From: Afipia sp.
GTDB taxonomy: Bacteria > Pseudomonadota > Alphaproteobacteria > Rhizobiales > Xanthobacteraceae
NCBI GenBank assembly: GCA_017474385.1
Contig: JAFVHU010000085.1
Span: 1-64,000 of the forward strand
Length of the DNA: 64,000 nucleotides
Direction: 5' to 3'
In this document: in pieces, positions 1 to 64,000 of the stretch
How positions within the stretch are numbered: position 1 is the first letter of the stretch
How the letters are laid out: each line of letters starts with the position of its first letter
The notes under the pieces: generated by a model
Databases searched by the model: none
What the model was told of the DNA's origin: nothing
Seen by the model: only the letters and a program-made list of their open reading frames with translations
Program-made: the position numbers and the translations under genes

Positions 1-24
1 CTCACGGATTCGTTCTTCGAACCA

Positions 25-2211
25 CTAACGCTCCGAACGGCGCGTAAGACGGCGTGGCGAAGATTCTTTAAGCGACTTTCCACGGCCTGACAGACTCGGA
101 TTCGTCATGAAGTAATCGTGCACGTTGAAAGGTTCCTCGCCTTTCGCGGCCTTCATACGCGTTGACGACCCATCCGGCAACAATTGCCAGCTCTGTTCAT
201 TATCCTTCAGGTTCGCGACCATGATTTGTTCGAGAACCTGCTGATGCACCGTAGGATTTTGCAGCGGGCACAGCACCTCGACGCGGCGGTCGAGATTGCG
301 CGGCATCATGTCGGCGGACGAGATATACACAGCAGCTTTCGCACTCGGCAGGCCGTGACCCATGCCGAAGCAGTAGATTCGCCCGTGTTCCAGGAACCGG
401 CCGATGATCGACTTGACACGGATGTTCTCCGAAAGACCGGGAACTCCGGGACGCAAACAGCAGATTCCGCGGATCACCAGATCGATCGAAACGCCGGCCT
501 GCGAGGCTTCGTAGAGTGCGTCGATGATGTCGGGATCGACCAGCGAGTTCATCTTCAGCCAGATTGCCGCCGGCTTGCCATGACGTGCGAAGTTCGCTTC
601 GCCGTGAATGTGTTCGAGCATCCGCTTGCGCAATGTGAGCGGCGACACGCCCATCTTCTCGATGTCGCGCGGCTCCGCATAACCGGTGATGTAGTTGAAG
701 ACACGCGCGGCATCGCGTGCGATCACCGGATCCGACGTGAAGTATGACAGGTCGGTGTAGATGCGCGCGGTGACGGGATGATAGTTGCCGGTGCCGGCGT
801 GAACATAAGTCGTCAGCCCCGCGCCTTCACGGCGCACCACCAGCGACAGCTTGGCGTGAGTCTTGAGTTCGAGGAATCCGTAGACCACCTGCACGCCCGC
901 GCGCTCAAGATCGCGCGCCCAGCGGATGTTGGCTTCTTCGTCGAAGCGCGCCTTGAGCTCGATCAGCGCCGTGACCGACTTTCCGGCTTCCGCGGCTTCG
1001 ACGAGCGTCCGCACGATCGGTGAATCGCGCGAGGTGCGATACAGGGTCTGCTTGATCGCGACGACATCGGGATCGCGCGCCGCCTGTTGCAGGAACTGCA
1101 CGACGACGTCGAACGATTCATAGGGATGATGGACGACGAGGTCCTTCTGACGGATCGCTGCAAAGATATCGCCGCCATGATCGCGGACGCGCTCGGGATG
1201 GCGCGGCACGTAAGGCGTGAATTCGAGATCGGGACGATCGAGCCGTGTCAGTTGCGACAGCTCGTTCATGGCGAGCACACCGTCGACCAGCAGCACGTCG
1301 TCGTCAGGAGTCGACAGCGCGCGCTGCACGAAGGCGCGCAATTCGTCGGGCATGGTGGCTTCGATTTCGAGACGGATCACCGACCCGCGGCGGCGGCGCT
1401 TCAGCGCCGACTCGAACAGGCGAACGAGATCCTCGGCTTCTTCCTCGATTTCCAGTTCGGAGTCGCGGATGATGCGGAACGCGCCCTCACCCTTGACGAC
1501 GTAACCGGGGAACAGCCGGCCAATGAACAGCGCCGTGGCCTGTTCAAGCGTGATGAGGCGGACCGAACCGTCCTTGCCCGCGGGCAAACGGATGAAGCGG
1601 TCGATCTTGCCCGGCATGCGGATCAGCGCGTTCATCGCTTTGCCGTCGGACACGCGCGCCAGATGCAGCGCGATGGTGAAGCCGAGACTTGGAATGAACG
1701 GGAACGGATGGGCCGGGTCGATCGCCAGCGGCGTCAGCAGCGGGAAAATATTGTGAAGGAAGTGATCTTCGATCCAGGAGCTTTCGGCTTTGGTGACGTC
1801 CTTGCCGTCGACCAGAACGATGCCGACTTCGGCGAGCGCGCTGCGAAGATCGCGCCAGATCGCCTGCTGGTCGCTCGCAAGCTTCGAGACGGTCTCGTTG
1901 ATCTTGGCGAGCTGTTCGGTGGGCGTGGAGCCGTCCGGGCTGCGCTCGGCGATGCCCTCACGAACCTGCGCCTTGAGGCCCGCGACGCGGACCATGAAGA
2001 ACTCATCAAGGTTATTGGCAGAAATCGACAGGAACCGGACCCGCTCCAGCAGCGGATGGTTCGGATTGACCGCTTCTTCCAGCACACGGCGGTTGAAATG
2101 GAGCCACGACAATTCGCGGTTGATAAAGCGTTCCGGGCTCGATCCGATCGCCGAAGCGAGCACTAATTCTTCATTTTCTTCTTTTTTTACAGTAACTTGC
2201 GCGACGTCCAT
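25..2211 (-). CDS. ppk: Polyphosphate kinase 1
   Basis: This 728-residue protein is a full-length PPK1, which reversibly transfers the gamma-phosphate of ATP to long-chain polyphosphate. The N-terminal domain carries [13 protein letters not shown] (about residues 28-40), a hallmark of the family. The phosphorylated-histidine region reads [10 protein letters not shown] (His about 471), and a second conserved histidine lies in RFLEHGRIY (about 609), matching the two essential histidines of the E. coli enzyme. The C-terminal [19 protein letters not shown] signature is intact. The ATG start follows an AAGG ribosome site. It is the last gene of a minus-strand run with hda and a phosphatidyltransferase. 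In relatives the exopolyphosphatase gene ppx often follows, which would lie just outside the window. Confidence 0.97.
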
Positions 2212-2340
2212 GAAGCGAGACCTTATTTCATGTCATTCGGCCTCGAGCTTAGGCCTGTTGCACGGAGACAATGTGCCAGTGTCATGACGGTTCGATGACA
2301 TGATGAGCCAGGACCGGTTAAGGACCAAGCCCCTGTGCGG

Positions 2341-3024
2341 TCAGGCCGCAGTATCTCTCAGCAGTTCTGCGGCCAGTGCCCGGGTCACCGGCCGGCGTAG
2401 CCGTAACGCCTCCTCGTCCAGCATTTCCACCGTCCGCCGTGCCGCGGCGAACGACCGCTCGATACGGGTCGAGAGATAACTGACGAGACTCTCGTCCACG
2501 GTCATCTGGCGGTCGGCGCAGAACTTGACGATCAAGGCACGAAACAACTGGTCGTCCGGCGGGGTCAGCGTGATCACCGGCACGGCACGCAGCCGCGAAC
2601 GCAGATCGCGCAATTCCACCGGAAACGCCGAAGGCAGCGCCCGCCCCGTCATCAGGACATAGGCTTCGTCTTCGCGCGCAAGATTCAAAAGATGGAACAG
2701 GGCGCGCTCGTCGAACGCCGCCGGATCAAGATCGTCGACGACAAGCGCGCCGGTCGCGAGTTCGCCGGGAATGTTATCCGGGGTCAGCGTATGGGCCGCC
2801 ACAGACCGGGCGCCGGCTTCGGCCGCCCAGATCGATGCGAGATGGCTTTTGCCGCTCCCCTCCGGCCCCACCAGCATCATCACGCGATTGGGCCAATCCG
2901 GCCATGCATCGATCAGCGCGAGCGCCTGTGCGTTGGCAGGCCCTTCAAGGAAATTGTCGCGCGTCAGGCTTTCCGCATGCGGCAGCGCAAGGGCCAACTG
3001 ACGAGGGCGAACGCGGGCTACCAC
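2341..3024 (-). CDS. hda: DnaA regulatory inactivator Hda (HdaA)
   Basis: This is a DnaA-like AAA+ protein of about 227 residues that, with the DNA-loaded sliding clamp, stimulates hydrolysis of DnaA-ATP and so limits re-initiation of replication. Walker A is GPEGSGKSH and Walker B is LVVDDLD; an arginine-rich sensor region follows (DLRSRLRA). The extreme N terminus contains RQLALALPH, which fits a beta-clamp binding motif of the QL-x-LxL type used by Hda. I chose the GTG at 3024 because GGAG sits 7 bases upstream; a GTG at 3036 would add four residues but has no ribosome site. It lies 37 bases downstream of the phosphatidyltransferase and upstream of ppk, probably co-transcribed. Confidence 0.9.
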   Translation of the reverse strand: MVARVRPRQLALALPHAESLTRDNFLEGPANAQALALIDAWPDWPNRVMMLVGPEGSGKSHLASIWAAEAGARSVAAHTLTPDNIPGELATGALVVDDLDPAAFDERALFHLLNLAREDEAYVLMTGRALPSAFPVELRDLRSRLRAVPVITLTPPDDQLFRALIVKFCADRQMTVDESLVSYLSTRIERSFAAARRTVEMLDEEALRLRRPVTRALAAELLRDTAA

Positions 3025-3061
3025 GCAATACTCCACGCAACATAGAGCTTGTGAAATCGTA

Positions 3062-3607
3062 TCACGGGATTGGCGCAGTCGCGCTCATATGCCGTGCCCA
3101 CTCCACGAGATAGAAGGACACCGAAAGCAGCGTCAAGACGGTTACAAAACCCGCCAGAATGACCTCGTAGGGCGACGCATTGAACTGAAAGCCGAGCGAG
3201 GCCAGCACCAGTGCGGCGAACGCCACCTGCGCCACGGTGTTGAGCTTGGAGACCATCAGCGGCTTCATCGGAACCGGATTGTCGAGCAGCCACGAGATGA
3301 TCACCGCGCCCACGATCATGAAGTCACGCGACACCACCAGAATGACCAGCCAGCGCGGAATGTCTCCCGAGATGCCGAGCGTCACGTAGATCGAGACCAG
3401 CAGCGCCTTGTCGGCCACGGGATCGAGCAGCGCTCCGATCTCGGTGGTCATATTGAATCGCTTGGCCAGGAACCCATCGATGGCATCGCTGACCCCCGCC
3501 ACCACGAAGATCACGAAGGCGATGGTCATCTGGTTCGACGCGATGGCCCAGACAATGACCGGCACCAGCAGGATGCGGCCCAGGGTAATGATGTTCGGCA
3601 GATTCAC
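3062..3607 (-). CDS. CDP-alcohol phosphatidyltransferase family protein (PgsA-like)
   Basis: This integral membrane enzyme of about 181 residues joins a CDP-activated diacylglycerol to an alcohol acceptor. The family motif D-x2-DG-x2-A[RK]-x(n)-G-x3-D-x3-D is visible in SDAIDGFLAKRFNMTTEIG followed by ALLDPVADK. Several hydrophobic helices follow. The length and N terminus (LPNIITLGRILLVPVIVWAI) match phosphatidylglycerophosphate synthases, but alphaproteobacteria usually carry a second paralogue beside uvrC, so the substrate is not certain and I give no symbol. The chosen GTG at 3607 gives the normal family N terminus; an in-frame ATG at 3658 has no ribosome site. It heads the hda-ppk run and is divergent from purM. 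Confidence 0.85.
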   Translation of the reverse strand: MNLPNIITLGRILLVPVIVWAIASNQMTIAFVIFVVAGVSDAIDGFLAKRFNMTTEIGALLDPVADKALLVSIYVTLGISGDIPRWLVILVVSRDFMIVGAVIISWLLDNPVPMKPLMVSKLNTVAQVAFAALVLASLGFQFNASPYEVILAGFVTVLTLLSVSFYLVEWARHMSATAPIP

Positions 3608-3775
3608 GCGACTTTTTCCCGGCTGTTGCTGTTTTAACGAGCCTCGGACGGCTTGCATAGGATACGGGGATGCGGCTGACCACCCGAGGGCTCTTGTCCT
3701 AGCTATGCACAGCCCGCCCGGCGGCCATTGCGCCAACGCAAAATCCGACGTAACCACCGGCTAACTCTCGGAATC

Positions 3776-3803
3776 CCAGTGTGGTGGTTCGCAAGTCCGC
3801 ATC
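3776..3803. repeat. Single arm of the composite hairpin element, abutting the purM start
   Basis: A 26-base stretch inside 3778-3803 matches exactly the reverse complement of the last arm of the composite element at 6974-7139 (core GGTGGTTCGCAAGTCCGC). Only one arm is present, so it cannot form the hairpin. It ends directly at the purM ATG (3804) and occupies the place where a Shine-Dalgarno site would normally be; I see none there. Confidence 0.85.
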
Positions 3804-4877
3804 ATGACCGATCAAAAATCCGGCCTGACCTATTCATCCGCCGGCGTCGATATCGACGCCGGAAACCGGCTCGTGGACCTCATCAAGCCGCTGGTGCGGG
3901 CCACCGCGCGGGCGGGCGCCGACGCCGAAATCGGCGGATTTGGCGGGCTGTTCGACCTCAAGGCCGCCGGGTTCAAGGACCCCATTCTGGTCGCCGCCAC
4001 CGACGGCGTGGGCACCAAGGTCAAGATCGCCATCGAGACCAGCATCCACAGCGGCATCGGCATCGACCTCGTGGCGATGTCGGTCAACGACCTTGTGGTC
4101 CAGGGCGCCGAGCCGTTGTTCTTCCTGGACTACTTTGCCTGCGGCAAGCTCGACCCCGAGGCCACCGCCTCGATTGTGGCGGGTGTCGCCGAGGGCTGCC
4201 GCGAATCCGGCTGCGCCCTGATCGGCGGCGAGACCGCCGAGATGCCCGGCCTCTACAAGGACGGCGATTACGACCTTGCCGGCTTTGCCGTGGGTGCCGC
4301 GGAACGCGGCACCCTGCTGCCGCACAAGGACATCGGGCCCGGCGACGCGGTGATCGGCCTCGCCTCCTCCGGCGTTCATTCCAACGGCTTCTCGCTGGTC
4401 CGCAAGGTCGTCGAGAAATCCCGCGTGACGTTCGACGCGCCGGCGCCCTTCGCGCCCGTGATGACGCTCGGCGGCGCATTGCTCGCCCCGACCAAGCTCT
4501 ATGTGAAGTCTTGCCTTGCGGCGATCCGCCAGACCGGCGCGGTCAAGGGGCTCGCGCACATCACCGGCGGCGGCTTCACCGACAACATTCCGCGCGTGCT
4601 GCCGAAACATCTCGGCGCCCGCATCGATCTGACCGCCGTCCCCGTCCTGCCGGTGTTCAAGTGGCTGGCCGCCGAGGGCAACATCGCCGAACTGGAATTG
4701 CTGCGCACCTTCAACTGCGGCATCGGCATGATCGCGATCGTCAAGCGCGAACAGTTCGTCGAGGTGATGGACGTGTTCGCGCAGAACGGTGAACGCGTGG
4801 TCGATCTCGGCGAAGTCGTCGAAGCTTCGGGTGACGAGCGCGTGATCTACGACGGCCACCTCAACCTGGCGGATTGA
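3804..4877 (+). CDS. purM: Phosphoribosylformylglycinamidine cyclo-ligase (AIR synthetase)
   Basis: This 357-residue enzyme catalyses the fifth step of purine synthesis, the ATP-dependent closure of FGAM to aminoimidazole ribonucleotide in the cytosol. The N terminus [15 protein letters not shown], the glycine-rich [10 protein letters not shown] segment, the [18 protein letters not shown] block, the GGETAEMPG motif and the [15 protein letters not shown] segment are all typical of PurM. The length is normal for the family. One base separates its stop from purN, indicating an operon. The start is unusual: a repeat arm lies directly against the ATG and no ribosome binding site is visible. Confidence 0.98.
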
Positions 4878-4878
4878 G

Positions 4879-5535
4879 ATGGCACGACGCCGCGTCGCCA
4901 TTCTGATCTCGGGACGCGGCTCGAACATGACCGCACTGATCGAGGCCGCGAAAGCCAAGGACTATCCCGCCGAAATCGTTCTGGTGATTTCCAACATCGC
5001 AGGCGCCGGCGGACTCGCGAAAGCCAGCGATGCGGGCATCGAGACCGCGACCGTCGAGAGCAAGCCGTTCGGCAAGGACCGTGAGGCGTTCGAGCGCAAG
5101 CTGCACGACGTTCTGGTTGCTCACAACATCGAACTCGTCTGCCTTGCAGGATTCCTGCGCCTGCTGACGCCGTGGTTCGTCAGGCAATGGGAAGGCCGGA
5201 TGCTCAACATCCACCCGGCCCTGCTGCCTGCTTACAAAGGCCTCCATACCCACGAGCGCGCATTGGCGGACGGCGTCAAGATTCACGGCGCGACGGTTCA
5301 TTTCGTGGTGCCGGAAATGGACTCCGGCCCCATCGTCATCCAGGGCGCGGTGGCGGTGCGCGACAACGACACGCCGGACACGCTTGCGGTCCGTGTGCTT
5401 GGCATCGAGCACCGGATTTATCCAGATGCGCTTCGCCTTGTCGCCAGCGGTCGCACACGGCTTGAGAACGGTCTGTGCAAGACCGATGGGAACGGCAGTC
5501 CCCCAGACAAGCTGATCTCGCCTGAGGTTATCTAG
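4879..5535 (+). CDS. purN: Phosphoribosylglycinamide formyltransferase
   Basis: PurN transfers a formyl group from 10-formyltetrahydrofolate to glycinamide ribonucleotide, the third step of purine synthesis. The 218-residue protein starts with [12 protein letters not shown], the phosphate-binding loop. It carries the catalytic Asn and His in [14 protein letters not shown] and the catalytic Asp in PEMDSGPI. The length is usual for the family plus a short C-terminal tail. Its ATG lies one base after the purM stop, so the two are surely co-translated from one message. The last 8 bases overlap the 3' end of the convergent lipoprotein gene. Confidence 0.97.
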
Positions 5536-6862
5536 CTGCCGACTTCGCAGACGGCGTGACGCGCCACACCACGTTGCCGACATCATCGGCCACCAGCAAT
5601 GCGCCCTGCTTGTCGATCGTGACGCCGACCGGCCTGCCCCGTGCCTCGCCCTTGTCGCTCAGAAAGCCGGTAAGAATGTCCTGCGGCTTGCCGGACGGCA
5701 TGCCGTCCTTGAACGGCACGAAGATCACCTTGTAGCCGCTGCGCGGATTTCTGTTCCACGACCCATGCTGGCCGACGAATGCGCCGTTCTTGAACGACTC
5801 TGGAAACAGATCACCCTGGTAGAAGGTCAGCCCCAGCGACGCGGTGTGCGGACCGAGAGCGTAGTCCGGCACAATCGCCTTGGCGACGAGGTCCGGGCGC
5901 TGCGGACTGACCCGCACATCGACATGCTGGCCGAAATAGCTGTAGGGCCAGCCGTAAAATCCGCCGTCCTTCACCGACGTCATATAGTCCGGCACAAGAT
6001 CGCTGCCGATTTCGTCACGCTCGTTGACAGCCACCCAGAGCACGCCGCTTTGCGGCTGCCATGCCGGCCCGTTCGGGTTGCGCAGTCCCGATGCGAACAC
6101 GCGCGACGCCCCTGTAGCGATATCGATCTCGAGCACGGCGGCGCGATTTTTCTCGGCCTCGATGCCGTTCTCGCCGACGTTGCTGTTGGAGCCGACGGTG
6201 GCATAGAGCTTGCTGCCGTCAGGACTCGCGACGAGATCTTTGGTCCAGTGATGATTGAGCCGGCCGCCGGGCAGATCGGTTACCTTCACACCGGGCGTGG
6301 TGATCTTCGTGTCGCCGTCGTTGTAGGTGAACTTCATGATTGCATCGGTGTCGGCGACATAGAAATTATTCCCGACCAGGGCCATGCCGAACGGTGAGTT
6401 CAATCCCTCGATGAAGGCAGATCGTTTCTCGGCCTTGCCGTCGCCGTCAGCGTCGCGCAGCAGCGTGATGCGGTTCGCGCTCGGCACGCCTGCGCCTGCA
6501 CGTCCCATCACCATTTTCGTTACCCATCCCTTGATTCCGCTGCCATCGTCGGGCTTCGGCGGGGCATTGGTTTCCGCAACGAGAACGTCACCGTTGGGCA
6601 ATACGAACAGCGTGCGCGGATGGTCCAGTCCGGTCGCCAGCGCAGCCACTGAAAAGCCGTCGGCGGCTTTCGGCTTTTCGCCGGCCGGCCAGCCCGTCGC
6701 GGTGGCGATGTTGATCGTGGGAATCCAGGAGTTCTTCGGCTCGGGAAGCGTCGGCTTTGGGCCGTAGCCCTGCTCGATGGGAACGTCTGCCTTTTCGTTA
6801 CAGGCAGTAAGGGTCAGGGCGAGCGCCCCTAAAAGGAGAAAGGTTCGGCTATTGCTGTGCAT
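5528..6862 (-). CDS. PQQ-dependent sugar dehydrogenase-like lipoprotein (sorbosone dehydrogenase family)
   Basis: This 444-residue exported beta-propeller has a lipoprotein signal peptide ending in LTAC (lipobox). The rest resembles soluble glucose/sorbosone dehydrogenases: [19 protein letters not shown], the [13 protein letters not shown] segment, and [14 protein letters not shown] followed by GQHGSWNR. These enzymes oxidise sugars in the periplasm with PQQ. Whether this member binds PQQ or has lost activity cannot be told from the sequence. I chose the ATG at 6862 because it begins directly before the signal peptide. The gene converges on purN with an 8-base overlap. A composite repeat lies upstream (6974-7139). 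Confidence 0.82.
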
Positions 6863-6973
6863 GTTGGTCCTCGATGTCCCAGCAACGCACGGGCTCGCCA
6901 AACGTTCATGACAGCGAACGGCGATCACGCAGAATTCAGCCTGCGGTTGCGGCCTGAAAACAAAAACCCCCGG
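6863..6973. other. Leader region of the lipoprotein gene
   Basis: Together with the composite repeat this forms the 315-base gap between the lipoprotein gene and the cold-shock gene. No further gene or confident promoter is visible in this part. Confidence 0.5.
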
Positions 6974-7139
6974 CTAGTGTCCTGAATCCGAAGTTCGCAT
7001 TACTTTGAAGCGGCCTCCATAGCGAATTTCGGATTCAAAAGGACACTAGCAAATCATAATTCTAGTGTGGTTTTGGTTCGCAAGTCCGCTGAAAGAATGT
7101 GCCGCAATGTTGATGCGGACTTGCGAACCACCACACTAG
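6974..7139. repeat. Composite double-hairpin element, copy A
   Basis: Two long inverted repeats lie side by side. Hairpin 1 (6974-7049) has arms beginning CTAGTGTCC and carrying GAATCCGAA/TTCGGATTC, a 23-base loop and a three-A bulge in its 3' arm. Hairpin 2 (7062-7139) has arms CTAGTGTGG and GGTTCGCAAGTCCGC with a three-T bulge in its 5' arm. A 12-base AT-rich spacer (7050-7061) separates them. The two inner arms are nearly complementary to each other, so an alternative central hairpin is possible. The element sits 38 bases beyond the stop of the cold-shock gene. A second full copy is at 44731-44893. Confidence 0.9.
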
Positions 7140-7177
7140 GTGGCCGGGGGAGCATCGCATTCCGTTGTATCGCGACG

Positions 7178-7381
7178 TCAGGAAACCTTGAGGTTTTCGG
7201 CGGATGACTTGCCGCGATTTTCCACGAGATCGTACTCGACTGTCTGATTTTCATTGAGGGTCGAAAGTCCCGCGCGCTCGACCGCCGAGATGTGCACGAA
7301 CACGTCCTTGTCACCGACCGCCGGTTTGATGAACCCGTAGCCTTTGGTCGGGTTGAACCACTTCACCGTACCTTTTGCCAA
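7178..7381 (-). CDS. Cold-shock domain protein (CspA family)
   Basis: This 67-residue single cold-shock domain binds single-stranded nucleic acid and is likely an RNA chaperone. The RNP1 motif is KGYGFIKP and RNP2 is DVFVHISAV, both intact. It starts at a TTG codon with GAGGAG 8 bases upstream. A terminator-like hairpin plus U-run lies in its leader (7405-7440), which suggests attenuation or RNA-level control. A composite repeat follows downstream. Alphaproteobacteria usually have several csp paralogues, so I give no symbol. Confidence 0.95.
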   Translation of the reverse strand: MAKGTVKWFNPTKGYGFIKPAVGDKDVFVHISAVERAGLSTLNENQTVEYDLVENRGKSSAENLKVS

Positions 7382-7700
7382 CGTCCGTCTCCTCGTCCAG
7401 ATACAAAAAAGGCGCGGTCACGCTCATCGCGTGCCACGCCGCTAGCGGGCTTCAAATGTTTTGCAGAATGTCGCGTCTTCCAAGTCCACAGCCGAACGGC
7501 CCAAATCCGATTGCGGCAACAATCCCAACACGAAAATTTCACCTTAGCAAGACGGCAAAACACGACAAATGCCTGTGGCATCAGCACCACAGCGGGCGCG
7601 AATGCCCTGTGTCCGACATGGCGGCAAGTTGACGCAAGCGGCGGATTCAGGGCAAATCGCACAACGCGATTGCAACAAATCCTTTTGAGTTCCCGTTTTT
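7382..7700. other. Divergent intergenic region between csp and the autotransporter gene
   Basis: This 319-base gap must hold the promoters of the divergent csp (minus) and autotransporter (plus) genes. The only clear structure is the hairpin at 7405-7440. I could not pick a convincing sigma70 promoter by eye. Confidence 0.5.
7405..7440 (-). terminator. Terminator-like hairpin in the csp leader
   Basis: Read on the minus strand, a GC-rich hairpin (7411-7440, arms containing GGCGTGG and GCACGC pairing with GCGTG and CGCC, with small mismatches) is followed immediately by six T residues (7405-7410). It ends 23 bases before the csp TTG start. No minus-strand gene ends upstream, so it is not an ordinary gene terminator; it could be an attenuator in the csp leader. 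Confidence 0.55.
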
Positions 7701-8789
7701 ATGACAATGACAGCGTCGCGACCGAGCATGAGCCGGATGAAGGTGCTGTACGCGACTGCGTCCAGCCTGACAGTGCTGTGTGCGGCGTCGGGCGCAAGCG
7801 CACAAACGTTTCCATCTCCGGTCCCTCAGGTCACCGACAACAACTCCCAGCTCTCGGTCGGCGCCTCCCAGTTAGATATCGGCAGCAGCTTTTTGCAGCG
7901 CCTGGGGCGCGAGGCGACCTACGGATATGCCGCGCGTGACAACTCCGGCGGCGGCGGCGCATCGCAAAGCACCGCCGAGCCGCTGTACCGGACATGGGCC
8001 GAGACCTATGGCACTCGCGCGCGCACGGCGGCGCAAGGCACCTTCGTCGGCGACAAGCGCGGGACGCTGGGAATTGTCGGCGGCATCGGCGCCACCGTCG
8101 CGCCCGGCCTGAATGTCGGCTTCTCGGTCGATCAGAGCCACACCTGGATTGATGTGCCGCTCGCGTTGCAAACCGCGACACTCGACATGACGCAGCTCGG
8201 CATCAACGCCTCCTACAGCAACGGCCCCTGGACCGTTGCGATGGCCGCGGTTCATGGCTTTGCCCGGATCAGTTCGATCCGCGCGACGGCGCTCGGCAGC
8301 GCGTTTGCCAACTATCGCGGCAGCATCGACGGCGTGCTGGGCGAACTCAACTACACCTATTCCTTCGGCCAGAGCCGCATCGTGCCGAAAGTGGCGCTCG
8401 AATACGTCGCGGCCCGCACCGACCGTTTCTCGGAAAGCGGCGGATTTCTTCCGGTGACGGTTGCCGATGGACGTGGTGAGCGCGCCCGCGTGCTGGCGGG
8501 CGCCGAGTTCGGGCACTACTGGATCGTCGGGCAGCAGGCGATCGACGTGTCGGTCTACGGCAAGTTCGTCGACAACTTCACGCAGAACATCGGGGCCGTG
8601 CAGGTCAGTCTCGGCAACAACGCCATCGGCGTGCAGGGCATCCGCGAAAGCCGCAACGGCGCCGACGCCGGTGCCGCGGCGTCATGGATTCTCAGCAACA
8701 CGGCAAGGCTCTACGCCAACTACGACGGCAGGTTCCGCACAGGCTTTGAGTCGCACCAGGGAACGGTCGGCGTTGAGCTGAAGTGGTGA
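7701..8789 (+). CDS. Autotransporter beta-barrel domain outer membrane protein
   Basis: This 362-residue protein has a signal peptide (hydrophobic VLYATASSLTVLCAAS, cleavage after GASA). A short low-complexity linker of about 50 residues follows, then a C-terminal region of about 270 residues with alternating amphipathic strands typical of autotransporter barrels (WAETYGTRARTAAQG, ARVLAGAEFGHYWIVG, TARLYANYDGRFRTG). It ends in an aromatic residue (VELKW), close to the C-terminal BAM signal. There is almost no passenger domain, so it is more like a stand-alone barrel of this family than a classical autotransporter. Downstream is an extragenic inverted repeat (8831-8941). Function is unknown. 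Confidence 0.8.
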   Translation: MTMTASRPSMSRMKVLYATASSLTVLCAASGASAQTFPSPVPQVTDNNSQLSVGASQLDIGSSFLQRLGREATYGYAARDNSGGGGASQSTAEPLYRTWAETYGTRARTAAQGTFVGDKRGTLGIVGGIGATVAPGLNVGFSVDQSHTWIDVPLALQTATLDMTQLGINASYSNGPWTVAMAAVHGFARISSIRATALGSAFANYRGSIDGVLGELNYTYSFGQSRIVPKVALEYVAARTDRFSESGGFLPVTVADGRGERARVLAGAEFGHYWIVGQQAIDVSVYGKFVDNFTQNIGAVQVSLGNNAIGVQGIRESRNGADAGAAASWILSNTARLYANYDGRFRTGFESHQGTVGVELKW

Positions 8790-8830
8790 GCGGCTTCGCG
8801 AAATCTCGACTAATCATCATTTTATAGCAT

Positions 8831-8941
8831 CGTCATTCCGGGGCGCTCGCGGAGCGAGCGAGCCCGGAATCCAGAAATCGTTTCCGATGAACTCTTCGAG
8901 ATTCCGGATCAGCCCGCTGATGCGGGCTGTCCGGAATGACG
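8831..8941. repeat. Extragenic palindromic repeat (CGTCATTCCGG type)
   Basis: Outer arms CGTCATTCCGG and CCGGAATGACG flank two internal GC-rich inverted repeats (GCTCGC.GCGAGC and AGCCCGC.GCGGGCT). This resembles the dispersed BIME-like repeats common in bradyrhizobial genomes. It lies between the autotransporter gene and the convergent terC-like gene and may act as a bidirectional 3' end structure. Confidence 0.7.
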
Positions 8942-8956
8942 TGCGTTAAAAAGCCC

Positions 8957-9793
8957 TTACGCTGCGACAGGCGTCTCGTGCTCGCGCAATGCGCGCTTCC
9001 GCCAGATCGTACCCACCACCAGCACCACGATCACGCCGAGCAGCGCGAGCGTGAGCTCGCCGATCTCACCGTTGAACTTGAGATGCTTGGCGAAGCCGAA
9101 CATCGCCGAGGTGGTATCGACGTCGAGTGCGATATGGCCGTCGAGAACGCGGTGCAGCCAGGGTGCAACGACGGGGTCGGTGGCAATCACCTCTCCCGCG
9201 ATCCAGCCGAGCAGTGCGGCGCCGAGCCAGACCAGGGCCGGCACGCGATCCAGCAGCGCCATGATCAGCGCGGCACCGGCGATGATCATCGGAATGCTGA
9301 TGACGAGGCCGAGGATAAGCAGGATGGCGCTGCCATTGGCTGCGGCAGCAACCGCGATGACGTTGTCGAGGCTCATGATGATGTCGGCGACGGCAACGAT
9401 GCGCACCGCCGCCCACAGATGGGCTGCGGCCTGCACGGCATCCTCGTCTTCCTTTTCAGGGACGAGGAGTTTCGCCGCGATCACCAGCAGCGCGAGCCCG
9501 CCGATCAGCTTCAGGAACGGCATCGTCATCAAGGTCACGACGATGAAGGTGAAGATGATGCGCAGCAGAACCGCGACACCTGCACCCAGCACCATGCCCC
9601 AGACGCGCTGCTTGGGTTGCAGCCCGCGGCATGCCAGCGCGATGACCAGCGCGTTGTCGCCGGACAACAGCACGTTGATCCAGATGATCTTGGTCAGGGC
9701 GACCCAGAACTGTGGTTGCTGAATCTCATTCTCGAATTGAGTGATGAGACCGCCGATTGTTGCGGGATCGAAAATCTGCGCAATCCAGTTCAC
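8957..9793 (-). CDS. TerC/YjbE family integral membrane protein
   Basis: This 278-residue polytopic membrane protein of the TerC family has two copies of the conserved acidic-asparagine motif in helices, LLSGDNALVIALA (about residues 42-54) and MSLDNVIAVAAA (about 140-151), as seen in proteins linked to metal (often manganese) export or tellurium resistance. About seven hydrophobic helices are visible. It starts at GTG with a G-rich ribosome site. It follows ndk on the same strand after 40 bases and may be read with it. I see no obvious Mn riboswitch in that short gap. Confidence 0.88.
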   Translation of the reverse strand: MNWIAQIFDPATIGGLITQFENEIQQPQFWVALTKIIWINVLLSGDNALVIALACRGLQPKQRVWGMVLGAGVAVLLRIIFTFIVVTLMTMPFLKLIGGLALLVIAAKLLVPEKEDEDAVQAAAHLWAAVRIVAVADIIMSLDNVIAVAAAANGSAILLILGLVISIPMIIAGAALIMALLDRVPALVWLGAALLGWIAGEVIATDPVVAPWLHRVLDGHIALDVDTTSAMFGFAKHLKFNGEIGELTLALLGVIVVLVVGTIWRKRALREHETPVAA

Positions 9794-9833
9794 GTTAAAG
9801 GCCCCCCGACCATTTGTTGTTATCGGCCATTAA

Positions 9834-10256
9834 TCAGCCGACGATTTCATTCCCCGAAAAGAATTGCGCGATCTCGATCGCAGCGGTGTCGGCAGCGTCC
9901 GAGCCATGCACCGAGTTCTCACCGATCGACTTGGCGTGCGCCTTGCGGATGGTGCCATCGGCAGCCTTCGACGGATCGGTCGCGCCCATCACGTCGCGAT
10001 ACTTCAGGATGGCGCCCTCGCCTTCGAGAACCTGAACCACCACCGGACCGGAAATCATGAAATCGACCAGTTCGCCGAAGAACGGACGTGCCTTGTGCAC
10101 GGCGTAGAAAGTCTCGGCCTGCGCGCGGGTCATGAGAATACGCTTCTGTGCGACGATCCGCAGTCCGGCCTTCTCGATGATGGCGTTGACGGCGCCGGTC
10201 AAATTACGCGCGGTCGCGTCCGGCTTGATAATCGAAAAGGTGCGCTCAATCGCCAT
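9834..10256 (-). CDS. ndk: Nucleoside diphosphate kinase
   Basis: This 140-residue enzyme equilibrates nucleoside di- and triphosphates in the cytosol. The N terminus [13 protein letters not shown] is canonical. The phosphorylated active-site histidine lies in the usual segment [20 protein letters not shown] (His about 117). The length matches the bacterial family. It is upstream of the terC-like gene on the same strand. Confidence 0.98.
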
Positions 10257-10572
10257 GGTAACTGTCCTTGGAAGCAGGTGTTGGAAGGGTTGCCGCGCTT
10301 ATAACGGCGCGGTGATGCAACGGCAAGCTGGTATACCAGCGCCCCGTCCGGGATGGACGGCATCCCGCTCCCGATACCGCCATGGCAGGTGCCTGCCAAG
10401 CCCCTCCCGAAAACTTACTGCGATTTCATCGAGATGAATGCTGCCTGACGCAGCCATCCCGGTCCAGTTCAGGATAGTGCGGCTAGTTTTTCAGCGTAAG
10501 CCGGCATCGGTTGCCCACGAACATTCAGCAAGGCGTCCGGCTGCGCCTCAGATCGAATTCGAGGAGATCATC
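10257..10572. other. Intergenic region between ndk and the small secreted protein gene
   Basis: A 316-base gap separates divergent genes. It must carry the promoters of ndk (minus) and of the small gene (plus). I see no gene, repeat or terminator that I can support here. Confidence 0.5.
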
Positions 10573-10830
10573 ATGATGCGTAAACTCATTCTCGCATGCG
10601 CAGCAGTCACAGCTCTCGGCGCGGCTGCGTTCACGCCGTCCGCGGCTTCAGCCCATGGATGGCGCGGCGGACACGGCTGGCACGGCGGCGGTTTCCACCG
10701 CGGCTGGGGCGGTCCGCGTTTCATCGGCGGCCCCGTTTATTTCGGCGGCGGCTATGGCGGCTGCTACGTGCGCCGTCTGGTTCCGACGCCCTGGGGCTAT
10801 CGCTACCGACTGGTGAACCACTGCTACTGA
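10573..10830 (+). CDS. Small secreted Gly/His/Arg-rich protein
   Basis: This 85-residue protein has a clear Sec signal peptide (MMRKLILACAAVTALGAAAF, cleavage near ASA). The mature part is rich in Gly, His, Trp and Arg (GWRGGHGWHGGGFHRGWGG) and ends with two cysteines (GGCYVRRLV and NHCY). A strong GAGGAG ribosome site precedes the ATG. Similar small exported proteins of unknown function are common in bradyrhizobia. The His-rich segment could bind metal, but that is only a guess. Confidence 0.75.
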   Translation: MMRKLILACAAVTALGAAAFTPSAASAHGWRGGHGWHGGGFHRGWGGPRFIGGPVYFGGGYGGCYVRRLVPTPWGYRYRLVNHCY

Positions 10831-10861
10831 TCCAGGCCTGCACAACTGCTTCCCCGATCGA

Positions 10862-10954
10862 CGGACCACTAGCAAATATAACTTCTGGTGGAGTTTGGGA
10901 TTTGACATTTGCCTCGCTGCTCGTCGGGTAGCGAATGTCAAATCCACTCCACCA
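10862..10954. repeat. Truncated variant of the composite hairpin element
   Basis: The end of a hairpin-1 arm (GGACCACTAG, 10862-10871) is followed by a 12-base AT-rich spacer like that of copy A, then a complete hairpin 2 (10884-10954). The hairpin arms (CTGGTGGAGT and GGATTTGACATT) differ in sequence from the other copies but keep the three-base bulge in the same position of the 5' arm. Confidence 0.75.
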
Positions 10955-10963
10955 GATGCTTCA

Positions 10964-10996
10964 GACCCCAGGCAGCACCGCTGTTCGGGGCTTTTT
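10964..10996 (+). terminator. Intrinsic terminator after the small secreted protein gene
   Basis: A CCCC...GGGG hairpin with an inner GCAGC/GCTG pairing is followed by six T residues (10991-10996). It lies about 130 bases beyond the stop of the small secreted protein gene and points the same way. Confidence 0.65.
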
Positions 10997-11134
10997 TCAT
11001 CGCGGGTTCCTGGTTCCCGGCATTTAAATTTTTACTGATTACTCACCATCCAGCGCGAACGCGTGAACGAATTTACCCCTGTGGACTTGGTCCGGTGTAA
11101 TTTGAGTTGAAGTTGAAACGAATTGGAACAGGCC

Positions 11135-11341
11135 ATGGCGACTCGAATGAACGCTCCTGATGTCCATCTCGATCACATCCACAGCGAGGCCGTCTGGCAA
11201 GGCATCGGCGAAACACTGCGCGATGCACTCAGCCGCGAGGCACCCGACATGCCGCAGCGTCTTCGCGCACTGATTGCCCGGCTGCCGGAGCTCGATGGCG
11301 AAAAGGCTCCGTCACTCGTGCCGGACATGGAAACGCACTAA
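11135..11341 (+). CDS. Small conserved hypothetical protein
   Basis: This 68-residue acidic, soluble protein has no signal peptide and no recognised domain. It contains a helical leucine-rich stretch (ALSREAPDMPQRLRALIARL). I chose the ATG at 11135 over an upstream TTG at 11123; GGAACAGG upstream is a weak ribosome site. I believe similar proteins occur in bradyrhizobia, but I know no function. It precedes the ABC-F gene by about 110 bases on the same strand. Confidence 0.65.
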   Translation: MATRMNAPDVHLDHIHSEAVWQGIGETLRDALSREAPDMPQRLRALIARLPELDGEKAPSLVPDMETH

Positions 11342-11450
11342 CGCGTATCCGTCACAAAGCGGGATCGCGCACGCCGAAAGCGCCGCGGTCGATCACAAAT
11401 TGCCCTGACAAAGCTGTTGCGTTCGGCGGCCTGTTCCGTAAAAGCCCGCC

Positions 11451-13316
11451 ATGCTCTCCCTCAATGACATTTCCGTCCGGATCGCCGGACGCCTGCTGAT
11501 CGATCAAAGCACGGTGCAGATCGTGCCTGGCGCGCGTGTCGGCTTCGTCGGCCGCAACGGCGTCGGCAAATCGACGCTGTTTCATGCCATCCGGGGCGAA
11601 TTGCCAACGGAAACCGGCTCGATTTCGATTCCGCCGCGCTGGCGCGTCGGCAGCCTTGCGCAGGAAGCTCCCGACGGTCCCGAAAGCCTGATCGATGTCG
11701 TGCTGAAGGCCGATCTGGAACGCGCGGCATTGCTGCATGAAGCGGAAACCGCGCACGATCCGCATCGCATTGCCGATATCCAGACGCGGCTCGTCGACAT
11801 CGACGCCCATTCAGCGCCTGCCCGTGCCGCCGCCATTCTCTCCGGCCTCGGCTTCTCCACCGCCGATCAGGCCCGCTCCTGCTCCGAATTCTCCGGCGGC
11901 TGGCGCATGCGCGTGGCGCTGGCGGCGACGCTGTTCGCGGCGCCCGATCTGCTGCTGCTGGATGAACCGACCAACTATCTCGATCTCGAAGGCACGCTCT
12001 GGCTCGAGGATCACCTTGCGAACTATCCACGCACCGTGATCGTCATCAGCCACGACCGCGACTTGCTCGATACGTCGGTGGATCAGATCCTTCACCTCGA
12101 TCGCGGCAAGCTCACCCTCTACAAGGGCACCTACTCCTCATTCGAGGAACAGCGCGCCACCCGCGAAATGCTGGACGCCAAGCATGCCAAGAAGCAGATG
12201 GACGAGCGCAAGCGGTTGCAGGCGTTTGTCGACCGCTTCAAGGCCAAGGCCTCAAAGGCCAAGCAGGCGCAGTCGCGAGTCAAGATGCTGGAGCGAATGA
12301 AGCCGGTCACAGCTCTGGTGACGCAGGACGTTCGCGAGATCACGTTTCCGACACCTGACAAGATTCTCTCGCCGCCCATTATCGCGGTGGACGGCGTGTC
12401 GGTCGGATACGATCCGGCAAAGCCTGTGCTCAACAACGTCACACTGCGCATCGATAACGACGACCGCATCGCCCTGCTCGGCTCCAACGGCAATGGCAAA
12501 TCGACGCTGGTGAAACTGCTCGCCGGTAAGCTGCCGCCGTTTTCCGGCAAGGTGGTGCGCGCCGACAAGCTGTCGGTCGGCTACTTCGCGCAGCACCAGA
12601 CCGACGAACTCGATCTCGACGGCTCCGCTTACGATCATCTGCGGCGGCTGATGCCGAACGAGACGGAAACCAAAGTCCGCGCACGCACGGGTGCGATCGG
12701 ATTTTCCGGCAAGGCCGGCGATACCAAGGTGAGTTCGCTGTCCGGCGGCGAGAAAGCTCGGCTGCTGCTCGGGCTCGCGACGTTCTACGGTCCGAACATG
12801 ATCATCCTCGACGAGCCGACCAACCATCTGGATATCGACAGCCGCGCGGCTCTCGCTGAAGCGATCAATGATTTTCCCGGCGCGATCATCATGGTTTCGC
12901 ACGATCGCTACCTGATCGAGGCGTGTGCCGATCAGCTATGGGTCGTGGCGGACCGTGCCGTCACGCCATATGACGGCGATCTCGACGACTATCGCCGATC
13001 GGTGCTGACCGCGCGCGGCATGCGTGCATCGGGCCGCGACCGCAACGAGCGCAGCAACGGCAAGCCGGCGCGTGCGAAGTCCGAGAAACGCGTACCGCTC
13101 AAGCAGAAGATTTCAACCGCGGAAAGCGAAATCGCGCGGATCACCGGCATCATCGAGAAGATCGACGCCGCCCTCGCCCTGCCCGACCTGTTCAAGCGCG
13201 ATCCGAAGCAGGTAGCGCAACTCACCAAGGCCCGCGCAAGTGCAGCGGACGCGCTGCAACGCGCCGAAGATGAATGGCTTGAGGCAAGCTCGTCTTACGA
13301 CGAAGCAACAGGCTGA
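11451..13316 (+). CDS. ABC-F family ATPase (Uup/YheS-like)
   Basis: This 621-residue soluble protein has two ABC domains and no membrane segments, which defines the ABC-F family that acts on ribosomes. Domain 1 has Walker A GRNGVGKST (about residues 35-43), signature FSGGWRMR and Walker B LLLLDEPTNYLD. A charged linker of about 80 residues (ABC_tran_Xtn) follows. Domain 2 has GSNGNGKST, LSGGEKAR and IILDEPTNHLD. The C-terminal part is Lys/Arg-rich with a coiled-coil-like tail (KISTAESEIARITGIIEKID), as in Uup, which binds DNA. The exact subfamily is not certain. Confidence 0.92.
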   Translation: MLSLNDISVRIAGRLLIDQSTVQIVPGARVGFVGRNGVGKSTLFHAIRGELPTETGSISIPPRWRVGSLAQEAPDGPESLIDVVLKADLERAALLHEAETAHDPHRIADIQTRLVDIDAHSAPARAAAILSGLGFSTADQARSCSEFSGGWRMRVALAATLFAAPDLLLLDEPTNYLDLEGTLWLEDHLANYPRTVIVISHDRDLLDTSVDQILHLDRGKLTLYKGTYSSFEEQRATREMLDAKHAKKQMDERKRLQAFVDRFKAKASKAKQAQSRVKMLERMKPVTALVTQDVREITFPTPDKILSPPIIAVDGVSVGYDPAKPVLNNVTLRIDNDDRIALLGSNGNGKSTLVKLLAGKLPPFSGKVVRADKLSVGYFAQHQTDELDLDGSAYDHLRRLMPNETETKVRARTGAIGFSGKAGDTKVSSLSGGEKARLLLGLATFYGPNMIILDEPTNHLDIDSRAALAEAINDFPGAIIMVSHDRYLIEACADQLWVVADRAVTPYDGDLDDYRRSVLTARGMRASGRDRNERSNGKPARAKSEKRVPLKQKISTAESEIARITGIIEKIDAALALPDLFKRDPKQVAQLTKARASAADALQRAEDEWLEASSSYDEATG

Positions 13317-13320
13317 ACGA

Positions 13321-13902
13321 TTAAGAGCGCTTCTTCTTCGCAGCACGCGCGGGCTTTTCCGGCGGCGGCACATCGACGCGCTCGATCGCCGTCAACCGGC
13401 CTGACGTGAAGGTATAGGCGCCGGGACGCGGCCCGGTTCGCCAGGTGATGAGTGCGACGCGATCGCCGCGTGCATTGTTCGACAGATTCACGCTGTCGGG
13501 AGCGACGGGGATCGCACGGGCAACGTCACATTCGGTATGACCCAGTGCAACCGGGGCCGCGGAAACCTGGCCTTCGGTGGATGCATTGGCGTCGGCGGGC
13601 GCACCCTGCGCCGGCATGCCGGGACATTGACCGTCGGATGAAATCAGATCGTTCGCGGACACTTCTTTCGTGGCGCTCAGCGGCGGCGTTTCGATCGTGC
13701 TGTTGCCGCCTTTGAAAATCTTGCCCGGGCGCGCGAACCATTCCTGGTCCTTGAGCGAAAAGTCCGACAGCGCCCCGACACCGCCGCAGCCCGTCACCAT
13801 CGGAGCCACGATTACAAGGGCCGCCAACTGCCGGACATGGATGCTTTTACGCAGGACACTCAAATTCGATCTCACATCAACTTCAGCGCTTCTGACGCGC
13901 AT
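13321..13902 (-). CDS. Predicted lipoprotein of unknown function
   Basis: This protein of up to 193 residues has a hydrophobic segment (LAALVIVAPMVTGC) ending in a lipobox Cys, so it is probably lipidated and anchored in the envelope. The mature part has a conserved-looking KDQEWFARPGKIF segment, a Pro/Ala-rich centre and a basic Lys/Arg tail (AARAAKKKRS-like). No domain is recognised. It converges on the ABC-F gene with a 4-base gap. The true start may be internal because about 25 residues precede the signal core. Confidence 0.65.
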   Translation of the reverse strand: MRVRSAEVDVRSNLSVLRKSIHVRQLAALVIVAPMVTGCGGVGALSDFSLKDQEWFARPGKIFKGGNSTIETPPLSATKEVSANDLISSDGQCPGMPAQGAPADANASTEGQVSAAPVALGHTECDVARAIPVAPDSVNLSNNARGDRVALITWRTGPRPGAYTFTSGRLTAIERVDVPPPEKPARAAKKKRS

Positions 13903-14138
13903 TCGGGAACCGGGATATGTCTTAGAGCAAATGCCTAAACAATCATTTGCGCGTCTTTTGGCGGCAAGAATGGAACACCTTGCCCATAACTGCGCTTACG
14001 TGGCCTTCCACCACCCCTTTGCGGCACCATGGTGGCTAAGCGCCGGTCAGGTCAACGAAAAAAGACTCTAACATTAACGGCGGGCCGGCGCGGTGTGCCG
14101 CCCAAGGATCGTCTTATCTGTTCATCGAGATCGCGCGT

Positions 14139-14591
14139 TTACGCGCGTTTCTGCCATTTGCCGCGTTCGTCGGTCTGCCAGTACGTCAAATCGAGCCCGC
14201 GCGATTTACCGTCAGTCCAGGCCGCGCGGGCAAAGCCAAGCGCCTCGTCATCATCGCCGTTGAAGACAAAAACGATGCGGTCGTATGTTGCGCAATCCTT
14301 GGGCAGACCCGCGGTATCGACGATAAATCTGACATTGGCATTGTTGGGATTGCCGTCGTCCATGGTCAGAACGATCGGCTGGTTCATCGCATCGCTGTCG
14401 CGCCAGGTGCCGTGCGGTAAAAACGAATCCTCGCGATAGGTCCACAGATGCGCGTCGAGCGCTTCGGCGCGCTCTTCCGATCCGGTCTGAACCGCAACGC
14501 GCCATCCCCGCTCGACGGATTTCTCAAGCAACGGCGGCAACACCTTCTCAAGTGTCGTGTCTTGCAAATGATAGAACAGGATTTCCGTCAT
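14139..14591 (-). CDS. holC: DNA polymerase III subunit chi
   Basis: This 150-residue protein matches HolC, which links the clamp loader to SSB. It begins MTEILFYHLQDTTLEKVLPPLLEK, typical of the family, followed by the RVAVQTGSEERAEALDAHLW segment and the conserved SFLPHGTW motif. The length is normal. It lies about 150 bases downstream of pepA on the same strand, and pepA-holC pairing is common in proteobacteria. A BIME-like repeat (14617-14730) separates the two. Confidence 0.92.
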   Translation of the reverse strand: MTEILFYHLQDTTLEKVLPPLLEKSVERGWRVAVQTGSEERAEALDAHLWTYREDSFLPHGTWRDSDAMNQPIVLTMDDGNPNNANVRFIVDTAGLPKDCATYDRIVFVFNGDDDEALGFARAAWTDGKSRGLDLTYWQTDERGKWQKRA

Positions 14592-14616
14592 CGCGCCTCA
14601 ACCAACCGCATGTTTG

Positions 14617-14730
14617 CCGTCACCCTGAGGCGCGACGGCGGCGAAACCGCCAAGCCTCGAAGGGCGACGGCTCGCGCCCTTTTCGCGTCATCCTTCGAGG
14701 CTCGCAAGCGCTCGCTCCTCTGGATGACGA
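14617..14730. repeat. Extragenic repeat between holC and pepA
   Basis: Arms CGTCACCCTGAGG and GGATGACGA with internal GCCTCGAAGG/CCTTCGAGGC inverted repeats. The same family occurs at 48632-48747. It is of the dispersed repeat type common in bradyrhizobia. Confidence 0.7.
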
Positions 14731-14739
14731 GCCGCGCTG

Positions 14740-16242
14740 CTACTTCTTCGTCTCGTAGTTGTCCACCACCAGCCGGTTCAGCAGGCGCACGCCATAGCCG
14801 GATCCCCAGCTACGGTTCAGGTCCGACGCGGGAACACCCATCGCCGTACCGGCAATGTCGAGATGTGCCCATGGCGTGTCATCGACGAAGCGCTGAAGGA
14901 ACTGCGCAGCGGTGATCGAACCGCCGTTGCGGCTGCCGGTATTTTTCATATCGGCAAACTGCGAATCGATCTGCTTGTCGTATTCCGGACCCAGTGGCAT
15001 GCGCCAGACGCGCTCGCCGGTCTCTTGCCCCGCCACGGCCAGGCGCTCCGCAAGCTTGTCGTCGTTCGAGAACATGCCGGCGTATTCGACTCCCAGCGCA
15101 ACCATGATCGCGCCCGTGAGCGTCGCCAGATCGACCATGAACTTCGGCTTGTGTTTCTTCGCGACGTACCAGAGCACGTCGGCGAGCACGAGACGGCCTT
15201 CGGCGTCGGTGTTGATGATCTCGATGGTCTGACCCGACATCGATGTCACGATATCACCGGGACGCTGCGCATTGCCGTCCGGCATGTTTTCCACAAGACC
15301 GATCGCGCCGACGACATTAACCTTCGCCTTGCGTGCAGCCAATGCGTGCATCAAGCCGACAACGCAGGCCGCGCCGCCCATATCGCCCTTCATGTCTTCC
15401 ATGCTGCCTGCCGGCTTGATGGAAATGCCGCCGGTGTCGAAGCACACGCCCTTGCCGACAAAGGCAATCGGCGCCTCGCCGGGCTTGCCGCCATTCCAGC
15501 GCATGATGACGGTGCGGCCGTCATGCTCGGAGCCTTGCGAAACGCCAAGCAGCGCGCCCATGCCGAGTTTCGTCATCGCCCGGACATCGAGAACATCGAC
15601 CTTGACGCCGAGCTTGCGCAACTGCGTTGCGCGCCGCGCGAACTCCGCGGGGAAAAGCACGTTCGGCGGTTCGTTGACCAGTTCGCGCGCAATCAGCACG
15701 CCGTCCACGACATGATTCTCGGGACCAAACGCCTTGCGCGCGGCGGCGACGTCGGCCACAGCGACCGAGAATTGCGCGCGCAGCGGTGCGTTGTCGCCGT
15801 CCTTCTTCGTGGTCTTGTAGCGGACGAATCGATACGCACGCAGCCGGATGCCCGATGCGATCAGAGCTGCCTGGGACCCCTTCATTGCGCCCGACGGAAG
15901 CTCCGCGAGAATCGTCACAACTTCGGTGCCGGCGCTGATCTTGGAGGCGACCTTGCCGCCTAGCTTGATGAAATCGCTGTCCTTGAGTGACGCCAGTTTA
16001 CCCGCGCCGACAACGATCAGACGCCCCACCTTGAGACCTTCCGGCGCCAGAATATCGAGCGTGGCTCCGCTCTTTCCCTTGAACTGGTTCATTGTCGCCG
16101 CGCGCTTGACGGCGTTCGCTGCAGTTCCCAGCGCCTTGATCGTTGCCGGGCCGAATTTCAATGTGTCGTCGCAAAACACCACCAGAACGCCGCGGGGGGC
16201 AGCGGAAAACGGTACGAAGCCGACCTTCACGGCGTCGGTCAT
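14740..16242 (-). CDS. pepA: Leucyl aminopeptidase (M17 family)
   Basis: This 500-residue cytosolic metallopeptidase removes N-terminal residues from peptides. The M17 signature [14 protein letters not shown] is intact, and the metal-binding and catalytic region [18 protein letters not shown] precedes it. I chose the ATG at 16242 because GGAGG lies 8 bases upstream and the protein then starts like its family ([14 protein letters not shown]); a longer reading frame upstream is not supported. In relatives lptF is divergently transcribed from this promoter region; here only a remnant is found. Confidence 0.96.
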
Positions 16243-16556
16243 AAGCAAATCCTCCAGATAATCGCGAACAGAATCCAGCAGGATTCTCTGCGGCGCACTA
16301 TGACGCGTTCCGGCGCGCGCTGCCAAGCGCGCCAAGCATGCCTGACGTCCCGCCGCAAGAGTCACCCCAAAGCAACGATGATGTTTTATTAACCGTACTT
16401 GAGGTGCGGCCTCAGGTCGGCCATTTTGTTGACCAATCAAAGGGATGCTATGAAATAAGAATGTGCCGGAAAACGCGATTCCGCCCTGGGGGAGCCTTGC
16501 GAAAGGTTTGGGCGCGTTTAGCGAGAACTGGCTGGAGTTGGGGATACTGCTGCCCG
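16243..16556. other. Intergenic region upstream of pepA and the lptF remnant
   Basis: These 314 bases separate pepA from the lptF remnant. They probably hold the divergent promoters of pepA and of the lpt genes. I see no intact gene. Confidence 0.5.
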
Positions 16557-16655
16557 ATGGGGTCGATCGACACCACTGTTTACCGGACGACCACACCGTC
16601 GTCCGCCTGGCTTCTCGCGACCGTCCGGTCTGTCCGGCGGCAGGCGTGGGCGTAA
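16557..16655 (+). pseudogene. lptF: Probable remnant of lptF (LPS export permease)
   Basis: This 32-codon frame sits exactly where lptF lies in relatives, between pepA and lptG. Its start [12 protein letters not shown] resembles the N terminus I recall for bradyrhizobial LptF (MGSIDRYIFRTT): MGSID and RTT coincide with the same spacing. The similarity then fades, and a stop comes at 16653, 14 bases before lptG. A normal LptF has about 390 residues, so more than 1 kb would be missing. LptF pairs with LptG as the inner membrane part of the LPS exporter and is normally essential, so a second copy elsewhere would be expected. The comparison is from memory. Confidence 0.5.
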
Positions 16656-16668
16656 GGCGGTTGCGCGC

Positions 16669-17757
16669 ATGGTGACGACAATCCTCGCACGCTATTTTGC
16701 CGGACGTTTCGTGATCGCGTCGATCGCGACCTTTGCGGCGATCTTCGTGCTGATCATTACCGTCGACTATATTGAGTTGATGCGTCGCGCCGGCGGTCTG
16801 GCGCATGTGTCGGGTCTGTTCGTTGCGCAGACCGCACTGTTTCGCGTGCCGCTGTCGCTCGAAAAACTGATGCCGTTCTGCATCCTGATCGGCGCAATGG
16901 TCTCTTTCCTTGCTCTGTCGCGCCGGCTCGAACTTGTGATCGCGCGAGCTTCCGGTATTTCGGCCTGGCAGTTCACTACACCCGCGCTGCTCAGCGCGCT
17001 CGCGCTCGGAACGCTGGCGACCATCGTCTACAATCCTTTGTCAGCAGAGATGCTGGAACGCGCCAAGGGCATGGAACGGAAGATCTTTACCGATGGCGCA
17101 CCAACTCTTCAGGACGGCGCCGGCTTCTGGCTCAACCAGTCGACCAGCGAGGGACAGAGCGTTATCAACGCCGCCCGAAGCCAGGGGCAAGGTGCGGTCC
17201 TGACCGGCATCTCGGTGTTCCGGTACGATACTTCCGGCATTTTCAGGGAGAGAATCGAGGCGCAGGAAGCCACCCTTGAGCCCGGCCGATGGGTGTTCAA
17301 GCAGGTGCGCCGCTACACCCTCGACAACCCGGTGATCGAGCAGGACACCTTCACGATCGCCACCACCCTCACCCTGGCCCAGGTCCGGAACAGCTTCTCC
17401 ACCCCCGAAACTGTGTCATTTTGGCAACTCCCGGACTACATCAAGTCGTCCGAGAACTCCGGGCAGGCCACAGCCGGTTACCGCCTGCAATACCACAAGC
17501 TCATCGCGCGCCCGTTTTTATTGGCTGCAATGGTGATGCTCGCGGCCGCTGTAAGCCTGCGGTTCTTCCGTTTCGGCGGCGTGCAAAAGATGGTTTTAAG
17601 TGGCGTTGCAGCAGGGTTTCTGCTCTATGTCCTGTCGAAAGTAACTGAGGATTTAAGCAAGGCCGAGTTGATGCATCCGCTCGCTGCCGCGTGGTTGCCC
17701 GTTTGCGTGGGCGGCCTCTCGGGATTTTTGGCTTTGCTGTACCAGGAGGACGGGTAG
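16669..17757 (+). CDS. lptG: LPS export ABC transporter permease LptG
   Basis: This 362-residue inner membrane protein of the LptF/LptG (YjgP/YjgQ) family has three N-terminal and three C-terminal transmembrane helices flanking a periplasmic beta-jellyroll domain. The N terminus ([10 protein letters not shown]), the [14 protein letters not shown] coupling region and the FWQLPDYI segment are typical of alphaproteobacterial LptG rather than LptF. With LptB and LptF it extracts LPS from the inner membrane. It overlaps lptD by one base, and the intact partner lptF is missing from its usual place just upstream. Confidence 0.92.
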
Positions 17758-20231
17758 TGGCCGTTGTCGCCGCCCTCCAAGGACGGACGCCTGTGTTCAG
17801 GCGGCGCATTCGCTTGCGCCGTCAAAGCCTGCTCATGTCCGTGGTTTTGGGACTTGGCATGACGGCCGGGTTCGTCGGCTTGGCGGCGACGCCGGCGGCC
17901 GCCCAGACGTACCGGTACAACCAGCTTCCCCCGAAACCACCCAAACAGGCGCGCCCGACGAATAACGACGGGCAGATGCTCGTGCAGGCGACCGAGGTCA
18001 ATTACGACTACAACAACTCGCGCGTCGCGGCGGTCGGAAGCGTTCAGATCTATTATAACGGGGCGACGCTTGAAGCCGACAAGGTCATCTACGACCAGAA
18101 GACCAAACGTCTTCATGCCGAAGGCAACGTCAGGCTGACGGATGTCGACGGCAAGATCACCTACGCCCACATGCTCGATCTGTCGGACGACTATCGGGAC
18201 GGCTTTGTTGATTCGCTGCGTCTGGAGACCGCCGATCAGACCCGCATGGCGGCAACGCGCGCCGACCGCACCGGCGGCGACATCACGATTTTCCAAAACG
18301 GCGTCTACACCGCCTGCGCGGCCTGTAAGGACAACCCGAAGAAGCCTCCGCTGTGGCAGGTCAAGGGCGCGCGCATCATCCACAATCAGACCGAAAAGAT
18401 GCTGTACTTCGAGGATGCGCGCCTCGAGTTCTTCGGCCAGCCGATTGCCTACATGCCGTTCTTCTCCACGCCCGACCCGACGGTCAAGCGCAAGAGCGGC
18501 TTCCTGATTCCGAGCTATTCATCAAGCTCGCGTTACGGCGTGGGCGTCGAGGTGCCGTATTACTTCGCGCTGGCGCCCGACTACGACCTGACAGTGTCAC
18601 CGCGTTACACCACCAAACAGGGCCTGTTGGCGCAGGCCGAATTCCGTCAGCGCCTGATCAACGGTGCTTATGAAATCCGCGCCTACGGCATCCGCCAGGA
18701 CGACAAGGGCCAGTTCGTAAGCGAGCCGGGGTACCGCGATTTCCGCGGCGGCATCGATACCAAGGGCCAGTTCGCGCTCAACGACAAATGGGTCTGGGGC
18801 TGGGACGCAGTAGCGGTTTCCGACAAGTCGTTCTTCTTCGACTACGGTCTGGGTCCCTACAAAAACGCGCTCAACGCATTCCTGCTGACCCCCGATACCG
18901 GCCTGTCCCAGATTTATCTCACCGGCGTCGGTAACCGCAGCTATTTCGACGCGCGCGTGATGCACTTCCTCGGCTATTCCGCGGCCGATAATCAGAGCCA
19001 GATTCCGGTCGTTCATCCCGTGATCGATTATTCGAATGTGCTGAACCGCAACATTCTAGGCGGCGAATTCAGCTATAAGGCCAACTTCACCAGTCTGAGC
19101 CGCCAGACCGCGTCGTTCGATGCAATCAACCCCACTGCGCTCCTCAGCGGCTGGTGTCTGCCCACGTCGGCGGATCCCACGAAGAAGATGCCCTCGAATT
19201 GCCTGTTGCGCGGTATTCCCGGCGACTACACCCGGCTCACGGCCGAGGTGGAATGGCGCCGGTCGTTCACCGATTCTATCGGCCAGATCTTCACGCCGTT
19301 CGCGTCGCTGCGCGGTGACGTGATCAGCGCCAACATCGACAACCAGCCTGGCGTCTCCAACTACCTGCCGGTCGGCTCGACGCAGACAGCGCGCCTGATG
19401 CCGACGGTCGGGCTCGAGTATCGCTATCCATTCATCAATGTGCAGCCGTGGGGCACCACGACAATCGAACCGATCGGCCAGTTGATCATCCGTCCCAATG
19501 AGCCGAGCGCCGGCCGTCTTCCGAACGAAGACGCACAGAGCTTTACGTTCGACGACAGCAATCTGTTCCGCGTCGACAAGTTCTCGGGCTATGACCGTGT
19601 CGAAGGCGGCGGCCGCGCCAATGTCGGCGTTCAGGCGACCACACAGTTCGACCGCGGCGGCTTCATCAACGTCCTGTTCGGACAGTCCTACCAGCTGTTC
19701 GGGCTGAATTCGTTCGCCGTGCAGGACCTGACCAACACCGGCATCGCCAGCGGTCTGGAAACCGCCCGCTCCGATTACGTCGGCCGCATCGCGTACCAGC
19801 CGAACAAGATCTACAGCCTGATCGCCCGCACCCGGCTCGACGAGGCGACAGGAGCCGTGCGGCGCTTCGAACTCGAGGGCCGGGCCAATTTCGATCGCTT
19901 CCAGCTGAGCCTGCTCTACGGCAACTACGACAAGCAGCCTGAACTCGGATTCCTCAACCGCCGCGAAGGCATCGTGGGAACGGGCTCGATCAAGGTCGCC
20001 GCGAACTGGATGCTGTCGGGTGGATTGCGCTACGACATCACGAACCAGACGGTCAATCAGTACATCGTGGGTGCAGGCTACGTAGACGACTGCTTTATCA
20101 TCGCAGCCAACTATATTACCGACTACGCTTATACGAACGCGAACTCCACGACTCCCGTCACCGACCACCGCATCATGCTTCAGATCGGCCTGCGCACCAT
20201 AGGCACCAGTTCGTTCAACGCTTCGCAGTAG
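17757..20231 (+). CDS. lptD: LPS-assembly protein LptD
   Basis: This 824-residue outer membrane protein completes LPS transport to the cell surface. A signal sequence (LLMSVVLGLGMTAGFVGLAA, cleavage after AAAQ) is followed by an OstA/LptA-like domain (DGQMLVQATEVNYDYNN, GSVQIYYNGATLEADKV), then a large beta-barrel with many aromatic strands (GVGVEVPYYFALAPDYDLT). Cysteine pairs occur near residues 177-180 (CAAC) and about 470-485. The GTG start at 17757 overlaps the lptG stop (TAGTG) and has AGGAGG upstream; a frame extending back to 17691 is not needed. Confidence 0.93.
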   Translation: MAVVAALQGRTPVFRRRIRLRRQSLLMSVVLGLGMTAGFVGLAATPAAAQTYRYNQLPPKPPKQARPTNNDGQMLVQATEVNYDYNNSRVAAVGSVQIYYNGATLEADKVIYDQKTKRLHAEGNVRLTDVDGKITYAHMLDLSDDYRDGFVDSLRLETADQTRMAATRADRTGGDITIFQNGVYTACAACKDNPKKPPLWQVKGARIIHNQTEKMLYFEDARLEFFGQPIAYMPFFSTPDPTVKRKSGFLIPSYSSSSRYGVGVEVPYYFALAPDYDLTVSPRYTTKQGLLAQAEFRQRLINGAYEIRAYGIRQDDKGQFVSEPGYRDFRGGIDTKGQFALNDKWVWGWDAVAVSDKSFFFDYGLGPYKNALNAFLLTPDTGLSQIYLTGVGNRSYFDARVMHFLGYSAADNQSQIPVVHPVIDYSNVLNRNILGGEFSYKANFTSLSRQTASFDAINPTALLSGWCLPTSADPTKKMPSNCLLRGIPGDYTRLTAEVEWRRSFTDSIGQIFTPFASLRGDVISANIDNQPGVSNYLPVGSTQTARLMPTVGLEYRYPFINVQPWGTTTIEPIGQLIIRPNEPSAGRLPNEDAQSFTFDDSNLFRVDKFSGYDRVEGGGRANVGVQATTQFDRGGFINVLFGQSYQLFGLNSFAVQDLTNTGIASGLETARSDYVGRIAYQPNKIYSLIARTRLDEATGAVRRFELEGRANFDRFQLSLLYGNYDKQPELGFLNRREGIVGTGSIKVAANWMLSGGLRYDITNQTVNQYIVGAGYVDDCFIIAANYITDYAYTNANSTTPVTDHRIMLQIGLRTIGTSSFNASQ

Positions 20232-20395
20232 TATTCCGGTAGCGGAATTTTGAAGCCCACGCGATTGCAGATTCAAGGCGTGTCCGGCAAGGCTACGGGA
20301 ACCGCCGAAAATTCATCAAACGCGTGCATTGACGCCGCAAACGCGAGGTAGATTTTGCTAGACGCTGGAACCTCCAGCCTTCGCCAGGGACGGGT

Positions 20396-21346
20396 TTGAA
20401 GACGGGTTTGAATATGATCGCGACTTTTTTTCTTCGCTTTGCACGGACAGTTTCGCTCGCCACCGCCGTTCTCGTGACGTCGGGCTTTGGTTCCGGCGTC
20501 ATGGCGCAATCCGTCGCCGCGATGGTGAATGGCGAGGCCATTACCAATTTCGACATCGACCAGCGCATCAAGCTCACGCAGCTGACGACGCGCAAGGCAA
20601 TCTCGCGGCAAGAAGCCCTCGACGAGCTGATCAACGACAAGCTCAAGGTCAAGGAAGGCAAAAAGTACGGCCTCGACATGTCGTCTTCGGATATCGACGG
20701 CGCATACGGTAATATGGCGTCACGCATGCGCCTGAACGCCGAGCAGCTCAACAAAACGCTGGAGGGGCACGGCATCCGTCCTGAAACCCTCAAGAGCCGC
20801 ATCAAGGCGGACATGACCTGGGGCAATCTGGTGCGCGGCCGGTTCCAGTCGAACCTCCTTGTCCCGGAAAAGGATCTCGCCGGCATCGACACCTCCGGCG
20901 ACAAATCGCAAGGTGAAAGCTTCGAATATCTCGTTCGTCCGATCGTGCTGATCGTACCGCGCGGCTCCGCGCCCGCCGCCATCGAAGCGCGCCGCAAGGA
21001 AGCGGAACTGCTCCGCAACCGAATTCAATCCTGCGATGAGGCGCAGGAGCTGTTCCGGTCGATGCGGGACGCGGCGATCCGCGATCAGCTCACCAAGACG
21101 TCGGCGGACCTGCCGCCGAACCTGCGCGAACTGCTCGACAAGATGCCCGTCGGAAAGTTGACGCCGCCGGAAGTGACCAAGCAGGGCGTTGAAATGGTGG
21201 CGCTGTGCAGCCGCAAGCCGACCAAGGCTGACACGCCCGCCAAACGCGAAGCGCGCGAGAAAATCTACAACCAGAAATACGAAGCCAAGTCCAGGTCGTA
21301 TCTTCAGGAGATCCGCAAGGGCGCCATGATCGAAATGCGCAACTGA
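20396..21346 (+). CDS. surA: SurA-like periplasmic chaperone
   Basis: This 316-residue exported protein has a signal peptide (cleavage after VMA-Q) and the SurA N-terminal chaperone domain ([38 protein letters not shown]). The C-terminal half resembles a degenerate parvulin-like region ([20 protein letters not shown]). It helps outer membrane proteins such as LptD fold, consistent with its position directly downstream of lptD. Starts possible are TTG at 20396 (AGGGA upstream) or ATG at 20414, both before the signal peptide. It has only one such parvulin-like segment, shorter than the 428-residue E. coli SurA. Confidence 0.82.
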
Positions 21347-21365
21347 TGAGTTTGGCGCCGCGGCC

Positions 21366-22373
21366 ATGACCAAAGCACTCGCGCTGACAATCGGCGAACC
21401 CGCAGGCATCGGTCCTGACATCGCGATCGCTGCATGGCTGAAGCGGCGCGAACTCGATCTTCCCGCGTTCTATCTGATTGGCGACAGCGCATTCATCGCG
21501 GCGCGCGCCCGGACACTTGGCGTCAGCATCCCGACCGCCGATACGAGTACCGAAGATGCCGCGGGCGTTTTCGCAGACGCGCTTCCCGTCGTCACAACAC
21601 GCGTGGCGGCGACGGCACCCCCCGGACAACCCGACGACAGCAGCGCACCGGCGGCCATTTCGTCGATCCGTCACGCGGTCGCCGATGTCATTGCCGGACG
21701 CGCCAGTGCGGTCGTCACCAATCCGATCGCCAAGAGCGTGCTCTATCGCGCGGGCTTTTCACATCCCGGCCACACCGAATTCCTGGCGCAACTCTCCGCC
21801 GCGGTGAGCGGCTCGGTGCCTCATCCGGTGATGATGTTGTGGTCGCCTGAACTTGCCGTGGTGCCGGTGACGATCCATCTGCCGCTGCGCGACGCCATCG
21901 CACAACTTAGCAGCGACCTCATCGTCAGAACCGCGCGCATTGTCGCGGCGGATTTGCAGACGCGGCTTGGCATTGCCCGCCCCCGCCTCGCGATCTCTGG
22001 ACTCAATCCGCACGCCGGCGAGGACGGCTCGCTCGGCACCGAGGATCAATCGATCATTGCGCCTGCGATCGAAACGCTGCGTCAGGACGGCATCGACGTT
22101 CGGGGTCCGCTGCCTGCGGACACCATGTTTCATGCGGCTGCGCGGAAAACCTACGACTGCGCGATCTGCATGTATCACGATCAGGCGCTGATCCCGATCA
22201 AGACCATCGCCTTCGATGATGGCGTCAACGTCACGCTGGGACTGCCGTTCATTCGCACCTCGCCGGACCACGGCACGGCGTTCGACATCGCAGGCACCGG
22301 CCGCGCCAATCCGTCGAGCCTGATCGCGGCGCTGCGCCTCGCGGCACGCATGGCCTCGGCATCGAAGGCATGA
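21366..22373 (+). CDS. pdxA: 4-hydroxythreonine-4-phosphate dehydrogenase
   Basis: This 335-residue enzyme of pyridoxal 5'-phosphate synthesis oxidises 4-phosphohydroxy-L-threonine with NAD and decarboxylates the product. It starts [15 protein letters not shown] as in the family. The metal ligands lie in HPGHTEFLA and in [22 protein letters not shown] and [13 protein letters not shown] are also diagnostic. It follows surA after 19 bases and overlaps rsmA by 4 bases (ATGA), so the three are probably one operon with lptG-lptD. Confidence 0.97.
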
Positions 22374-23236
22374 GCGCCATCGACGATCTGCCTCCGCTCA
22401 GCGACGTCATCCGCCGCTTTGAACTGTCCGCGCGCAAATCGCTGGGCCAGAATTTCCTGCTCGATCTCAACCTGACATCGCGGATCGCGCGCGCGGCCGC
22501 ACCGCTTGAAGACGCCACCATCGTCGAAATCGGCCCCGGCCCCGGCGGACTTACGCGCGCCCTGCTCGCGCAGGGCGTCAAGCGCGTCATTGCCGTGGAA
22601 CGCGACGAACGCGCCATTCCGGCACTGGAAGAGATTGCACAGCGCTATCCCGGCCGCCTCACCATCGTGAATGCAGACGCGACGACATTCGATCCGCGTC
22701 CGCATCTCAATGGCGAGCGCGCCAAGATCGTCGCCAACCTGCCTTACAATATCGCCACCGCGTTGCTGATCGACTGGCTCAGCGCCGAGCCTTGGCCGCC
22801 GTGGTACGACATGATGGTGCTGATGTTTCAGCGCGAGGTCGCCGAGCGCATCGTCGCCCGCGAGAACGACGAGGCCTATGGCCGGCTTGGCGTGTTGTCG
22901 AACTGGCGCGCGGAAACCAAGATCCTGTTCGACATCTCGCCCGGCGCCTTCGTGCCGCCGCCCAAGGTGACGTCGTCCGTGGTGCGGCTGATCCCGCGCG
23001 CCGCACCGCTGCCCTGCGACCGCCGCATGCTGGAGCGCGTGGCCGCGGCCGCCTTCGGTCAGCGCCGGAAAATGCTGCGGCAGAGCCTCAAATCGCTGGG
23101 CACTGATCCGGCGGTTCTTGCCGCCGCTGCAGGTGTCGATCCGACGCGGCGCGCGGAGACCATTCCGGTGTCCGGCTTTGTTGCCATGGCGCGCGAATTG
23201 GCGGATATAACAGCCGCAAAATCAAAAACAGTGTAA
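22370..23236 (+). CDS. rsmA: 16S rRNA (adenine(1518)-N6/adenine(1519)-N6)-dimethyltransferase
   Basis: This 288-residue enzyme (KsgA) dimethylates two adjacent adenines near the 3' end of 16S rRNA, a late step of small subunit assembly. Motif [12 protein letters not shown] is followed by the SAM-binding [15 protein letters not shown] and the catalytic NLPYNIAT motif. The C terminus contains the [13 protein letters not shown] helix typical of KsgA. The ATG overlaps the pdxA stop, showing translational coupling. Confidence 0.97.
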
Positions 23237-23249
23237 CGGAGAAAGCCCA

Positions 23250-24308
23250 ATGGCTCAGATGCGCCGCCAGTCTCTCGTCAAGTTCGATGCTCCGCTCTGC
23301 GAAACCATCGTAGAGACCCCGAAGCCGCAAGGCCGGGAAGTTCTGGTGCGCATCGAGCGCTGCGGACTCTGTCATTCGGACCTCCACATTCAGGACGGCT
23401 ATGCCGATCTCGGCGGCGGCAAGAAGCTCGACACTACGCGCGGCATGGTCCTGCCGTTCACGCTCGGCCATGAAATCGCAGGCGTCGTCGATGAAGTCGG
23501 TCCTGATGTCGACAAGACGCTGATCGGCGCGAAGCGCGCCGTATTTCCATGGATTGGCTGCGGCCAGTGCCGCGACTGCCAGAACGGCGACGAGAATCTG
23601 TGCGCCAAGCAGCGCTTCCTCGGCGTTTCGATCGACGGCGGCTTCGCCACCCACGTTCTGGTGCCGGATGCGAAGTATCTGCTCGAATACGATCCGCTGC
23701 CCGTCAACGTCGCCGCGACGCTGATGTGCTCGGGCGTCACGGCCTACGGCGCGCTCAAGCGCCTCGTCGATCGTCCGCGCCAGCGCAACCTGCTGCTGAT
23801 CGGCCTCGGCGGCGTCGGCATGATGGGACTTTCGTTCGCCGGTGCGATGTTCAAGCAGCCGATTTCCGTGGCTGATCTCAGCCCTGCTGCGCGCGAGACT
23901 GCACTGAAGAACGGTGCATCGGTGGCCTACGATCCGTCGGAAGCCGACATCGTCAAGCGCATCCTGAAGGAAACCGACGGCGGCTTCGATGAAGTGGTCG
24001 ATTTCGCAGGTAACGAGAAGTCGATGGCGTTCGCGATGGCGGTGCTGGCGCGCGGCGGCAAGATCGTCGTGTCGGGTCTGATGGGCGGCAACTTCAGCGT
24101 GCCGATGGTGCAATGGATCTACAAGCGCATGACCATCGAAGGTTTCATGGTCGGCACGCTTGCGGAGGGTCATGAACTGATGGCGCTCGCCCGCGCCGGC
24201 AAGATCAAGCCGACACCGATGCAGGAAGAGCCGATGGCCGATGCGCAGAAATGGATCGATCAGTTGCGCGCCGGCAAGGTCGTCGGCCGCATCATGCTGA
24301 AGAACTGA
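23250..24308 (+). CDS. Zinc-dependent alcohol dehydrogenase (MDR superfamily)
   Basis: This 352-residue medium-chain dehydrogenase has a catalytic zinc site with Cys in CGLCHSDLH and His-Glu in LGHEIAGVV. The structural zinc site is formed by the four cysteines of CGQCRDCQNGDENLC. The nucleotide-binding motif is GLGGVGMMG. The substrate cannot be told from sequence. It lies 13 bases after rsmA on the same strand and ends 12 bases before the convergent methyltransferase-like gene. A possible link with ethanolamine-derived acetaldehyde made by EutBC nearby is only speculation. Confidence 0.92.
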   Translation: MAQMRRQSLVKFDAPLCETIVETPKPQGREVLVRIERCGLCHSDLHIQDGYADLGGGKKLDTTRGMVLPFTLGHEIAGVVDEVGPDVDKTLIGAKRAVFPWIGCGQCRDCQNGDENLCAKQRFLGVSIDGGFATHVLVPDAKYLLEYDPLPVNVAATLMCSGVTAYGALKRLVDRPRQRNLLLIGLGGVGMMGLSFAGAMFKQPISVADLSPAARETALKNGASVAYDPSEADIVKRILKETDGGFDEVVDFAGNEKSMAFAMAVLARGGKIVVSGLMGGNFSVPMVQWIYKRMTIEGFMVGTLAEGHELMALARAGKIKPTPMQEEPMADAQKWIDQLRAGKVVGRIMLKN

Positions 24309-24320
24309 CGCACAAAATCT

Positions 24321-24998
24321 TTAGCTCTCGGGCCGAACCGCAATCCAGATCACGTGGCGTGCGCCGCCGCGTGGTCCGTTGGCACGAACCGGCACTTCAT
24401 TCACATCAAACCCCGCCTTGCGCAGCCGCTGCGTAAAACGCGGATTGGGTCCTGACGACCAAACCGCCAGCACACCACCGGGCCGCAGCGCCGCGCGCGC
24501 CGCGGTCAGTCCTTTCAGATCATAAAGCGCATCGTTGGATTCCCGAGTCAGGCCCTCGGGGCCATTATCGACATCGAGCAGAATCGTATCGTAGGCCGCG
24601 CGCGCGGACCGGATGATCTGGCTGACATCCTCTTCGCGGATCGTGACACGTCTATCCGTCAGGCTTTCGCCGAACATCTCCGCCATCGCGCCGCGCGCCC
24701 ACGCCACCACGGACGGCACCAGTTCAGCGACAACAATTTCCGCTTTGGGTCCGAGCACGGCGAGCGCCGCGCGCAGCGTAAATCCCATGCCGAGGCCGCC
24801 GATCAGCATGCGCGGCTTGTCGCGTGATTGAATGCGTCGGCATGCGAGCGTGGCGAGCGCCTCTTCCGAGCCGCTGAGACGGCTGTTCATCAGTTCGTTC
24901 TGGCCGAGCTTGATGGAAAATTCGGTGCCGCGCCGCATCAGGCGAAGTTCGCCGCCGCCGGGGATTTGCGCGGTATCCAGCAGAGTCCAGGGGATCAA
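24321..24998 (-). CDS. Spermidine synthase-like protein
   Basis: This 225-residue protein has a Rossmann fold of the spermidine synthase/methyltransferase type: MLIGGLGMGFTLRAAL is the glycine-rich nucleotide site, VVAELVPSVVAWAR the next strand, and YDTILLDVDNGPEGLT the substrate-proximal acidic loop. True spermidine synthases are longer (about 280 or more residues), so a methyltransferase or another aminopropyl-like role is possible. It starts at TTG with GAGG upstream and is convergent with the alcohol dehydrogenase gene. Confidence 0.75.
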   Translation of the reverse strand: MIPWTLLDTAQIPGGGELRLMRRGTEFSIKLGQNELMNSRLSGSEEALATLACRRIQSRDKPRMLIGGLGMGFTLRAALAVLGPKAEIVVAELVPSVVAWARGAMAEMFGESLTDRRVTIREEDVSQIIRSARAAYDTILLDVDNGPEGLTRESNDALYDLKGLTAARAALRPGGVLAVWSSGPNPRFTQRLRKAGFDVNEVPVRANGPRGGARHVIWIAVRPES

Positions 24999-25209
24999 CG
25001 ATTATGTCCTCGATTGTCGGCGCGACGCCGCGCGGCACGCTCTCGTTACGCCATACAGGTTCCCAAATGCCAGCCAGAATTGAGCAAATGGCTCCCTGCC
25101 CGTGCGCCCGAATGTTGCCCCAGCCTGTCCGGATTTGCGGCCTATTCCGACCCAACTTGTCGCTGAAAAGCGACCCGAGAATAGGTCCGTGTTGCGTAAG
25201 GGGGACAGA

Positions 25210-26238
25210 ATGTCAAACCGCACCGCCGCAATTGCTTGCGCCGTCATCGCCGGCTGCGTTTCGATCATTGGCACATCGGTGTCAGCAACCGCGGCGCCCG
25301 CTGCGGAACCCGCAGCCGAAAACGAATGTCTCTCCGGGCCGAAGGGCACGACACCGGCGGGTGCGCATTGGTACTACCGCATCGAGAAAGGCACCAAGCG
25401 CAAATGCTGGTATCTCGCGGACGAAGGCGCGAAGCCGAAGAAGGCAGCAACGCCAGCGCCAGCATCGTCAGCCGCTGCCGAAGAGGATACTCCGCCTCCG
25501 AAAAAGATCACACCTGCGCCGAAGCAGGACACCTCGAAGAAGCCCATTCAGAAATCAGTCGCAAACGCACGCGCCGAGTTGACCACCGGCACGGACGAAG
25601 ATCCGGCGCTTGCAGAAACGACGTGGCCACCGATGCCGTCGCCCGCCGCCAAAGCTGACATCCGCGCCGACAATCAGGCGGCTGCGATCCAGCCGGCTCC
25701 TGAAGCCGCGCCCAAGCAAAGCTGGAATGTCGCGACGCGCTGGCCCGAACCGGCTGCCGCAGCCTCCGCGAGCGATCAGCCCGCCGCTGCGACACCAACA
25801 CCGCAGCCTGCTCCAGTTCTGACTGCCGAACGTTTCGCCACCGCGGCTGCTCCGGCGCCAGCAGCGCCACCGGCAGCGGTGACGACCGCCGCAACACAGG
25901 CGCCGCCGCAACAGACCACGCAGCCTGCCGATACCGAAGGCCTGTCGCTCAGGATATTGCTGAGCATCCTCGTTTGCGTGCTGGCACTCGCGGCCATCGT
26001 CGGCCCGTTGCTGTTCAAGTACTTCCGGCCGAAGCCGCGTGTAGATGAGCGCACCCATGGTCAGCGTCGTCAGATCTGGGACCTGGACGAATCCGACCAG
26101 ACTTTTCTCCAAGACAACCCGCCGCCGGCATTAGCACCGCACTATCCGCACACCCTGCCCAAGCCGCGCATGCTGGACGATGCCACTGATGAAATCGAGG
26201 AGTTGCTCGCGCGCGTCTCGAAGCGCTCGGTAGCATAG
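25210..26238 (+). CDS. Pro/Ala-rich protein with signal peptide and C-terminal membrane helix
   Basis: This 342-residue protein has a signal sequence (AIACAVIAGCVSIIGTSVSA), then a short Cys-containing domain (NECLSGPKGTTPAGAHWYYR, KRKCWYL), which I recall as a repeated motif in bradyrhizobial exported proteins. About 190 residues of Pro/Ala-rich low-complexity sequence follow. A transmembrane helix (LLSILVCVLALAAIVGPLLF) then precedes an Asp/Glu-rich cytoplasmic tail. The layout suggests a protein anchored in the inner membrane with a periplasmic stalk. No function is known to me. GGGGGACAG upstream is the ribosome site. A hairpin terminator follows (26250-26275). Confidence 0.7.
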   Translation: MSNRTAAIACAVIAGCVSIIGTSVSATAAPAAEPAAENECLSGPKGTTPAGAHWYYRIEKGTKRKCWYLADEGAKPKKAATPAPASSAAAEEDTPPPKKITPAPKQDTSKKPIQKSVANARAELTTGTDEDPALAETTWPPMPSPAAKADIRADNQAAAIQPAPEAAPKQSWNVATRWPEPAAAASASDQPAAATPTPQPAPVLTAERFATAAAPAPAAPPAAVTTAATQAPPQQTTQPADTEGLSLRILLSILVCVLALAAIVGPLLFKYFRPKPRVDERTHGQRRQIWDLDESDQTFLQDNPPPALAPHYPHTLPKPRMLDDATDEIEELLARVSKRSVA

Positions 26239-26249
26239 GTCAATGCTTG

Positions 26250-26275
26250 AAGCGGCGGGCGAAAACCCGCCGCTT
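26250..26275 (+). terminator. Intrinsic terminator between convergent genes
   Basis: A perfect 10-base stem (AAGCGGCGGG/CCCGCCGCTT) with a six-base loop is followed by a T-rich tract (TTACTTTT). It ends the Pro/Ala-rich protein gene and abuts the gmk stop codon on the other strand. Confidence 0.75.
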
Positions 26276-26931
26276 TACTTTTCGAGCTGCTTCTGGAGGT
26301 CGCGTACGAAGGCAGACAGTCCGGTCTGGCGCTCGCGCTTCAGCCGCTCGGCCTTGAGAATGGTCACGACCTGGGAATATGCCTCATCCACTTCGGTGTT
26401 GGTGACCACGTAGTCGTATTCCGCCCAGTGGCTCAGTTCATGACTGGCGCGGCTCATCCGCCCGGCAATCACCTCATCGGAATCCTGCGCACGGGTGTGC
26501 AGGCGCTTTTCGAGATCGGCGGCGGACGGCGGCAGGATAAAGACGCTGACGACGTCGGCGCGAGCCTTCTCGCGCAGTTGCTGGGTGCCCTGCCAGTCGA
26601 TATCGAACAACACGTCCTGCCCTGAGGACAGCGCATCCTCAACCGGCTTGCGCGGCGTGCCGTAAGAATTGTCGAACACGGTGGCGTGCTCCAGCAATTC
26701 GTTGGCTTTCACCATGGCGTCGAACTTCGGCTTGTCGATGAAATAGTAATGTTCGCCATCGACCTCGCCCGGCCGCTTGGCGCGCGTGGTCACCGACACC
26801 GACATGCGCAGATCCGGCATCTTGTCGATCAGCATGCGCGCCAGCGTGGATTTCCCCGCTCCCGACGGCGACGACAGCACGAACATCAGTCCGCGCCGCT
26901 CAACGCCTCTCAAGGTGCCCCCCGCCGCCAT
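26275..26931 (-). CDS. gmk: Guanylate kinase
   Basis: This 218-residue enzyme phosphorylates GMP to GDP. Its P-loop is SSPSGAGKSTLAR, followed by the GMP-binding region SVSVTTRAKRPGEVDGEHYY and the DIDWQGTQQLREK segment. The length is normal for the family. It follows yicC on the same strand with a 6-base gap, the usual pairing. Confidence 0.97.
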   Translation of the reverse strand: MAAGGTLRGVERRGLMFVLSSPSGAGKSTLARMLIDKMPDLRMSVSVTTRAKRPGEVDGEHYYFIDKPKFDAMVKANELLEHATVFDNSYGTPRKPVEDALSSGQDVLFDIDWQGTQQLREKARADVVSVFILPPSAADLEKRLHTRAQDSDEVIAGRMSRASHELSHWAEYDYVVTNTEVDEAYSQVVTILKAERLKRERQTGLSAFVRDLQKQLEK

Positions 26932-26937
26932 GGCCGC

Positions 26938-27825
26938 TTACTCCAGATTCTGAACCTGTTCGCGAAACTGCTCGACCACGCCCTTCATCTCAAGCCCGGT
27001 GTTGGTCAGTTCGATATCGTTCGACTTCGAGCAGGTGGTGTTGACCTCGCGGTTGAACTCCTGCGCCAGGAAATCGAGCCGGCGTCCCACCGCGCCGCCC
27101 TTGCCGAGCAGTTCGCGGGTCTGCGCGATGTGCGAGACGATGCGGTCGAGTTCTTCGCGAATATCTGCCTTCGCCGCGATCAGGATCGCTTCCTGATTGA
27201 GCCTGTCGGCGTCGAAACGATCGGACGTCTCGAGCAGCGCCGCGACCTGTTCGGCGAGCCGTGCCCGGATCGCTTCCGGCTTGCGTCCGGGGGCGGCTTC
27301 CGCCCGCTTCGCGAGGCTTTCGATCTCGTCCATGCGCTGCGCAAGGATCTGGCCGAGCGCAACGCCTTCGCGCTTGCGCATGTCGATCAGGCTTTGCAAC
27401 GCCTGCTCGAACGACGCCACGACGGCGGCGCGCGCGGCCTGCATTTCGGCCTCGTCGTTTTCGGGCTCAATGACTTCGAGGACGCCTTTGATCCCGAGCA
27501 ACCCGTCGACGCTCGGCGCGACGGCATCGGTCCGGGCGGAAATCTCGCTCGCGACTTTCAGGATCGATGCGAGGACGTCCTCGTTGATGCGCACGATCGA
27601 TGCTGCACCCGTCCGCTTCACCGTGAGATTGGCATAAACAGTGCCGCGCGAGAGAAGTTCGGTGGCGCGCTTGCGAGCCCCGGCCTCGATATCGTCCCAC
27701 CCGGCCGGCAACCGCAGCCGGAAGTCAAAGCCCTTGGCGTTGACCGATTTCAATTCCCATTCGAACGCATAGGGTCCGCTGGTGCCGTGGCTTCGCGCAA
27801 AGCCGGTCATGCTCGACAGCGCCAT
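26938..27825 (-). CDS. YicC/YloC family endoribonuclease
   Basis: This 295-residue protein starts with the family hallmark SSMTGFARSHG. It carries the middle block ELKSVNAKGFDFRLRLP and ends with the C-terminal DUF1732 segment (FLAQEFNREVNTTCSKSND, TGLEMKGVVEQFREQVQNLE). Members of this family, such as E. coli YicC, are reported endoribonucleases. It lies between mltG and gmk on the same strand. Confidence 0.95.
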   Translation of the reverse strand: MALSSMTGFARSHGTSGPYAFEWELKSVNAKGFDFRLRLPAGWDDIEAGARKRATELLSRGTVYANLTVKRTGAASIVRINEDVLASILKVASEISARTDAVAPSVDGLLGIKGVLEVIEPENDEAEMQAARAAVVASFEQALQSLIDMRKREGVALGQILAQRMDEIESLAKRAEAAPGRKPEAIRARLAEQVAALLETSDRFDADRLNQEAILIAAKADIREELDRIVSHIAQTRELLGKGGAVGRRLDFLAQEFNREVNTTCSKSNDIELTNTGLEMKGVVEQFREQVQNLE

Positions 27826-27942
27826 CGCGAAAGTGTCTCCGTCCTTGGTGTTCTGAACATGCGGATTTGCGAGCCAAACCGGCCCGCGTCAGCCGTCAGC
27901 TTGTCCCTGAAATCGGCAGAGCACGCAAGAGAGTGAGCAACG

Positions 27943-29301
<1,359 letters not shown>

Positions 29302-29442
29302 GGAGCAACCTAAAATCTTGCCGGCGTTTAGCGTGTTGATTCAGCGTTATACGCGCGCCCGTGAGAGAAATTATGTCCGAATGAGGCAAAACCTTGAAGA
29401 CAGTTTTGCCCGTTCCGTCAGTCTATTAACTCTTGAAACGCT

Positions 29443-30708
29443 CTAATTCGCCAGGCGCCGGACGACCAGCGATGCATTGGTGCCGCCAAATCCAAACGAA
29501 TTCGACAGGGCCACGTTAATTTCGCGGGGCCTTGCCTTATTCGGGACCAGGTCGATCGCCGTCTCGACGGAGGGATTGTCGAGATTGATCGTCGGCGGCG
29601 CGACATTATCCCGAATCGCCAAAATGCAGAAGATCGCTTCGATCGCACCGGCCGCACCGAGCAGATGGCCGGTCGAAGACTTGGTCGAGGACATCGACAC
29701 CTTCGACGCCGCATTGCCGAGCAGCCGCTGCGCCGCGCCAAGCTCGATCTCGTCGCCGAGCGGCGTCGAGGTTCCGTGCGCGTTGATATAGTCGATATCG
29801 GAGGCCGTTATGCCGGCGCGCTTCATCGCAGCGCTCATGCAGCGGAATGCGCCGTCGCCGTCTTCGGCGGGAGCGGTAATGTGATAGGCATCGCCGGTCA
29901 GGCCGTAACCGACGACTTCGGCATAAATCTTCGCGCCGCGCTTTTTCGCGTGCTCGTATTCCTCGAGCACCACGACGCCGGCGCCCTCGCCCATCACGAA
30001 GCCGTCGCGGTCCTTGTCGTAAGGCCGCGAGGCGATGGTCGGATTATCGTTGTATTTGGTGGCCATCGCGCGCAGCGCGCAGAAGCCGCCCATGGCGAGG
30101 CGGTTGACGGCGGACTCAGCGCCGCCCGCCACCATCACGTCGGCATCGCCGAAGGCGATCAGGCGGCTGGCGTCGCCAATGGCGTGTGCGCCGGTCGAAC
30201 AGGCGGTCACCACCGCATGGTTCGGGCCCTTGAGGCCGTGCTTGATCGACACATAGCCCGACGCGAGATTGATGAGACGGCCGGGAATGAAGAACGGCGA
30301 CAGCTTGCGCGGTCCGCGTTCCTTCAGGATCACGGCGGCTTCGCCGATGCCCTCGATGCCGCCGATGCCGGAGCCGATCATGGTGCCGGTGGCGCAGCGG
30401 TCTTCTTCGGTGGTGGGGTGCCAGTTGGCGTCGTCGAGCGCCTGGCTCGCAGCCGCCATGGCGAAAATGATGAAGTCGTCGACCTTGCGCTGCTCTTTCG
30501 GCTCCATCCAGTCGTCAGGATTGAACGTGCCGTTGCTGCCGTCGCCACGCGGAACCATGCATGCGATCTGGCAGGTCAGATCGGAAACCTCGAATTTCTC
30601 GATGCGGCTGGCACCGCTTTCGCCGTTGAGGATGCGTTTCCAGGTCGGCTCAACGCCATTGGCGAGCGGCGAAACCATGCCCAGACCCGTGACGACAACC
30701 CTCCGCAT
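29443..30708 (-). CDS. fabF: Beta-ketoacyl-ACP synthase II
   Basis: This 421-residue condensing enzyme elongates acyl-ACP with malonyl-ACP. The catalytic triad is visible: Cys170 in TACSTGAHAI, His311 in NAHGTSTPLGD and His347 in SSTGHLLGAAG, with Lys342 nearby. The length matches FabF. It follows acpP by about 110 bases on the same strand, the standard arrangement, and is followed by mltG. Confidence 0.97.
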   Translation of the reverse strand: MRRVVVTGLGMVSPLANGVEPTWKRILNGESGASRIEKFEVSDLTCQIACMVPRGDGSNGTFNPDDWMEPKEQRKVDDFIIFAMAAASQALDDANWHPTTEEDRCATGTMIGSGIGGIEGIGEAAVILKERGPRKLSPFFIPGRLINLASGYVSIKHGLKGPNHAVVTACSTGAHAIGDASRLIAFGDADVMVAGGAESAVNRLAMGGFCALRAMATKYNDNPTIASRPYDKDRDGFVMGEGAGVVVLEEYEHAKKRGAKIYAEVVGYGLTGDAYHITAPAEDGDGAFRCMSAAMKRAGITASDIDYINAHGTSTPLGDEIELGAAQRLLGNAASKVSMSSTKSSTGHLLGAAGAIEAIFCILAIRDNVAPPTINLDNPSVETAIDLVPNKARPREINVALSNSFGFGGTNASLVVRRLAN

Positions 30709-30819
30709 AGTCTTCCTCTCCGGCTCAACCGGCTGAGGCCAATCGGCGCCACCATGACAGCAAGACGGCGGGTCGTTCGATCACAACCCGCCGCGTGTCA
30801 CTGTGGCTGCGCGCTGGCG

Positions 30820-31059
30820 TCAGCTCTTGGCGTTCTTCTCGAGAAATTTCGTGGCGTCGCCCACGGTGAGAATGGTTTCCGCAGCGTCATCCGGAATTTC
30901 GCAGCCGAATTCTTCTTCGAACGCCATCACGAGTTCGACCGTATCGAGGCTGTCGGCGCCGAGATCGTCGATGAAGCTTGCAGCATCGACAACCTTTTCG
31001 GGTTCGACACCAAGGTGCTCGACCACGATCTTCTTAACTCGCTCGCCAATCTCACTCAT
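30820..31059 (-). CDS. acpP: Acyl carrier protein
   Basis: This 79-residue acidic protein carries growing acyl chains on a phosphopantetheine attached to Ser37 in [13 protein letters not shown]. The sequence is typical of AcpP throughout ([26 protein letters not shown]). It is placed between fabG and fabF on the minus strand. The gap upstream toward fabG (314 bases) suggests its own promoter. Confidence 0.98.
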
Positions 31060-31373
31060 CGTTTAACCTCGTGCTTGTTCCATTAAACTCGACCGCAAAA
31101 CGATACGAGCCCCTCGCGGTGCGAAAAAATTGCGAATTCGTGCCGTCCGTACCACGCGTCCCCGTACCTTCGCCACAGCGGCGAAGTCACCGAAAACGGC
31201 GGCTAGCGCCGGAACGGCAATATACGGGGTTTGGCGATCCTGCAATGGCGTTTTCCCCAACCGATTGCCGTTCGGTTACCATACTTCCCCGGACTTGACC
31301 ACACGGCCCCGGCCACCGTCCAGCAGCCATTCCGCTTGACAAAAACCCCTCTGAACAGACCTTGGAACAGGGC
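31060..31373. other. Gap between fabG and acpP
   Basis: These 314 bases contain no gene I can support. They probably carry the acpP promoter and leader. No clear promoter, terminator or repeat was picked out by eye. Confidence 0.5.
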
Positions 31374-32111
31374 TTAGATCATGGCCATCCCGCCGTTGAC
31401 ATGGATGGTCTGCCCCGTCACGTAGGCCGCCTCATTGGAGGCAAGGTAAACGGCGGCGGCGGCGATATCGTCCGGCGTCCCGAGACGCCCGGCGGGCACC
31501 TTGCCCAGCACCGCTTCGCGCTGCTTTTCGTTCAGCACGTCCGTCATCGGGGTTGCGATGAATCCGGGTGCAATGCAATTGGCCGTCACGTTGCGGCGTG
31601 CATATTCCGCACCCACGGATTTCATCATTCCGATCAATCCGGCTTTCGAGGCGGCGTAGTTTCCCTGCCCCGCATTACCGGTGACGCCGACGACCGACGT
31701 GATCGCGATGATTCGTCCGAACCGCTTGCGCATCATCAGCTTGGTGGCGGCGCGCGCGAGACGGAACGTGGCGGTCAGGTTGACTCTGATCACGTCGTCG
31801 AAATCTTCGTCGCGCAACTGCACGAACAGATTGTCACGCGTGATGCCGGCATTGGCGACAAGGATGTCGAGCTGCCCCATCGCCGCCTCGGCGGCCGGGA
31901 CCAGCGCCTCGACCTCAGTCATGTCGGACAGATTGCACGGCAGCACATGCACGCGGTCTTTCAGCTCACCCGCCAGCGTATCGAGCGCCTCGCGCCGGGT
32001 GCCCGAGATCGCAACCGTTGCACCTTGAGCATGCAGCGCCTTTGCAATCGCGCCGCCAATGCCGCCGGTCGCCCCGGTGACGAGCGCGGTCCTGCCAGTC
32101 AAATCGAACAT
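31374..32111 (-). CDS. fabG: 3-oxoacyl-ACP reductase
   Basis: This 245-residue short-chain dehydrogenase reduces beta-ketoacyl-ACP with NADPH. The cofactor motif is TGATGGIGGAIA, the NAG motif is LVANAGITRDN, and the catalytic Ser-Tyr-Lys are in SVVGVTGNAGQGNYAASKAG. The C-terminal GQTIHVNGGMAMI is typical of FabG. The ATG at 32111 has AAGGGGG upstream, better than a start further out. In relatives fabD lies directly upstream; here the eat-eutB-eutC cassette separates the two, so fabG must use its own promoter. Confidence 0.96.
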   Translation of the reverse strand: MFDLTGRTALVTGATGGIGGAIAKALHAQGATVAISGTRREALDTLAGELKDRVHVLPCNLSDMTEVEALVPAAEAAMGQLDILVANAGITRDNLFVQLRDEDFDDVIRVNLTATFRLARAATKLMMRKRFGRIIAITSVVGVTGNAGQGNYAASKAGLIGMMKSVGAEYARRNVTANCIAPGFIATPMTDVLNEKQREAVLGKVPAGRLGTPDDIAAAAVYLASNEAAYVTGQTIHVNGGMAMI

Positions 32112-32244
32112 GTCGCCCCCTTGGGAACAGTCCCGGGAAAAGCCCAGGGTCAAAATTCGTGCTCCGTTTGCCGCAAGAAAACGCCATTCGTCAATGACCT
32201 ATGCCTAATAAAACGGCCCCGACCGGCCCGTCTCCACGATCCCA

Positions 32245-32260
32245 TGGCACCTCCCTTGCA
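32245..32260 (+). promoter_or_regulatory. Sigma54-type (-24/-12) promoter of eat-eutBC
   Basis: TGGCAC (32245-32250) and TTGCA (32256-32260) are spaced by five bases, so the invariant GG and GC are 10 bases apart, exactly as in RpoN promoters (consensus TGGCAC-N5-TTGCA). The element lies 33 bases upstream of the eat ATG. Such promoters need an enhancer-binding activator; none is encoded in this window. Confidence 0.7.
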
Positions 32261-32292
32261 TATTGCTCAGCATCACAACGGAGGACGAACCG

Positions 32293-33705
32293 ATGACTCC
32301 CACCCAAGTCCCGTCAAATCCCGCCGGTCTGCAAAAAGTACTCGGCCCGTTTCAGCTCTGGGGCATCGCCGTGGGGCTCGTGATCTCGGGAGAATATTTT
32401 GGCTGGAGCTACGGCTGGAACAGCGCAGGCACACTGGGTTTTCTGGTCGCCACCGTGCTGGTCGCGACGATGTATACAACTTTCATTTTCAGCTTCACCG
32501 AACTGTCGACGGCCATTCCGCATGCCGGCGGGCCGTTTGCCTATGCACGGCGCGCGTTCGGGCCGACCGGCGGCTTCATCGCGGGCTTCGCGACTTTGGT
32601 CGAATTCGTGTTCGCGCCTCCCGCCATTTCTCTCGCCATCGGCGCCTACCTGAATGTTCAGTTTCCGGGCATCAACCCGAAATACTTCGCACTTGGCGCC
32701 TACATCATCTTCATCGCACTGAACTGGATCGGCGTCGGCATCGCCGCTGCATTCGAACTGTTCGTGACAATTTTAGCGATTGCCGAACTGCTGGTGTTCA
32801 TGGGCGTCGTTGCGCCGGGCTGGTCGATGGCGAATTTCGTCGCCAATGGCTGGGCGGGCGGCAATGTGCTCAATGGCGCGGCGATTTCCGGCATCTTCGC
32901 GTCGATTCCGTTCGCGATCTGGTTCTTCCTCGCGATCGAAGGCGCTGCGATGGCCGCCGAAGAAGCCAAAGACCCGCAGAAAACCATCCCGATCGCCTAT
33001 GTCGCGGGCATTCTCACGCTGGTCGTGCTGGCATTCGGCGTCATGATCTTCGCCGGCGGCGTCGGCGACTGGAGCAAGCTCGCCAACATCAACGATCCAC
33101 TGCCGCAGGCGATGAAAGCCGTGGTCGGCGAGAACAGCGGCTGGTTGCACATGCTGGTGTGGATCGGCCTGTTCGGGCTGATCGCCTCATTCCATGGCAT
33201 CATCATGGGCTATTCGCGCCAGATTTTTGCGCTGGCGCGCGCGGGCTACCTGCCGAAGACATTCGCGGCGCTCTCTCCGCGCTTCAACACGCCGCATCGC
33301 GCCCTGCTGGCGGGCGGTGTCATCGGCATCATCGCGATCTTCAGCGACGAATGGGTGCAGTTCGGCGGGCAGACGTTGACCGCAAACATCGTGACCATGT
33401 CGGTGTTCGGCGCGATCATCATGTACCTGATTTCGATGGCGGCGCTGTTCAAGCTCCGCCAGAGCGAACCCGATCTCGTCCGTAGTTATCGCACACCGTT
33501 CTATCCGGTGTTCCCCGCAATCGCGTTCGGACTGGGTCTCGTTTGCCTGTTCGCCATGGTATGGTTCAATGCTATGCTGACGCTGCTGTTTCTCGTGCTG
33601 ATGGCTCTCGCCTATGCCTACTTCAGGATGACCGCCAGTCAGCGTGATGCAGCAGCACCTGATGAGATGCTGGCCGTCACGGCGAACACCGTGCCCGCCG
33701 AATAA
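32293..33705 (+). CDS. eat: Ethanolamine permease (APC family)
   Basis: This 470-residue amino acid-polyamine-organocation transporter has about 12 transmembrane helices. It is first in a cassette with the two subunits of ethanolamine ammonia-lyase, so ethanolamine is the likely substrate. Family features include the helix 1 region WGIAVGLVISGEYFGWSYGW, the conserved SFTELSTAIPHAGGPFAYARR and EGAAMAAEEAKDPQKTIP. The ATG at 32293 has GGAGG upstream. The cassette is read opposite to the flanking fab genes. Confidence 0.9.
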   Translation: MTPTQVPSNPAGLQKVLGPFQLWGIAVGLVISGEYFGWSYGWNSAGTLGFLVATVLVATMYTTFIFSFTELSTAIPHAGGPFAYARRAFGPTGGFIAGFATLVEFVFAPPAISLAIGAYLNVQFPGINPKYFALGAYIIFIALNWIGVGIAAAFELFVTILAIAELLVFMGVVAPGWSMANFVANGWAGGNVLNGAAISGIFASIPFAIWFFLAIEGAAMAAEEAKDPQKTIPIAYVAGILTLVVLAFGVMIFAGGVGDWSKLANINDPLPQAMKAVVGENSGWLHMLVWIGLFGLIASFHGIIMGYSRQIFALARAGYLPKTFAALSPRFNTPHRALLAGGVIGIIAIFSDEWVQFGGQTLTANIVTMSVFGAIIMYLISMAALFKLRQSEPDLVRSYRTPFYPVFPAIAFGLGLVCLFAMVWFNAMLTLLFLVLMALAYAYFRMTASQRDAAAPDEMLAVTANTVPAE

Positions 33706-33731
33706 GGCATTCCAACGCGAGGTAGAAATCG

Positions 33732-35126
33732 TTGCGCTATCGTACCGCCATCGATCAGCAACTGTTCGCCTTCGACGACCTGAAGCAGGTGATGGCGTTC
33801 GCCTCACCCGCACGCTCGGGCGATTATCTCGCAGGCATCGGCGCCGCCACCGCACAGGAACGGATGGCGGCGCGTCATGTGCTGGCCGAGGTGCCGCTCA
33901 AGCAATTCCTCACCGAGGCACTGATCCCTTACGAAGACGACAACATTACGCGCCTGATCATCGACAGCCATGATGCAAAGGCGTTCGCGCCGGTCTCGCA
34001 CATGACCGTCGGGGATTTCCGAAACTGGCTGCTGTCCGAGCAGGCAACGACCGAGGCGCTTGCCGCACTCGCGCAGGGTCTCACGCCGGAAATGGTCGCT
34101 GCGGTGTCCAAGATCATGCGTAACCAGGACCTGATCGCGGTGGCGCGCAAGTGCCGTGCGATCACCCGCTTCCGCGACACCATCGGGCTCGAAGGGCATC
34201 TGTCGGTGCGCCTGCAACCTAACCATCCCACCGACGACCTGCGCGGCGTGGCGGCGTCAACGCTTGACGGCCTCTTGATGGGTTCAGGCGATGCGGTGAT
34301 TGGACTAAACCCCGCCTCCGACAGCATGCCGGTGCTCGGCGATCTACTGCATATGCTGGACGAGGTGATTCAGCGTTTCGAGATTCCGACGCAAAGTTGC
34401 GTGCTGACCCACGTCACCAACACGATCCAGCTTGCGGAGAGCGGCGCGCCGGTCGATCTCGTGTTCCAGTCGATCGGCGGCACCGAAAAGACCAACCTCT
34501 CCTTTGGCATCACGCCGGAAATTCTCGACGAAGCACAGGACGCGGCGCTGGCGCTGAAGCGCGGCACCATCGGCGACGACGTGATGTACTTCGAGACCGG
34601 CCAGGGCAGCGCGCTGTCTGCCGATGCGAATTTCGGCGTCGATCAGCAAACCTGCGAGGCGCGCGCCTACGCGCTGGCACGGCGCTACAAGCCGCTGCTG
34701 GTGAATACCGTGGTCGGTTTCATCGGCCCCGAATATCTCTACGACGGCAAACAGATCATCCGCGCCGGCCTCGAGGATCATTTCTGCGGCAAGCTGCTCG
34801 GCCTGCCGCTCGGTTGCGATATTTGCTACACCAATCACGCCGAAGCCGATCAGGACGACATGGACACGCTGCTCGTGCTGCTGGGTAGCGCCGGCATCAG
34901 TTTCATCATGGGCATCCCCGGCGCGGACGACGTGATGCTGAACTATCAGAGCACGTCGTTCCACGATGCGCTGTTTCTGCGCGAAACCATGAATCTCAAG
35001 CGCGCGCCGGAATTCGAAGCGTGGCTGCAACGCATGCAGATCACCGATGCCGACGGACGATTGCGCCCGCCCTCACCCAATGCGCTGCTCGGCGGCATGG
35101 GCAATCTCAAGTCGCTGGTCGCATGA
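33732..35126 (+). CDS. eutB: Ethanolamine ammonia-lyase large subunit
   Basis: This 464-residue subunit forms the TIM barrel that, with EutC and adenosylcobalamin, splits ethanolamine into acetaldehyde and ammonia. The N terminus DLKQVMAFASPARSGDYLAG, the VRLQPNHPTDDL segment, ETGQGSALSADAN and PLGCDICYTNHAEADQDDMD are conserved EutB blocks. It begins at a TTG codon with GAGG upstream. No microcompartment shell genes are nearby, so this is the simple cytosolic system that uses ethanolamine mainly as a nitrogen source. Confidence 0.97.
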   Translation: MRYRTAIDQQLFAFDDLKQVMAFASPARSGDYLAGIGAATAQERMAARHVLAEVPLKQFLTEALIPYEDDNITRLIIDSHDAKAFAPVSHMTVGDFRNWLLSEQATTEALAALAQGLTPEMVAAVSKIMRNQDLIAVARKCRAITRFRDTIGLEGHLSVRLQPNHPTDDLRGVAASTLDGLLMGSGDAVIGLNPASDSMPVLGDLLHMLDEVIQRFEIPTQSCVLTHVTNTIQLAESGAPVDLVFQSIGGTEKTNLSFGITPEILDEAQDAALALKRGTIGDDVMYFETGQGSALSADANFGVDQQTCEARAYALARRYKPLLVNTVVGFIGPEYLYDGKQIIRAGLEDHFCGKLLGLPLGCDICYTNHAEADQDDMDTLLVLLGSAGISFIMGIPGADDVMLNYQSTSFHDALFLRETMNLKRAPEFEAWLQRMQITDADGRLRPPSPNALLGGMGNLKSLVA

Positions 35127-35905
35127 CGGACAAGAACGTGACCGAGTCTCCGTGGGCCGAATGGCGCAGTGTGACCCCGGCGCGGCTGGCGCTCGGCCGC
35201 GTCGGCGCAGGCATGCCGACCGACGAGGTGCTGCGTTTCGGCTGGGCGCATGCGATGGCGCGCGATGCGATTCATGCTGCCCTCAACGTGCCGAAACTCG
35301 AAACGGCGTTACATGACCAGGGCTGGACCGTCGCGCATACCCACAGCCGCGCGCCGGATCGCACCACTTATCTGCGGCGGCCTGATCTGGGCCGCGTCAT
35401 CGATCCCGATGAGATCGCGAAACTGCGCACGGTGCCCATCGTGCGCAGTGACGTCTGCATCGTGATCGGTGACGGCCTGTCGTCGCTGGCGATCGACCGC
35501 CATGCCGCACCGCTGCTCGCCGCGCTGAAGCCGCTTCTTGCAGACGAACTAAAGCAAGCGCCCGCGATTATCGCCACGCAAGCGCGGGTCGCGCTGGCCG
35601 ACGAGATCGCAGAACTATTGCAAGCGAAGCTCTCGATCATGCTGATCGGCGAACGGCCGGGCCTGAGTTCGCCGGACAGCCTCGGCATTTACATCACGCA
35701 CGCGCCGTTCCGCGGCCGTAACGATGCCGGACGCAACTGCATTTCCAATGTGCGCCCTGAGGGGCTGAGCTACGCCGCCGCCGCGTTCAAGCTGGCGTGG
35801 CTGGTGCGCGAGGCGCTGGGCCGTGGCCTCACCGGCGTCGATCTGAAGGACGAAAGCGATCTGGCGCTGCTGAAATCAAAAGCAACGAACCAGATCACAG
35901 GCTGA
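35123..35905 (+). CDS. eutC: Ethanolamine ammonia-lyase small subunit
   Basis: This 260-residue subunit helps hold adenosylcobalamin. Typical blocks are TPARLALGRVGAGMPT, CIVIGDGLSSLAIDRHA, LIGERPGLSSPDSLGIYI and GRNDAGRNCISNVRPEGL. The ATG at 35123 overlaps the eutB stop by 4 bases, so the two are translationally coupled in the right ratio for the complex. Confidence 0.97.
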   Translation: MTDKNVTESPWAEWRSVTPARLALGRVGAGMPTDEVLRFGWAHAMARDAIHAALNVPKLETALHDQGWTVAHTHSRAPDRTTYLRRPDLGRVIDPDEIAKLRTVPIVRSDVCIVIGDGLSSLAIDRHAAPLLAALKPLLADELKQAPAIIATQARVALADEIAELLQAKLSIMLIGERPGLSSPDSLGIYITHAPFRGRNDAGRNCISNVRPEGLSYAAAAFKLAWLVREALGRGLTGVDLKDESDLALLKSKATNQITG

Positions 35906-35924
35906 TAGTTCGCACAGCGCACAT

Positions 35925-35958
35925 AAAAAAGCCGCCAGCGTCGCAAGACGCTGGCGGC
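35925..35958 (-). terminator. Intrinsic terminator downstream of fabD
   Basis: A perfect 12-base stem (GCCGCCAGCGTC with its complement) closed by a four-base loop (GCAA on the plus strand) occupies 35931-35958. On the minus strand it is followed by six T residues (35925-35930). It lies about 130 bases beyond the fabD stop and therefore ends fabD transcription before it can read antisense into eutC. Confidence 0.8.
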
Positions 35959-36087
35959 AAATGCCCCAGCCCAAAAAGGGGCGCCGCTCAAAAACTGGAG
36001 TAAATGAGCGGCACGAGTGAACTAGCACAATCGGACTACGAAAAAATGTCGCGCGAAGACCGCGCGGCCCCAACTCCGCCAGTAAGC

Positions 36088-37041
36088 TTAACGAGCTGCT
36101 GCGATCGCGGCCTTCGCTGCCTCGATGTCGCCGGGCCCGCCGACCGACACGCCGACCGCGCCGTCAGCAATGCGCTTGACCAGACCGGACAGCACCTTGC
36201 CCGCGCCGATTTCGAGGAAATGCGTCACGCCCTGCGACGCCATCCACGCCACGCTCTCGCGCCAGCGCACCGTGCCGGTCACCTGCTCGACCAGCCGCTT
36301 GCGGATTTCGTCCGGATCGGTGATCGCCGACGCCAGCACGTTGGACACCACCGGCACCTTCGGCTTGTTGATGGTCACGCCAGCAAGCGCATGCGCCATC
36401 GCATCCGCCGCGGGCTGCATCAGACGGCAATGGAACGGCGCAGACACCGGCAACAACATCGCGCGCTTGGCGCCCTTGGTCTTGGCAATCTCAAGCGCGC
36501 GCTCGACCGCGGCCTTGTCGCCGGAGACGACCACCTGCCCGCCGCCGTTGTCGTTGGCTGCCTGACAGACCTGACCTTGCGCAGCCTCCTCGGCCACCGC
36601 GACCGCGGCGTCGTAATCAAGCCCGAGCAGCGCCGCCATTGCGCCGACGCCCACCGGCACGGCCTTCTGCATGGCGAGGCCGCGCGTGCGCAGCAGCTTC
36701 GCCGTGTCGCTGATAGAGAAACTGCCAGCCGCGGCCAGCGCGGAATATTCACCGAGCGAGTGACCGGCGACGAACGCCGCATCGCGCGCGATATCGATAC
36801 CGGCTTCGGTTTCCAGCACGCGCAGCGTCGCCAGCGACACCGCCATCAGTGCAGGCTGGGCGTTCTCGGTGAGTTGCAGCGTTTCCGCAGGCCCCTCCCA
36901 GATAATCGCCGTCAGCTTTTCGCCGAGCGCCGCATCGACTTCGTCGAACACAGCCTTGGCTGCCGGAAATGCGTCGGCGAGCGCCTTGCCCATGCCGACC
37001 GCCTGCGATCCCTGACCGGGAAAGGTGAATGCTGCTGTCAT
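36088..37041 (-). CDS. fabD: Malonyl-CoA:ACP transacylase
   Basis: This 317-residue enzyme loads malonyl groups onto ACP. It has AFTFPGQGSQAVGMG at the N terminus, the nucleophile serine in AGHSLGEYSALAA and the catalytic histidine region SAPFHCRLM. I chose the ATG at 37041 because GGGGA precedes it. It is followed by its own terminator rather than by fabG, because the ethanolamine cassette lies between. Confidence 0.97.
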   Translation of the reverse strand: MTAAFTFPGQGSQAVGMGKALADAFPAAKAVFDEVDAALGEKLTAIIWEGPAETLQLTENAQPALMAVSLATLRVLETEAGIDIARDAAFVAGHSLGEYSALAAAGSFSISDTAKLLRTRGLAMQKAVPVGVGAMAALLGLDYDAAVAVAEEAAQGQVCQAANDNGGGQVVVSGDKAAVERALEIAKTKGAKRAMLLPVSAPFHCRLMQPAADAMAHALAGVTINKPKVPVVSNVLASAITDPDEIRKRLVEQVTGTVRWRESVAWMASQGVTHFLEIGAGKVLSGLVKRIADGAVGVSVGGPGDIEAAKAAIAAAR

Positions 37042-37238
37042 GAAAGTCCCCAAAAGTGAGCAGGCCGTAAGACACCGCCGGGGCCACGGGTGTCAAGCTG
37101 TGGTGCGGTGAACCCCATGAACAACCAGACCCGGTCGGCCACCGGACGGCTCGCCCAGCGGCCCGGCAGGCCATTGGCCGACGGAACCCTCTCCTTGGAT
37201 GCGAGTTTTCCCTTGGGGCACCCAGTGGAGTGCGCACC

Positions 37239-37436
37239 ATGGAAAATGATCCTCGCAAGCCACAGACGCTAGCGCTGGCGCCGGTCCTGATCTTCGCGCT
37301 GGTTCTCGCCGCCGTATTCGGGGCGGCGCTGATCACCACATTTGACCGTACCCCGATGGTCGTGACCGCCACAGACACCGCACCGCCAGGCACAACGGGC
37401 CTGGCAAAATCCCGTCCGACTACGGAGCGCCGATGA
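37239..37436 (+). CDS. Small membrane protein, first of a coupled pair
   Basis: This 65-residue protein has one hydrophobic helix (LALAPVLIFALVLAAVFGAA) with a short charged N terminus and a periplasm-like tail rich in Thr and Pro. GGAG lies 8 bases upstream of the ATG. Its stop overlaps the next start by 4 bases. Both are divergent from fabD and lie upstream of the rpsF operon. No family is recognised. Confidence 0.6.
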   Translation: MENDPRKPQTLALAPVLIFALVLAAVFGAALITTFDRTPMVVTATDTAPPGTTGLAKSRPTTERR

Positions 37437-37648
37437 TCGTGAGTAACAATTCGGACGACACGGTTGGCGGCAAACGCGCCTACCACAAGTTCCTCTGGGG
37501 CGCGGCCATCGGCGCCGTTATCCTCGGCGGCGCCTTGGGTTATTCCAGCCAGCGGATGGACGTCGGCAAGGTTTTTCCGATTGTTGGCGCCCCCTCCTTC
37601 CCGATTACCCCTCATACGGAAGCGCCAAGGCTGGCGGACACAAAATAG
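37433..37648 (+). CDS. Small membrane protein, second of a coupled pair
   Basis: This 71-residue protein has one hydrophobic helix (FLWGAAIGAVILGGALGYSS) and a C-terminal tail likely outside the membrane. The ATG overlaps the preceding stop (ATGA), so the two proteins are made together and may form a complex. No known family is recognised. Confidence 0.6.
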   Translation: MIVSNNSDDTVGGKRAYHKFLWGAAIGAVILGGALGYSSQRMDVGKVFPIVGAPSFPITPHTEAPRLADTK

Positions 37649-37734
37649 GGGTAACAAGCGGCCGAGGCTCCTAAAAGCTTCGGCAAAATGGGCCTTTGAG
37701 GGGTTTTTCAGGCCTCCATAAGCCCTGTTTTGCC

Positions 37735-37762
37735 TTGCAACCAGCCCCAGAATCCTTATAAC
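37735..37762 (+). promoter_or_regulatory. Candidate sigma70 promoter of the rpsF operon
   Basis: TTGCAA (37735-37740) and TATAAC (37757-37762) are spaced by 16 bases. The position would give a leader of about 175 bases before rpsF, typical for an autoregulated ribosomal protein operon. Confidence 0.5.
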
Positions 37763-37794
37763 CGCGCCATCCGTGGATCCCGGCCGGGAGCTGA

Positions 37795-37902
37795 ACGGAC
37801 GGTCTCACCAATCATCTTCGATTGTTGCGGCAGGACCAGTCGGTCCGTCGTCCCGTGCTTCCGCCTTCTGAGCAATATCGAGGTCCTTTCCGAAGGTCTC
37901 GA
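37795..37902 (+). promoter_or_regulatory. Structured rpsF leader, possible S6:S18 binding RNA
   Basis: The leader can form an outer ACGGAC/GTCCGT stem around 37796-37850 enclosing a CAATC/GATTG hairpin, and a second hairpin at 37878-37902 (TCGAG...CTCGA with inner CCTT/AAGG and loop TCCG). In many bacteria the S6:S18 complex binds its own leader; whether this RNA carries that motif cannot be settled by eye. Confidence 0.35.
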
Positions 37903-37946
37903 AGGGCTTGCCGCCAGGAACCGCGCTAACACTGGAAAGGACTCCC

Positions 37947-38423
37947 ATGCCTCTTTACGAGCATGTTTTTCTCGCGCGTCAGGATGCGAGCGCCCAGCAG
38001 GTCGAGGAATTCACCACGCAGATTACCGGCGTGATCGAAGGTCTCGGCGGCAAGGTCACCAAGACCGAGAACTGGGGCGTGCGCTCCCTCACCTATCGCA
38101 TGAACAAGAACCGCAAGGCTCACTTCATGCTGCTCAACATCGACGGCCCCGCAGCGGTGGTCGCCGAGATCGAGCGTCAGGAACGTATCAACGAAGACGT
38201 CATCCGTTATCTCACCGTCCGCGTCGACGCGCTGGAGGAAGGTCCCTCCGCCATGATGCGCAAGGCCGATCGTGACCGCGATGAGCGCGGTGGCGGCGGC
38301 TTTCGCGGCGATCGTGAAGGCGGCGGATTCCGTGGCGGCGACCGCGAAGGCGGTGGCTTCCGTGGTGACCGCGGTCCGCGCCGTCCGCGTGACGAAGACG
38401 CAACCGCGTCGGTAGAGGAGTAA
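37947..38423 (+). CDS. rpsF: 30S ribosomal protein S6
   Basis: This 158-residue S6 binds 16S rRNA with S18 in the platform of the small subunit. The core ([32 protein letters not shown]) is standard. The C terminus has a Gly/Arg/Asp-rich extension with FRGDREGGG-type repeats (about residues 116-148), as in other rhizobia. The ATG at 37947 has GGAAAGGA upstream. rpsR follows after 5 bases. Confidence 0.97.
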
Positions 38424-38428
38424 GAACC

Positions 38429-38668
38429 ATGGCTGAAGCAGGTGCACGCCGTCCGTTCTTCCGCCGCCGTAAAACGTGCCCGTTCACGGGCCCGAACGCG
38501 CCGAAGATCGACTACAAGGATTCCAAGCTGCTGATGCGTTACGTGTCCGAGCGCGGCAAGATCGTGCCGAGCCGCATCACGGCCGTATCGGCAAAGAAGC
38601 AGCGTGAACTCGCCCGCGCCATCAAGCGCTCGCGGTTCCTCGGTCTGCTGCCTTACGTGATCCGCTAA
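38429..38668 (+). CDS. rpsR: 30S ribosomal protein S18
   Basis: This 79-residue protein pairs with S6 on the small subunit. It shows [34 protein letters not shown] and the [20 protein letters not shown] signature. It is the second gene of the rpsF operon. Confidence 0.98.
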
Positions 38669-38675
38669 ACGATAC

Positions 38676-38704
38676 AGCGAGCGCGCGGCATTCGCGCGCT
38701 CGCT
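38676..38704 (+). terminator. Strong hairpin after rpsR
   Basis: A perfect 12-base GC-rich stem (AGCGAGCGCGCG/CGCGCGCTCGCT) with a five-base loop lies 8 bases after the rpsR stop. There is no clear T-run, so it may be an mRNA-stabilising or attenuating structure that lowers expression of the downstream membrane protein gene. Confidence 0.55.
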
Positions 38705-38807
38705 CACTTTCTCGACGTTTATTTCTCATAACACGCTGGTGTCACGCCTGACGTGGATGGTTGGGGTTCCTGGAACCTCTAACTGCTCGAAAGGAGCAGG
38801 ACAGCTG

Positions 38808-39770
38808 ATGATGACAGGACTTCTTATTGCACTGGCGGCCGGCCTCGCGTCGGCGACGATGTTCGCGTCCATCATTTCGGGCGCGCTGATGTCGCTTGTG
38901 CTGTTTTATCTCGCGCCGCTGCCGCTGATGGTCGCGGCGCTCGGCTGGGGATCGGCCACCGCGCTGATCGGCGGCGTCATCGCAGCACTCGGCCTCGGTG
39001 CCATCTTCGGCATTCCCTACATGGCGGCGTTCGCACTCACCGTCGCGCTGCCCGCGTGGTGGCTCGGGCATCTGACGCTGCTGGCGCGTCCGGTCTCGAA
39101 CGATCCGCAACTCGCGAACCTCGCGCCCGCGCTCGATTGGTATCCGACCGGACGCATCCTGATGTGGGCCGCGGTGTTTGCAACCATCACCACGATCAGT
39201 GCGATGCTGACGCTCGGCACCGATGCCGACACCATCAACGCCTCATTGCGCCGTGGCCTGATGCGCATCATGGGCAGCCGGGGCACATCCGCGGGCGAAA
39301 GTGAACGCGTGGTCGATGCACTCGTCGCGATCGCGCCGGGCGCGGCGACCATCATCGCGATGATGACGCTGACACTCAATCTGTGGCTGTCGGCGAAAAT
39401 CACCACCACATCCGGCCGGCTGAAGCGGCCGTGGCCCGACCTGCGCACCACCACGCTGCCGAGGATGGTGCTGGCCGCGCTGCTGGTCGCCATCCTGCTC
39501 TGCTTTGTCGGCGGACTGCTGGCGATGCTGGCGCAGATCACAACGGCCGCACTGCTGATGGCCTATGCCGCCACCGGCTTCGCGGTGTTGCACACGGTGA
39601 CTCAGACTTTCTCGGGCCGCTCCTTCGTACTGGGAGCCGCCTACGTCGGCACGCTGCTCATCGGCTGGCCGCTACTTGGAATGGTCGGCCTCGGTCTCGC
39701 CGATGCAATTTTTGGAATTCGACAAGCCTACTGGACGCGGCACGGGCCACCGCCCATGCCGACAACCTGA
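38808..39770 (+). CDS. DUF2232 family membrane protein
   Basis: This 320-residue polytopic membrane protein has about eight hydrophobic helices (SIISGALMSLVLFYLAPLPL, ATIITMMTL-like segments). A protein of this family usually sits between rpsR and rplI in alphaproteobacteria. Its function is unknown. The ATG at 38808 follows AAGGAG. Confidence 0.85.
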   Translation: MMTGLLIALAAGLASATMFASIISGALMSLVLFYLAPLPLMVAALGWGSATALIGGVIAALGLGAIFGIPYMAAFALTVALPAWWLGHLTLLARPVSNDPQLANLAPALDWYPTGRILMWAAVFATITTISAMLTLGTDADTINASLRRGLMRIMGSRGTSAGESERVVDALVAIAPGAATIIAMMTLTLNLWLSAKITTTSGRLKRPWPDLRTTTLPRMVLAALLVAILLCFVGGLLAMLAQITTAALLMAYAATGFAVLHTVTQTFSGRSFVLGAAYVGTLLIGWPLLGMVGLGLADAIFGIRQAYWTRHGPPPMPTT

Positions 39771-39826
39771 CATTCAACTGAACTCGACATCATCAACTCA
39801 ATTCAGACATCGAACGGAGAACTCAA

Positions 39827-40429
39827 ATGGAAGTCATTCTGCTGGAACGCGTGGCCAAGCTCGGCCAGATGGGCGACGTGGTCAAAGTGAAGGACGGGTT
39901 CGCCCGCAACTTCCTGCTCAAGCGCAACAAGGCGCTGCGCGCGACCAAGGAAAACCGCGAGAAGTACGACGGCATGAAGGCCGACCTCGAGGCCAAGAAC
40001 ATCAAGGCCAAGGGTGAAGCCACCGAGGTCGCCAAGAAGATCGACGGCCGCAACGTCGTCATCATCCGTCAGGCGTCGGAAACCGGCCAGCTTTACGGTT
40101 CGGTCTCGGTGCGCGACATCATGGCCGCGCTCGAAGCCGACGGCGTTTCGCTGAACCGTCAGCAGGTGTTGCTCGACGCGCCGATCAAGGTCATCGGCCA
40201 GCACAAGATCACCATCGCGGTGCATCCTGAAGTCGAAGTGCATGTGTCGACGACGGTTGCTCGCTCCGAAGCGGAAGCCGAGCGCATCAACCGCGGCGAA
40301 GACGTCAACAGCCGTCAGGAAGACCGCGACGCAGCCGCCGAAGCCATCGCTGCTGCCGGCGAGTTCTTCGATCCGGAAGCCCAGCACGACGACGTCGTCG
40401 AACCGGCCGCTCCTGCCGAAGAGAAGTAA
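39827..40429 (+). CDS. rplI: 50S ribosomal protein L9
   Basis: This 200-residue L9 has the N-terminal rRNA-binding domain ([31 protein letters not shown] region), the long connecting helix and the C-terminal domain with [17 protein letters not shown]. It carries an acidic tail of about 45 residues beyond the core, as is usual in rhizobia. It is followed by a repeat and a terminator (40560-40593). Confidence 0.98.
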
Positions 40430-40444
40430 GGACACCGATGTTCA

Positions 40445-40540
40445 GTCATGGCCGGGCTCGTCCCGGCCATCCCGATCATGAAGGCGCAGTGCCTGATCAA
40501 TCGAGATCACCGGGACAAGCCCGGTGATGACATCGGGGAT
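40445..40540. repeat. Extragenic inverted repeats after rplI
   Basis: Short palindromes GGCCGGG...CCCGGCC and CACCGGG...CCCGGTG form two hairpins in the rplI 3' region. This is a dispersed repeat type common in bradyrhizobia. Confidence 0.6.
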
Positions 40541-40559
40541 ATGTCGACTTCGCTCAAAC

Positions 40560-40593
40560 AAGCCCGGTCTCGTTGAGGCCGGGCTTTTTGTTT
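40560..40593 (+). terminator. Intrinsic terminator of the rpsF-rplI operon
   Basis: A stem AAGCCCGG/CCGGGCTT with an 11-base loop is followed by TTTTTG. It ends transcription of rplI and overlaps the 3' end of the convergent thioesterase gene. Confidence 0.8.
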
Positions 40594-41047
40594 AACTGAC
40601 CACCTTCGGCGCGATGGCCTGATCGATCATCGCAATCGATGCCAGCGCAGTCGCGGTGTGTTTCTCCGCGCCGTCGATGACGCAGAACACGTCGGCCGCG
40701 ACGACCGACACTTGCCGTCCCGGCTTCACGACGCGCGCGCGGCAGATCAATCGATCCCCCGACGCCGGTGCGAGCAGGTTCAGCTTGTACTCGGCGGTCA
40801 GCGCCGCCTGCCCCTTCACTGTCGCAGCCGCAATCGTGGTTGCGTTGTCGATCAGGAATGCGGTGACGCCGCCGTGGAAGAACCCGTTCTGCTGCAACAA
40901 CTCCGGCCGGCGATCCACCGATAGCACACAGCCGCCGCGCGTGAGATCGGTCACTTCCGCGCCGACGTGAGTCATGAATCCCTGCCGCATGACGTTGTTG
41001 CGGATGAGCGCGGCGAGCGGCGTGAACTCTGTATCTGTCTGAAGCAT
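40592..41047 (-). CDS. PaaI-type hotdog-fold thioesterase
   Basis: This 151-residue protein has the hotdog fold of acyl-CoA thioesterases: the helix region QNGFFHGGVTAFLIDNATTIAA carries the HGG motif used by PaaI enzymes, followed by TAEYKLNLLAPASGD. The substrate is unknown. The ATG shares one base with the stop of the upstream tetR gene (TAATG), so the regulator and enzyme are one operon. Confidence 0.88.
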   Translation of the reverse strand: MLQTDTEFTPLAALIRNNVMRQGFMTHVGAEVTDLTRGGCVLSVDRRPELLQQNGFFHGGVTAFLIDNATTIAAATVKGQAALTAEYKLNLLAPASGDRLICRARVVKPGRQVSVVAADVFCVIDGAEKHTATALASIAMIDQAIAPKVVS

Positions 41048-41631
41048 TATCGGCCTCCCTTTGCCGTCAGCGCGCGAACGGCGCATGCGATCAGCGCATC
41101 GGCATGATCGCGCGGATCGGATGGATCGCGGCCCGACAGCCAAGCGCGGCAAACAAACTGCGCGGGCCCGATGATCTGGCTGAAGAACAGCGAGGCTTGC
41201 ATCGGGAGCAGTTCACCGCTCGCGACCAATGGCGCGCGCCATGCCTCGACGCCTTCCGCAACCGTCGCGTTCCGCGCCTTGCGCGCGTCGCGCACATCCT
41301 GCGCCCACTCGCTGCGCGAGATCTCGAACAGAAAATTGGCTTCGCTGCGGTTGTTGACCACCCAATCCAGATGCGTGCGGATCAGGCGCGCGATGCCCTC
41401 CTCCGCGCCAGGCGGCGGATCGATCACGTCAAGCATCGCGATGTGGTAGCGCCGCAGCAGTTCGAGAAACAGCGTCCCTGCCAGTTCGCGCTTCGAGTTG
41501 AAGAAGTGGAAGAAGCTGCCGTTGGATGCACCGGCGCGTTCGCGGATCGCGGCCACTGTCGCGCCCTCGAAACCGTCCTGATCGAACACCGCCAAAGCGG
41601 CAGTCAGCAGATCGTCGCGCGCACCGGCCAT
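41047..41631 (-). CDS. TetR family transcriptional regulator
   Basis: This 194-residue repressor has an N-terminal helix-turn-helix (ATVAAIRERAGASNGSFFHFFNSKREL, about residues 24-50) typical of TetR proteins and a helical ligand-binding C-terminal domain. It is the first gene of an operon with the thioesterase and is probably autoregulated through the palindrome at 41651-41674, 19 bases upstream of its start. An acyl-CoA-like ligand would fit the partner gene, but this is inference. Confidence 0.9.
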   Translation of the reverse strand: MAGARDDLLTAALAVFDQDGFEGATVAAIRERAGASNGSFFHFFNSKRELAGTLFLELLRRYHIAMLDVIDPPPGAEEGIARLIRTHLDWVVNNRSEANFLFEISRSEWAQDVRDARKARNATVAEGVEAWRAPLVASGELLPMQASLFFSQIIGPAQFVCRAWLSGRDPSDPRDHADALIACAVRALTAKGGR

Positions 41632-41650
41632 CGTTACTCCTTGTCAATTA

Positions 41651-41674
41651 GAGTATCGCTCTAGAGCGTAACTC
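41651..41674. promoter_or_regulatory. Probable TetR operator
   Basis: A 24-base palindrome with a perfect 12-base core CGCTCTAGAGCG and outer GAGT/ACTC arms lies 19 bases upstream of tetR. Only the two AT/TA dinucleotides break the symmetry. It is well placed for autorepression. Confidence 0.65.
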
Positions 41675-41728
41675 CAGTCAAGGCGGCAGTCAGCACGCGG
41701 CAACCAGTTGCGCAGCCAAATGGCGAAT

Positions 41729-42589
41729 TTAGCGGGAGATCGGCGGAGCCGGGTTTCCGGCCGGAACCGGCGGCGGACCGGCCGAAACCACGGGTTTCGG
41801 CGTCGGCGCAGGCCCGATGTCGATAGTCAGCGGACCCGACGGTGCATCATCCTTCGGGGGAGCCACGGCCACTTCGGCAGGCTTTGTGGCCTCCTTCGGC
41901 GCGGGCGTCACGGCCGGTACCGGGTCCGGACGCGTGCCGTCCACCTTGGCGGTCTCGGTCTTGGCGGCGTCCTTGGCCGCATCAGCCTTATCCGCGTCCG
42001 GCTTCGCATCCGCAGCCGGCGCATCCTTCGGCGCCTCGTGCCGGGCTTCGATCTTCGGCGGCACAGGGTCTTTTCCGGCCTTGGCAGCCTCTCGGGCAGC
42101 TTGCCTCGCTGCCCTTCGTTCCGCTGCGGCCTTCTGCCGGGCGGTCAGCGTCTGAGGATCAGGTGCACCGGTCTGCAATCCGTCGGCGTCCGGTCCTGTC
42201 GCCTCGCGCGTCGGCTTGCGGCCCTTGGCGGCCTGCTCGGGACCCGGCTCCTGGGCCGGTTTCGGGCCGGTTTTCGCCTCCTGACCCTGTCTGGTCAGAT
42301 TGCCCCCGCCGGGCGCTGCATTTGCTGCGCCGTTGGAGAGCACATAAGCACTCATGGCCGCGGCCATGTCGGTGCTCGTGGTGTAGTGCTGGCGCAGGAA
42401 GCCCGGCAACGATCCGGGCGAAACACTTTTCAGCAATCCGCGCGAACTCTTGTGGCAGAGCGAGCAGGTGCTGGAGAAAATCTGGGAGGGAGGCTTACCG
42501 GCTTCGAGATTCTGTGCATCCGCCGGGATCGCCCCGAAACAGCCCAACACGAAAGCCACCGCCGCCAAAATGAGCGCTCGGCTCAACAT
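41729..42589 (-). CDS. Exported protein with a c-type haem motif and Pro/Ala-rich tail
   Basis: This 286-residue protein has a signal peptide (ALILAAVAFVLGCFGAIPADA) and one haem-binding motif CSLCH near residue 42, followed by a short cytochrome-like segment (SVSPGSLPGFLRQHYTTS). About 190 residues of Ala/Pro/Lys-rich low-complexity sequence follow. I recall similar proteins in bradyrhizobia but no function. A methionine-containing distal ligand region (DMAAAMSAYVLSNG) is present. Confidence 0.72.
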   Translation of the reverse strand: MLSRALILAAVAFVLGCFGAIPADAQNLEAGKPPSQIFSSTCSLCHKSSRGLLKSVSPGSLPGFLRQHYTTSTDMAAAMSAYVLSNGAANAAPGGGNLTRQGQEAKTGPKPAQEPGPEQAAKGRKPTREATGPDADGLQTGAPDPQTLTARQKAAAERRAARQAAREAAKAGKDPVPPKIEARHEAPKDAPAADAKPDADKADAAKDAAKTETAKVDGTRPDPVPAVTPAPKEATKPAEVAVAPPKDDAPSGPLTIDIGPAPTPKPVVSAGPPPVPAGNPAPPISR

Positions 42590-42760
42590 CCAAGGTCTCC
42601 AAATCCATAGCTATTCAAAGGACGGATGGCGGTTCACCCCTGCCCTCAGCCTCGGGTCACCTTTAGCGGATTATGACGCGAATGGAAGCACCGAGATTTC
42701 GCATCAGGGTAACGTTGTTGATATTGCTGGGAGCTTCGTTCTAGCCCCCTAATGTCCGAA

Positions 42761-43156
42761 TTAAATTCCGGTGCCGGGGGTGAAGCAGAAGACGTCCGCG
42801 CTGTACGCACGCTCAGGTCTGGGCGCGCAGAGATGGCTGCGCCCGTCGGGATTGTCTCGTCTCTGCTCGACTTTCTCAGGAGGAACACGAAGCCACTTCC
42901 CGTCTTCACGGCGCCTGGCAAACCAGACGCCGCCTTCTTCGATGCGGGCTTCTGTCGGGTAGCAGTCGTGTTGGCTACAGCAGGAGAGATGAGGATTATC
43001 CGGCCTCATCCATGTTGAATAAAACTTCTCGTGAATTGGCTCGTCCTCCGCCGGATGTTGATGTTGCGCGGATGCGCTGACGGCCCCGAACAAAAGTCCG
43101 GCAGACATCAAGCCAACGATGCCGCGCCAAGTGATCACAAGCACCACTCCGGCCAC
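42761..43156 (-). CDS. Small secreted cysteine-containing protein
   Basis: This protein of about 131 residues has a signal peptide (GLMSAGLLFGAVSASA, cleavage before QHQH). The mature part has CCSQHDCYP, a KWLRVPPEKV segment and two more cysteines near the C terminus (SHLCAPRP, DVFCFTPG). Five cysteines in the mature part suggest disulphide bonds in the periplasm. No function is known to me. The start is uncertain: GTG at 43156 or another GTG slightly downstream. Confidence 0.65.
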   Translation of the reverse strand: MAGVVLVITWRGIVGLMSAGLLFGAVSASAQHQHPAEDEPIHEKFYSTWMRPDNPHLSCCSQHDCYPTEARIEEGGVWFARRREDGKWLRVPPEKVEQRRDNPDGRSHLCAPRPERAYSADVFCFTPGTGI

Positions 43157-43468
43157 GGTCCCGGCACAAGCCGGGACTCATTGAGACTCTATCACCGTCA
43201 CAACCAGAGAAAAAACGCAGCCCGCCGGACTGATCCGGACGACGACCAAGAAACTTAAAGCGATAGCCCCCGGTTACGGACACTTCGCAACTGCGTGAGC
43301 CGGTTACAGACCAACGAAGCCGCTCACTTTTGGCATGCCGCCATCGGCTCACCGGACAAAAACGCAGAGCAGCCTTCCGCGATCGCGGCCTAGGGCAAAT
43401 TGCGATTGAAACCGGAACAAAAATTACCAACATTTAGATGCATGTGAGACCACTTTGGATCGTTGGAC
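43157..43468. other. Divergent gap upstream of the cyclopropane synthase-like gene
   Basis: These 312 bases separate the small secreted protein gene (minus) from the cfa-like gene (plus) and presumably hold both promoters. I see no gene or clear repeat. Confidence 0.5.
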
Positions 43469-44728
43469 ATGCGTTCGATGGATCGATTGCTGCGGTTTTT
43501 CCTGAGCCAGTTCATTCGGCGCGGCTCGGTGACGTTTACGACGCCGAGCGGGACTTCCTTCACCTGCGGCGACGGCACAGGAAAGCCGGTCGCGGTGAGA
43601 TTTCTGACAAAGGAAGCCGAACGGCACCTGTTGCTCGACCCGGAACTCGCGCTCGGCGAAATCTACACCGACGGCGACTTCGTGGTCGAAACCGGTACGA
43701 TGACCGATCTGTTGGAAATCGTGCTCGGCCAGCCCGACCTGGTGCCGCGCTGGTCCAGGGTCCGGTGGTGGCTTCGCTACCTGATCCGGCACTGGCAACA
43801 GTTCAATCCGCCCGAGCGTTCGAAACGCAACGTCGCCAGTCACTACGATCTCGACGGCCGGCTCTATCGGCTCTTCCTCGACGCCGACATGCAATATAGC
43901 TGCGCCTACTTCGAGACGCCGGATTCCACGCTCGATGACGCGCAGCTTGCCAAGAAGCGCCATCTCGCCGCCAAGCTACAGGTCAAGCCGGGCCAGCGCG
44001 TCCTCGACATCGGTTCGGGCTGGGGCGGGCTCGGTCTTTATCTCGCGGAAATGACCGGAGCGAACGTCACCGGCGTCACCCTGTCGGAAGAACAGCTCGG
44101 CGTCGCCAATGCGCGCGCCGGAGAACTGAACCTGACCGACCGCGCGCAATTCCGCTTGCAGGATTACCGCGAGACGCCCGGCCCGTTCGATCGCATCGTC
44201 TCGGTCGGCATGTTCGAGCATGTCGGCGTCGACTACTACGACACTTATTTCAAGCGCTGCGCGGAACTGCTTACCGACGACGGCGTGATGATGCTGCATG
44301 CCATCGGCCGTCCGGAAGGACCCGGCATTACCAACCCGTGGGTCGCAAAATACATTTTCCCCGGCGGGTATATTCCCGCGCTGTCGGAAGTCCTGCCGGC
44401 GATCGAGCGGGCGGGACTATTGGTCGCCGACATCGAAATCCTGCGGCTGCACTACGCCGAGACACTCAAAGCATGGCGCGAGCGCTTCCTCGCCCGGCGC
44501 GAGGAAGCCGCGAAGCTTTATGACGAACGCTTTGTCCGGATGTGGGAATTCTATCTGGGCGCATCCGAGATGTCGTTCCGCAAGCAGAACGCCATGGTGT
44601 TCCAGATTCAGCTCACCAGGAAGCAGGACGCGGTTCCGATCACGCGCGATTACATCGCCCGCGAGGAAGAACGGCTGCGTGGCGTCGAAGCCGCGAAACG
44701 TCCGGTGCTGCGGCTGGCGGGCGAATAA
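43469..44728 (+). CDS. Cyclopropane-fatty-acyl-phospholipid synthase family protein
   Basis: This 419-residue SAM-dependent enzyme adds a methylene group to unsaturated acyl chains of membrane phospholipids, or a close variant of this reaction. The N-terminal domain is followed by ASHYDLDGRLYRLFLDADMQYSCAYF, the SAM site VLDIGSGWGGLGLYLA and the VSVGMFEHVGVDYYDTYF motif, all typical of Cfa. The start may be ATG at 43469, TTG at 43463 or ATG at 43478. The first hairpin of a composite repeat begins 2 bases after its stop. Confidence 0.88.
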   Translation: MRSMDRLLRFFLSQFIRRGSVTFTTPSGTSFTCGDGTGKPVAVRFLTKEAERHLLLDPELALGEIYTDGDFVVETGTMTDLLEIVLGQPDLVPRWSRVRWWLRYLIRHWQQFNPPERSKRNVASHYDLDGRLYRLFLDADMQYSCAYFETPDSTLDDAQLAKKRHLAAKLQVKPGQRVLDIGSGWGGLGLYLAEMTGANVTGVTLSEEQLGVANARAGELNLTDRAQFRLQDYRETPGPFDRIVSVGMFEHVGVDYYDTYFKRCAELLTDDGVMMLHAIGRPEGPGITNPWVAKYIFPGGYIPALSEVLPAIERAGLLVADIEILRLHYAETLKAWRERFLARREEAAKLYDERFVRMWEFYLGASEMSFRKQNAMVFQIQLTRKQDAVPITRDYIAREEERLRGVEAAKRPVLRLAGE

Positions 44729-44730
44729 AC

Positions 44731-44893
44731 CTAGTGTCCTGAATCCGAAGCTCGCTTCATGTTGCAGCATTATCGGTAGCGAGTTTCGGATTCAAAAGGA
44801 CACTGGAAAACTATGATTCTGGTGTGGTTTTGGTTCGCAAGTCCGCAAAACCGCGCCGTAGAAATGATGAGGACTTGCGAACCACCACACCAG
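44731..44893. repeat. Composite double-hairpin element, copy B
   Basis: Same architecture as copy A: hairpin 1 (44731-44806) with a 23-base loop and an AAA bulge in the 3' arm, a 12-base AT-rich spacer (44807-44818) and hairpin 2 (44819-44893) with a TTT bulge in the 5' arm. Compared with copy A, CTAG/CTAG in hairpin 2 has become CTGG/CCAG, and TTCGC/GCGAA in hairpin 1 has become CTCGC/GCGAG; both changes keep the pairing. It begins 2 bases after the cfa-like stop and lies upstream of dnaB. Confidence 0.9.
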
Positions 44894-45060
44894 GGGCTGG
44901 CGCAGGCGCATAGGCCGGTCAAGCGCTGATGACAATCCAGGTTTCATTCGAAACAAGTTGTGTGAATCGTGCATAAGACCATATGGCGCTTTCACCCTGC
45001 CCTGCCGCGGTGCTTGATACGCGCCCCGTATTCGCCGAATTGGAAGCATACTCTCTCACT
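44894..45060. other. dnaB upstream region
   Basis: With the composite repeat this makes a 332-base gap before dnaB. It should contain the dnaB promoter. An in-frame extension of dnaB back to 44983 is possible but unlikely. Confidence 0.5.
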
Positions 45061-46560
45061 ATGGCCATTACTGATTCGAACATTATCAAGCTCGCGCCGG
45101 AAGCCGGCACGCCGGCCTACCGGGTTGCGCCTCATAATATCGAGGCCGAACAGGGACTTCTCGGCGCCATCCTGGTCAACAACGACGCCTTTTACCGCGT
45201 CTCGGACTTCCTCGAGCCGAAGCATTTCTTCGAGCCGATCCATCAACTGTTTTTCGAGACCGCAGGCAGCCTGATCCGCGCCGGCAAGATCGCGACCCCG
45301 GTCACCCTGAAGACTTTCGTTCCGGCAGACACCGACCTCGGTGGCATGACGGTCGCACAATACCTCGCTCGCCTCGCCGCAGAGGCCACCACCATCATCA
45401 ACGCCCAGGATTATGGGCGCACTGTCTACGATCTCTCGATCCGGCGCGATCTCATTCGCGTCGGCGAGGACATGGTCAACGTCGCGTTCGACGCGCCGGT
45501 GGACTTCGCGCCGCGCGCGCAGATCGAGGACGCGGAAAAGAAGCTCTACGACCTCGCCGAGTCCGGGCGCTACGACGGCGGCTTCCAGAAATTCTCCAAG
45601 GCGCTGACCGTGGCCGTCGATATGGCCGCCGCCGCTTACAGCCGCGACGGCAATCTGTCGGGGCTCGCGTCCGGGCTGCGCGAAATGGACACCAAAATGG
45701 GCGGCTTGCAGCCGTCCGACCTGATCGTCCTTGCAGGCCGCCCAGCGATGGGCAAGACGGCGCTTGCGACCAACATCGCTTTCAATATCGCGCAGAAGTG
45801 GCGCGGCGAAGTACAGGCCGACGGCCAGATGAAGTCGGTCGATGGCGGCATCGTCGGATTCTTCTCGCTCGAAATGTCGGCGGAGCAGTTGGCGACCCGT
45901 ATTCTGGCCGAGCGTACCGGAATCTCCTCAAGCTCGATCCGACGCGGCGACATCGGCGAGCGGGATTTCGATAAGATCCGCGACCATTCCATAGAGATGC
46001 AGAACCTGCCGTTTTATGTCGACGACAGCGGCGGCCTGTCGATCTCGCAGCTCACCGCGCGGGCGCGGCGGCTGAAGCGGCAAAAGGGTCTCGATCTCCT
46101 GATCATCGACTACATCCAGCTCTTGTCAGGGTCGGGCAAACGCTCGGACAACCGCGTGCAGGAAATCACCGAGATCACCACGGGCCTCAAGGCCCTGGCC
46201 AAGGAGCTGAGCGTTCCGATCATCGCGCTCTCGCAGTTGTCGCGTCAGGTCGAAAACCGCGAAGACAAGCGCCCGCAACTGTCCGACTTGCGCGAATCCG
46301 GATCGATCGAACAGGACGCCGACGTCGTGCTGTTCGTCTATCGCGAGGAATACTATCTCCAGAGCAAGGAGCCCCGCCCCGGTACGCCCGAACACGCGAA
46401 ATGGGCGCTCGATATGGAAAACGTGCACGGCAAAGCCGAGGTCATAATCGGAAAGCAGCGTCACGGCCCCACCGGCACCATCAATCTGCAGTTCGACGCG
46501 AGCGTCACGCGGTTCGGCGATCTCACGCATGACGGCCAGTTGCCCGAGCGATTTGGCTGA
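45061..46560 (+). CDS. dnaB: Replicative DNA helicase DnaB
   Basis: This 499-residue hexameric helicase drives the replication fork. The N-terminal domain begins APHNIEAEQGLLGAILVNND. The RecA-like domain has Walker A GRPAMGKTAL (about residue 225), SLEMSAEQLA, Walker B LLIIDYIQLL and SGSIEQDADVVLFVYREE. There is no intein. I chose the ATG at 45061 because it gives the family N terminus. alr follows on the same strand. Confidence 0.97.
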   Translation: MAITDSNIIKLAPEAGTPAYRVAPHNIEAEQGLLGAILVNNDAFYRVSDFLEPKHFFEPIHQLFFETAGSLIRAGKIATPVTLKTFVPADTDLGGMTVAQYLARLAAEATTIINAQDYGRTVYDLSIRRDLIRVGEDMVNVAFDAPVDFAPRAQIEDAEKKLYDLAESGRYDGGFQKFSKALTVAVDMAAAAYSRDGNLSGLASGLREMDTKMGGLQPSDLIVLAGRPAMGKTALATNIAFNIAQKWRGEVQADGQMKSVDGGIVGFFSLEMSAEQLATRILAERTGISSSSIRRGDIGERDFDKIRDHSIEMQNLPFYVDDSGGLSISQLTARARRLKRQKGLDLLIIDYIQLLSGSGKRSDNRVQEITEITTGLKALAKELSVPIIALSQLSRQVENREDKRPQLSDLRESGSIEQDADVVLFVYREEYYLQSKEPRPGTPEHAKWALDMENVHGKAEVIIGKQRHGPTGTINLQFDASVTRFGDLTHDGQLPERFG

Positions 46561-46645
46561 TCGGGTGTACTTTCGCGCGCAAAGAGTATGCTAGAGTCTG
46601 GTTCAACATTCTGAATCAAACTCGCTGCGAACCTTTGCTGAGCCA

Positions 46646-47824
46646 ATGACTCCTGCTTCCGATCTCAAGTCCGCGACATCCGATAGCACTGTGGCGAACA
46701 CCGCCGACGTGCGCTTGCCTCCCAGCGCGACCGGTATCCTGACCATCGACCTCGACGCCATCGTCGCCAACTGGCGCAAGCTCGAAAGCAAGGCTGTGCC
46801 CGCGGATTGCGCGGCCGTCGTGAAGGCCGATGCTTATGGCTGCGGCATCACCCAGGTTACCCGTGCGCTGGCGCGGGCGGGATGCAGAACCTTCTTCGTC
46901 GCCACACTGGACGAGGCGCGCGCGGCGCGCGAGGTCACGCCCACCTCGGCCATCTACGTGCTCGATGGATTCTTTCCGGGTTCGGGAGATCAGTTTGCGA
47001 AAATCGATTGCCGCCCGGTAATCGGCGACGCCACCGAACTTGCCGAGTGGGACGCGTTCCGCAAGACCAGCGGCTGGGAAGGTCAGGCAGCCATCCACAT
47101 CGATACCGGCATGAACCGTCTTGGCTTCCGCGTCGTGGAAGCGCAGGCGCTGCTGCCGCGGATCAAGAACGGAAATCACGGCATCTCGCTGGTGATGAGC
47201 CATCTCACCAGCGCCGAGATGCTGCACGATCCGGCGAATGGACGGCAGGTGACGGCGTTTCGCGAAATCGCGTCGCAGTTCTCCGGTGTTCCCGCTTCGC
47301 TGTCGAACTCCTCCGGCATTTTTCTCGGGCCCCAATTCCATTTCGATCTTGTGCGTCCGGGTGCGGCTCTCTACGGCGTCAATCCGACGCCGGAAGCCGA
47401 TACGCCAATGCTGCCTGTGGTCGATCTCAAGGTGCGCGTGGCGCAGGTCCGCAACATCGAGAAAGGCGAGCACGTCGGATACGGCGGCACCTGGACCGCG
47501 CGGCAGCCAACCCGATTGGCAATCGTCACGGCAGGTTACGCCGACGGATATTTCCGCGCCGCAGGCAGCATCGACAACATGCGCAGTGCGGAAGCCATGA
47601 TAGCCGGGAAACGTTGCCCGATCGCCGGGCGGATCTCGATGGATCTGATGGCGATCGACATCACGGCCCTCCCGCCCGGCGCAACCCGGCGCGGCACGCT
47701 GGTGTCACTCCTCAACAACGAGATCACTGTCGATACGCTCGCGCACCACTTCGGCACCATCGGCTATGAAGTGCTGACCAGTCTCGGCCGGCGCTATACC
47801 CGCGTCTACAAAGGCGGCGAGTAA
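46646..47824 (+). CDS. alr: Alanine racemase
   Basis: This 392-residue PLP enzyme makes D-alanine for peptidoglycan. The PLP lysine lies in AAVVKADAYGCG (about residue 56), the second catalytic base tyrosine is in HVGYGGTWTA, and HIDTGMNRLGF and RISMDLMAIDIT are conserved. The placement after dnaB is usual in this group. Confidence 0.97.
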   Translation: MTPASDLKSATSDSTVANTADVRLPPSATGILTIDLDAIVANWRKLESKAVPADCAAVVKADAYGCGITQVTRALARAGCRTFFVATLDEARAAREVTPTSAIYVLDGFFPGSGDQFAKIDCRPVIGDATELAEWDAFRKTSGWEGQAAIHIDTGMNRLGFRVVEAQALLPRIKNGNHGISLVMSHLTSAEMLHDPANGRQVTAFREIASQFSGVPASLSNSSGIFLGPQFHFDLVRPGAALYGVNPTPEADTPMLPVVDLKVRVAQVRNIEKGEHVGYGGTWTARQPTRLAIVTAGYADGYFRAAGSIDNMRSAEAMIAGKRCPIAGRISMDLMAIDITALPPGATRRGTLVSLLNNEITVDTLAHHFGTIGYEVLTSLGRRYTRVYKGGE

Positions 47825-47874
47825 CGGCATGATCCCGAAAGTGGGCATGCCCAAATAAAAAGAAGGACAATCGC

Positions 47875-48618
47875 ATGCCCGATGTCGTGGAATTCAAACC
47901 CGGAAACTACAAATTCATCGTCTCGCCCGGCGGGCCGTTCTCAAGCGGTGTCGCGGCGATGCCCGGCTTCGCGCTGCGCCGGGTGCGCTTCGCGCATCCG
48001 GTCCCGATGGCCGACGGCTTCGCCTTCATCAAGGCGCATCTCGAACGCGAAGGCCGCCCCATCACCGCGCTGGCCGCCTGCGAACTGCGCTCGCCAGCAG
48101 CGATGACGGGCGAACAGTTTCAGGCCTTCAACGGTGAGTATCTGAAGACGCTGCATCAGTGGGGCTGCAAGGCAGGCGACATCAATCCGCTGGCGCGCAG
48201 CAATCTCGCGCCGATCACGGAAATCCCGAGCGAGGCAATGTTCTTCGCCTTCACCTATACCGTTCCGGAAGCCGGAGCCTCCAGCGATTTCCTGATTTCA
48301 GGTTTCCCCGAGATCAAGGACGGTGCCGTCGTGGGTGGCCGCGACGTATCCTTAAAGGGACTCGATCTGAAAGCGCGCTTCGTCATGGGCACGCTGCGCG
48401 AGCGCGTCGCTGCGCTCGGCTGCGACTGGACCAAGGTTACCGCCGCGCAGATCTACACCGTGCACGACATCCGTCCGCTGCTCGATACGGTGTTTGCTGA
48501 AGACAAGGTGAGCCAGATCGGCCTTGCCTGGTATCCGGCGTGGCCGCCGGTGATCGGCCTGGAGTTCGAAGTCGACGTGCGCTGCGTGCGCACCGAACTG
48601 GTGATCGACGCGAGCTAA
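47875..48618 (+). CDS. CnbZ-like (RidA-related) protein
   Basis: This 247-residue soluble protein resembles proteins annotated as 2-amino-5-chloromuconate deaminase CnbZ: GNYKFIVSPGGPFSSGVAAMPG, ACELRSPAAMTGEQFQAFN, NPLARSNLAPITEIPSEAM and AFTYTVPEA. Such proteins may act on reactive enamines, as RidA does. I recall the family name but not a tested function in this organism group. It lies alone after alr and is followed by a dispersed repeat. Confidence 0.6.
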   Translation: MPDVVEFKPGNYKFIVSPGGPFSSGVAAMPGFALRRVRFAHPVPMADGFAFIKAHLEREGRPITALAACELRSPAAMTGEQFQAFNGEYLKTLHQWGCKAGDINPLARSNLAPITEIPSEAMFFAFTYTVPEAGASSDFLISGFPEIKDGAVVGGRDVSLKGLDLKARFVMGTLRERVAALGCDWTKVTAAQIYTVHDIRPLLDTVFAEDKVSQIGLAWYPAWPPVIGLEFEVDVRCVRTELVIDAS

Positions 48619-48631
48619 GGGCAACAAAAAG

Positions 48632-48747
48632 CCGTCACCCTGAGGTGCGAGCCGCATGGCGGCGAGCCTCGAAGGGCGACGGCGAAAGCTTAATGCAATC
48701 GTCATCCTTCGAGGCTCGCCAAGATGGCTCGCACCTCAGGATGACGG
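48632..48747. repeat. Extragenic inverted repeat (CCTGAGG type)
   Basis: Arms CCGTCACCCTGAGGTGCGAGCC and its near complement ending GGATGACGG flank an internal GCCTCGAAGG/CCTTCGAGGC repeat. The same family occurs at 14617-14730. It lies between convergent genes. Confidence 0.75.
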
Positions 48748-48760
48748 ACACCAATAGCGG

Positions 48761-49867
48761 TTACTTCGCGGTCCGCTTCTTCAGCACCATGTTGCCGACC
48801 AGCAGAAATTTCTGCGCGCGCTTTCCGTTGTCGACTTCGGTCGTGTAGATGTTGCCCTTGGAATCCAGCGCGAGATTGTGGACCCAGTGGAAGTCGCCGG
48901 CCATGCGGCCGTTGCGGCCGAAGCGCCCGACAATCTCTCCGGTATCGCGCTTGAGCGTGCGGACCTCGTTGTTGGCGCCGTCGGCATTCATAAGAAACGT
49001 CTGGTTGGGATCGTTCCAGATTTCGAGATCCCATACCGAGCCGTTCGCCAGCGTGTCCTTCTCGATGAACATCTCCTTCACGAAGCTGCCATCCTTTTTG
49101 AACACCTGAATACGGTCGTTCTGACGGTCGCACACATAGACCAGTCCATCCTTTGCGATCCGCACACAGTGCACCGGGTTGGCGAACTGCCGCGACGGCG
49201 GCGCATCCGGATTGTAGGCCCCCATCTTCTCGTCGGTCGGCGGCTTGCCGTAGGCGCCCCACATCCGCTTGAACGCGCCGGTCTCGGAGTCGAACACGAT
49301 GATGCGGTGGTTGTAGTAGCCGTCCGCAACATAAATCTCATTCGCGGCGGTATCGACGGTCATGTTGGCCGGACGTCCAAGGCGCGTGGTGTCCTTGCTG
49401 TCGGTCTGCGGGCCGGACTTGCCGATCTGCATCACGAACTTGCCCTCGCGGGTGAATTTCAAAATCTGTCCGTCGGTCTCGCCATTGCCTGCGAGCCAGA
49501 CGAAACCTTTCGCATCGACGAAGATGCCATGCTCGTTGGCTGGCCAGTCGTAACCCTCGCCCTTGCCGCCCCACGCCTTGATCAGATTGCCTTCCTGGTC
49601 GAACTCCATCACCGGCGGCGCAGGCATGCAGCACTTCGTGCGCGGCGGATTGAAGCTTGCCGCCTTCTCGTCGTCGGTCAGCGAGCGCGGCCGCTGCACC
49701 ACCCAGATGTGATCCTGCGCATCGACCGCGACGCCCGCGGCCTGTCCCATGATCCAGTTATTGGGCAGCGGCTTCGGCCACTGTGCGTCGACCTGAAATT
49801 TCGGTGCGTCAGCGGCATGAACCGCGCTTGTGAGGACAAGGCCGGCAATTGCGGCAATCCATTTCAT
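48761..49867 (-). CDS. Secreted NHL-repeat beta-propeller protein
   Basis: This 368-residue exported protein has a signal peptide (AIAGLVLTSAVHA) and a run of NHL-type repeats (GVAVDAQDHIWVVQRP, EHGIFVDAKGFVWLAGNG, VDTAANEIYVADGYYNHRI, VRIAKDGLVYVCDRQNDRI), forming a six-bladed propeller. Similar proteins are sometimes annotated as peptidylglycine alpha-amidating lyase-like. A CCMP segment in the second repeat is unusual. The function is unknown. Confidence 0.82.
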   Translation of the reverse strand: MKWIAAIAGLVLTSAVHAADAPKFQVDAQWPKPLPNNWIMGQAAGVAVDAQDHIWVVQRPRSLTDDEKAASFNPPRTKCCMPAPPVMEFDQEGNLIKAWGGKGEGYDWPANEHGIFVDAKGFVWLAGNGETDGQILKFTREGKFVMQIGKSGPQTDSKDTTRLGRPANMTVDTAANEIYVADGYYNHRIIVFDSETGAFKRMWGAYGKPPTDEKMGAYNPDAPPSRQFANPVHCVRIAKDGLVYVCDRQNDRIQVFKKDGSFVKEMFIEKDTLANGSVWDLEIWNDPNQTFLMNADGANNEVRTLKRDTGEIVGRFGRNGRMAGDFHWVHNLALDSKGNIYTTEVDNGKRAQKFLLVGNMVLKKRTAK

Positions 49868-49978
49868 GGCGTCATTCCCTTATTGCCGCGTCATGCCGGC
49901 AATAACCGGTCACGCGCGATCATTGTTTTTACTTGGATGCGCGAGCCGTTACGGCAGGACGCATTCATCTCGCGCTAT

Positions 49979-50865
49979 TCATTCCGGCACGCCTGCCAGA
50001 CGATAGCCTTCCGCCAGCTTCGCGACATCCTGATCCCGCCGCAACGGAAATCGCTCGCGGATCATTGAAATCCGCATCACCGAACTGATTTGCTGTGCCG
50101 CCTCCCATGCCTTCCGTGCGGCATCGGTCTGTCCGAGCAGCGCGTGCGCCGCGATGATGACGCCGTGAGCGCCCAGGAACCTCGGATTGGCACGCCGCGC
50201 CAGCTCAGCCCACCGGAGCGCCTTTTCATAGTGATCCAAGAAGAATGCCGCCTGCGCGAGCGCGGTGTAGGTGCTGAAGATCGACGAATCCAGCGGGCTC
50301 AAACGCAATGCGCGTTTGCAGTACTCCGTTGCTTCCTCATGGTTGCCGAGCAGGACATTGATCGCACCCCGGAACGACCAGGCAAACGCGGAGTTCGGGC
50401 TGTCAGTCGTCGCGCGCTCCAGATAATCGCCAGCCTGCTCAACTTCGTCGGCCAGCAATGCGAGCGTCCAGCCCGCCTGCCCCAGAACGAAGGTATCCCT
50501 TCTCCCGAGCTCGATGGCTTTGCGGGCAGCGCGGATCGCTTCGTCGCCGACATGGACACCGCGATGCGGAAATTGATTTTCCGGCTCGCCGGGGCTTCGC
50601 TGTTGGCGTTGGCCAGAGCTTCCTGTGCCGCGACCGCACATTGAACCGCATCGACCGCGCTGCCGAACTCCGCCAGCACGCTGTCGCCGGCTGTGTTGGC
50701 GATCCGGCCGCGGTGCGACGCGATCAGTTCGTCCATGATCCGCCTGCGTTCGGTCAGATCGCGGAACGTCCCGACCTCGTCGGCGCCCATCAGGCGGCTG
50801 AACCCTTCCACGTCGGCTGCGAAAATGGCCACCAGTCGCCGCTCGGTGTCATCAGATGTGGCCAA
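49979..50865 (-). pseudogene. Disrupted adenylate cyclase-TPR gene
   Basis: Two overlapping frames together look like one broken gene of the class III adenylate cyclase plus TPR type common in bradyrhizobia. The first (start TTG 50865, GGGGAG upstream) encodes the start of a cyclase domain (RRLVAIFAADVEGFSRLMGA, TAGDSVLAEF, INFRIAV). It loses frame near 50570; the other frame picks up VHVGD and then runs straight into TPR repeats (GQAGWTLALLADEVEQAGDY) to a stop at 49979. The rest of the cyclase domain and the middle region are missing, so both an internal deletion and a frameshift are needed to explain it. Confidence 0.75.
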
Positions 50866-51013
50866 AGCGAACTCCCCGTTACGTCTGAACAGTTTGCTAT
50901 GGCGGCCCCTCGCCCGTCCAGCCGGGAAGGGTTTTGCGTCAACGCGGATTGAACACGCGCGAACACCTCGCGTGATGACAGTTCATCGCGCTTTGCCGGG
51001 CCGGAAATTCAGG

Positions 51014-51050
51014 TTGACTTTTGCCGCAAAATAACGAACAAAAGAAGAAC
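51014..51050 (+). promoter_or_regulatory. radA promoter region with a LexA-type box
   Basis: GAAC-N7-GAAC (51036-51050) equals the complement of the alphaproteobacterial SOS box GTTC-N7-GTTC. A TTGACT (51014-51019) lies 16 bases upstream as a possible -35 element, so the box would overlap the -10 region. It is 35 bases upstream of the radA ATG. Confidence 0.55.
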
Positions 51051-51085
51051 AAACATGCAGACGGTTTTGAAGGACGGAATTCTTA

Positions 51086-52507
51086 ATGGCCCGCGCCGCA
51101 GTTCTCTCCTTCGTCTGCCAGAATTGCGGAGCCGCCTACAATAAATGGCAGGGCAAGTGCGAGTCCTGCGGCGAGTGGAACACGCTGTCGGAAGAAGACA
51201 CGACCGGCGCCACCTCCATGCCCGCGAATTTGCGCCCCAAACGCAAGGGCCGGCCCTTCGCGCTGGAAACCCTCACCGGCTCGAGCCCTGAAGCCCCTCG
51301 CCTGTCGTCCGGAATGGGCGAACTCGATCGCGTCACCGGCGGCGGCTTCGTGCGCGGCTCGGTGCTGCTGGTCGGCGGCGATCCCGGCATTGGAAAATCG
51401 ACACTGCTGACCCAGGCTACCAGCCTGATGGCCCGCGCGGGGCATCGCGTGGTCTATATCTCGGGCGAAGAAGCCGTCGCACAGGTCCGCCTTCGCGCCG
51501 CGCGTCTCGGCCTTGCCGACGCCGCCGTGCAACTGGCCGCGCAGACGTCCGTCGAAGACATCATCGCCACGCTGTCGGAAGGAACGCCGCCCCGTCTGGT
51601 GGTGATCGATTCCATCCAGACCATGTGGACCGACACCGTCGAATCCGCGCCCGGCACGGTGACGCAGGTTCGCGCATCGGCACAGGCACTCATTCGTTTC
51701 GCGAAGAAGTCCGGCGCGGCGCTCATTCTTGTCGGCCACGTCACCAAGGACGGCCAGATCGCCGGTCCCCGCGTGGTCGAGCACATGGTCGATGCAGTAA
51801 TGAGCTTCGAGGGCGAAGGCTCGCAGCAGTTCCGCATCCTGCGTGCGGTGAAGAACCGCTTCGGCCCGACCGATGAAATCGGCGTCTTCGAGATGACCGG
51901 CCTCGGTTTGCGCGAAGTCTCGAATCCATCCGAACTGTTCCTGTCCGAGCGCGATCTCGGCAGCCCCGGCACCGCCGTGTTCGCCGGTCTTGAAGGCACG
52001 CGTCCCGTGCTGGTCGAATTGCAGGCGCTGGTCGTTCCGACAACGCTCGGAACACCGCGCCGCGCCGTGGTCGGCTGGGAATCGAGCCGCCTGTCGATGG
52101 TGCTGGCGGTGCTGGAGGCGCATTGCGGGGTCAAGCTCTCCGGCTACGACGTCTATTTCAACGTCGCCGGCGGCCTGCGGATCAACGAGCCTGCGGCCGA
52201 TATGGCGGCGGCAGCGGCGCTGGTGTCGTCGCTCGCCAACGCGCCGTTGCCGGTCGATGCGGTCTATTTCGGCGAAATCTCGCTGTCCGGCGCGGTGCGG
52301 CCGGTGGCGCAGACCTCAGCCCGGTTGAAGGAAGCCGCCAAGCTCGGTTTCGGCCGCGCCGTGCTGCCGGAAAATGCGCGCGGCGATACCGGCGGCGACG
52401 CCGGATTGTCGCTTAATACGGTGGGATCGCTCACGTCGCTGGTGGCCGACATTGCCGCACGGGGCCGTAAAGCCACAGGTCCTGCGAAAACCGCAGCTTC
52501 AGGCTGA
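51086..52507 (+). CDS. radA: DNA repair protein RadA
   Basis: This 473-residue RecA-like ATPase helps branch migration in recombination. It has an N-terminal zinc finger (CQNCGAAYNKWQGKCESCGEW), Walker A GGDPGIGKSTLL, the RadA-specific KNRFG motif (about residue 253) and a Lon-like C-terminal domain (SRLSMVLAVLEAHCG). The ATG is preceded by AAGGACGG. A LexA-type box upstream suggests control by the SOS response. Confidence 0.97.
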   Translation: MARAAVLSFVCQNCGAAYNKWQGKCESCGEWNTLSEEDTTGATSMPANLRPKRKGRPFALETLTGSSPEAPRLSSGMGELDRVTGGGFVRGSVLLVGGDPGIGKSTLLTQATSLMARAGHRVVYISGEEAVAQVRLRAARLGLADAAVQLAAQTSVEDIIATLSEGTPPRLVVIDSIQTMWTDTVESAPGTVTQVRASAQALIRFAKKSGAALILVGHVTKDGQIAGPRVVEHMVDAVMSFEGEGSQQFRILRAVKNRFGPTDEIGVFEMTGLGLREVSNPSELFLSERDLGSPGTAVFAGLEGTRPVLVELQALVVPTTLGTPRRAVVGWESSRLSMVLAVLEAHCGVKLSGYDVYFNVAGGLRINEPAADMAAAAALVSSLANAPLPVDAVYFGEISLSGAVRPVAQTSARLKEAAKLGFGRAVLPENARGDTGGDAGLSLNTVGSLTSLVADIAARGRKATGPAKTAASG

Positions 52508-52773
52508 ATCAAGCCTGTTGAGAACCAAACGCGACGTGACGCTGGCGTGACCGGCCGCTATATAGCCCGCGAGTTTCGACGGCTGCCGATTGCGCCTCTC
52601 TACGGATCGTTAACCGCAACAGGCGATCTAGGAGAGCGATGCAGTTTTGCCGTTGATGTCTGGGTTTTTGCGGGTTCCCGGCCCTTGCGGGACGTGCGAT
52701 ATGGCCGTCAGCTATCTGGACCTGAGACAACCTGATTCGGGGTTTTGAAACTGAAAGCGGATCTGACCAGCCG

Positions 52774-53418
52774 ATGCCGATAACGCTTCTCGACATTATC
52801 GTTCTTGCCGTGATGCTGTTGTCGGGCCTTCTGGCGATGATCCGCGGCTTTATGCGCGAGATTTTGTCGATTGCCGCCTGGGGCGCAGCGGCCCTGACCA
52901 CGCTCTACGCCTATCAGAAGCTGCTGCCGACCGCGAAGACCTACTTCAACAACGAAACCGTCGCGGCGGTGGCCGTTGTGGCCGGTGTGTTCATTCTGAC
53001 GCTGATCGTGGTGTCGATCATCACTGTGCGCATCTCGGATATGATCCTCGATTCGCGGATCGGCGCGCTCGACCGCACGCTCGGCTTCCTGTTCGGCCTC
53101 GCTCGCGGTCTGTTGATCATGGTTGTCGCGTTTTTGTTCTTCGCCTGGCTGGTGCCGGACAAACAACAGCCTGATTGGGTCCGTAACGCCAAGTCGCGGG
53201 TGATGTTGCAGGGAACCGGCGATTGGCTGATGGGCCTCTTGCCGGACGACCCCGAGAACACCATCTTGAAGAGGTTCAAGAAAAAGGGCGACGAGGAGCA
53301 GACCGATGCTGCTCCCGAACCGCGCACAACGGCAACGGTGGGGAACGACGGCGGGTACGGGAAAACAGCCCGTGACGGTATGAAACAGTTGATCGAAGGC
53401 AAAGCCGCAGGACGCTAG
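52774..53418 (+). CDS. CvpA family membrane protein
   Basis: This 214-residue protein has about four transmembrane helices and the family start (TLLDIIVLAVMLLSGLLAMIRG, GFMREILSIAAWGAA). CvpA proteins are linked to colicin V production and envelope homeostasis. As in many bacteria, it lies directly upstream of purF. The C-terminal 40 residues are hydrophilic. Confidence 0.92.
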   Translation: MPITLLDIIVLAVMLLSGLLAMIRGFMREILSIAAWGAAALTTLYAYQKLLPTAKTYFNNETVAAVAVVAGVFILTLIVVSIITVRISDMILDSRIGALDRTLGFLFGLARGLLIMVVAFLFFAWLVPDKQQPDWVRNAKSRVMLQGTGDWLMGLLPDDPENTILKRFKKKGDEEQTDAAPEPRTTATVGNDGGYGKTARDGMKQLIEGKAAGR

Positions 53419-53461
53419 ATTCAGTTCTAGTCCTGCCTCAGACAAGGGCGCGGTGGACCAT

Positions 53462-54979
53462 ATGAAAACCCCTTCCGGCGATCACTCCACTCCACCCTCC
53501 AAATCCGACTACGACCTGGATGACGATCTGGACAAGGATCTGAACGGCGACACGCTCCGCGAGGAGTGTGGCGTGTTCGGCATCTTCGGCCATCCGGATG
53601 CTGCCGCCATCACGGCGCTTGGGCTTCACGCCCTCCAGCACCGCGGACAGGAAGCCGCCGGCATCGTCACCTACGACGGCCACCGTTTTCATTCCGAGCG
53701 CCGCCTCGGCCTCGTCGGCGACACCTTCTCCCGCGCCGAAGTGATCGAACGCCTCCCCGGCAATATGGCCGTTGGCCATGTCCGCTATTCCACCACCGGC
53801 GGCACCATCCTGCGCAATGTGCAGCCGCTGTTCGCCGAATTGAATGCAGGCGGCTTCGCCGTCGGCCACAACGGCAATCTCACCAACGGCCTGACGCTGC
53901 GGCGTGAACTCGTCCGCCATGGCGCGATGATGCAATCGACCACCGACACCGAGGTGATCCTGCATCTGGTTGCGCAATCGAAGCGCGGCCGTTTCATCGA
54001 GCGCTACATTGAAGCTCTTCGCGCGATCGAGGGCGCCTATGCGCTGGTATCGCTGACCAACAAGAAGCTGATCGGCGCACGCGATCCGCTCGGCATCCGC
54101 CCGCTGGTGCTAGGCGAACTCGACAACTGCCCGATCCTTGCTTCCGAGACCTGTGCACTCGACATCATCGGCGCGAAGTATGTCCGCGACATCGAGCCCG
54201 GCGAAGTCATCGTGTTCGACGAAAAGGGCACGGAGATCCACAAGCCGTTCCCGCCGCAGCCGCCCCGCCCCTGCATCTTCGAATACATCTATTTCTCGCG
54301 GCCCGACTCCATCGTCGGCGGCCGCTCGGTCTACGAGGTCCGCAAGGCGTTCGGCGCGCAGCTCGCGCGTGAAAGCCATGTCGATGTCGACGTGATCGTG
54401 CCGGTGCCGGATTCCGGCGTCCCTGCCGCGGTCGGCTACAGCCAGCATTCCGGCGTGCCGTTCGAACTCGGCATCATCCGCAACCACTATGTGGGCCGCA
54501 CCTTCATCCAGCCGACGCAGAGCGTGCGTGAGCTTGGCGTGCGCATGAAGCACGCGCCCAACCGCGCCGCCATCGAAGGCAAGCGCATTATCCTGATCGA
54601 CGACTCGCTGGTGCGCGGCACCACGTCAAAAAAGATCGTGCGCATGATGCGCGACGCCGGCGCCAAGGAAGTCCACTTCCGCCTCGCCTCGCCGCCGATC
54701 ATCAATCCGGATTATTACGGCATCGACCTGCCGGACCGCGGCGGGCTTCTGGCTGCGACACATACGCTTGAAGAAATGCGCGACATCATCGGCGCGGACT
54801 CGCTGGCGTTCCTGTCGATCGACGGCATGTACCGTGCTATGGGCGAACCGGCGCGCGATCCGGCCAATCCGAAGTTCGCGGATCACTGCTTCACCGGCGC
54901 CTATCCGACGCACCTCACCGACCAGACCCAGGTCGAGCAGCCGCAGCACCAGCTCTCGCTGCTGGCGGAAGCGAGCTAA
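53462..54979 (+). CDS. purF: Amidophosphoribosyltransferase
   Basis: This 505-residue enzyme catalyses the first committed step of purine synthesis, making phosphoribosylamine from PRPP and glutamine. A short propeptide is followed by the Cys nucleophile in LREECGVFGIFGHPDAA (mature N terminus at the Cys). GLHALQHRGQEAAG follows, and the PRPP loop is IILIDDSLVRGTT. The start may be ATG at 53462 or GTG at 53453. A strong hairpin follows the stop. Confidence 0.97.
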   Translation: MKTPSGDHSTPPSKSDYDLDDDLDKDLNGDTLREECGVFGIFGHPDAAAITALGLHALQHRGQEAAGIVTYDGHRFHSERRLGLVGDTFSRAEVIERLPGNMAVGHVRYSTTGGTILRNVQPLFAELNAGGFAVGHNGNLTNGLTLRRELVRHGAMMQSTTDTEVILHLVAQSKRGRFIERYIEALRAIEGAYALVSLTNKKLIGARDPLGIRPLVLGELDNCPILASETCALDIIGAKYVRDIEPGEVIVFDEKGTEIHKPFPPQPPRPCIFEYIYFSRPDSIVGGRSVYEVRKAFGAQLARESHVDVDVIVPVPDSGVPAAVGYSQHSGVPFELGIIRNHYVGRTFIQPTQSVRELGVRMKHAPNRAAIEGKRIILIDDSLVRGTTSKKIVRMMRDAGAKEVHFRLASPPIINPDYYGIDLPDRGGLLAATHTLEEMRDIIGADSLAFLSIDGMYRAMGEPARDPANPKFADHCFTGAYPTHLTDQTQVEQPQHQLSLLAEAS

Positions 54980-54997
54980 GAGCTTCTCATATTCGGG

Positions 54998-55021
54998 TGT
55001 TGTCCCGCCGCAGCGGGACAA
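54998..55021 (+). terminator. Hairpin after purF
   Basis: A perfect 10-base stem (GTTGTCCCGC/GCGGGACAAC) with loop CGCA lies 18 bases beyond the purF stop. It lacks a T-run, so it may protect the mRNA end or act with Rho rather than as an intrinsic terminator. Confidence 0.5.
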
Positions 55022-55054
55022 CGATGACAGGAAGAGCCTCCGCTTCTCGAACGG

Positions 55055-55789
55055 CTATGGCTGAGCGTGAGATAAATGGCTCACGATGAAGCCTTCTCCC
55101 TCCACCATCATTGATGTCGTGTTCACGACATCAATGTCTGCGACACGCCGCGTTTTCACGGCTGCGGAACGTAGAGGTATGGGCGGCCGGATGATGAGCC
55201 GGTCGAGGTCGTTGCGGTTCTGCGGTTCGACGAACTTGACTGCGAAGCCATCGGGCAAAAGCCGGACCACGCGGCCGATGCAGGCGCCAACAGCCAGTGG
55301 CGTTCCAATCTCCGGTTGCAATTGCGCGGAAACCGCGACGCCGGAGGCTGACATGTCGATGACAAAGCATGGCTGCGAATTACCGTCAGCCAAGGTCAGA
55401 GTGGAATGCGAATTCGCCGGGATGATGCGGGCATCATTCCTGTCGTCACGGATGCTGGGATCCTTCTGCCTCTTTTCCAGCCAGGTGAGTTTGCCCGCGA
55501 ACTTCTCGCGCATCGCGTGGACCATCTCGAGTTCGACCAGGAAGCCACCGGCAACCGTGTCGCTGATGCGACCATCGAACTTGCCGAAATCGCGGAAATA
55601 GGACGTGAGGCGGTCGCCGACCTTTCCGACGACCGGCACCTCGACCATCATCCGGAATGGTGAAACGCGGGTTGTCCGGCAAGCGAAGGTGCGTAATTTT
55701 CCCTGCGGATCATACCAGTTGGGAAGCGTGTAGTTGCCGCCAACGGCGACTTTGACGGCCCGCTGCTTGAGAAACTCTTTGACGGACAA
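55055..55789 (-). CDS. Tandem PilZ-like domain protein
   Basis: This protein of about 244 residues appears to have two PilZ-like folds. The second shows the family strand pattern SQPCFVIDMSASGVAVSAQ and GRVVRLLPDGFAVKFVE. The usual c-di-GMP motif RxxxR-(D/N)xSxxG is only partly seen: the D-SASG part is present (IDMSASG), but the arginine part is not clear. It may bind c-di-GMP or be a degenerate receiver. I chose TTG at 55789, with GAGG upstream; an ATG at 55867 has no ribosome site. Confidence 0.78.
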   Translation of the reverse strand: MSVKEFLKQRAVKVAVGGNYTLPNWYDPQGKLRTFACRTTRVSPFRMMVEVPVVGKVGDRLTSYFRDFGKFDGRISDTVAGGFLVELEMVHAMREKFAGKLTWLEKRQKDPSIRDDRNDARIIPANSHSTLTLADGNSQPCFVIDMSASGVAVSAQLQPEIGTPLAVGACIGRVVRLLPDGFAVKFVEPQNRNDLDRLIIRPPIPLRSAAVKTRRVADIDVVNTTSMMVEGEGFIVSHLSHAQP

Positions 55790-55953
55790 GGTGCAATCCT
55801 CGCGATAAGGGCCACACGCTGTAGTATGTGGAACTTTACGAGGGAATGATGCGAAAGGCGGTATCATTTTCTGCGGTTATCAGAACCTCCGCCATGAGCC
55901 CTCGACTTTAGATAAATTGCGGACAAATCGCCGAGCAGACCCCGCGGCCAGCC

Positions 55954-57096
55954 TCAGCCGGACTGCATCCGCGCGAGCCACACCGTCAATCCTCCGCAAT
56001 CCTGATCCTCGACCACATGCTGCACGACTGAAAAGCCGTGCGCGGCGAGAAGCGTTTCGTATTCCGCCGTATCGAGACTGGCGTGATAGAGCGGCTCGCC
56101 TTGATACGCGCCGATCGCCTCGCCTGCCCTTGGTCCGCTGGTGAACATCAGCGCTGCACAGGGCTCCGCATGAGCCCGGAACACCGCAAACATGGCGCGC
56201 TGATCGTCCGGCGTCAGATGGAAGAAGCTGTTCCAGGCCACAACGCCGCCGAAGCGGCGAGAGAGAGAAACGTCGCGCATGTCGCCCGCGATCCACATCT
56301 CATCCGGAAACCGCGAGCAGCACAGGCCGATCAGCGTCGGCGATGAATCGACACCCGTGACGCGATGCCCTGTCTCGATCAGATAGCGCGCGACCGGCTC
56401 GCCCGATCCGCATCCGAGATCGAGCACGTCCGCGCCGGCGGGCATGACATCCCTGAATCGCTCGAACCAGGTGCGCTCGACCAGCCGCCTGCCGCGATCC
56501 CGGTCGAACGCCATCGCATGCCGCTCATACAGCGCGCCGATCTGTTGTGACGACGGATGCCAGCCGGATGCCTGAAGTGTCCGCGACATGAAACGGGCAT
56601 CGTCGCCATAGCTGCGCAGCCTGGAATCCAGCAGCGGATTATGAACGGCTTCAAATCCCTGGCGTTGCCAGAAGCCCGCAGAGCCGTTGACCGCGATCAG
56701 GGACATGCTGGACAGACCGCTGGCCGATGCATGGTCGGCGAGCAACGCGACGATGCTTGCTCCCGCACCAGTGCCCTGCGCCTCCGGCGCCATCGCGAGA
56801 TCGTGGATGTAGAACGTCGACGGCCGCGGCGGCAGTGCGCCAAGCAACGCATTCAGCGGCGGCGGTTCCTGATGCCGCCACGGATGGCTGACGACATAGG
56901 CGACAAGGCCGTGCTCACCCTCCAGCACCCGGCAACCTTCCGGATAGAGCCGCAGCCGCTCGGCAAACACCGCGTCATCCTCCGGATAGTCCGGATGAAT
57001 GCGGGTGGCCAGCTCATTGACTGAGGGCAGATCGGCGATCGACATGGCCCGCCACTGGTATCCGGCGGGTGGAGAGTTCGGGGGCATGCCGGACAT
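55954..57096 (-). CDS. GNAT acetyltransferase fused to a SAM methyltransferase
   Basis: This 380-residue protein joins two enzyme domains. Residues about 15-170 are a GNAT N-acetyltransferase with the acetyl-CoA site in IHDLAMAPEAQGTGAGASIV. Residues about 190-375 are a class I methyltransferase with motif I VLDLGCGSGEPVARYL and the AWNSFFHLTPDDQR segment. The linkage in one uninterrupted frame is unusual. Substrates are unknown; a shared amine or small metabolite is possible. Confidence 0.82.
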   Translation of the reverse strand: MSGMPPNSPPAGYQWRAMSIADLPSVNELATRIHPDYPEDDAVFAERLRLYPEGCRVLEGEHGLVAYVVSHPWRHQEPPPLNALLGALPPRPSTFYIHDLAMAPEAQGTGAGASIVALLADHASASGLSSMSLIAVNGSAGFWQRQGFEAVHNPLLDSRLRSYGDDARFMSRTLQASGWHPSSQQIGALYERHAMAFDRDRGRRLVERTWFERFRDVMPAGADVLDLGCGSGEPVARYLIETGHRVTGVDSSPTLIGLCCSRFPDEMWIAGDMRDVSLSRRFGGVVAWNSFFHLTPDDQRAMFAVFRAHAEPCAALMFTSGPRAGEAIGAYQGEPLYHASLDTAEYETLLAAHGFSVVQHVVEDQDCGGLTVWLARMQSG

Positions 57097-57125
57097 TTAT
57101 CACGGTTTGGAAATACCTTCTTCCT

Positions 57126-57324
57126 TCACCTCTCCCCGCCTGCGGGGAGAGGTCGGATCGCCATAAGCGCGTTTACGCGCGTCTGCAACGCGTTATGGCG
57201 ATCCGGGTGAGGGGCCGTCCGGCATGGGTTTATTCGCATGCATCGATATGCCATAGCAGGCCCCTCACCCGGCTCGCCGCTATGGCGGCGCGCCACCCTC
57301 TCCCCGCAAACGGGGCGAGGGTGA
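57126..57324. repeat. Large extragenic inverted repeat
   Basis: Outer arms with CACCTCTCCCCGC and GCGGGGAGAGG-type units and inner GGCGATC/GATCGCC and CCCCTCACCCGG/GGGTGAGGGG units form several nested hairpins. It is of the dispersed intergenic type common in bradyrhizobia and lies between divergent genes. Confidence 0.7.
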
Positions 57325-57340
57325 ACTTAGGCTGCATCGC

Positions 57341-58084
57341 ATGACCAAACCTCTCGCTTCCCGCATCGCTCTCGTCACCGGCGCATCGCGCGGCATCGGC
57401 CACGCCACGGCGCGCGCGCTGGCGCGAGCCGGTGCGCACGTCGTTGCGGTCGCGCGCACGCAAGGCGGCCTCGAAGAACTCGACGACGCCATTCGCGCCG
57501 ACGGCGGCAGCGCCACGCTGGTGCCGCTGGACATGACCGATCTCGATGGCATCGCCCGGCTCGGCGCCGCGCTGAACGAACGCCACGGCAAGCTCGACAT
57601 TCTGATCGGCAATGCCGGCGTCGCGGGGACGTCCTCGCCGCTCGGCCACACCGATCCGAAATTCTGGGACAACATGTTCGCGGTCAACACCACCGCGAAT
57701 TTCCAGTTGATCCGCTGCATGGAGCCGCTGCTGCAAAAATCCGACGCCGGCCGCGCGGTGTTCATCACCTCCGGCATCGCCAGCAAGGCCACCGCCTATA
57801 TGGGCCCCTACGCGGCATCGAAGGCCGCGCTCGATGCGCTCGTGCGCGTGTGGGCGAACGAGACGCAGTCCACGCCGATCCGGGTCAATCTGTTCAGCCC
57901 CGGCCCGATCCGTACCCGCATGCGCGCCACCGTGATGCCCGGCGAAGACCCGATGATTCTCGACACGCCCGAGCAGGCGGCGGAATTCATCGTGCCGATG
58001 TGCGCGCCATCGTGGACCGAGACTGGAAAGTTCTTCGACTATCCGTCGAAGACACTGAAGAGTTTCCGCACGCCCGTGGAGTGA
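57341..58084 (+). CDS. Short-chain dehydrogenase/reductase
   Basis: This 247-residue SDR has the cofactor motif TGASRGIGHATARAL, the NAG motif IGNAGVAGTSS and a serine-tyrosine-lysine triad (ITSGIASKATAYMGPYAASKAAL). The C terminus is not FabG-like, so the substrate is unknown. In relatives an SDR often follows purF directly; here PilZ and GNAT-methyltransferase genes lie between. Confidence 0.9.
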   Translation: MTKPLASRIALVTGASRGIGHATARALARAGAHVVAVARTQGGLEELDDAIRADGGSATLVPLDMTDLDGIARLGAALNERHGKLDILIGNAGVAGTSSPLGHTDPKFWDNMFAVNTTANFQLIRCMEPLLQKSDAGRAVFITSGIASKATAYMGPYAASKAALDALVRVWANETQSTPIRVNLFSPGPIRTRMRATVMPGEDPMILDTPEQAAEFIVPMCAPSWTETGKFFDYPSKTLKSFRTPVE

Positions 58085-58184
58085 TGTCCACCGTCATGCC
58101 CTACGATTGACTCTCGGCGGCTCCCCCTGTTCAATTTGCGCAAGCCGGCACGAAGAGGTCGGCGCATATTTGAGGGGAAACGAA

Positions 58185-58562
58185 ATGGCATTCAAAATTG
58201 CAGCCGCAGTTGCAGCTCTCGCGCTCATGGGGACATCTGCATTCGCAGGCGATCCGAGCGGAACATGGCTGCGCGATACCGGCTTGTCCAAGGTCAAGAT
58301 CGGCCCATGCGGCGGCGGCGCTTATTGCGGATCGCTCGTCTGGCTCAAGCCGGGTGTCGAGACGCCCGCCAAAGTCGGCCAGCGCATCTTCTACGACATG
58401 AAGCCGGACGGCACGGATGCGTGGAAGGGCTCCGCATTCAACCCGGAGGACGGCAAGACCTATTCCGGCAAGATGTCGCTCTCGGGCGGCACGCTGACCA
58501 CGGCGGGATGCGCCATGGGCGGCATGATCTGCAAGTCCTCGACCTGGACGCGCGCGAACTAG
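58185..58562 (+). CDS. DUF2147 family secreted protein
   Basis: This 125-residue exported protein has a signal peptide (AAAVAALALMGTSAFA) and the DUF2147 pattern GTWLRDTGLSKVKIGPCGG, YCGSLVWLKPG. It has four cysteines in the mature part. The family is common in alphaproteobacteria and has no known role. GAGGGGAAACGAA precedes the ATG. Confidence 0.85.
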   Translation: MAFKIAAAVAALALMGTSAFAGDPSGTWLRDTGLSKVKIGPCGGGAYCGSLVWLKPGVETPAKVGQRIFYDMKPDGTDAWKGSAFNPEDGKTYSGKMSLSGGTLTTAGCAMGGMICKSSTWTRAN

Positions 58563-58590
58563 AAGCGCTCAGCCGCTTCGCCGTGCGCCT

Positions 58591-60261
58591 TCAGCGAGCG
58601 AACGACATCATGCGCCGGATCATATAATCGACGTTGCCATAGTGATGATGACGCCGGCTTCGCGCGCGCCGCGGTGTATCCTCGTCATTGCGGGCGATGG
58701 CGTTCTCGTCCAGCGCGCTCACCCGCTTCGGGCCGATGGCGTCGAAGCTCGCCTTCTGCTCGTCGGTGAGCGATCCGTAGAAGCTGTCCAGCGGCGTACG
58801 GACGGTCTTCACCGCTTGCAGCATGGTGTCGAGCCGCTTGCCGACAGCCGCAAGCCGCGCAGGCGGCGTGTTCGCGTTTTCGGTCTGGCATGAGGATTTC
58901 AGCATATCCGATGCCTTGGCCGCAGCGTTCTGAAGAGCTTCCAGCCCTTTACGCTGGGCGTCGGTCGGCTTCACCGCTTGATCGATCATCGTGCCTGGCC
59001 AGTCGGTCACGCCCGGCTGCGAGACGTCGCAGCTCGGCTGCGCCGCATTCGCTGTCTGTCCGGATCGCGGGGGCCGCTGCCGCTGCGCGAGCGCGTTGAA
59101 CTTCGCTTTCTGCTCGTCATTGAGAAGTCCGTAAAACTTCTCGAGCGGCGGCTGCACGGTTTTCACCGCTGCGATCATGGCCTCGATGCGCTGCTGCATC
59201 ACCGCGAGGCGGCGCGGAGCCGTCAGGGCAATGTCCGTCGGGCACGCAGCCTTGATGTCCTGCCCGGCCTTCAGCGAGGCGTTGGCAAGATCGTCGAGCG
59301 CCGCGCGCTGCGCAGCATCGGGCTGAATCGCCTTCTGTATCGCGTCGATCGGCAGCCCGGCGATGTCGCGGCTGTCCTCGCCGCACATTTGCGTCAGACT
59401 CGTGCGGTCATTCGGATCGGCCGATGCAAACGACTCCCGGCCACTCCTCGTCCTGGCGGCATAGCCCGGCAGGTAACTGGAATAGCCGATGAGATCGTCG
59501 TAGCCGTAAGGCGCGAAGATGCCGGCATAGATGTCGGGATATCCATAGTCCCAGAAGGCTGCGTCGTAGCCGTAGCCCCACAGCGAATAACCGTAGATAT
59601 CGTAGAAGGCGAACGGCCAGAACACCGGCCCGACCCATCCAAATCCGCCATGGCGATGACGCCACCAGCCATGGCGGTTGTGCCAGCCCGCCGTCGCCAG
59701 GCGCGACGTCACAAGTGCCCGCGTGCTCGGATTGCGCAGCGCATTCCTGTTGCTCAACGCGCGATTGACCGGGCGGGCATTGAACGCGTTCCGCACGGCG
59801 TTTGCGTTTCGGGTCCGGGTGACGTTCAGGGCTCTTGTGCTGGAGGTTCCCATTGCGTTGCGCGCGATAGCGCGGCGAGACGAACTCACCCGCGCGCTGC
59901 GGTTAAATTGCCGGTTATGGATGGCATAGGACCGTCCACCCCGGAAGCTCGGTCTTGAGAAAGAACGCGAGACGTGTGGCCGGGCGTAAAAAGCACGTCC
60001 TCCACCCATCCGAACTCCGCCGCCGCGAAAAGCTGCGCCGCCACCGCGGAAGCCACCGCCGTGGAATCCGCCTCCTCGGAAACCGCCGCCGCCACCGCCA
60101 TGAAAACCGCCACCATGGCCACCGCCGCCCCGAAAACCTCCGCCGCCGCCATGCCCTCCGCCGCCCGGCCTTGCCGAAGCTGCGTCATAGACCGCGACGA
60201 AGAACAGCGCGCCAAAAACCAGCGCAAGGAGCGTAATGAGTTTAGGCCTGCCGATCGACAT
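58591..60261 (-). CDS. Secreted Gly-rich protein with two LTXXQ-like (Spy/CpxP) repeats
   Basis: This 556-residue protein has a signal peptide, a Gly/His/Arg/Phe-rich N-terminal part of about 60 residues (GGGGHGGGGGFRGGG), then an Arg/Asn-rich stretch, an aromatic Tyr/Gly-rich segment (FYDIYGYSLWGYGYD), and finally two related helical repeats ending in LLNDEQKAKFNAL and SLTDEQKASFDAI. These are degenerate LTXXQ motifs of Spy/CpxP periplasmic chaperones. A periplasmic protein-folding role is possible but unproven. Confidence 0.78.
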   Translation of the reverse strand: MSIGRPKLITLLALVFGALFFVAVYDAASARPGGGGHGGGGGFRGGGGHGGGFHGGGGGGFRGGGFHGGGFRGGGAAFRGGGVRMGGGRAFYARPHVSRSFSRPSFRGGRSYAIHNRQFNRSARVSSSRRAIARNAMGTSSTRALNVTRTRNANAVRNAFNARPVNRALSNRNALRNPSTRALVTSRLATAGWHNRHGWWRHRHGGFGWVGPVFWPFAFYDIYGYSLWGYGYDAAFWDYGYPDIYAGIFAPYGYDDLIGYSSYLPGYAARTRSGRESFASADPNDRTSLTQMCGEDSRDIAGLPIDAIQKAIQPDAAQRAALDDLANASLKAGQDIKAACPTDIALTAPRRLAVMQQRIEAMIAAVKTVQPPLEKFYGLLNDEQKAKFNALAQRQRPPRSGQTANAAQPSCDVSQPGVTDWPGTMIDQAVKPTDAQRKGLEALQNAAAKASDMLKSSCQTENANTPPARLAAVGKRLDTMLQAVKTVRTPLDSFYGSLTDEQKASFDAIGPKRVSALDENAIARNDEDTPRRARSRRHHHYGNVDYMIRRMMSFAR

Positions 60262-60380
60262 GGCACCCTCCGCTACACGGACAACGGGAGCCGCACGTAC
60301 GGGCCCCGACGGGGCGAAACCTGAATCAATCCATTAAGTGATAAATTGTTCCCGCCCTGGTGTGCTGAATCCGGCTGTGT

Positions 60381-61778
60381 TCAAGACTTCCGCTTCGCTT
60401 TATGTGCGAACGGGTTGTCCTTCTCCCGCAGTGTGATGCGGATCGGCGTGCCGGGCAGTTCAAAATAACTGCGCATGCTGTTGATCAGGTAGCGCAGGTA
60501 GGATTCCGGGATCGCGTCCGCGCGCGAGCAGAACACCACGAAGCTTGGCGGGCGCGCCTTGGCCTGCGTGATGTAGTTGAGCTTGAGCCGGCGGCCCGAC
60601 ACCGCCGGCGGCGGATTGTTCTGAACCGCCTGCTCGAACCAGCGATTGAGCGAAGCGGTCGAGACGCGCCGGTTCCAGACGCCATAGGCGTCTTCAATCG
60701 CGCTCATCAGCCGGTCGATGCCCTCGCCCATCATGCCGGACACCGCGACCACCGGCATGCCCTTCACCTGCGGCAGCAGGTGATCGGCATCCTCCCGCAG
60801 CCTGGCGATCTGGTTTGGCGCGCGGTCCATCAGATCCCATTTGTTGACCGCGATCACGATAGAGCGGCCTTCGCGCTCGATCAGATCGGCGAGCCGCAGG
60901 TCCTGCTCCTCGAACTTGTTCTGCGCGTCCATCATCAGCACGACGACTTCCGCGAAACGCACCGCACGCAGCGCGTCCGAGACGGAGAGCTTTTCCAGCT
61001 TGTCCTCGATGCGCGAGCGCCGCCGCAGGCCTGCGGTGTCGAACACGCGAAACTCGCGGCCCTTCCACATCACGTCGACGGCGATGGAATCGCGCGTCGT
61101 CCCGGCTTCGGGACTGGTCAGCAGCCGCTCCTCGCCAAGCAGGCGGTTGATCAGCGTCGACTTGCCCGCGTTGGGGCGGCCGAGCACGGCGACACGGATC
61201 GGGCGCGTCGACAGATTTTCATCCTCGCCGTCCACATTCTCGAACGACTCCGGATCGTCCTCTTCGTCGCCGGTCTCGACCGGCTCCGGCATCAGTACGC
61301 GCAACGCGTCGTAAAGATCGCTGAGCCCCTCGCCGTGTTCAGCGGAAATCGGGATCGGATCGCCGAGCCCCAGCGCGTAGGCTTCCACCGCGCCTGCTTC
61401 ACCCGCCTTGCCCTCGCTCTTGTTGGCAACCAGCACCACCGGCTTGTTGGCCCGGCGCGCGAAGTCCGCGAAGGCGCGGTCGTTCGGCGTCAGTCCCGCG
61501 CGCGCGTCGATCACGAACATCAGCGCGTCGGCCAGGGCGATGGCGGCCTCGGTCTGCTCCTGCATCCGCGCGGTCAGCGAGCCCTTCGGGCCTTCATCGA
61601 GACCGGCCGTATCGATCAGGGTGAATTCGAGATCGCCGAGGCGCCCGTCGCCTTCGCGGCGGTCGCGCGTCACGCCCGGCTGGTCATCGACAAGCGCGAG
61701 CTTCTGTCCAACCAGCCGGTTGAACAGGGTCGACTTGCCGACATTGGGCCGGCCGATGATGGCGATGGTGAAGGACAT
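60381..61778 (-). CDS. der: GTPase Der (EngA)
   Basis: This 465-residue protein has two tandem GTPase domains, with P-loops [11 protein letters not shown] and [12 protein letters not shown]3 motifs DTAGLDEG and DTAGLRRR, and G4 motifs NKSEG and NKWDL. A KH-like domain follows. It acts in assembly of the 50S ribosomal subunit. It sits downstream of the YfgM-like gene, as in other proteobacteria. Confidence 0.98.
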
Positions 61779-61864
61779 GGATGATCCGTTCGCCCTTTAC
61801 GGACCTCGTGTCAATAAAGGGCTCAAAGTGCGCGGCTCAAAGGAGAGCCGCGTCGAGAGCTAAA

Positions 61865-62383
61865 TCAGCGCCCAAAACCCCCGCTCGGCAGCGGCGCGGG
61901 GAAAGCGGATGGCGCTTGCTGCTGTGGCGCAGCCTGCTGCGGCGGTGCGGCCTGCTGTTGCCGCTGCGGCGCAGGCGCGGCCGGTTCGGCATCAGGCTCC
62001 GGCGCCGTGATGCGGGTACCCTTGGGCTTCTTCATCTTCGGTGCGGGCGCGCTGGCATCGTCAACCGGCGTCGGGAACGGCTCGGCCTCGCGCGCCGCGG
62101 ACTTGCGGGATTTGGCCTTCGGCTCCGGCGCAGGCGGCGGGGTCTCGGCAACCGGGGGGGCATCCTGGCGGGCAGCGCCCTTGTACATATCCCTCGGCAC
62201 GCCCTGTTCGACACCGGGAACGCCTTCAGGAAATACCGGCCTGCGCTCACCGGGTATTTTCTTCTTGGTGTCGAACCAGTCCAGCGCGTCGGTCGGATCG
62301 AAGTTGCCGCCGGAACAGCCGGCAAGCGCGAGCGACATCGCAGCAAGGACAGTGGCGGCAATCAGGCGTTGCGAGCGGCGCAT
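61865..62383 (-). CDS. Proline/alanine/glutamine-rich lipoprotein
   Basis: This 172-residue lipoprotein has a signal ending in LALAGC (lipobox). The first part (NFDPTDALDWFDTKKKIPGERRPVFPEG) may be a folded module; the rest is low-complexity and ends with Gln/Pro repeats. It occupies the place of bamB between the YfgM-like gene and der, but has no beta-propeller. I do not recognise its function. Confidence 0.68.
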   Translation of the reverse strand: MRRSQRLIAATVLAAMSLALAGCSGGNFDPTDALDWFDTKKKIPGERRPVFPEGVPGVEQGVPRDMYKGAARQDAPPVAETPPPAPEPKAKSRKSAAREAEPFPTPVDDASAPAPKMKKPKGTRITAPEPDAEPAAPAPQRQQQAAPPQQAAPQQQAPSAFPAPLPSGGFGR

Positions 62384-62396
62384 CGATGTCTCCGCT

Positions 62397-63050
62397 TCAG
62401 CTTTTCGCGGCGGGCGGCAGCAAGGCCTGCAAGGCCTCGGCACGGCTGCGCATGCTCGCTGGTGTGCGCGCATCGTTGCCAATCATATCGAGCCACTGGC
62501 GGGCAGCCGTCGCATCGTTGACCCGGTAAGCCGATAGCGCGAGCAATTCTCGGGCGGTATGCCGATAGGTCCTGCCCTCGCCGGTCGCGGGTTCAAGGCG
62601 CTGGCGCATGGCCGCATAGGGTTCGGTCTCCATCAGCAACCCGGCAGCGCGAATACGCGCGAGATCCTGTTCCGACGCGGAGACGCTCGGGTCGGCGGCA
62701 ATGGCGTCGTAAAGCTTGGCCGCTGCCTGCGGATTCGCGGCGGCGGCGTCCGCCGCGGCGCGCAGCCGCGCCAGCACGCGATAACCCTTGGATCCGTCGG
62801 ACGCGATTTTGGTGAAGGCGGCCTCGGCCTCGCTCTTCTTGCCCTGCTCGGACAGCGCGATCGCAGCCTCGAAGGCGGACCCGGCCTCGGCGGCCTTCTT
62901 GGCCTCAAGATACTGGTAGCCGCGCCAGCCGCCGACGCCGGCGACGATCAGAATCGCCGCCGCGATGATGAAGATCGAATAGCGCTCCCAGAGCTTCTTG
63001 ATTTGCTCCCGGCGCAGGTCTTCGTCTATTTCATTAAATATTTCAGACAC
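62397..63050 (-). CDS. YfgM-like tetratricopeptide membrane protein
   Basis: This 217-residue protein has a short cytoplasmic N terminus (SEIFNEIDEDLRREQIKKLW), one transmembrane helix (YSIFIIAAAILIVAGVGG), and a periplasmic region of TPR-like helices. It matches the YfgM (TPR_21) family, which interacts with the Sec translocon and outer membrane assembly in E. coli. It starts with GTG and lies upstream of der, as usual. Confidence 0.85.
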   Translation of the reverse strand: MSEIFNEIDEDLRREQIKKLWERYSIFIIAAAILIVAGVGGWRGYQYLEAKKAAEAGSAFEAAIALSEQGKKSEAEAAFTKIASDGSKGYRVLARLRAAADAAAANPQAAAKLYDAIAADPSVSASEQDLARIRAAGLLMETEPYAAMRQRLEPATGEGRTYRHTARELLALSAYRVNDATAARQWLDMIGNDARTPASMRSRAEALQALLPPAAKS

Positions 63051-63271
63051 TTAATTGTCCCGCCCGGCCTGTTTTGAAAGAGATGTGGTCGCGCCATCAG
63101 CCGCGCAGCCAGCGCGGCTCCCCCGATGTGACGCGGCGATACAGTACCGGTATGGCGACCGCAAGGCAAAGTCAGCCGGATCAAAGCGTTAACCTGTTTA
63201 TAGGCCCCGGAGCGCCCGCGTCGTTGCTTTACCCCGACCGGGTGCTACAACCCGCCGCAGCAGGAGAATCC

Positions 63272-63478
63272 ATGGCACACAACTTTTCGATAAACGAAGA
63301 CGTTCATCACCAAGGCCAGGGGCCCCAGGGCCGCGCCGAGAAAATCCGGTCGAACGTCTACACGATCATTGGCTGCATGCCGATCGAGTCGGATGGCCGG
63401 GTGCGATACCGCATCCGGAGCAAGACCGAAAACATCGAGCGGATCGTGACCGAAGAGCAACTCAGCCGATCGCAGTAA
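63272..63478 (+). CDS. Small conserved hypothetical protein
   Basis: This 68-residue soluble protein has no signal peptide. The C-terminal half (VRYRIRSKTENIERIVTEEQ) is strongly charged and conserved in my recollection of bradyrhizobial genomes. AGGAGAA upstream is a good ribosome site. No domain or function is known to me. Confidence 0.7.
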   Translation: MAHNFSINEDVHHQGQGPQGRAEKIRSNVYTIIGCMPIESDGRVRYRIRSKTENIERIVTEEQLSRSQ

Positions 63479-63527
63479 GCCCGACGTGTCCGCGAGACTT
63501 TGAGATCTGCGCTCGACGCCTTCGGCG

Positions 63528-64000
63528 TTACGCCGTCGCGCTTTCCGCCGGATCAGCTTCGCTGCGCCCTCGCCTTAGATCGGACGGCGTACAGCCGTAG
63601 CGTCTGCGGAAGACCCGGTTGAAATACGAAATATCATTGAAGCCGCATTTCAGCGCGACGGCGCTGATGGACTGCGCGCGCGCGTCGGGATCAAGCAGCA
63701 TCCGCGAAACGTATTCGAGGCGGGTTTCGAGAACGTAGGCCGTGAACCTCGTCCCCTCCGCTGCAAACAGCTTCCTGACATAGCTCTGCGAAATGCCCTG
63801 ATGCGCGGCGATGTCAGCCAGACACAGCGCGGGATTATCAATCTCTGAAACGATAAAAGCCTTGATCGCGCTCAATCGCGTACTGCGCGTAGCGAAAAAA
63901 TAGCCGTCCATAAAATCCATCCACCCTTGGGGCGAATGCCCGCCCAAGAGTGTGTCGCTCGATAGACACAGCCGGTTCAAATCCCGGATGGGGGTAGCGT
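63528..64000 (-). CDS. AraC family transcriptional regulator (partial)
   Basis: This frame has a C-terminal AraC-type DNA-binding domain with two helix-turn-helix units: CLADIAAHQGISQSYVRKLF and AVALKCGFNDISYFNRVFRR (GCTPSDLR follows). The frame stays open to the window edge, so the N-terminal part lies outside. Full AraC proteins are usually about 300 residues. The target genes are not visible here. Confidence 0.85.
   Translation of the reverse strand, partial: ATPIRDLNRLCLSSDTLLGGHSPQGWMDFMDGYFFATRSTRLSAIKAFIVSEIDNPALCLADIAAHQGISQSYVRKLFAAEGTRFTAYVLETRLEYVSRMLLDPDARAQSISAVALKCGFNDISYFNRVFRRRYGCTPSDLRRGRSEADPAESATA

Follow-up and report, generated by a model that had tools for sequence, protein, structure and literature searches.

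The 64,000-nucleotide stretch of Afipia sp. analyzed here (the window; contig JAFVHU010000085.1, positions 1 to 64,000) carries two full copies of a mobile element. The element is about 165 bp long and consists of two inverted, bulged hairpins; it occurs in many, mostly intergenic copies, is present or absent at given sites between congeners, and has inserted cleanly at CTAG-like tetranucleotides. With a probability somewhat above one half, we interpret it as a non-autonomous, hairpin-ended element, mobile within the Hyphomicrobiales, that is moved in the manner of REP or IS200 sequences and inserts at CT^AG without duplicating its target. Bacterial genomes are full of short palindromic repeats, and the mechanism of spread is known for few of them. 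Many pairs of filled and empty Afipia sites show the junctions directly, and these point to insertion without target duplication. Mobility and clean insertion at a CTAG-like tetranucleotide are both aspects missed by the initial annotation of this DNA, which had described a structured double-hairpin repeat.

Architecture, copy number, and mobility

Copy A occupies positions 6974 to 7139 of the plus strand (166 bp, full length). As delimited by a DNA fold and the consensus, hairpin 1 (6974 to 7049) pairs arms 6974-6998 and 7022-7049 around a loop at 6999-7021, with a 3-nt bulge at 7038-7040; a 12-nt A+T-rich spacer (7050 to 7061) leads to hairpin 2 (7062 to 7139), which has arms at 7062-7089 and 7115-7139 and a 3-nt bulge at 7072-7074. 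Copy B (44731 to 44893, also plus strand) is flanked by a cyclopropane synthetase-like gene and dnaB. The initial annotation had placed both copies at these coordinates, and the architecture it gave them (23-nt loop 1, 12-nt spacer, both 3-nt bulges) was reproduced; the two paired arm substitutions it named, TTCGC/GCGAA to CTCGC/GCGAG and CTAG/CTAG to CTGG/CCAG, are present in the sequence. Across 40 copies of this genome, loop 1 measures 22 to 24 nt, loop 2 22 to 26 nt, and the spacer 10 to 14 nt (85% A+T), and the bulge is 3 nt long in 37/40 copies for hairpin 1 and 40/40 for hairpin 2. Folded as single-stranded DNA, copy A reached −50.7 kcal/mol, compared to a shuffle mean of −17.65 (z, −10.8). 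A profile of hairpin 2 matches the opposite strand of copy A hairpin 1 (E, 5.5e-6), with partial agreement in the loop by eye. Hairpin 2, when reversed, resembles hairpin 1, so the element as a whole can be described as a single imperfect inverted repeat, about 165 bp long.

Other proposals about the element fared differently. GANTC sites do occur in both arms of hairpin 1, as had been noted, in 33 of the 40 copies of this genome (hairpin 2 has them in 0/40), and both sites are retained in 40 of 43 copies from a mixed-genera set. A role for CcrM methylation at these sites is unsupported, and methylation looks incidental because some copies have lost GANTC. A switch between three-arm and two-arm forms also found no backing, since in all 40 copies the two separate hairpins were more stable than pairing of one hairpin with the other (RNA energies). 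The element is indeed not a described family in Rfam: the whole window gave no match at the gathering score, and the 26 matches near copy A at E values up to 10 were all below gathering (best E, 0.0053). By eye, in the copy sets A1 and A2 alike, the loops of both hairpins keep a short TTGCNGC/GCNGCAA motif amid variable sequence, making the loops of hairpins 1 and 2 complementary to each other; such loops might touch or bind a protein.

The initial annotation had made the idea of a family depend on further copies being found genome-wide, and the search confirmed a dispersed one. Blastn located at least 40 double copies in this genome, with 40 of 69 candidates scored. When these copies were used to build a covariance model, it found at least 70 distinct full-length places, 30 of them not in the model; this count is a lower bound, since 150 of 1,662 candidates were scored. 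In the single-contig relative G012, the count is 69 or more, and a profile scan covering 1.6 Mb of that genome added three. The model matches 25 of 25 genomes of the genus. At an E value of 0.001 it matches 105 of 198 genomes of the family, in 32 of the 47 genera sampled, and at 1e-6 it matches 60 of 397 genomes of the order; in a small sample of other families, it matches 0 of 16 genomes. A pattern scan of named genomes found at least 109 stretches; the matches listed are mostly from Afipia and also from Bradyrhizobium, Nitrobacter, Rhodopseudomonas, Pseudorhodoplanes, Pseudolabrys, Rhodoplanes, and Aestuariivirga. Among plasmids, eight Roseibium/Labrenzia records carry a relative, each with 61% query coverage. 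On a large Roseibium algicola plasmid, a relative with different stem sequences sits between thioesterase and SDR genes (L194:4001-4166). Viral contigs gave no match to the hairpin 1 pattern, and phages gave no match.

Comparison with congeners provides the evidence that the element is mobile. For 26 of the 30 best-scoring copies of G012, which has at least 69 (28 or more of 40 flank bases matching), and for 26 of 40 copies of this genome (30 or more of 40 matching, some alignments being of modest quality), composite queries made of joined flanks located an empty site in one or more of three congeners. The copy B site, for example, is empty in G014. In 1.6 Mb of G012, which holds 21 complete and 7 partial copies plus two weak solo hits, 17 of the 21 complete copies are intergenic, overlapping coding sequence by less than 20% as judged with a crude gene caller, compared to 9% of random placements. 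Genes flanking the G012 copies are variously tandem, convergent, or divergent, and 33 of 69 copies are on the plus strand, with no clear bias in orientation. A replication-strand bias was considered and rejected on the same count, with the origin guessed from GC skew.

Covariation of the stems and its possible causes

In the 40 copies of this genome, 98.0% of 1,997 stem cells pair, and two-sided changes occur at 34 of 50 pairs, compared to 7.2 in shuffles and 7 to 11 in slid versions of the structure. In 43 copies from many genera, among which the stems of hairpin 2 are largely different in sequence, 98.0% again pair and two-sided changes occur at 35 of 50 pairs (shuffles, 14.8; slid versions, 10 to 14). 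An R-scape-like tree simulation with all column pairs as background passed 4 and 5 pairs and none outside the structure. With 112 sequences, 2 pairs pass the strict tree-based test against all column pairs, and 23 of the 50 stem pairs pass the tree-based null as a set of 50, compared to 27 of 14,828 other pairs at the same threshold. Covariation is thus greater than in shuffled or slid controls and than expected under a tree-based null, and the claim that structure is kept beyond sequence stands. Covariation no better than chance had been named as the outcome that would count against it, and it is not what this set of pairs shows.

What keeps the stems paired is a separate question. Mismatches of the G-T and A-C types are equally common (16:17 in copy set A1, 23:24 in copy set A2, and 20:17 between orthologous copies), so neither strand is favored as an RNA, and the equality suits DNA or use of both strands. 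Orthologous copies gave 23 partly non-independent comparisons, with 4 of the 20 orthologues retrieved having been excluded for a weak flank match. Stems differ at 3.4% of sites, loops at 10.3%, and flanks at 6.4%, indicating that stems are held more than their surroundings. In the same comparisons, 11 changed pairs are compensated and 56 are uncompensated. Stems are therefore retained after insertion by function, by repair between the arms, or by both.

One explanation is that the copies are retained for regulation at each site, as structured RNAs or terminators. The strong covariation, the slower change of orthologous stems, and the intergenic position of most complete G012 copies would all agree with it, but G-T mismatches are not in excess over A-C, a close relative lacks the element at the majority of examined sites, and neighboring genes are tandem, convergent, or divergent. 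A regulatory element of this kind is most unlikely, and the equal mismatch counts led us to reject RNA function as the main reading. We caution that a bacterial hairpin may covary strongly without being a functional RNA.

Covariation could also stem from mutation and not from selection, if template switching or repair between the arms keeps the palindromes perfect. Such a process would account for G-T and A-C intermediates that are both rare and equal in number, for in-place compensated changes at 11 pairs, and for the outer tetranucleotides described below, which conform to the inner arms rather than to the target. It fits less well with the excess of uncompensated over compensated changes, which shows that any arm correction is incomplete, or with a 3-nt bulge that persists in nearly every copy of one hairpin and in all copies of the other. 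As the origin of the covariation, we regard mutation as unlikely, and it may operate together with REP/IS200-like movement.

The insertion joint and candidate moving enzymes

To place the joint between element and target, we used the 31 of 52 empty sites whose target measured exactly 4 nt and whose flanks matched at 33 or more of 40 bases, leaving out the other 21. The target tetranucleotide is CTAG-like (C in 24, T in 15, A in 18, and G in 22 of the 31 sites). Of the informative places in the outer halves of the junctions (left positions 1 and 2, right positions 3 and 4), 11 of 45 retain the target base in filled sites; in the inner halves, 2 of 45 do (Fisher P, 0.014). In 20 permutation tests, uncorrected, the target left a signal on the left at position 2 (P, 0.001) and on the right at position 4 (P, 0.002); position 4 on the left (P, 1.0) and position 2 on the right (P, 0.67) showed none. 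This pattern of surviving bases fits insertion at CT^AG (CN^NG) and supports a joint at that point with no duplication of the target. A joint between target bases 2 and 3 means that the moving unit begins with AG and ends with CT, and that each outer tetranucleotide was half target and half element at insertion. Three observations count against this joint. Informative positions are few, and at 34 of the 45 expected places the target base is gone, so later change must be assumed; L025, a copy in this genome, keeps a target base in the wrong half; and at the copy A site, removal of the element on this model would leave a loop that exceeds that of relatives by one base.

The outer tetranucleotide is the complement of its inner arm in 28/31 sites on the left and 23/31 on the right. 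It equals the target in 5/31 sites on the left, 7/31 on the right, and 3/31 on both sides, and the left and right outer tetranucleotides are identical in 14/31. These counts bear on the possibility that the element is a MITE, that is, a deletion derivative of a DDE insertion sequence that duplicates 4 bp at CTAG-like sites, with the duplicated target later altered by exchange between arms. MITEs such as RUP, Correia/NEMIS, and ERIC are likewise short, non-autonomous, palindromic, and intergenic, and they show TA or other duplications made by DDE transposases. A CTAG-like 4-bp target, terminal inverted repeats, ends of the form TG...CA beside the tetranucleotide, and three sites where both outer tetranucleotides equal the target (L260, L270, and L042, with CTAG itself as the target in two) would be expected of a MITE. 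Yet the outer tetranucleotides seldom equal the target and match each other in fewer than half of the sites, and the target signal is confined to left position 2 and right position 4, where a duplication predicts all positions on both sides. These are small numbers; with no target duplication indicated, the element differs in this respect from RUP, Correia/NEMIS, and ERIC, and we consider a MITE origin improbable.

The inner arm of hairpin 1 tracks the target at position 2 (P, 0.023), but no such signal was obtained for the inner arm of hairpin 2. A link of this kind would arise either from an arm that chooses the target or from one that is later matched to it, and the data fit both. On the first alternative, the element could represent a new gene-less, single-strand-mobilized class in which the 4-base inner arm of each hairpin pairs with and selects a CTAG-like target, using an enzyme that is neither Y1 nor DDE. 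This is an unlikely interpretation; if true, covariation of the hairpin arms would be a record of target choice. A comparable guide-like arrangement is described for IS608 of the IS200/IS605 family, which shares hairpin ends, a tetranucleotide target, and an inner tetranucleotide complementary to the junction tetranucleotide (PMC6006769). IS200/IS605 elements insert at a fixed tetranucleotide without duplicating it; here the half-junction pattern favors no duplication, and the target is only CTAG-like. The element differs from IS608 in having no internal Y1 gene and in placing the complementary tetranucleotide at the other foot of the same hairpin, paired with the outer one.

Junctions that are half target and half element would also be expected if a circular intermediate with one CTAG joint were inserted, without duplication, by a short-core recombinase, either an IS110-type DEDD enzyme with a CT core or a tyrosine recombinase. 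Long bulged hairpins are not known to have a role in IS110 integration, which counts against such an intermediate, and we consider this route very improbable.

The closest resemblance in form is to REP/BIME sequences and their RAYT (TnpAREP) nucleases. TnpAREP is reported to cut at CT beside its REP hairpin, with the hairpin bulge being needed in Escherichia coli, and the GTAG superfamily shows intergenic, high-copy, inverted pairs of bulged hairpins with a CT-adjacent joint like those of the element (PMC8266576). The element could thus be a REP/BIME proper, mobilized by a RAYT of the same genomes that is present or was so until recently. However, its hairpins measure 76 and 78 nt with a base-paired CTAG at the foot, compared to 20 to 50 nt with an unpaired GTAG, and a RAYT gene was not found in G012 or this genome. 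The Y1 transposase profile PF01797 had no match over the cutoff in this genome and none at an E value of 0.01 in G012 (a single contig with many recent copies), G594, G017, G014, or G024. Overall, at that E value 5 of 20 genomes have a match and 15, G000 among them, do not. Six Y1 loci (eight stretches) were inspected; none is flanked by the element, and one (L336) has an element remnant about 1 kb away. A RAYT link at L336 was rejected, as the Y1 gene there is flanked, by eye, by another REP-like repeat. Mobilization by a RAYT of these genomes is accordingly quite unlikely.

Other repeats of related bacteria offer partial parallels. CGTC-tagged palindromic repeats of Bradyrhizobium and Rhodopseudomonas palustris (PMC3733652) form inverted dimers with no linked transposase gene; each is a 20- to 40-bp stem-loop with 4- to 5-base loops and an unpaired CGTC tag at one end. 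The element shares the bacterial group, the inverted dimers, and the lack of a linked transposase and differs in its paired CTAG ends, 76- to 78-nt hairpins, and 22- to 26-nt loops. RIME, Sm-repeats, and ABC motifs of Rhizobium and Bru-RS of Brucella are, on the level of description, also palindromic intergenic repeats of related bacteria. Br-REP1 and Br-REP2 of Bradyrhizobium japonicum are intergenic palindromic repeats of a related genus, and their printed consensus sequences, 20 and about 40 nt, lack CTAG-TGTCC/TGTGG when compared by eye (PMC5082802). Within the open-access literature on palindromic repeats of Bradyrhizobium, Rhodopseudomonas, Afipia, Nitrobacter, and Rhizobium, on Bru-RS, and on CTAG-targeting non-autonomous elements, no description was recognized as the double-hairpin element, and one may exist elsewhere; the same holds for the repeat descriptions drawn on from PMC2267715, PMC2573895, and PMC2245857.

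Under REP/IS200-like movement, by analogy with TnpAREP and the IS200/IS605 transposases, a single-strand enzyme would recognize the hairpins, cut after CT, and paste the unit into its target. The outer tetranucleotides, half target and half element, would later be brought into register with their pairing partners. Hairpins would be maintained because only well-paired copies move, probably helped by repair between the two arms, and most copies probably have no host function. It counts against this preferred reading that the Y1 searches of this genome and G012, together with a scan of 1.6 Mb of G012 for an autonomous copy enclosing a transposase between the hairpins, turned up no moving enzyme. 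With the usual REP nuclease family not found in G012, a single contig rich in recent copies, the search for the enzyme behind such an orphan repeat becomes concrete in cultured Afipia.

The copy A terminator and variant forms

Copy A lies within an intrinsic terminator of a cold-shock gene (PF00313) that precedes it on the minus strand. The interrupted terminator spans 6962 to 7150 (minus strand), with arms at 7144-7150 and 6967-6973, a T-run at 6962-6966, and the element in its loop (by eye and fold); folding indicates that the arms can still pair around copy A. Five relatives (G012, G594, G019, G017, and G024) have a clean, empty site, as does G014 when judged by alignment, and relatives with the empty site have an uninterrupted intrinsic terminator there (by eye). 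Insertion aimed at terminator loops was considered and rejected: flank arms of at least 6 bp surround 2 of 40 copies in this genome and 0 of 30 in G012, near control means of 0.66 and 0.19, so the copy A site looks like a one-off.

The distribution of copy A is patchy, with the same old insertion in three lineages whose sisters have a clean terminator (window positions 6962-7150; L197, L199, L200, L201, L202, and L205). Orthologous copies are present in G596 and G018, and these group with the copy in this genome as a single clade (support, 0.99) out of 181 copies. The flanking regions, by contrast, give a tree in which each carrier has an empty sister (G014; the G012/G594/G017 group; G024). 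Simple insertion does not explain this pattern; one clade of copies with empty sisters needs repeated precise loss or transfer between species. Identities of the 120-bp right flank (89% to G014, 86% to G596, and 82% to G018) give no sign of transfer, the left flank being too divergent for comparison.

Variant forms of the element were also seen. In single hairpins at L140:3120-3192 and L336:294-367, by eye, the 5' arm comes from hairpin 1 and the 3' arm from hairpin 2, as in internal deletions of the double element. Two copies (L108:3832-4097 and L192:6458-6719) have about 90 to 100 bp of extra DNA in the spacer between the hairpins. In the window, a lone arm of hairpin 2 (3777 to 3809, minus strand) extends to the start codon of an AIR synthetase-like (purM-like) gene, so that an old element fragment supplies the end of the leader.
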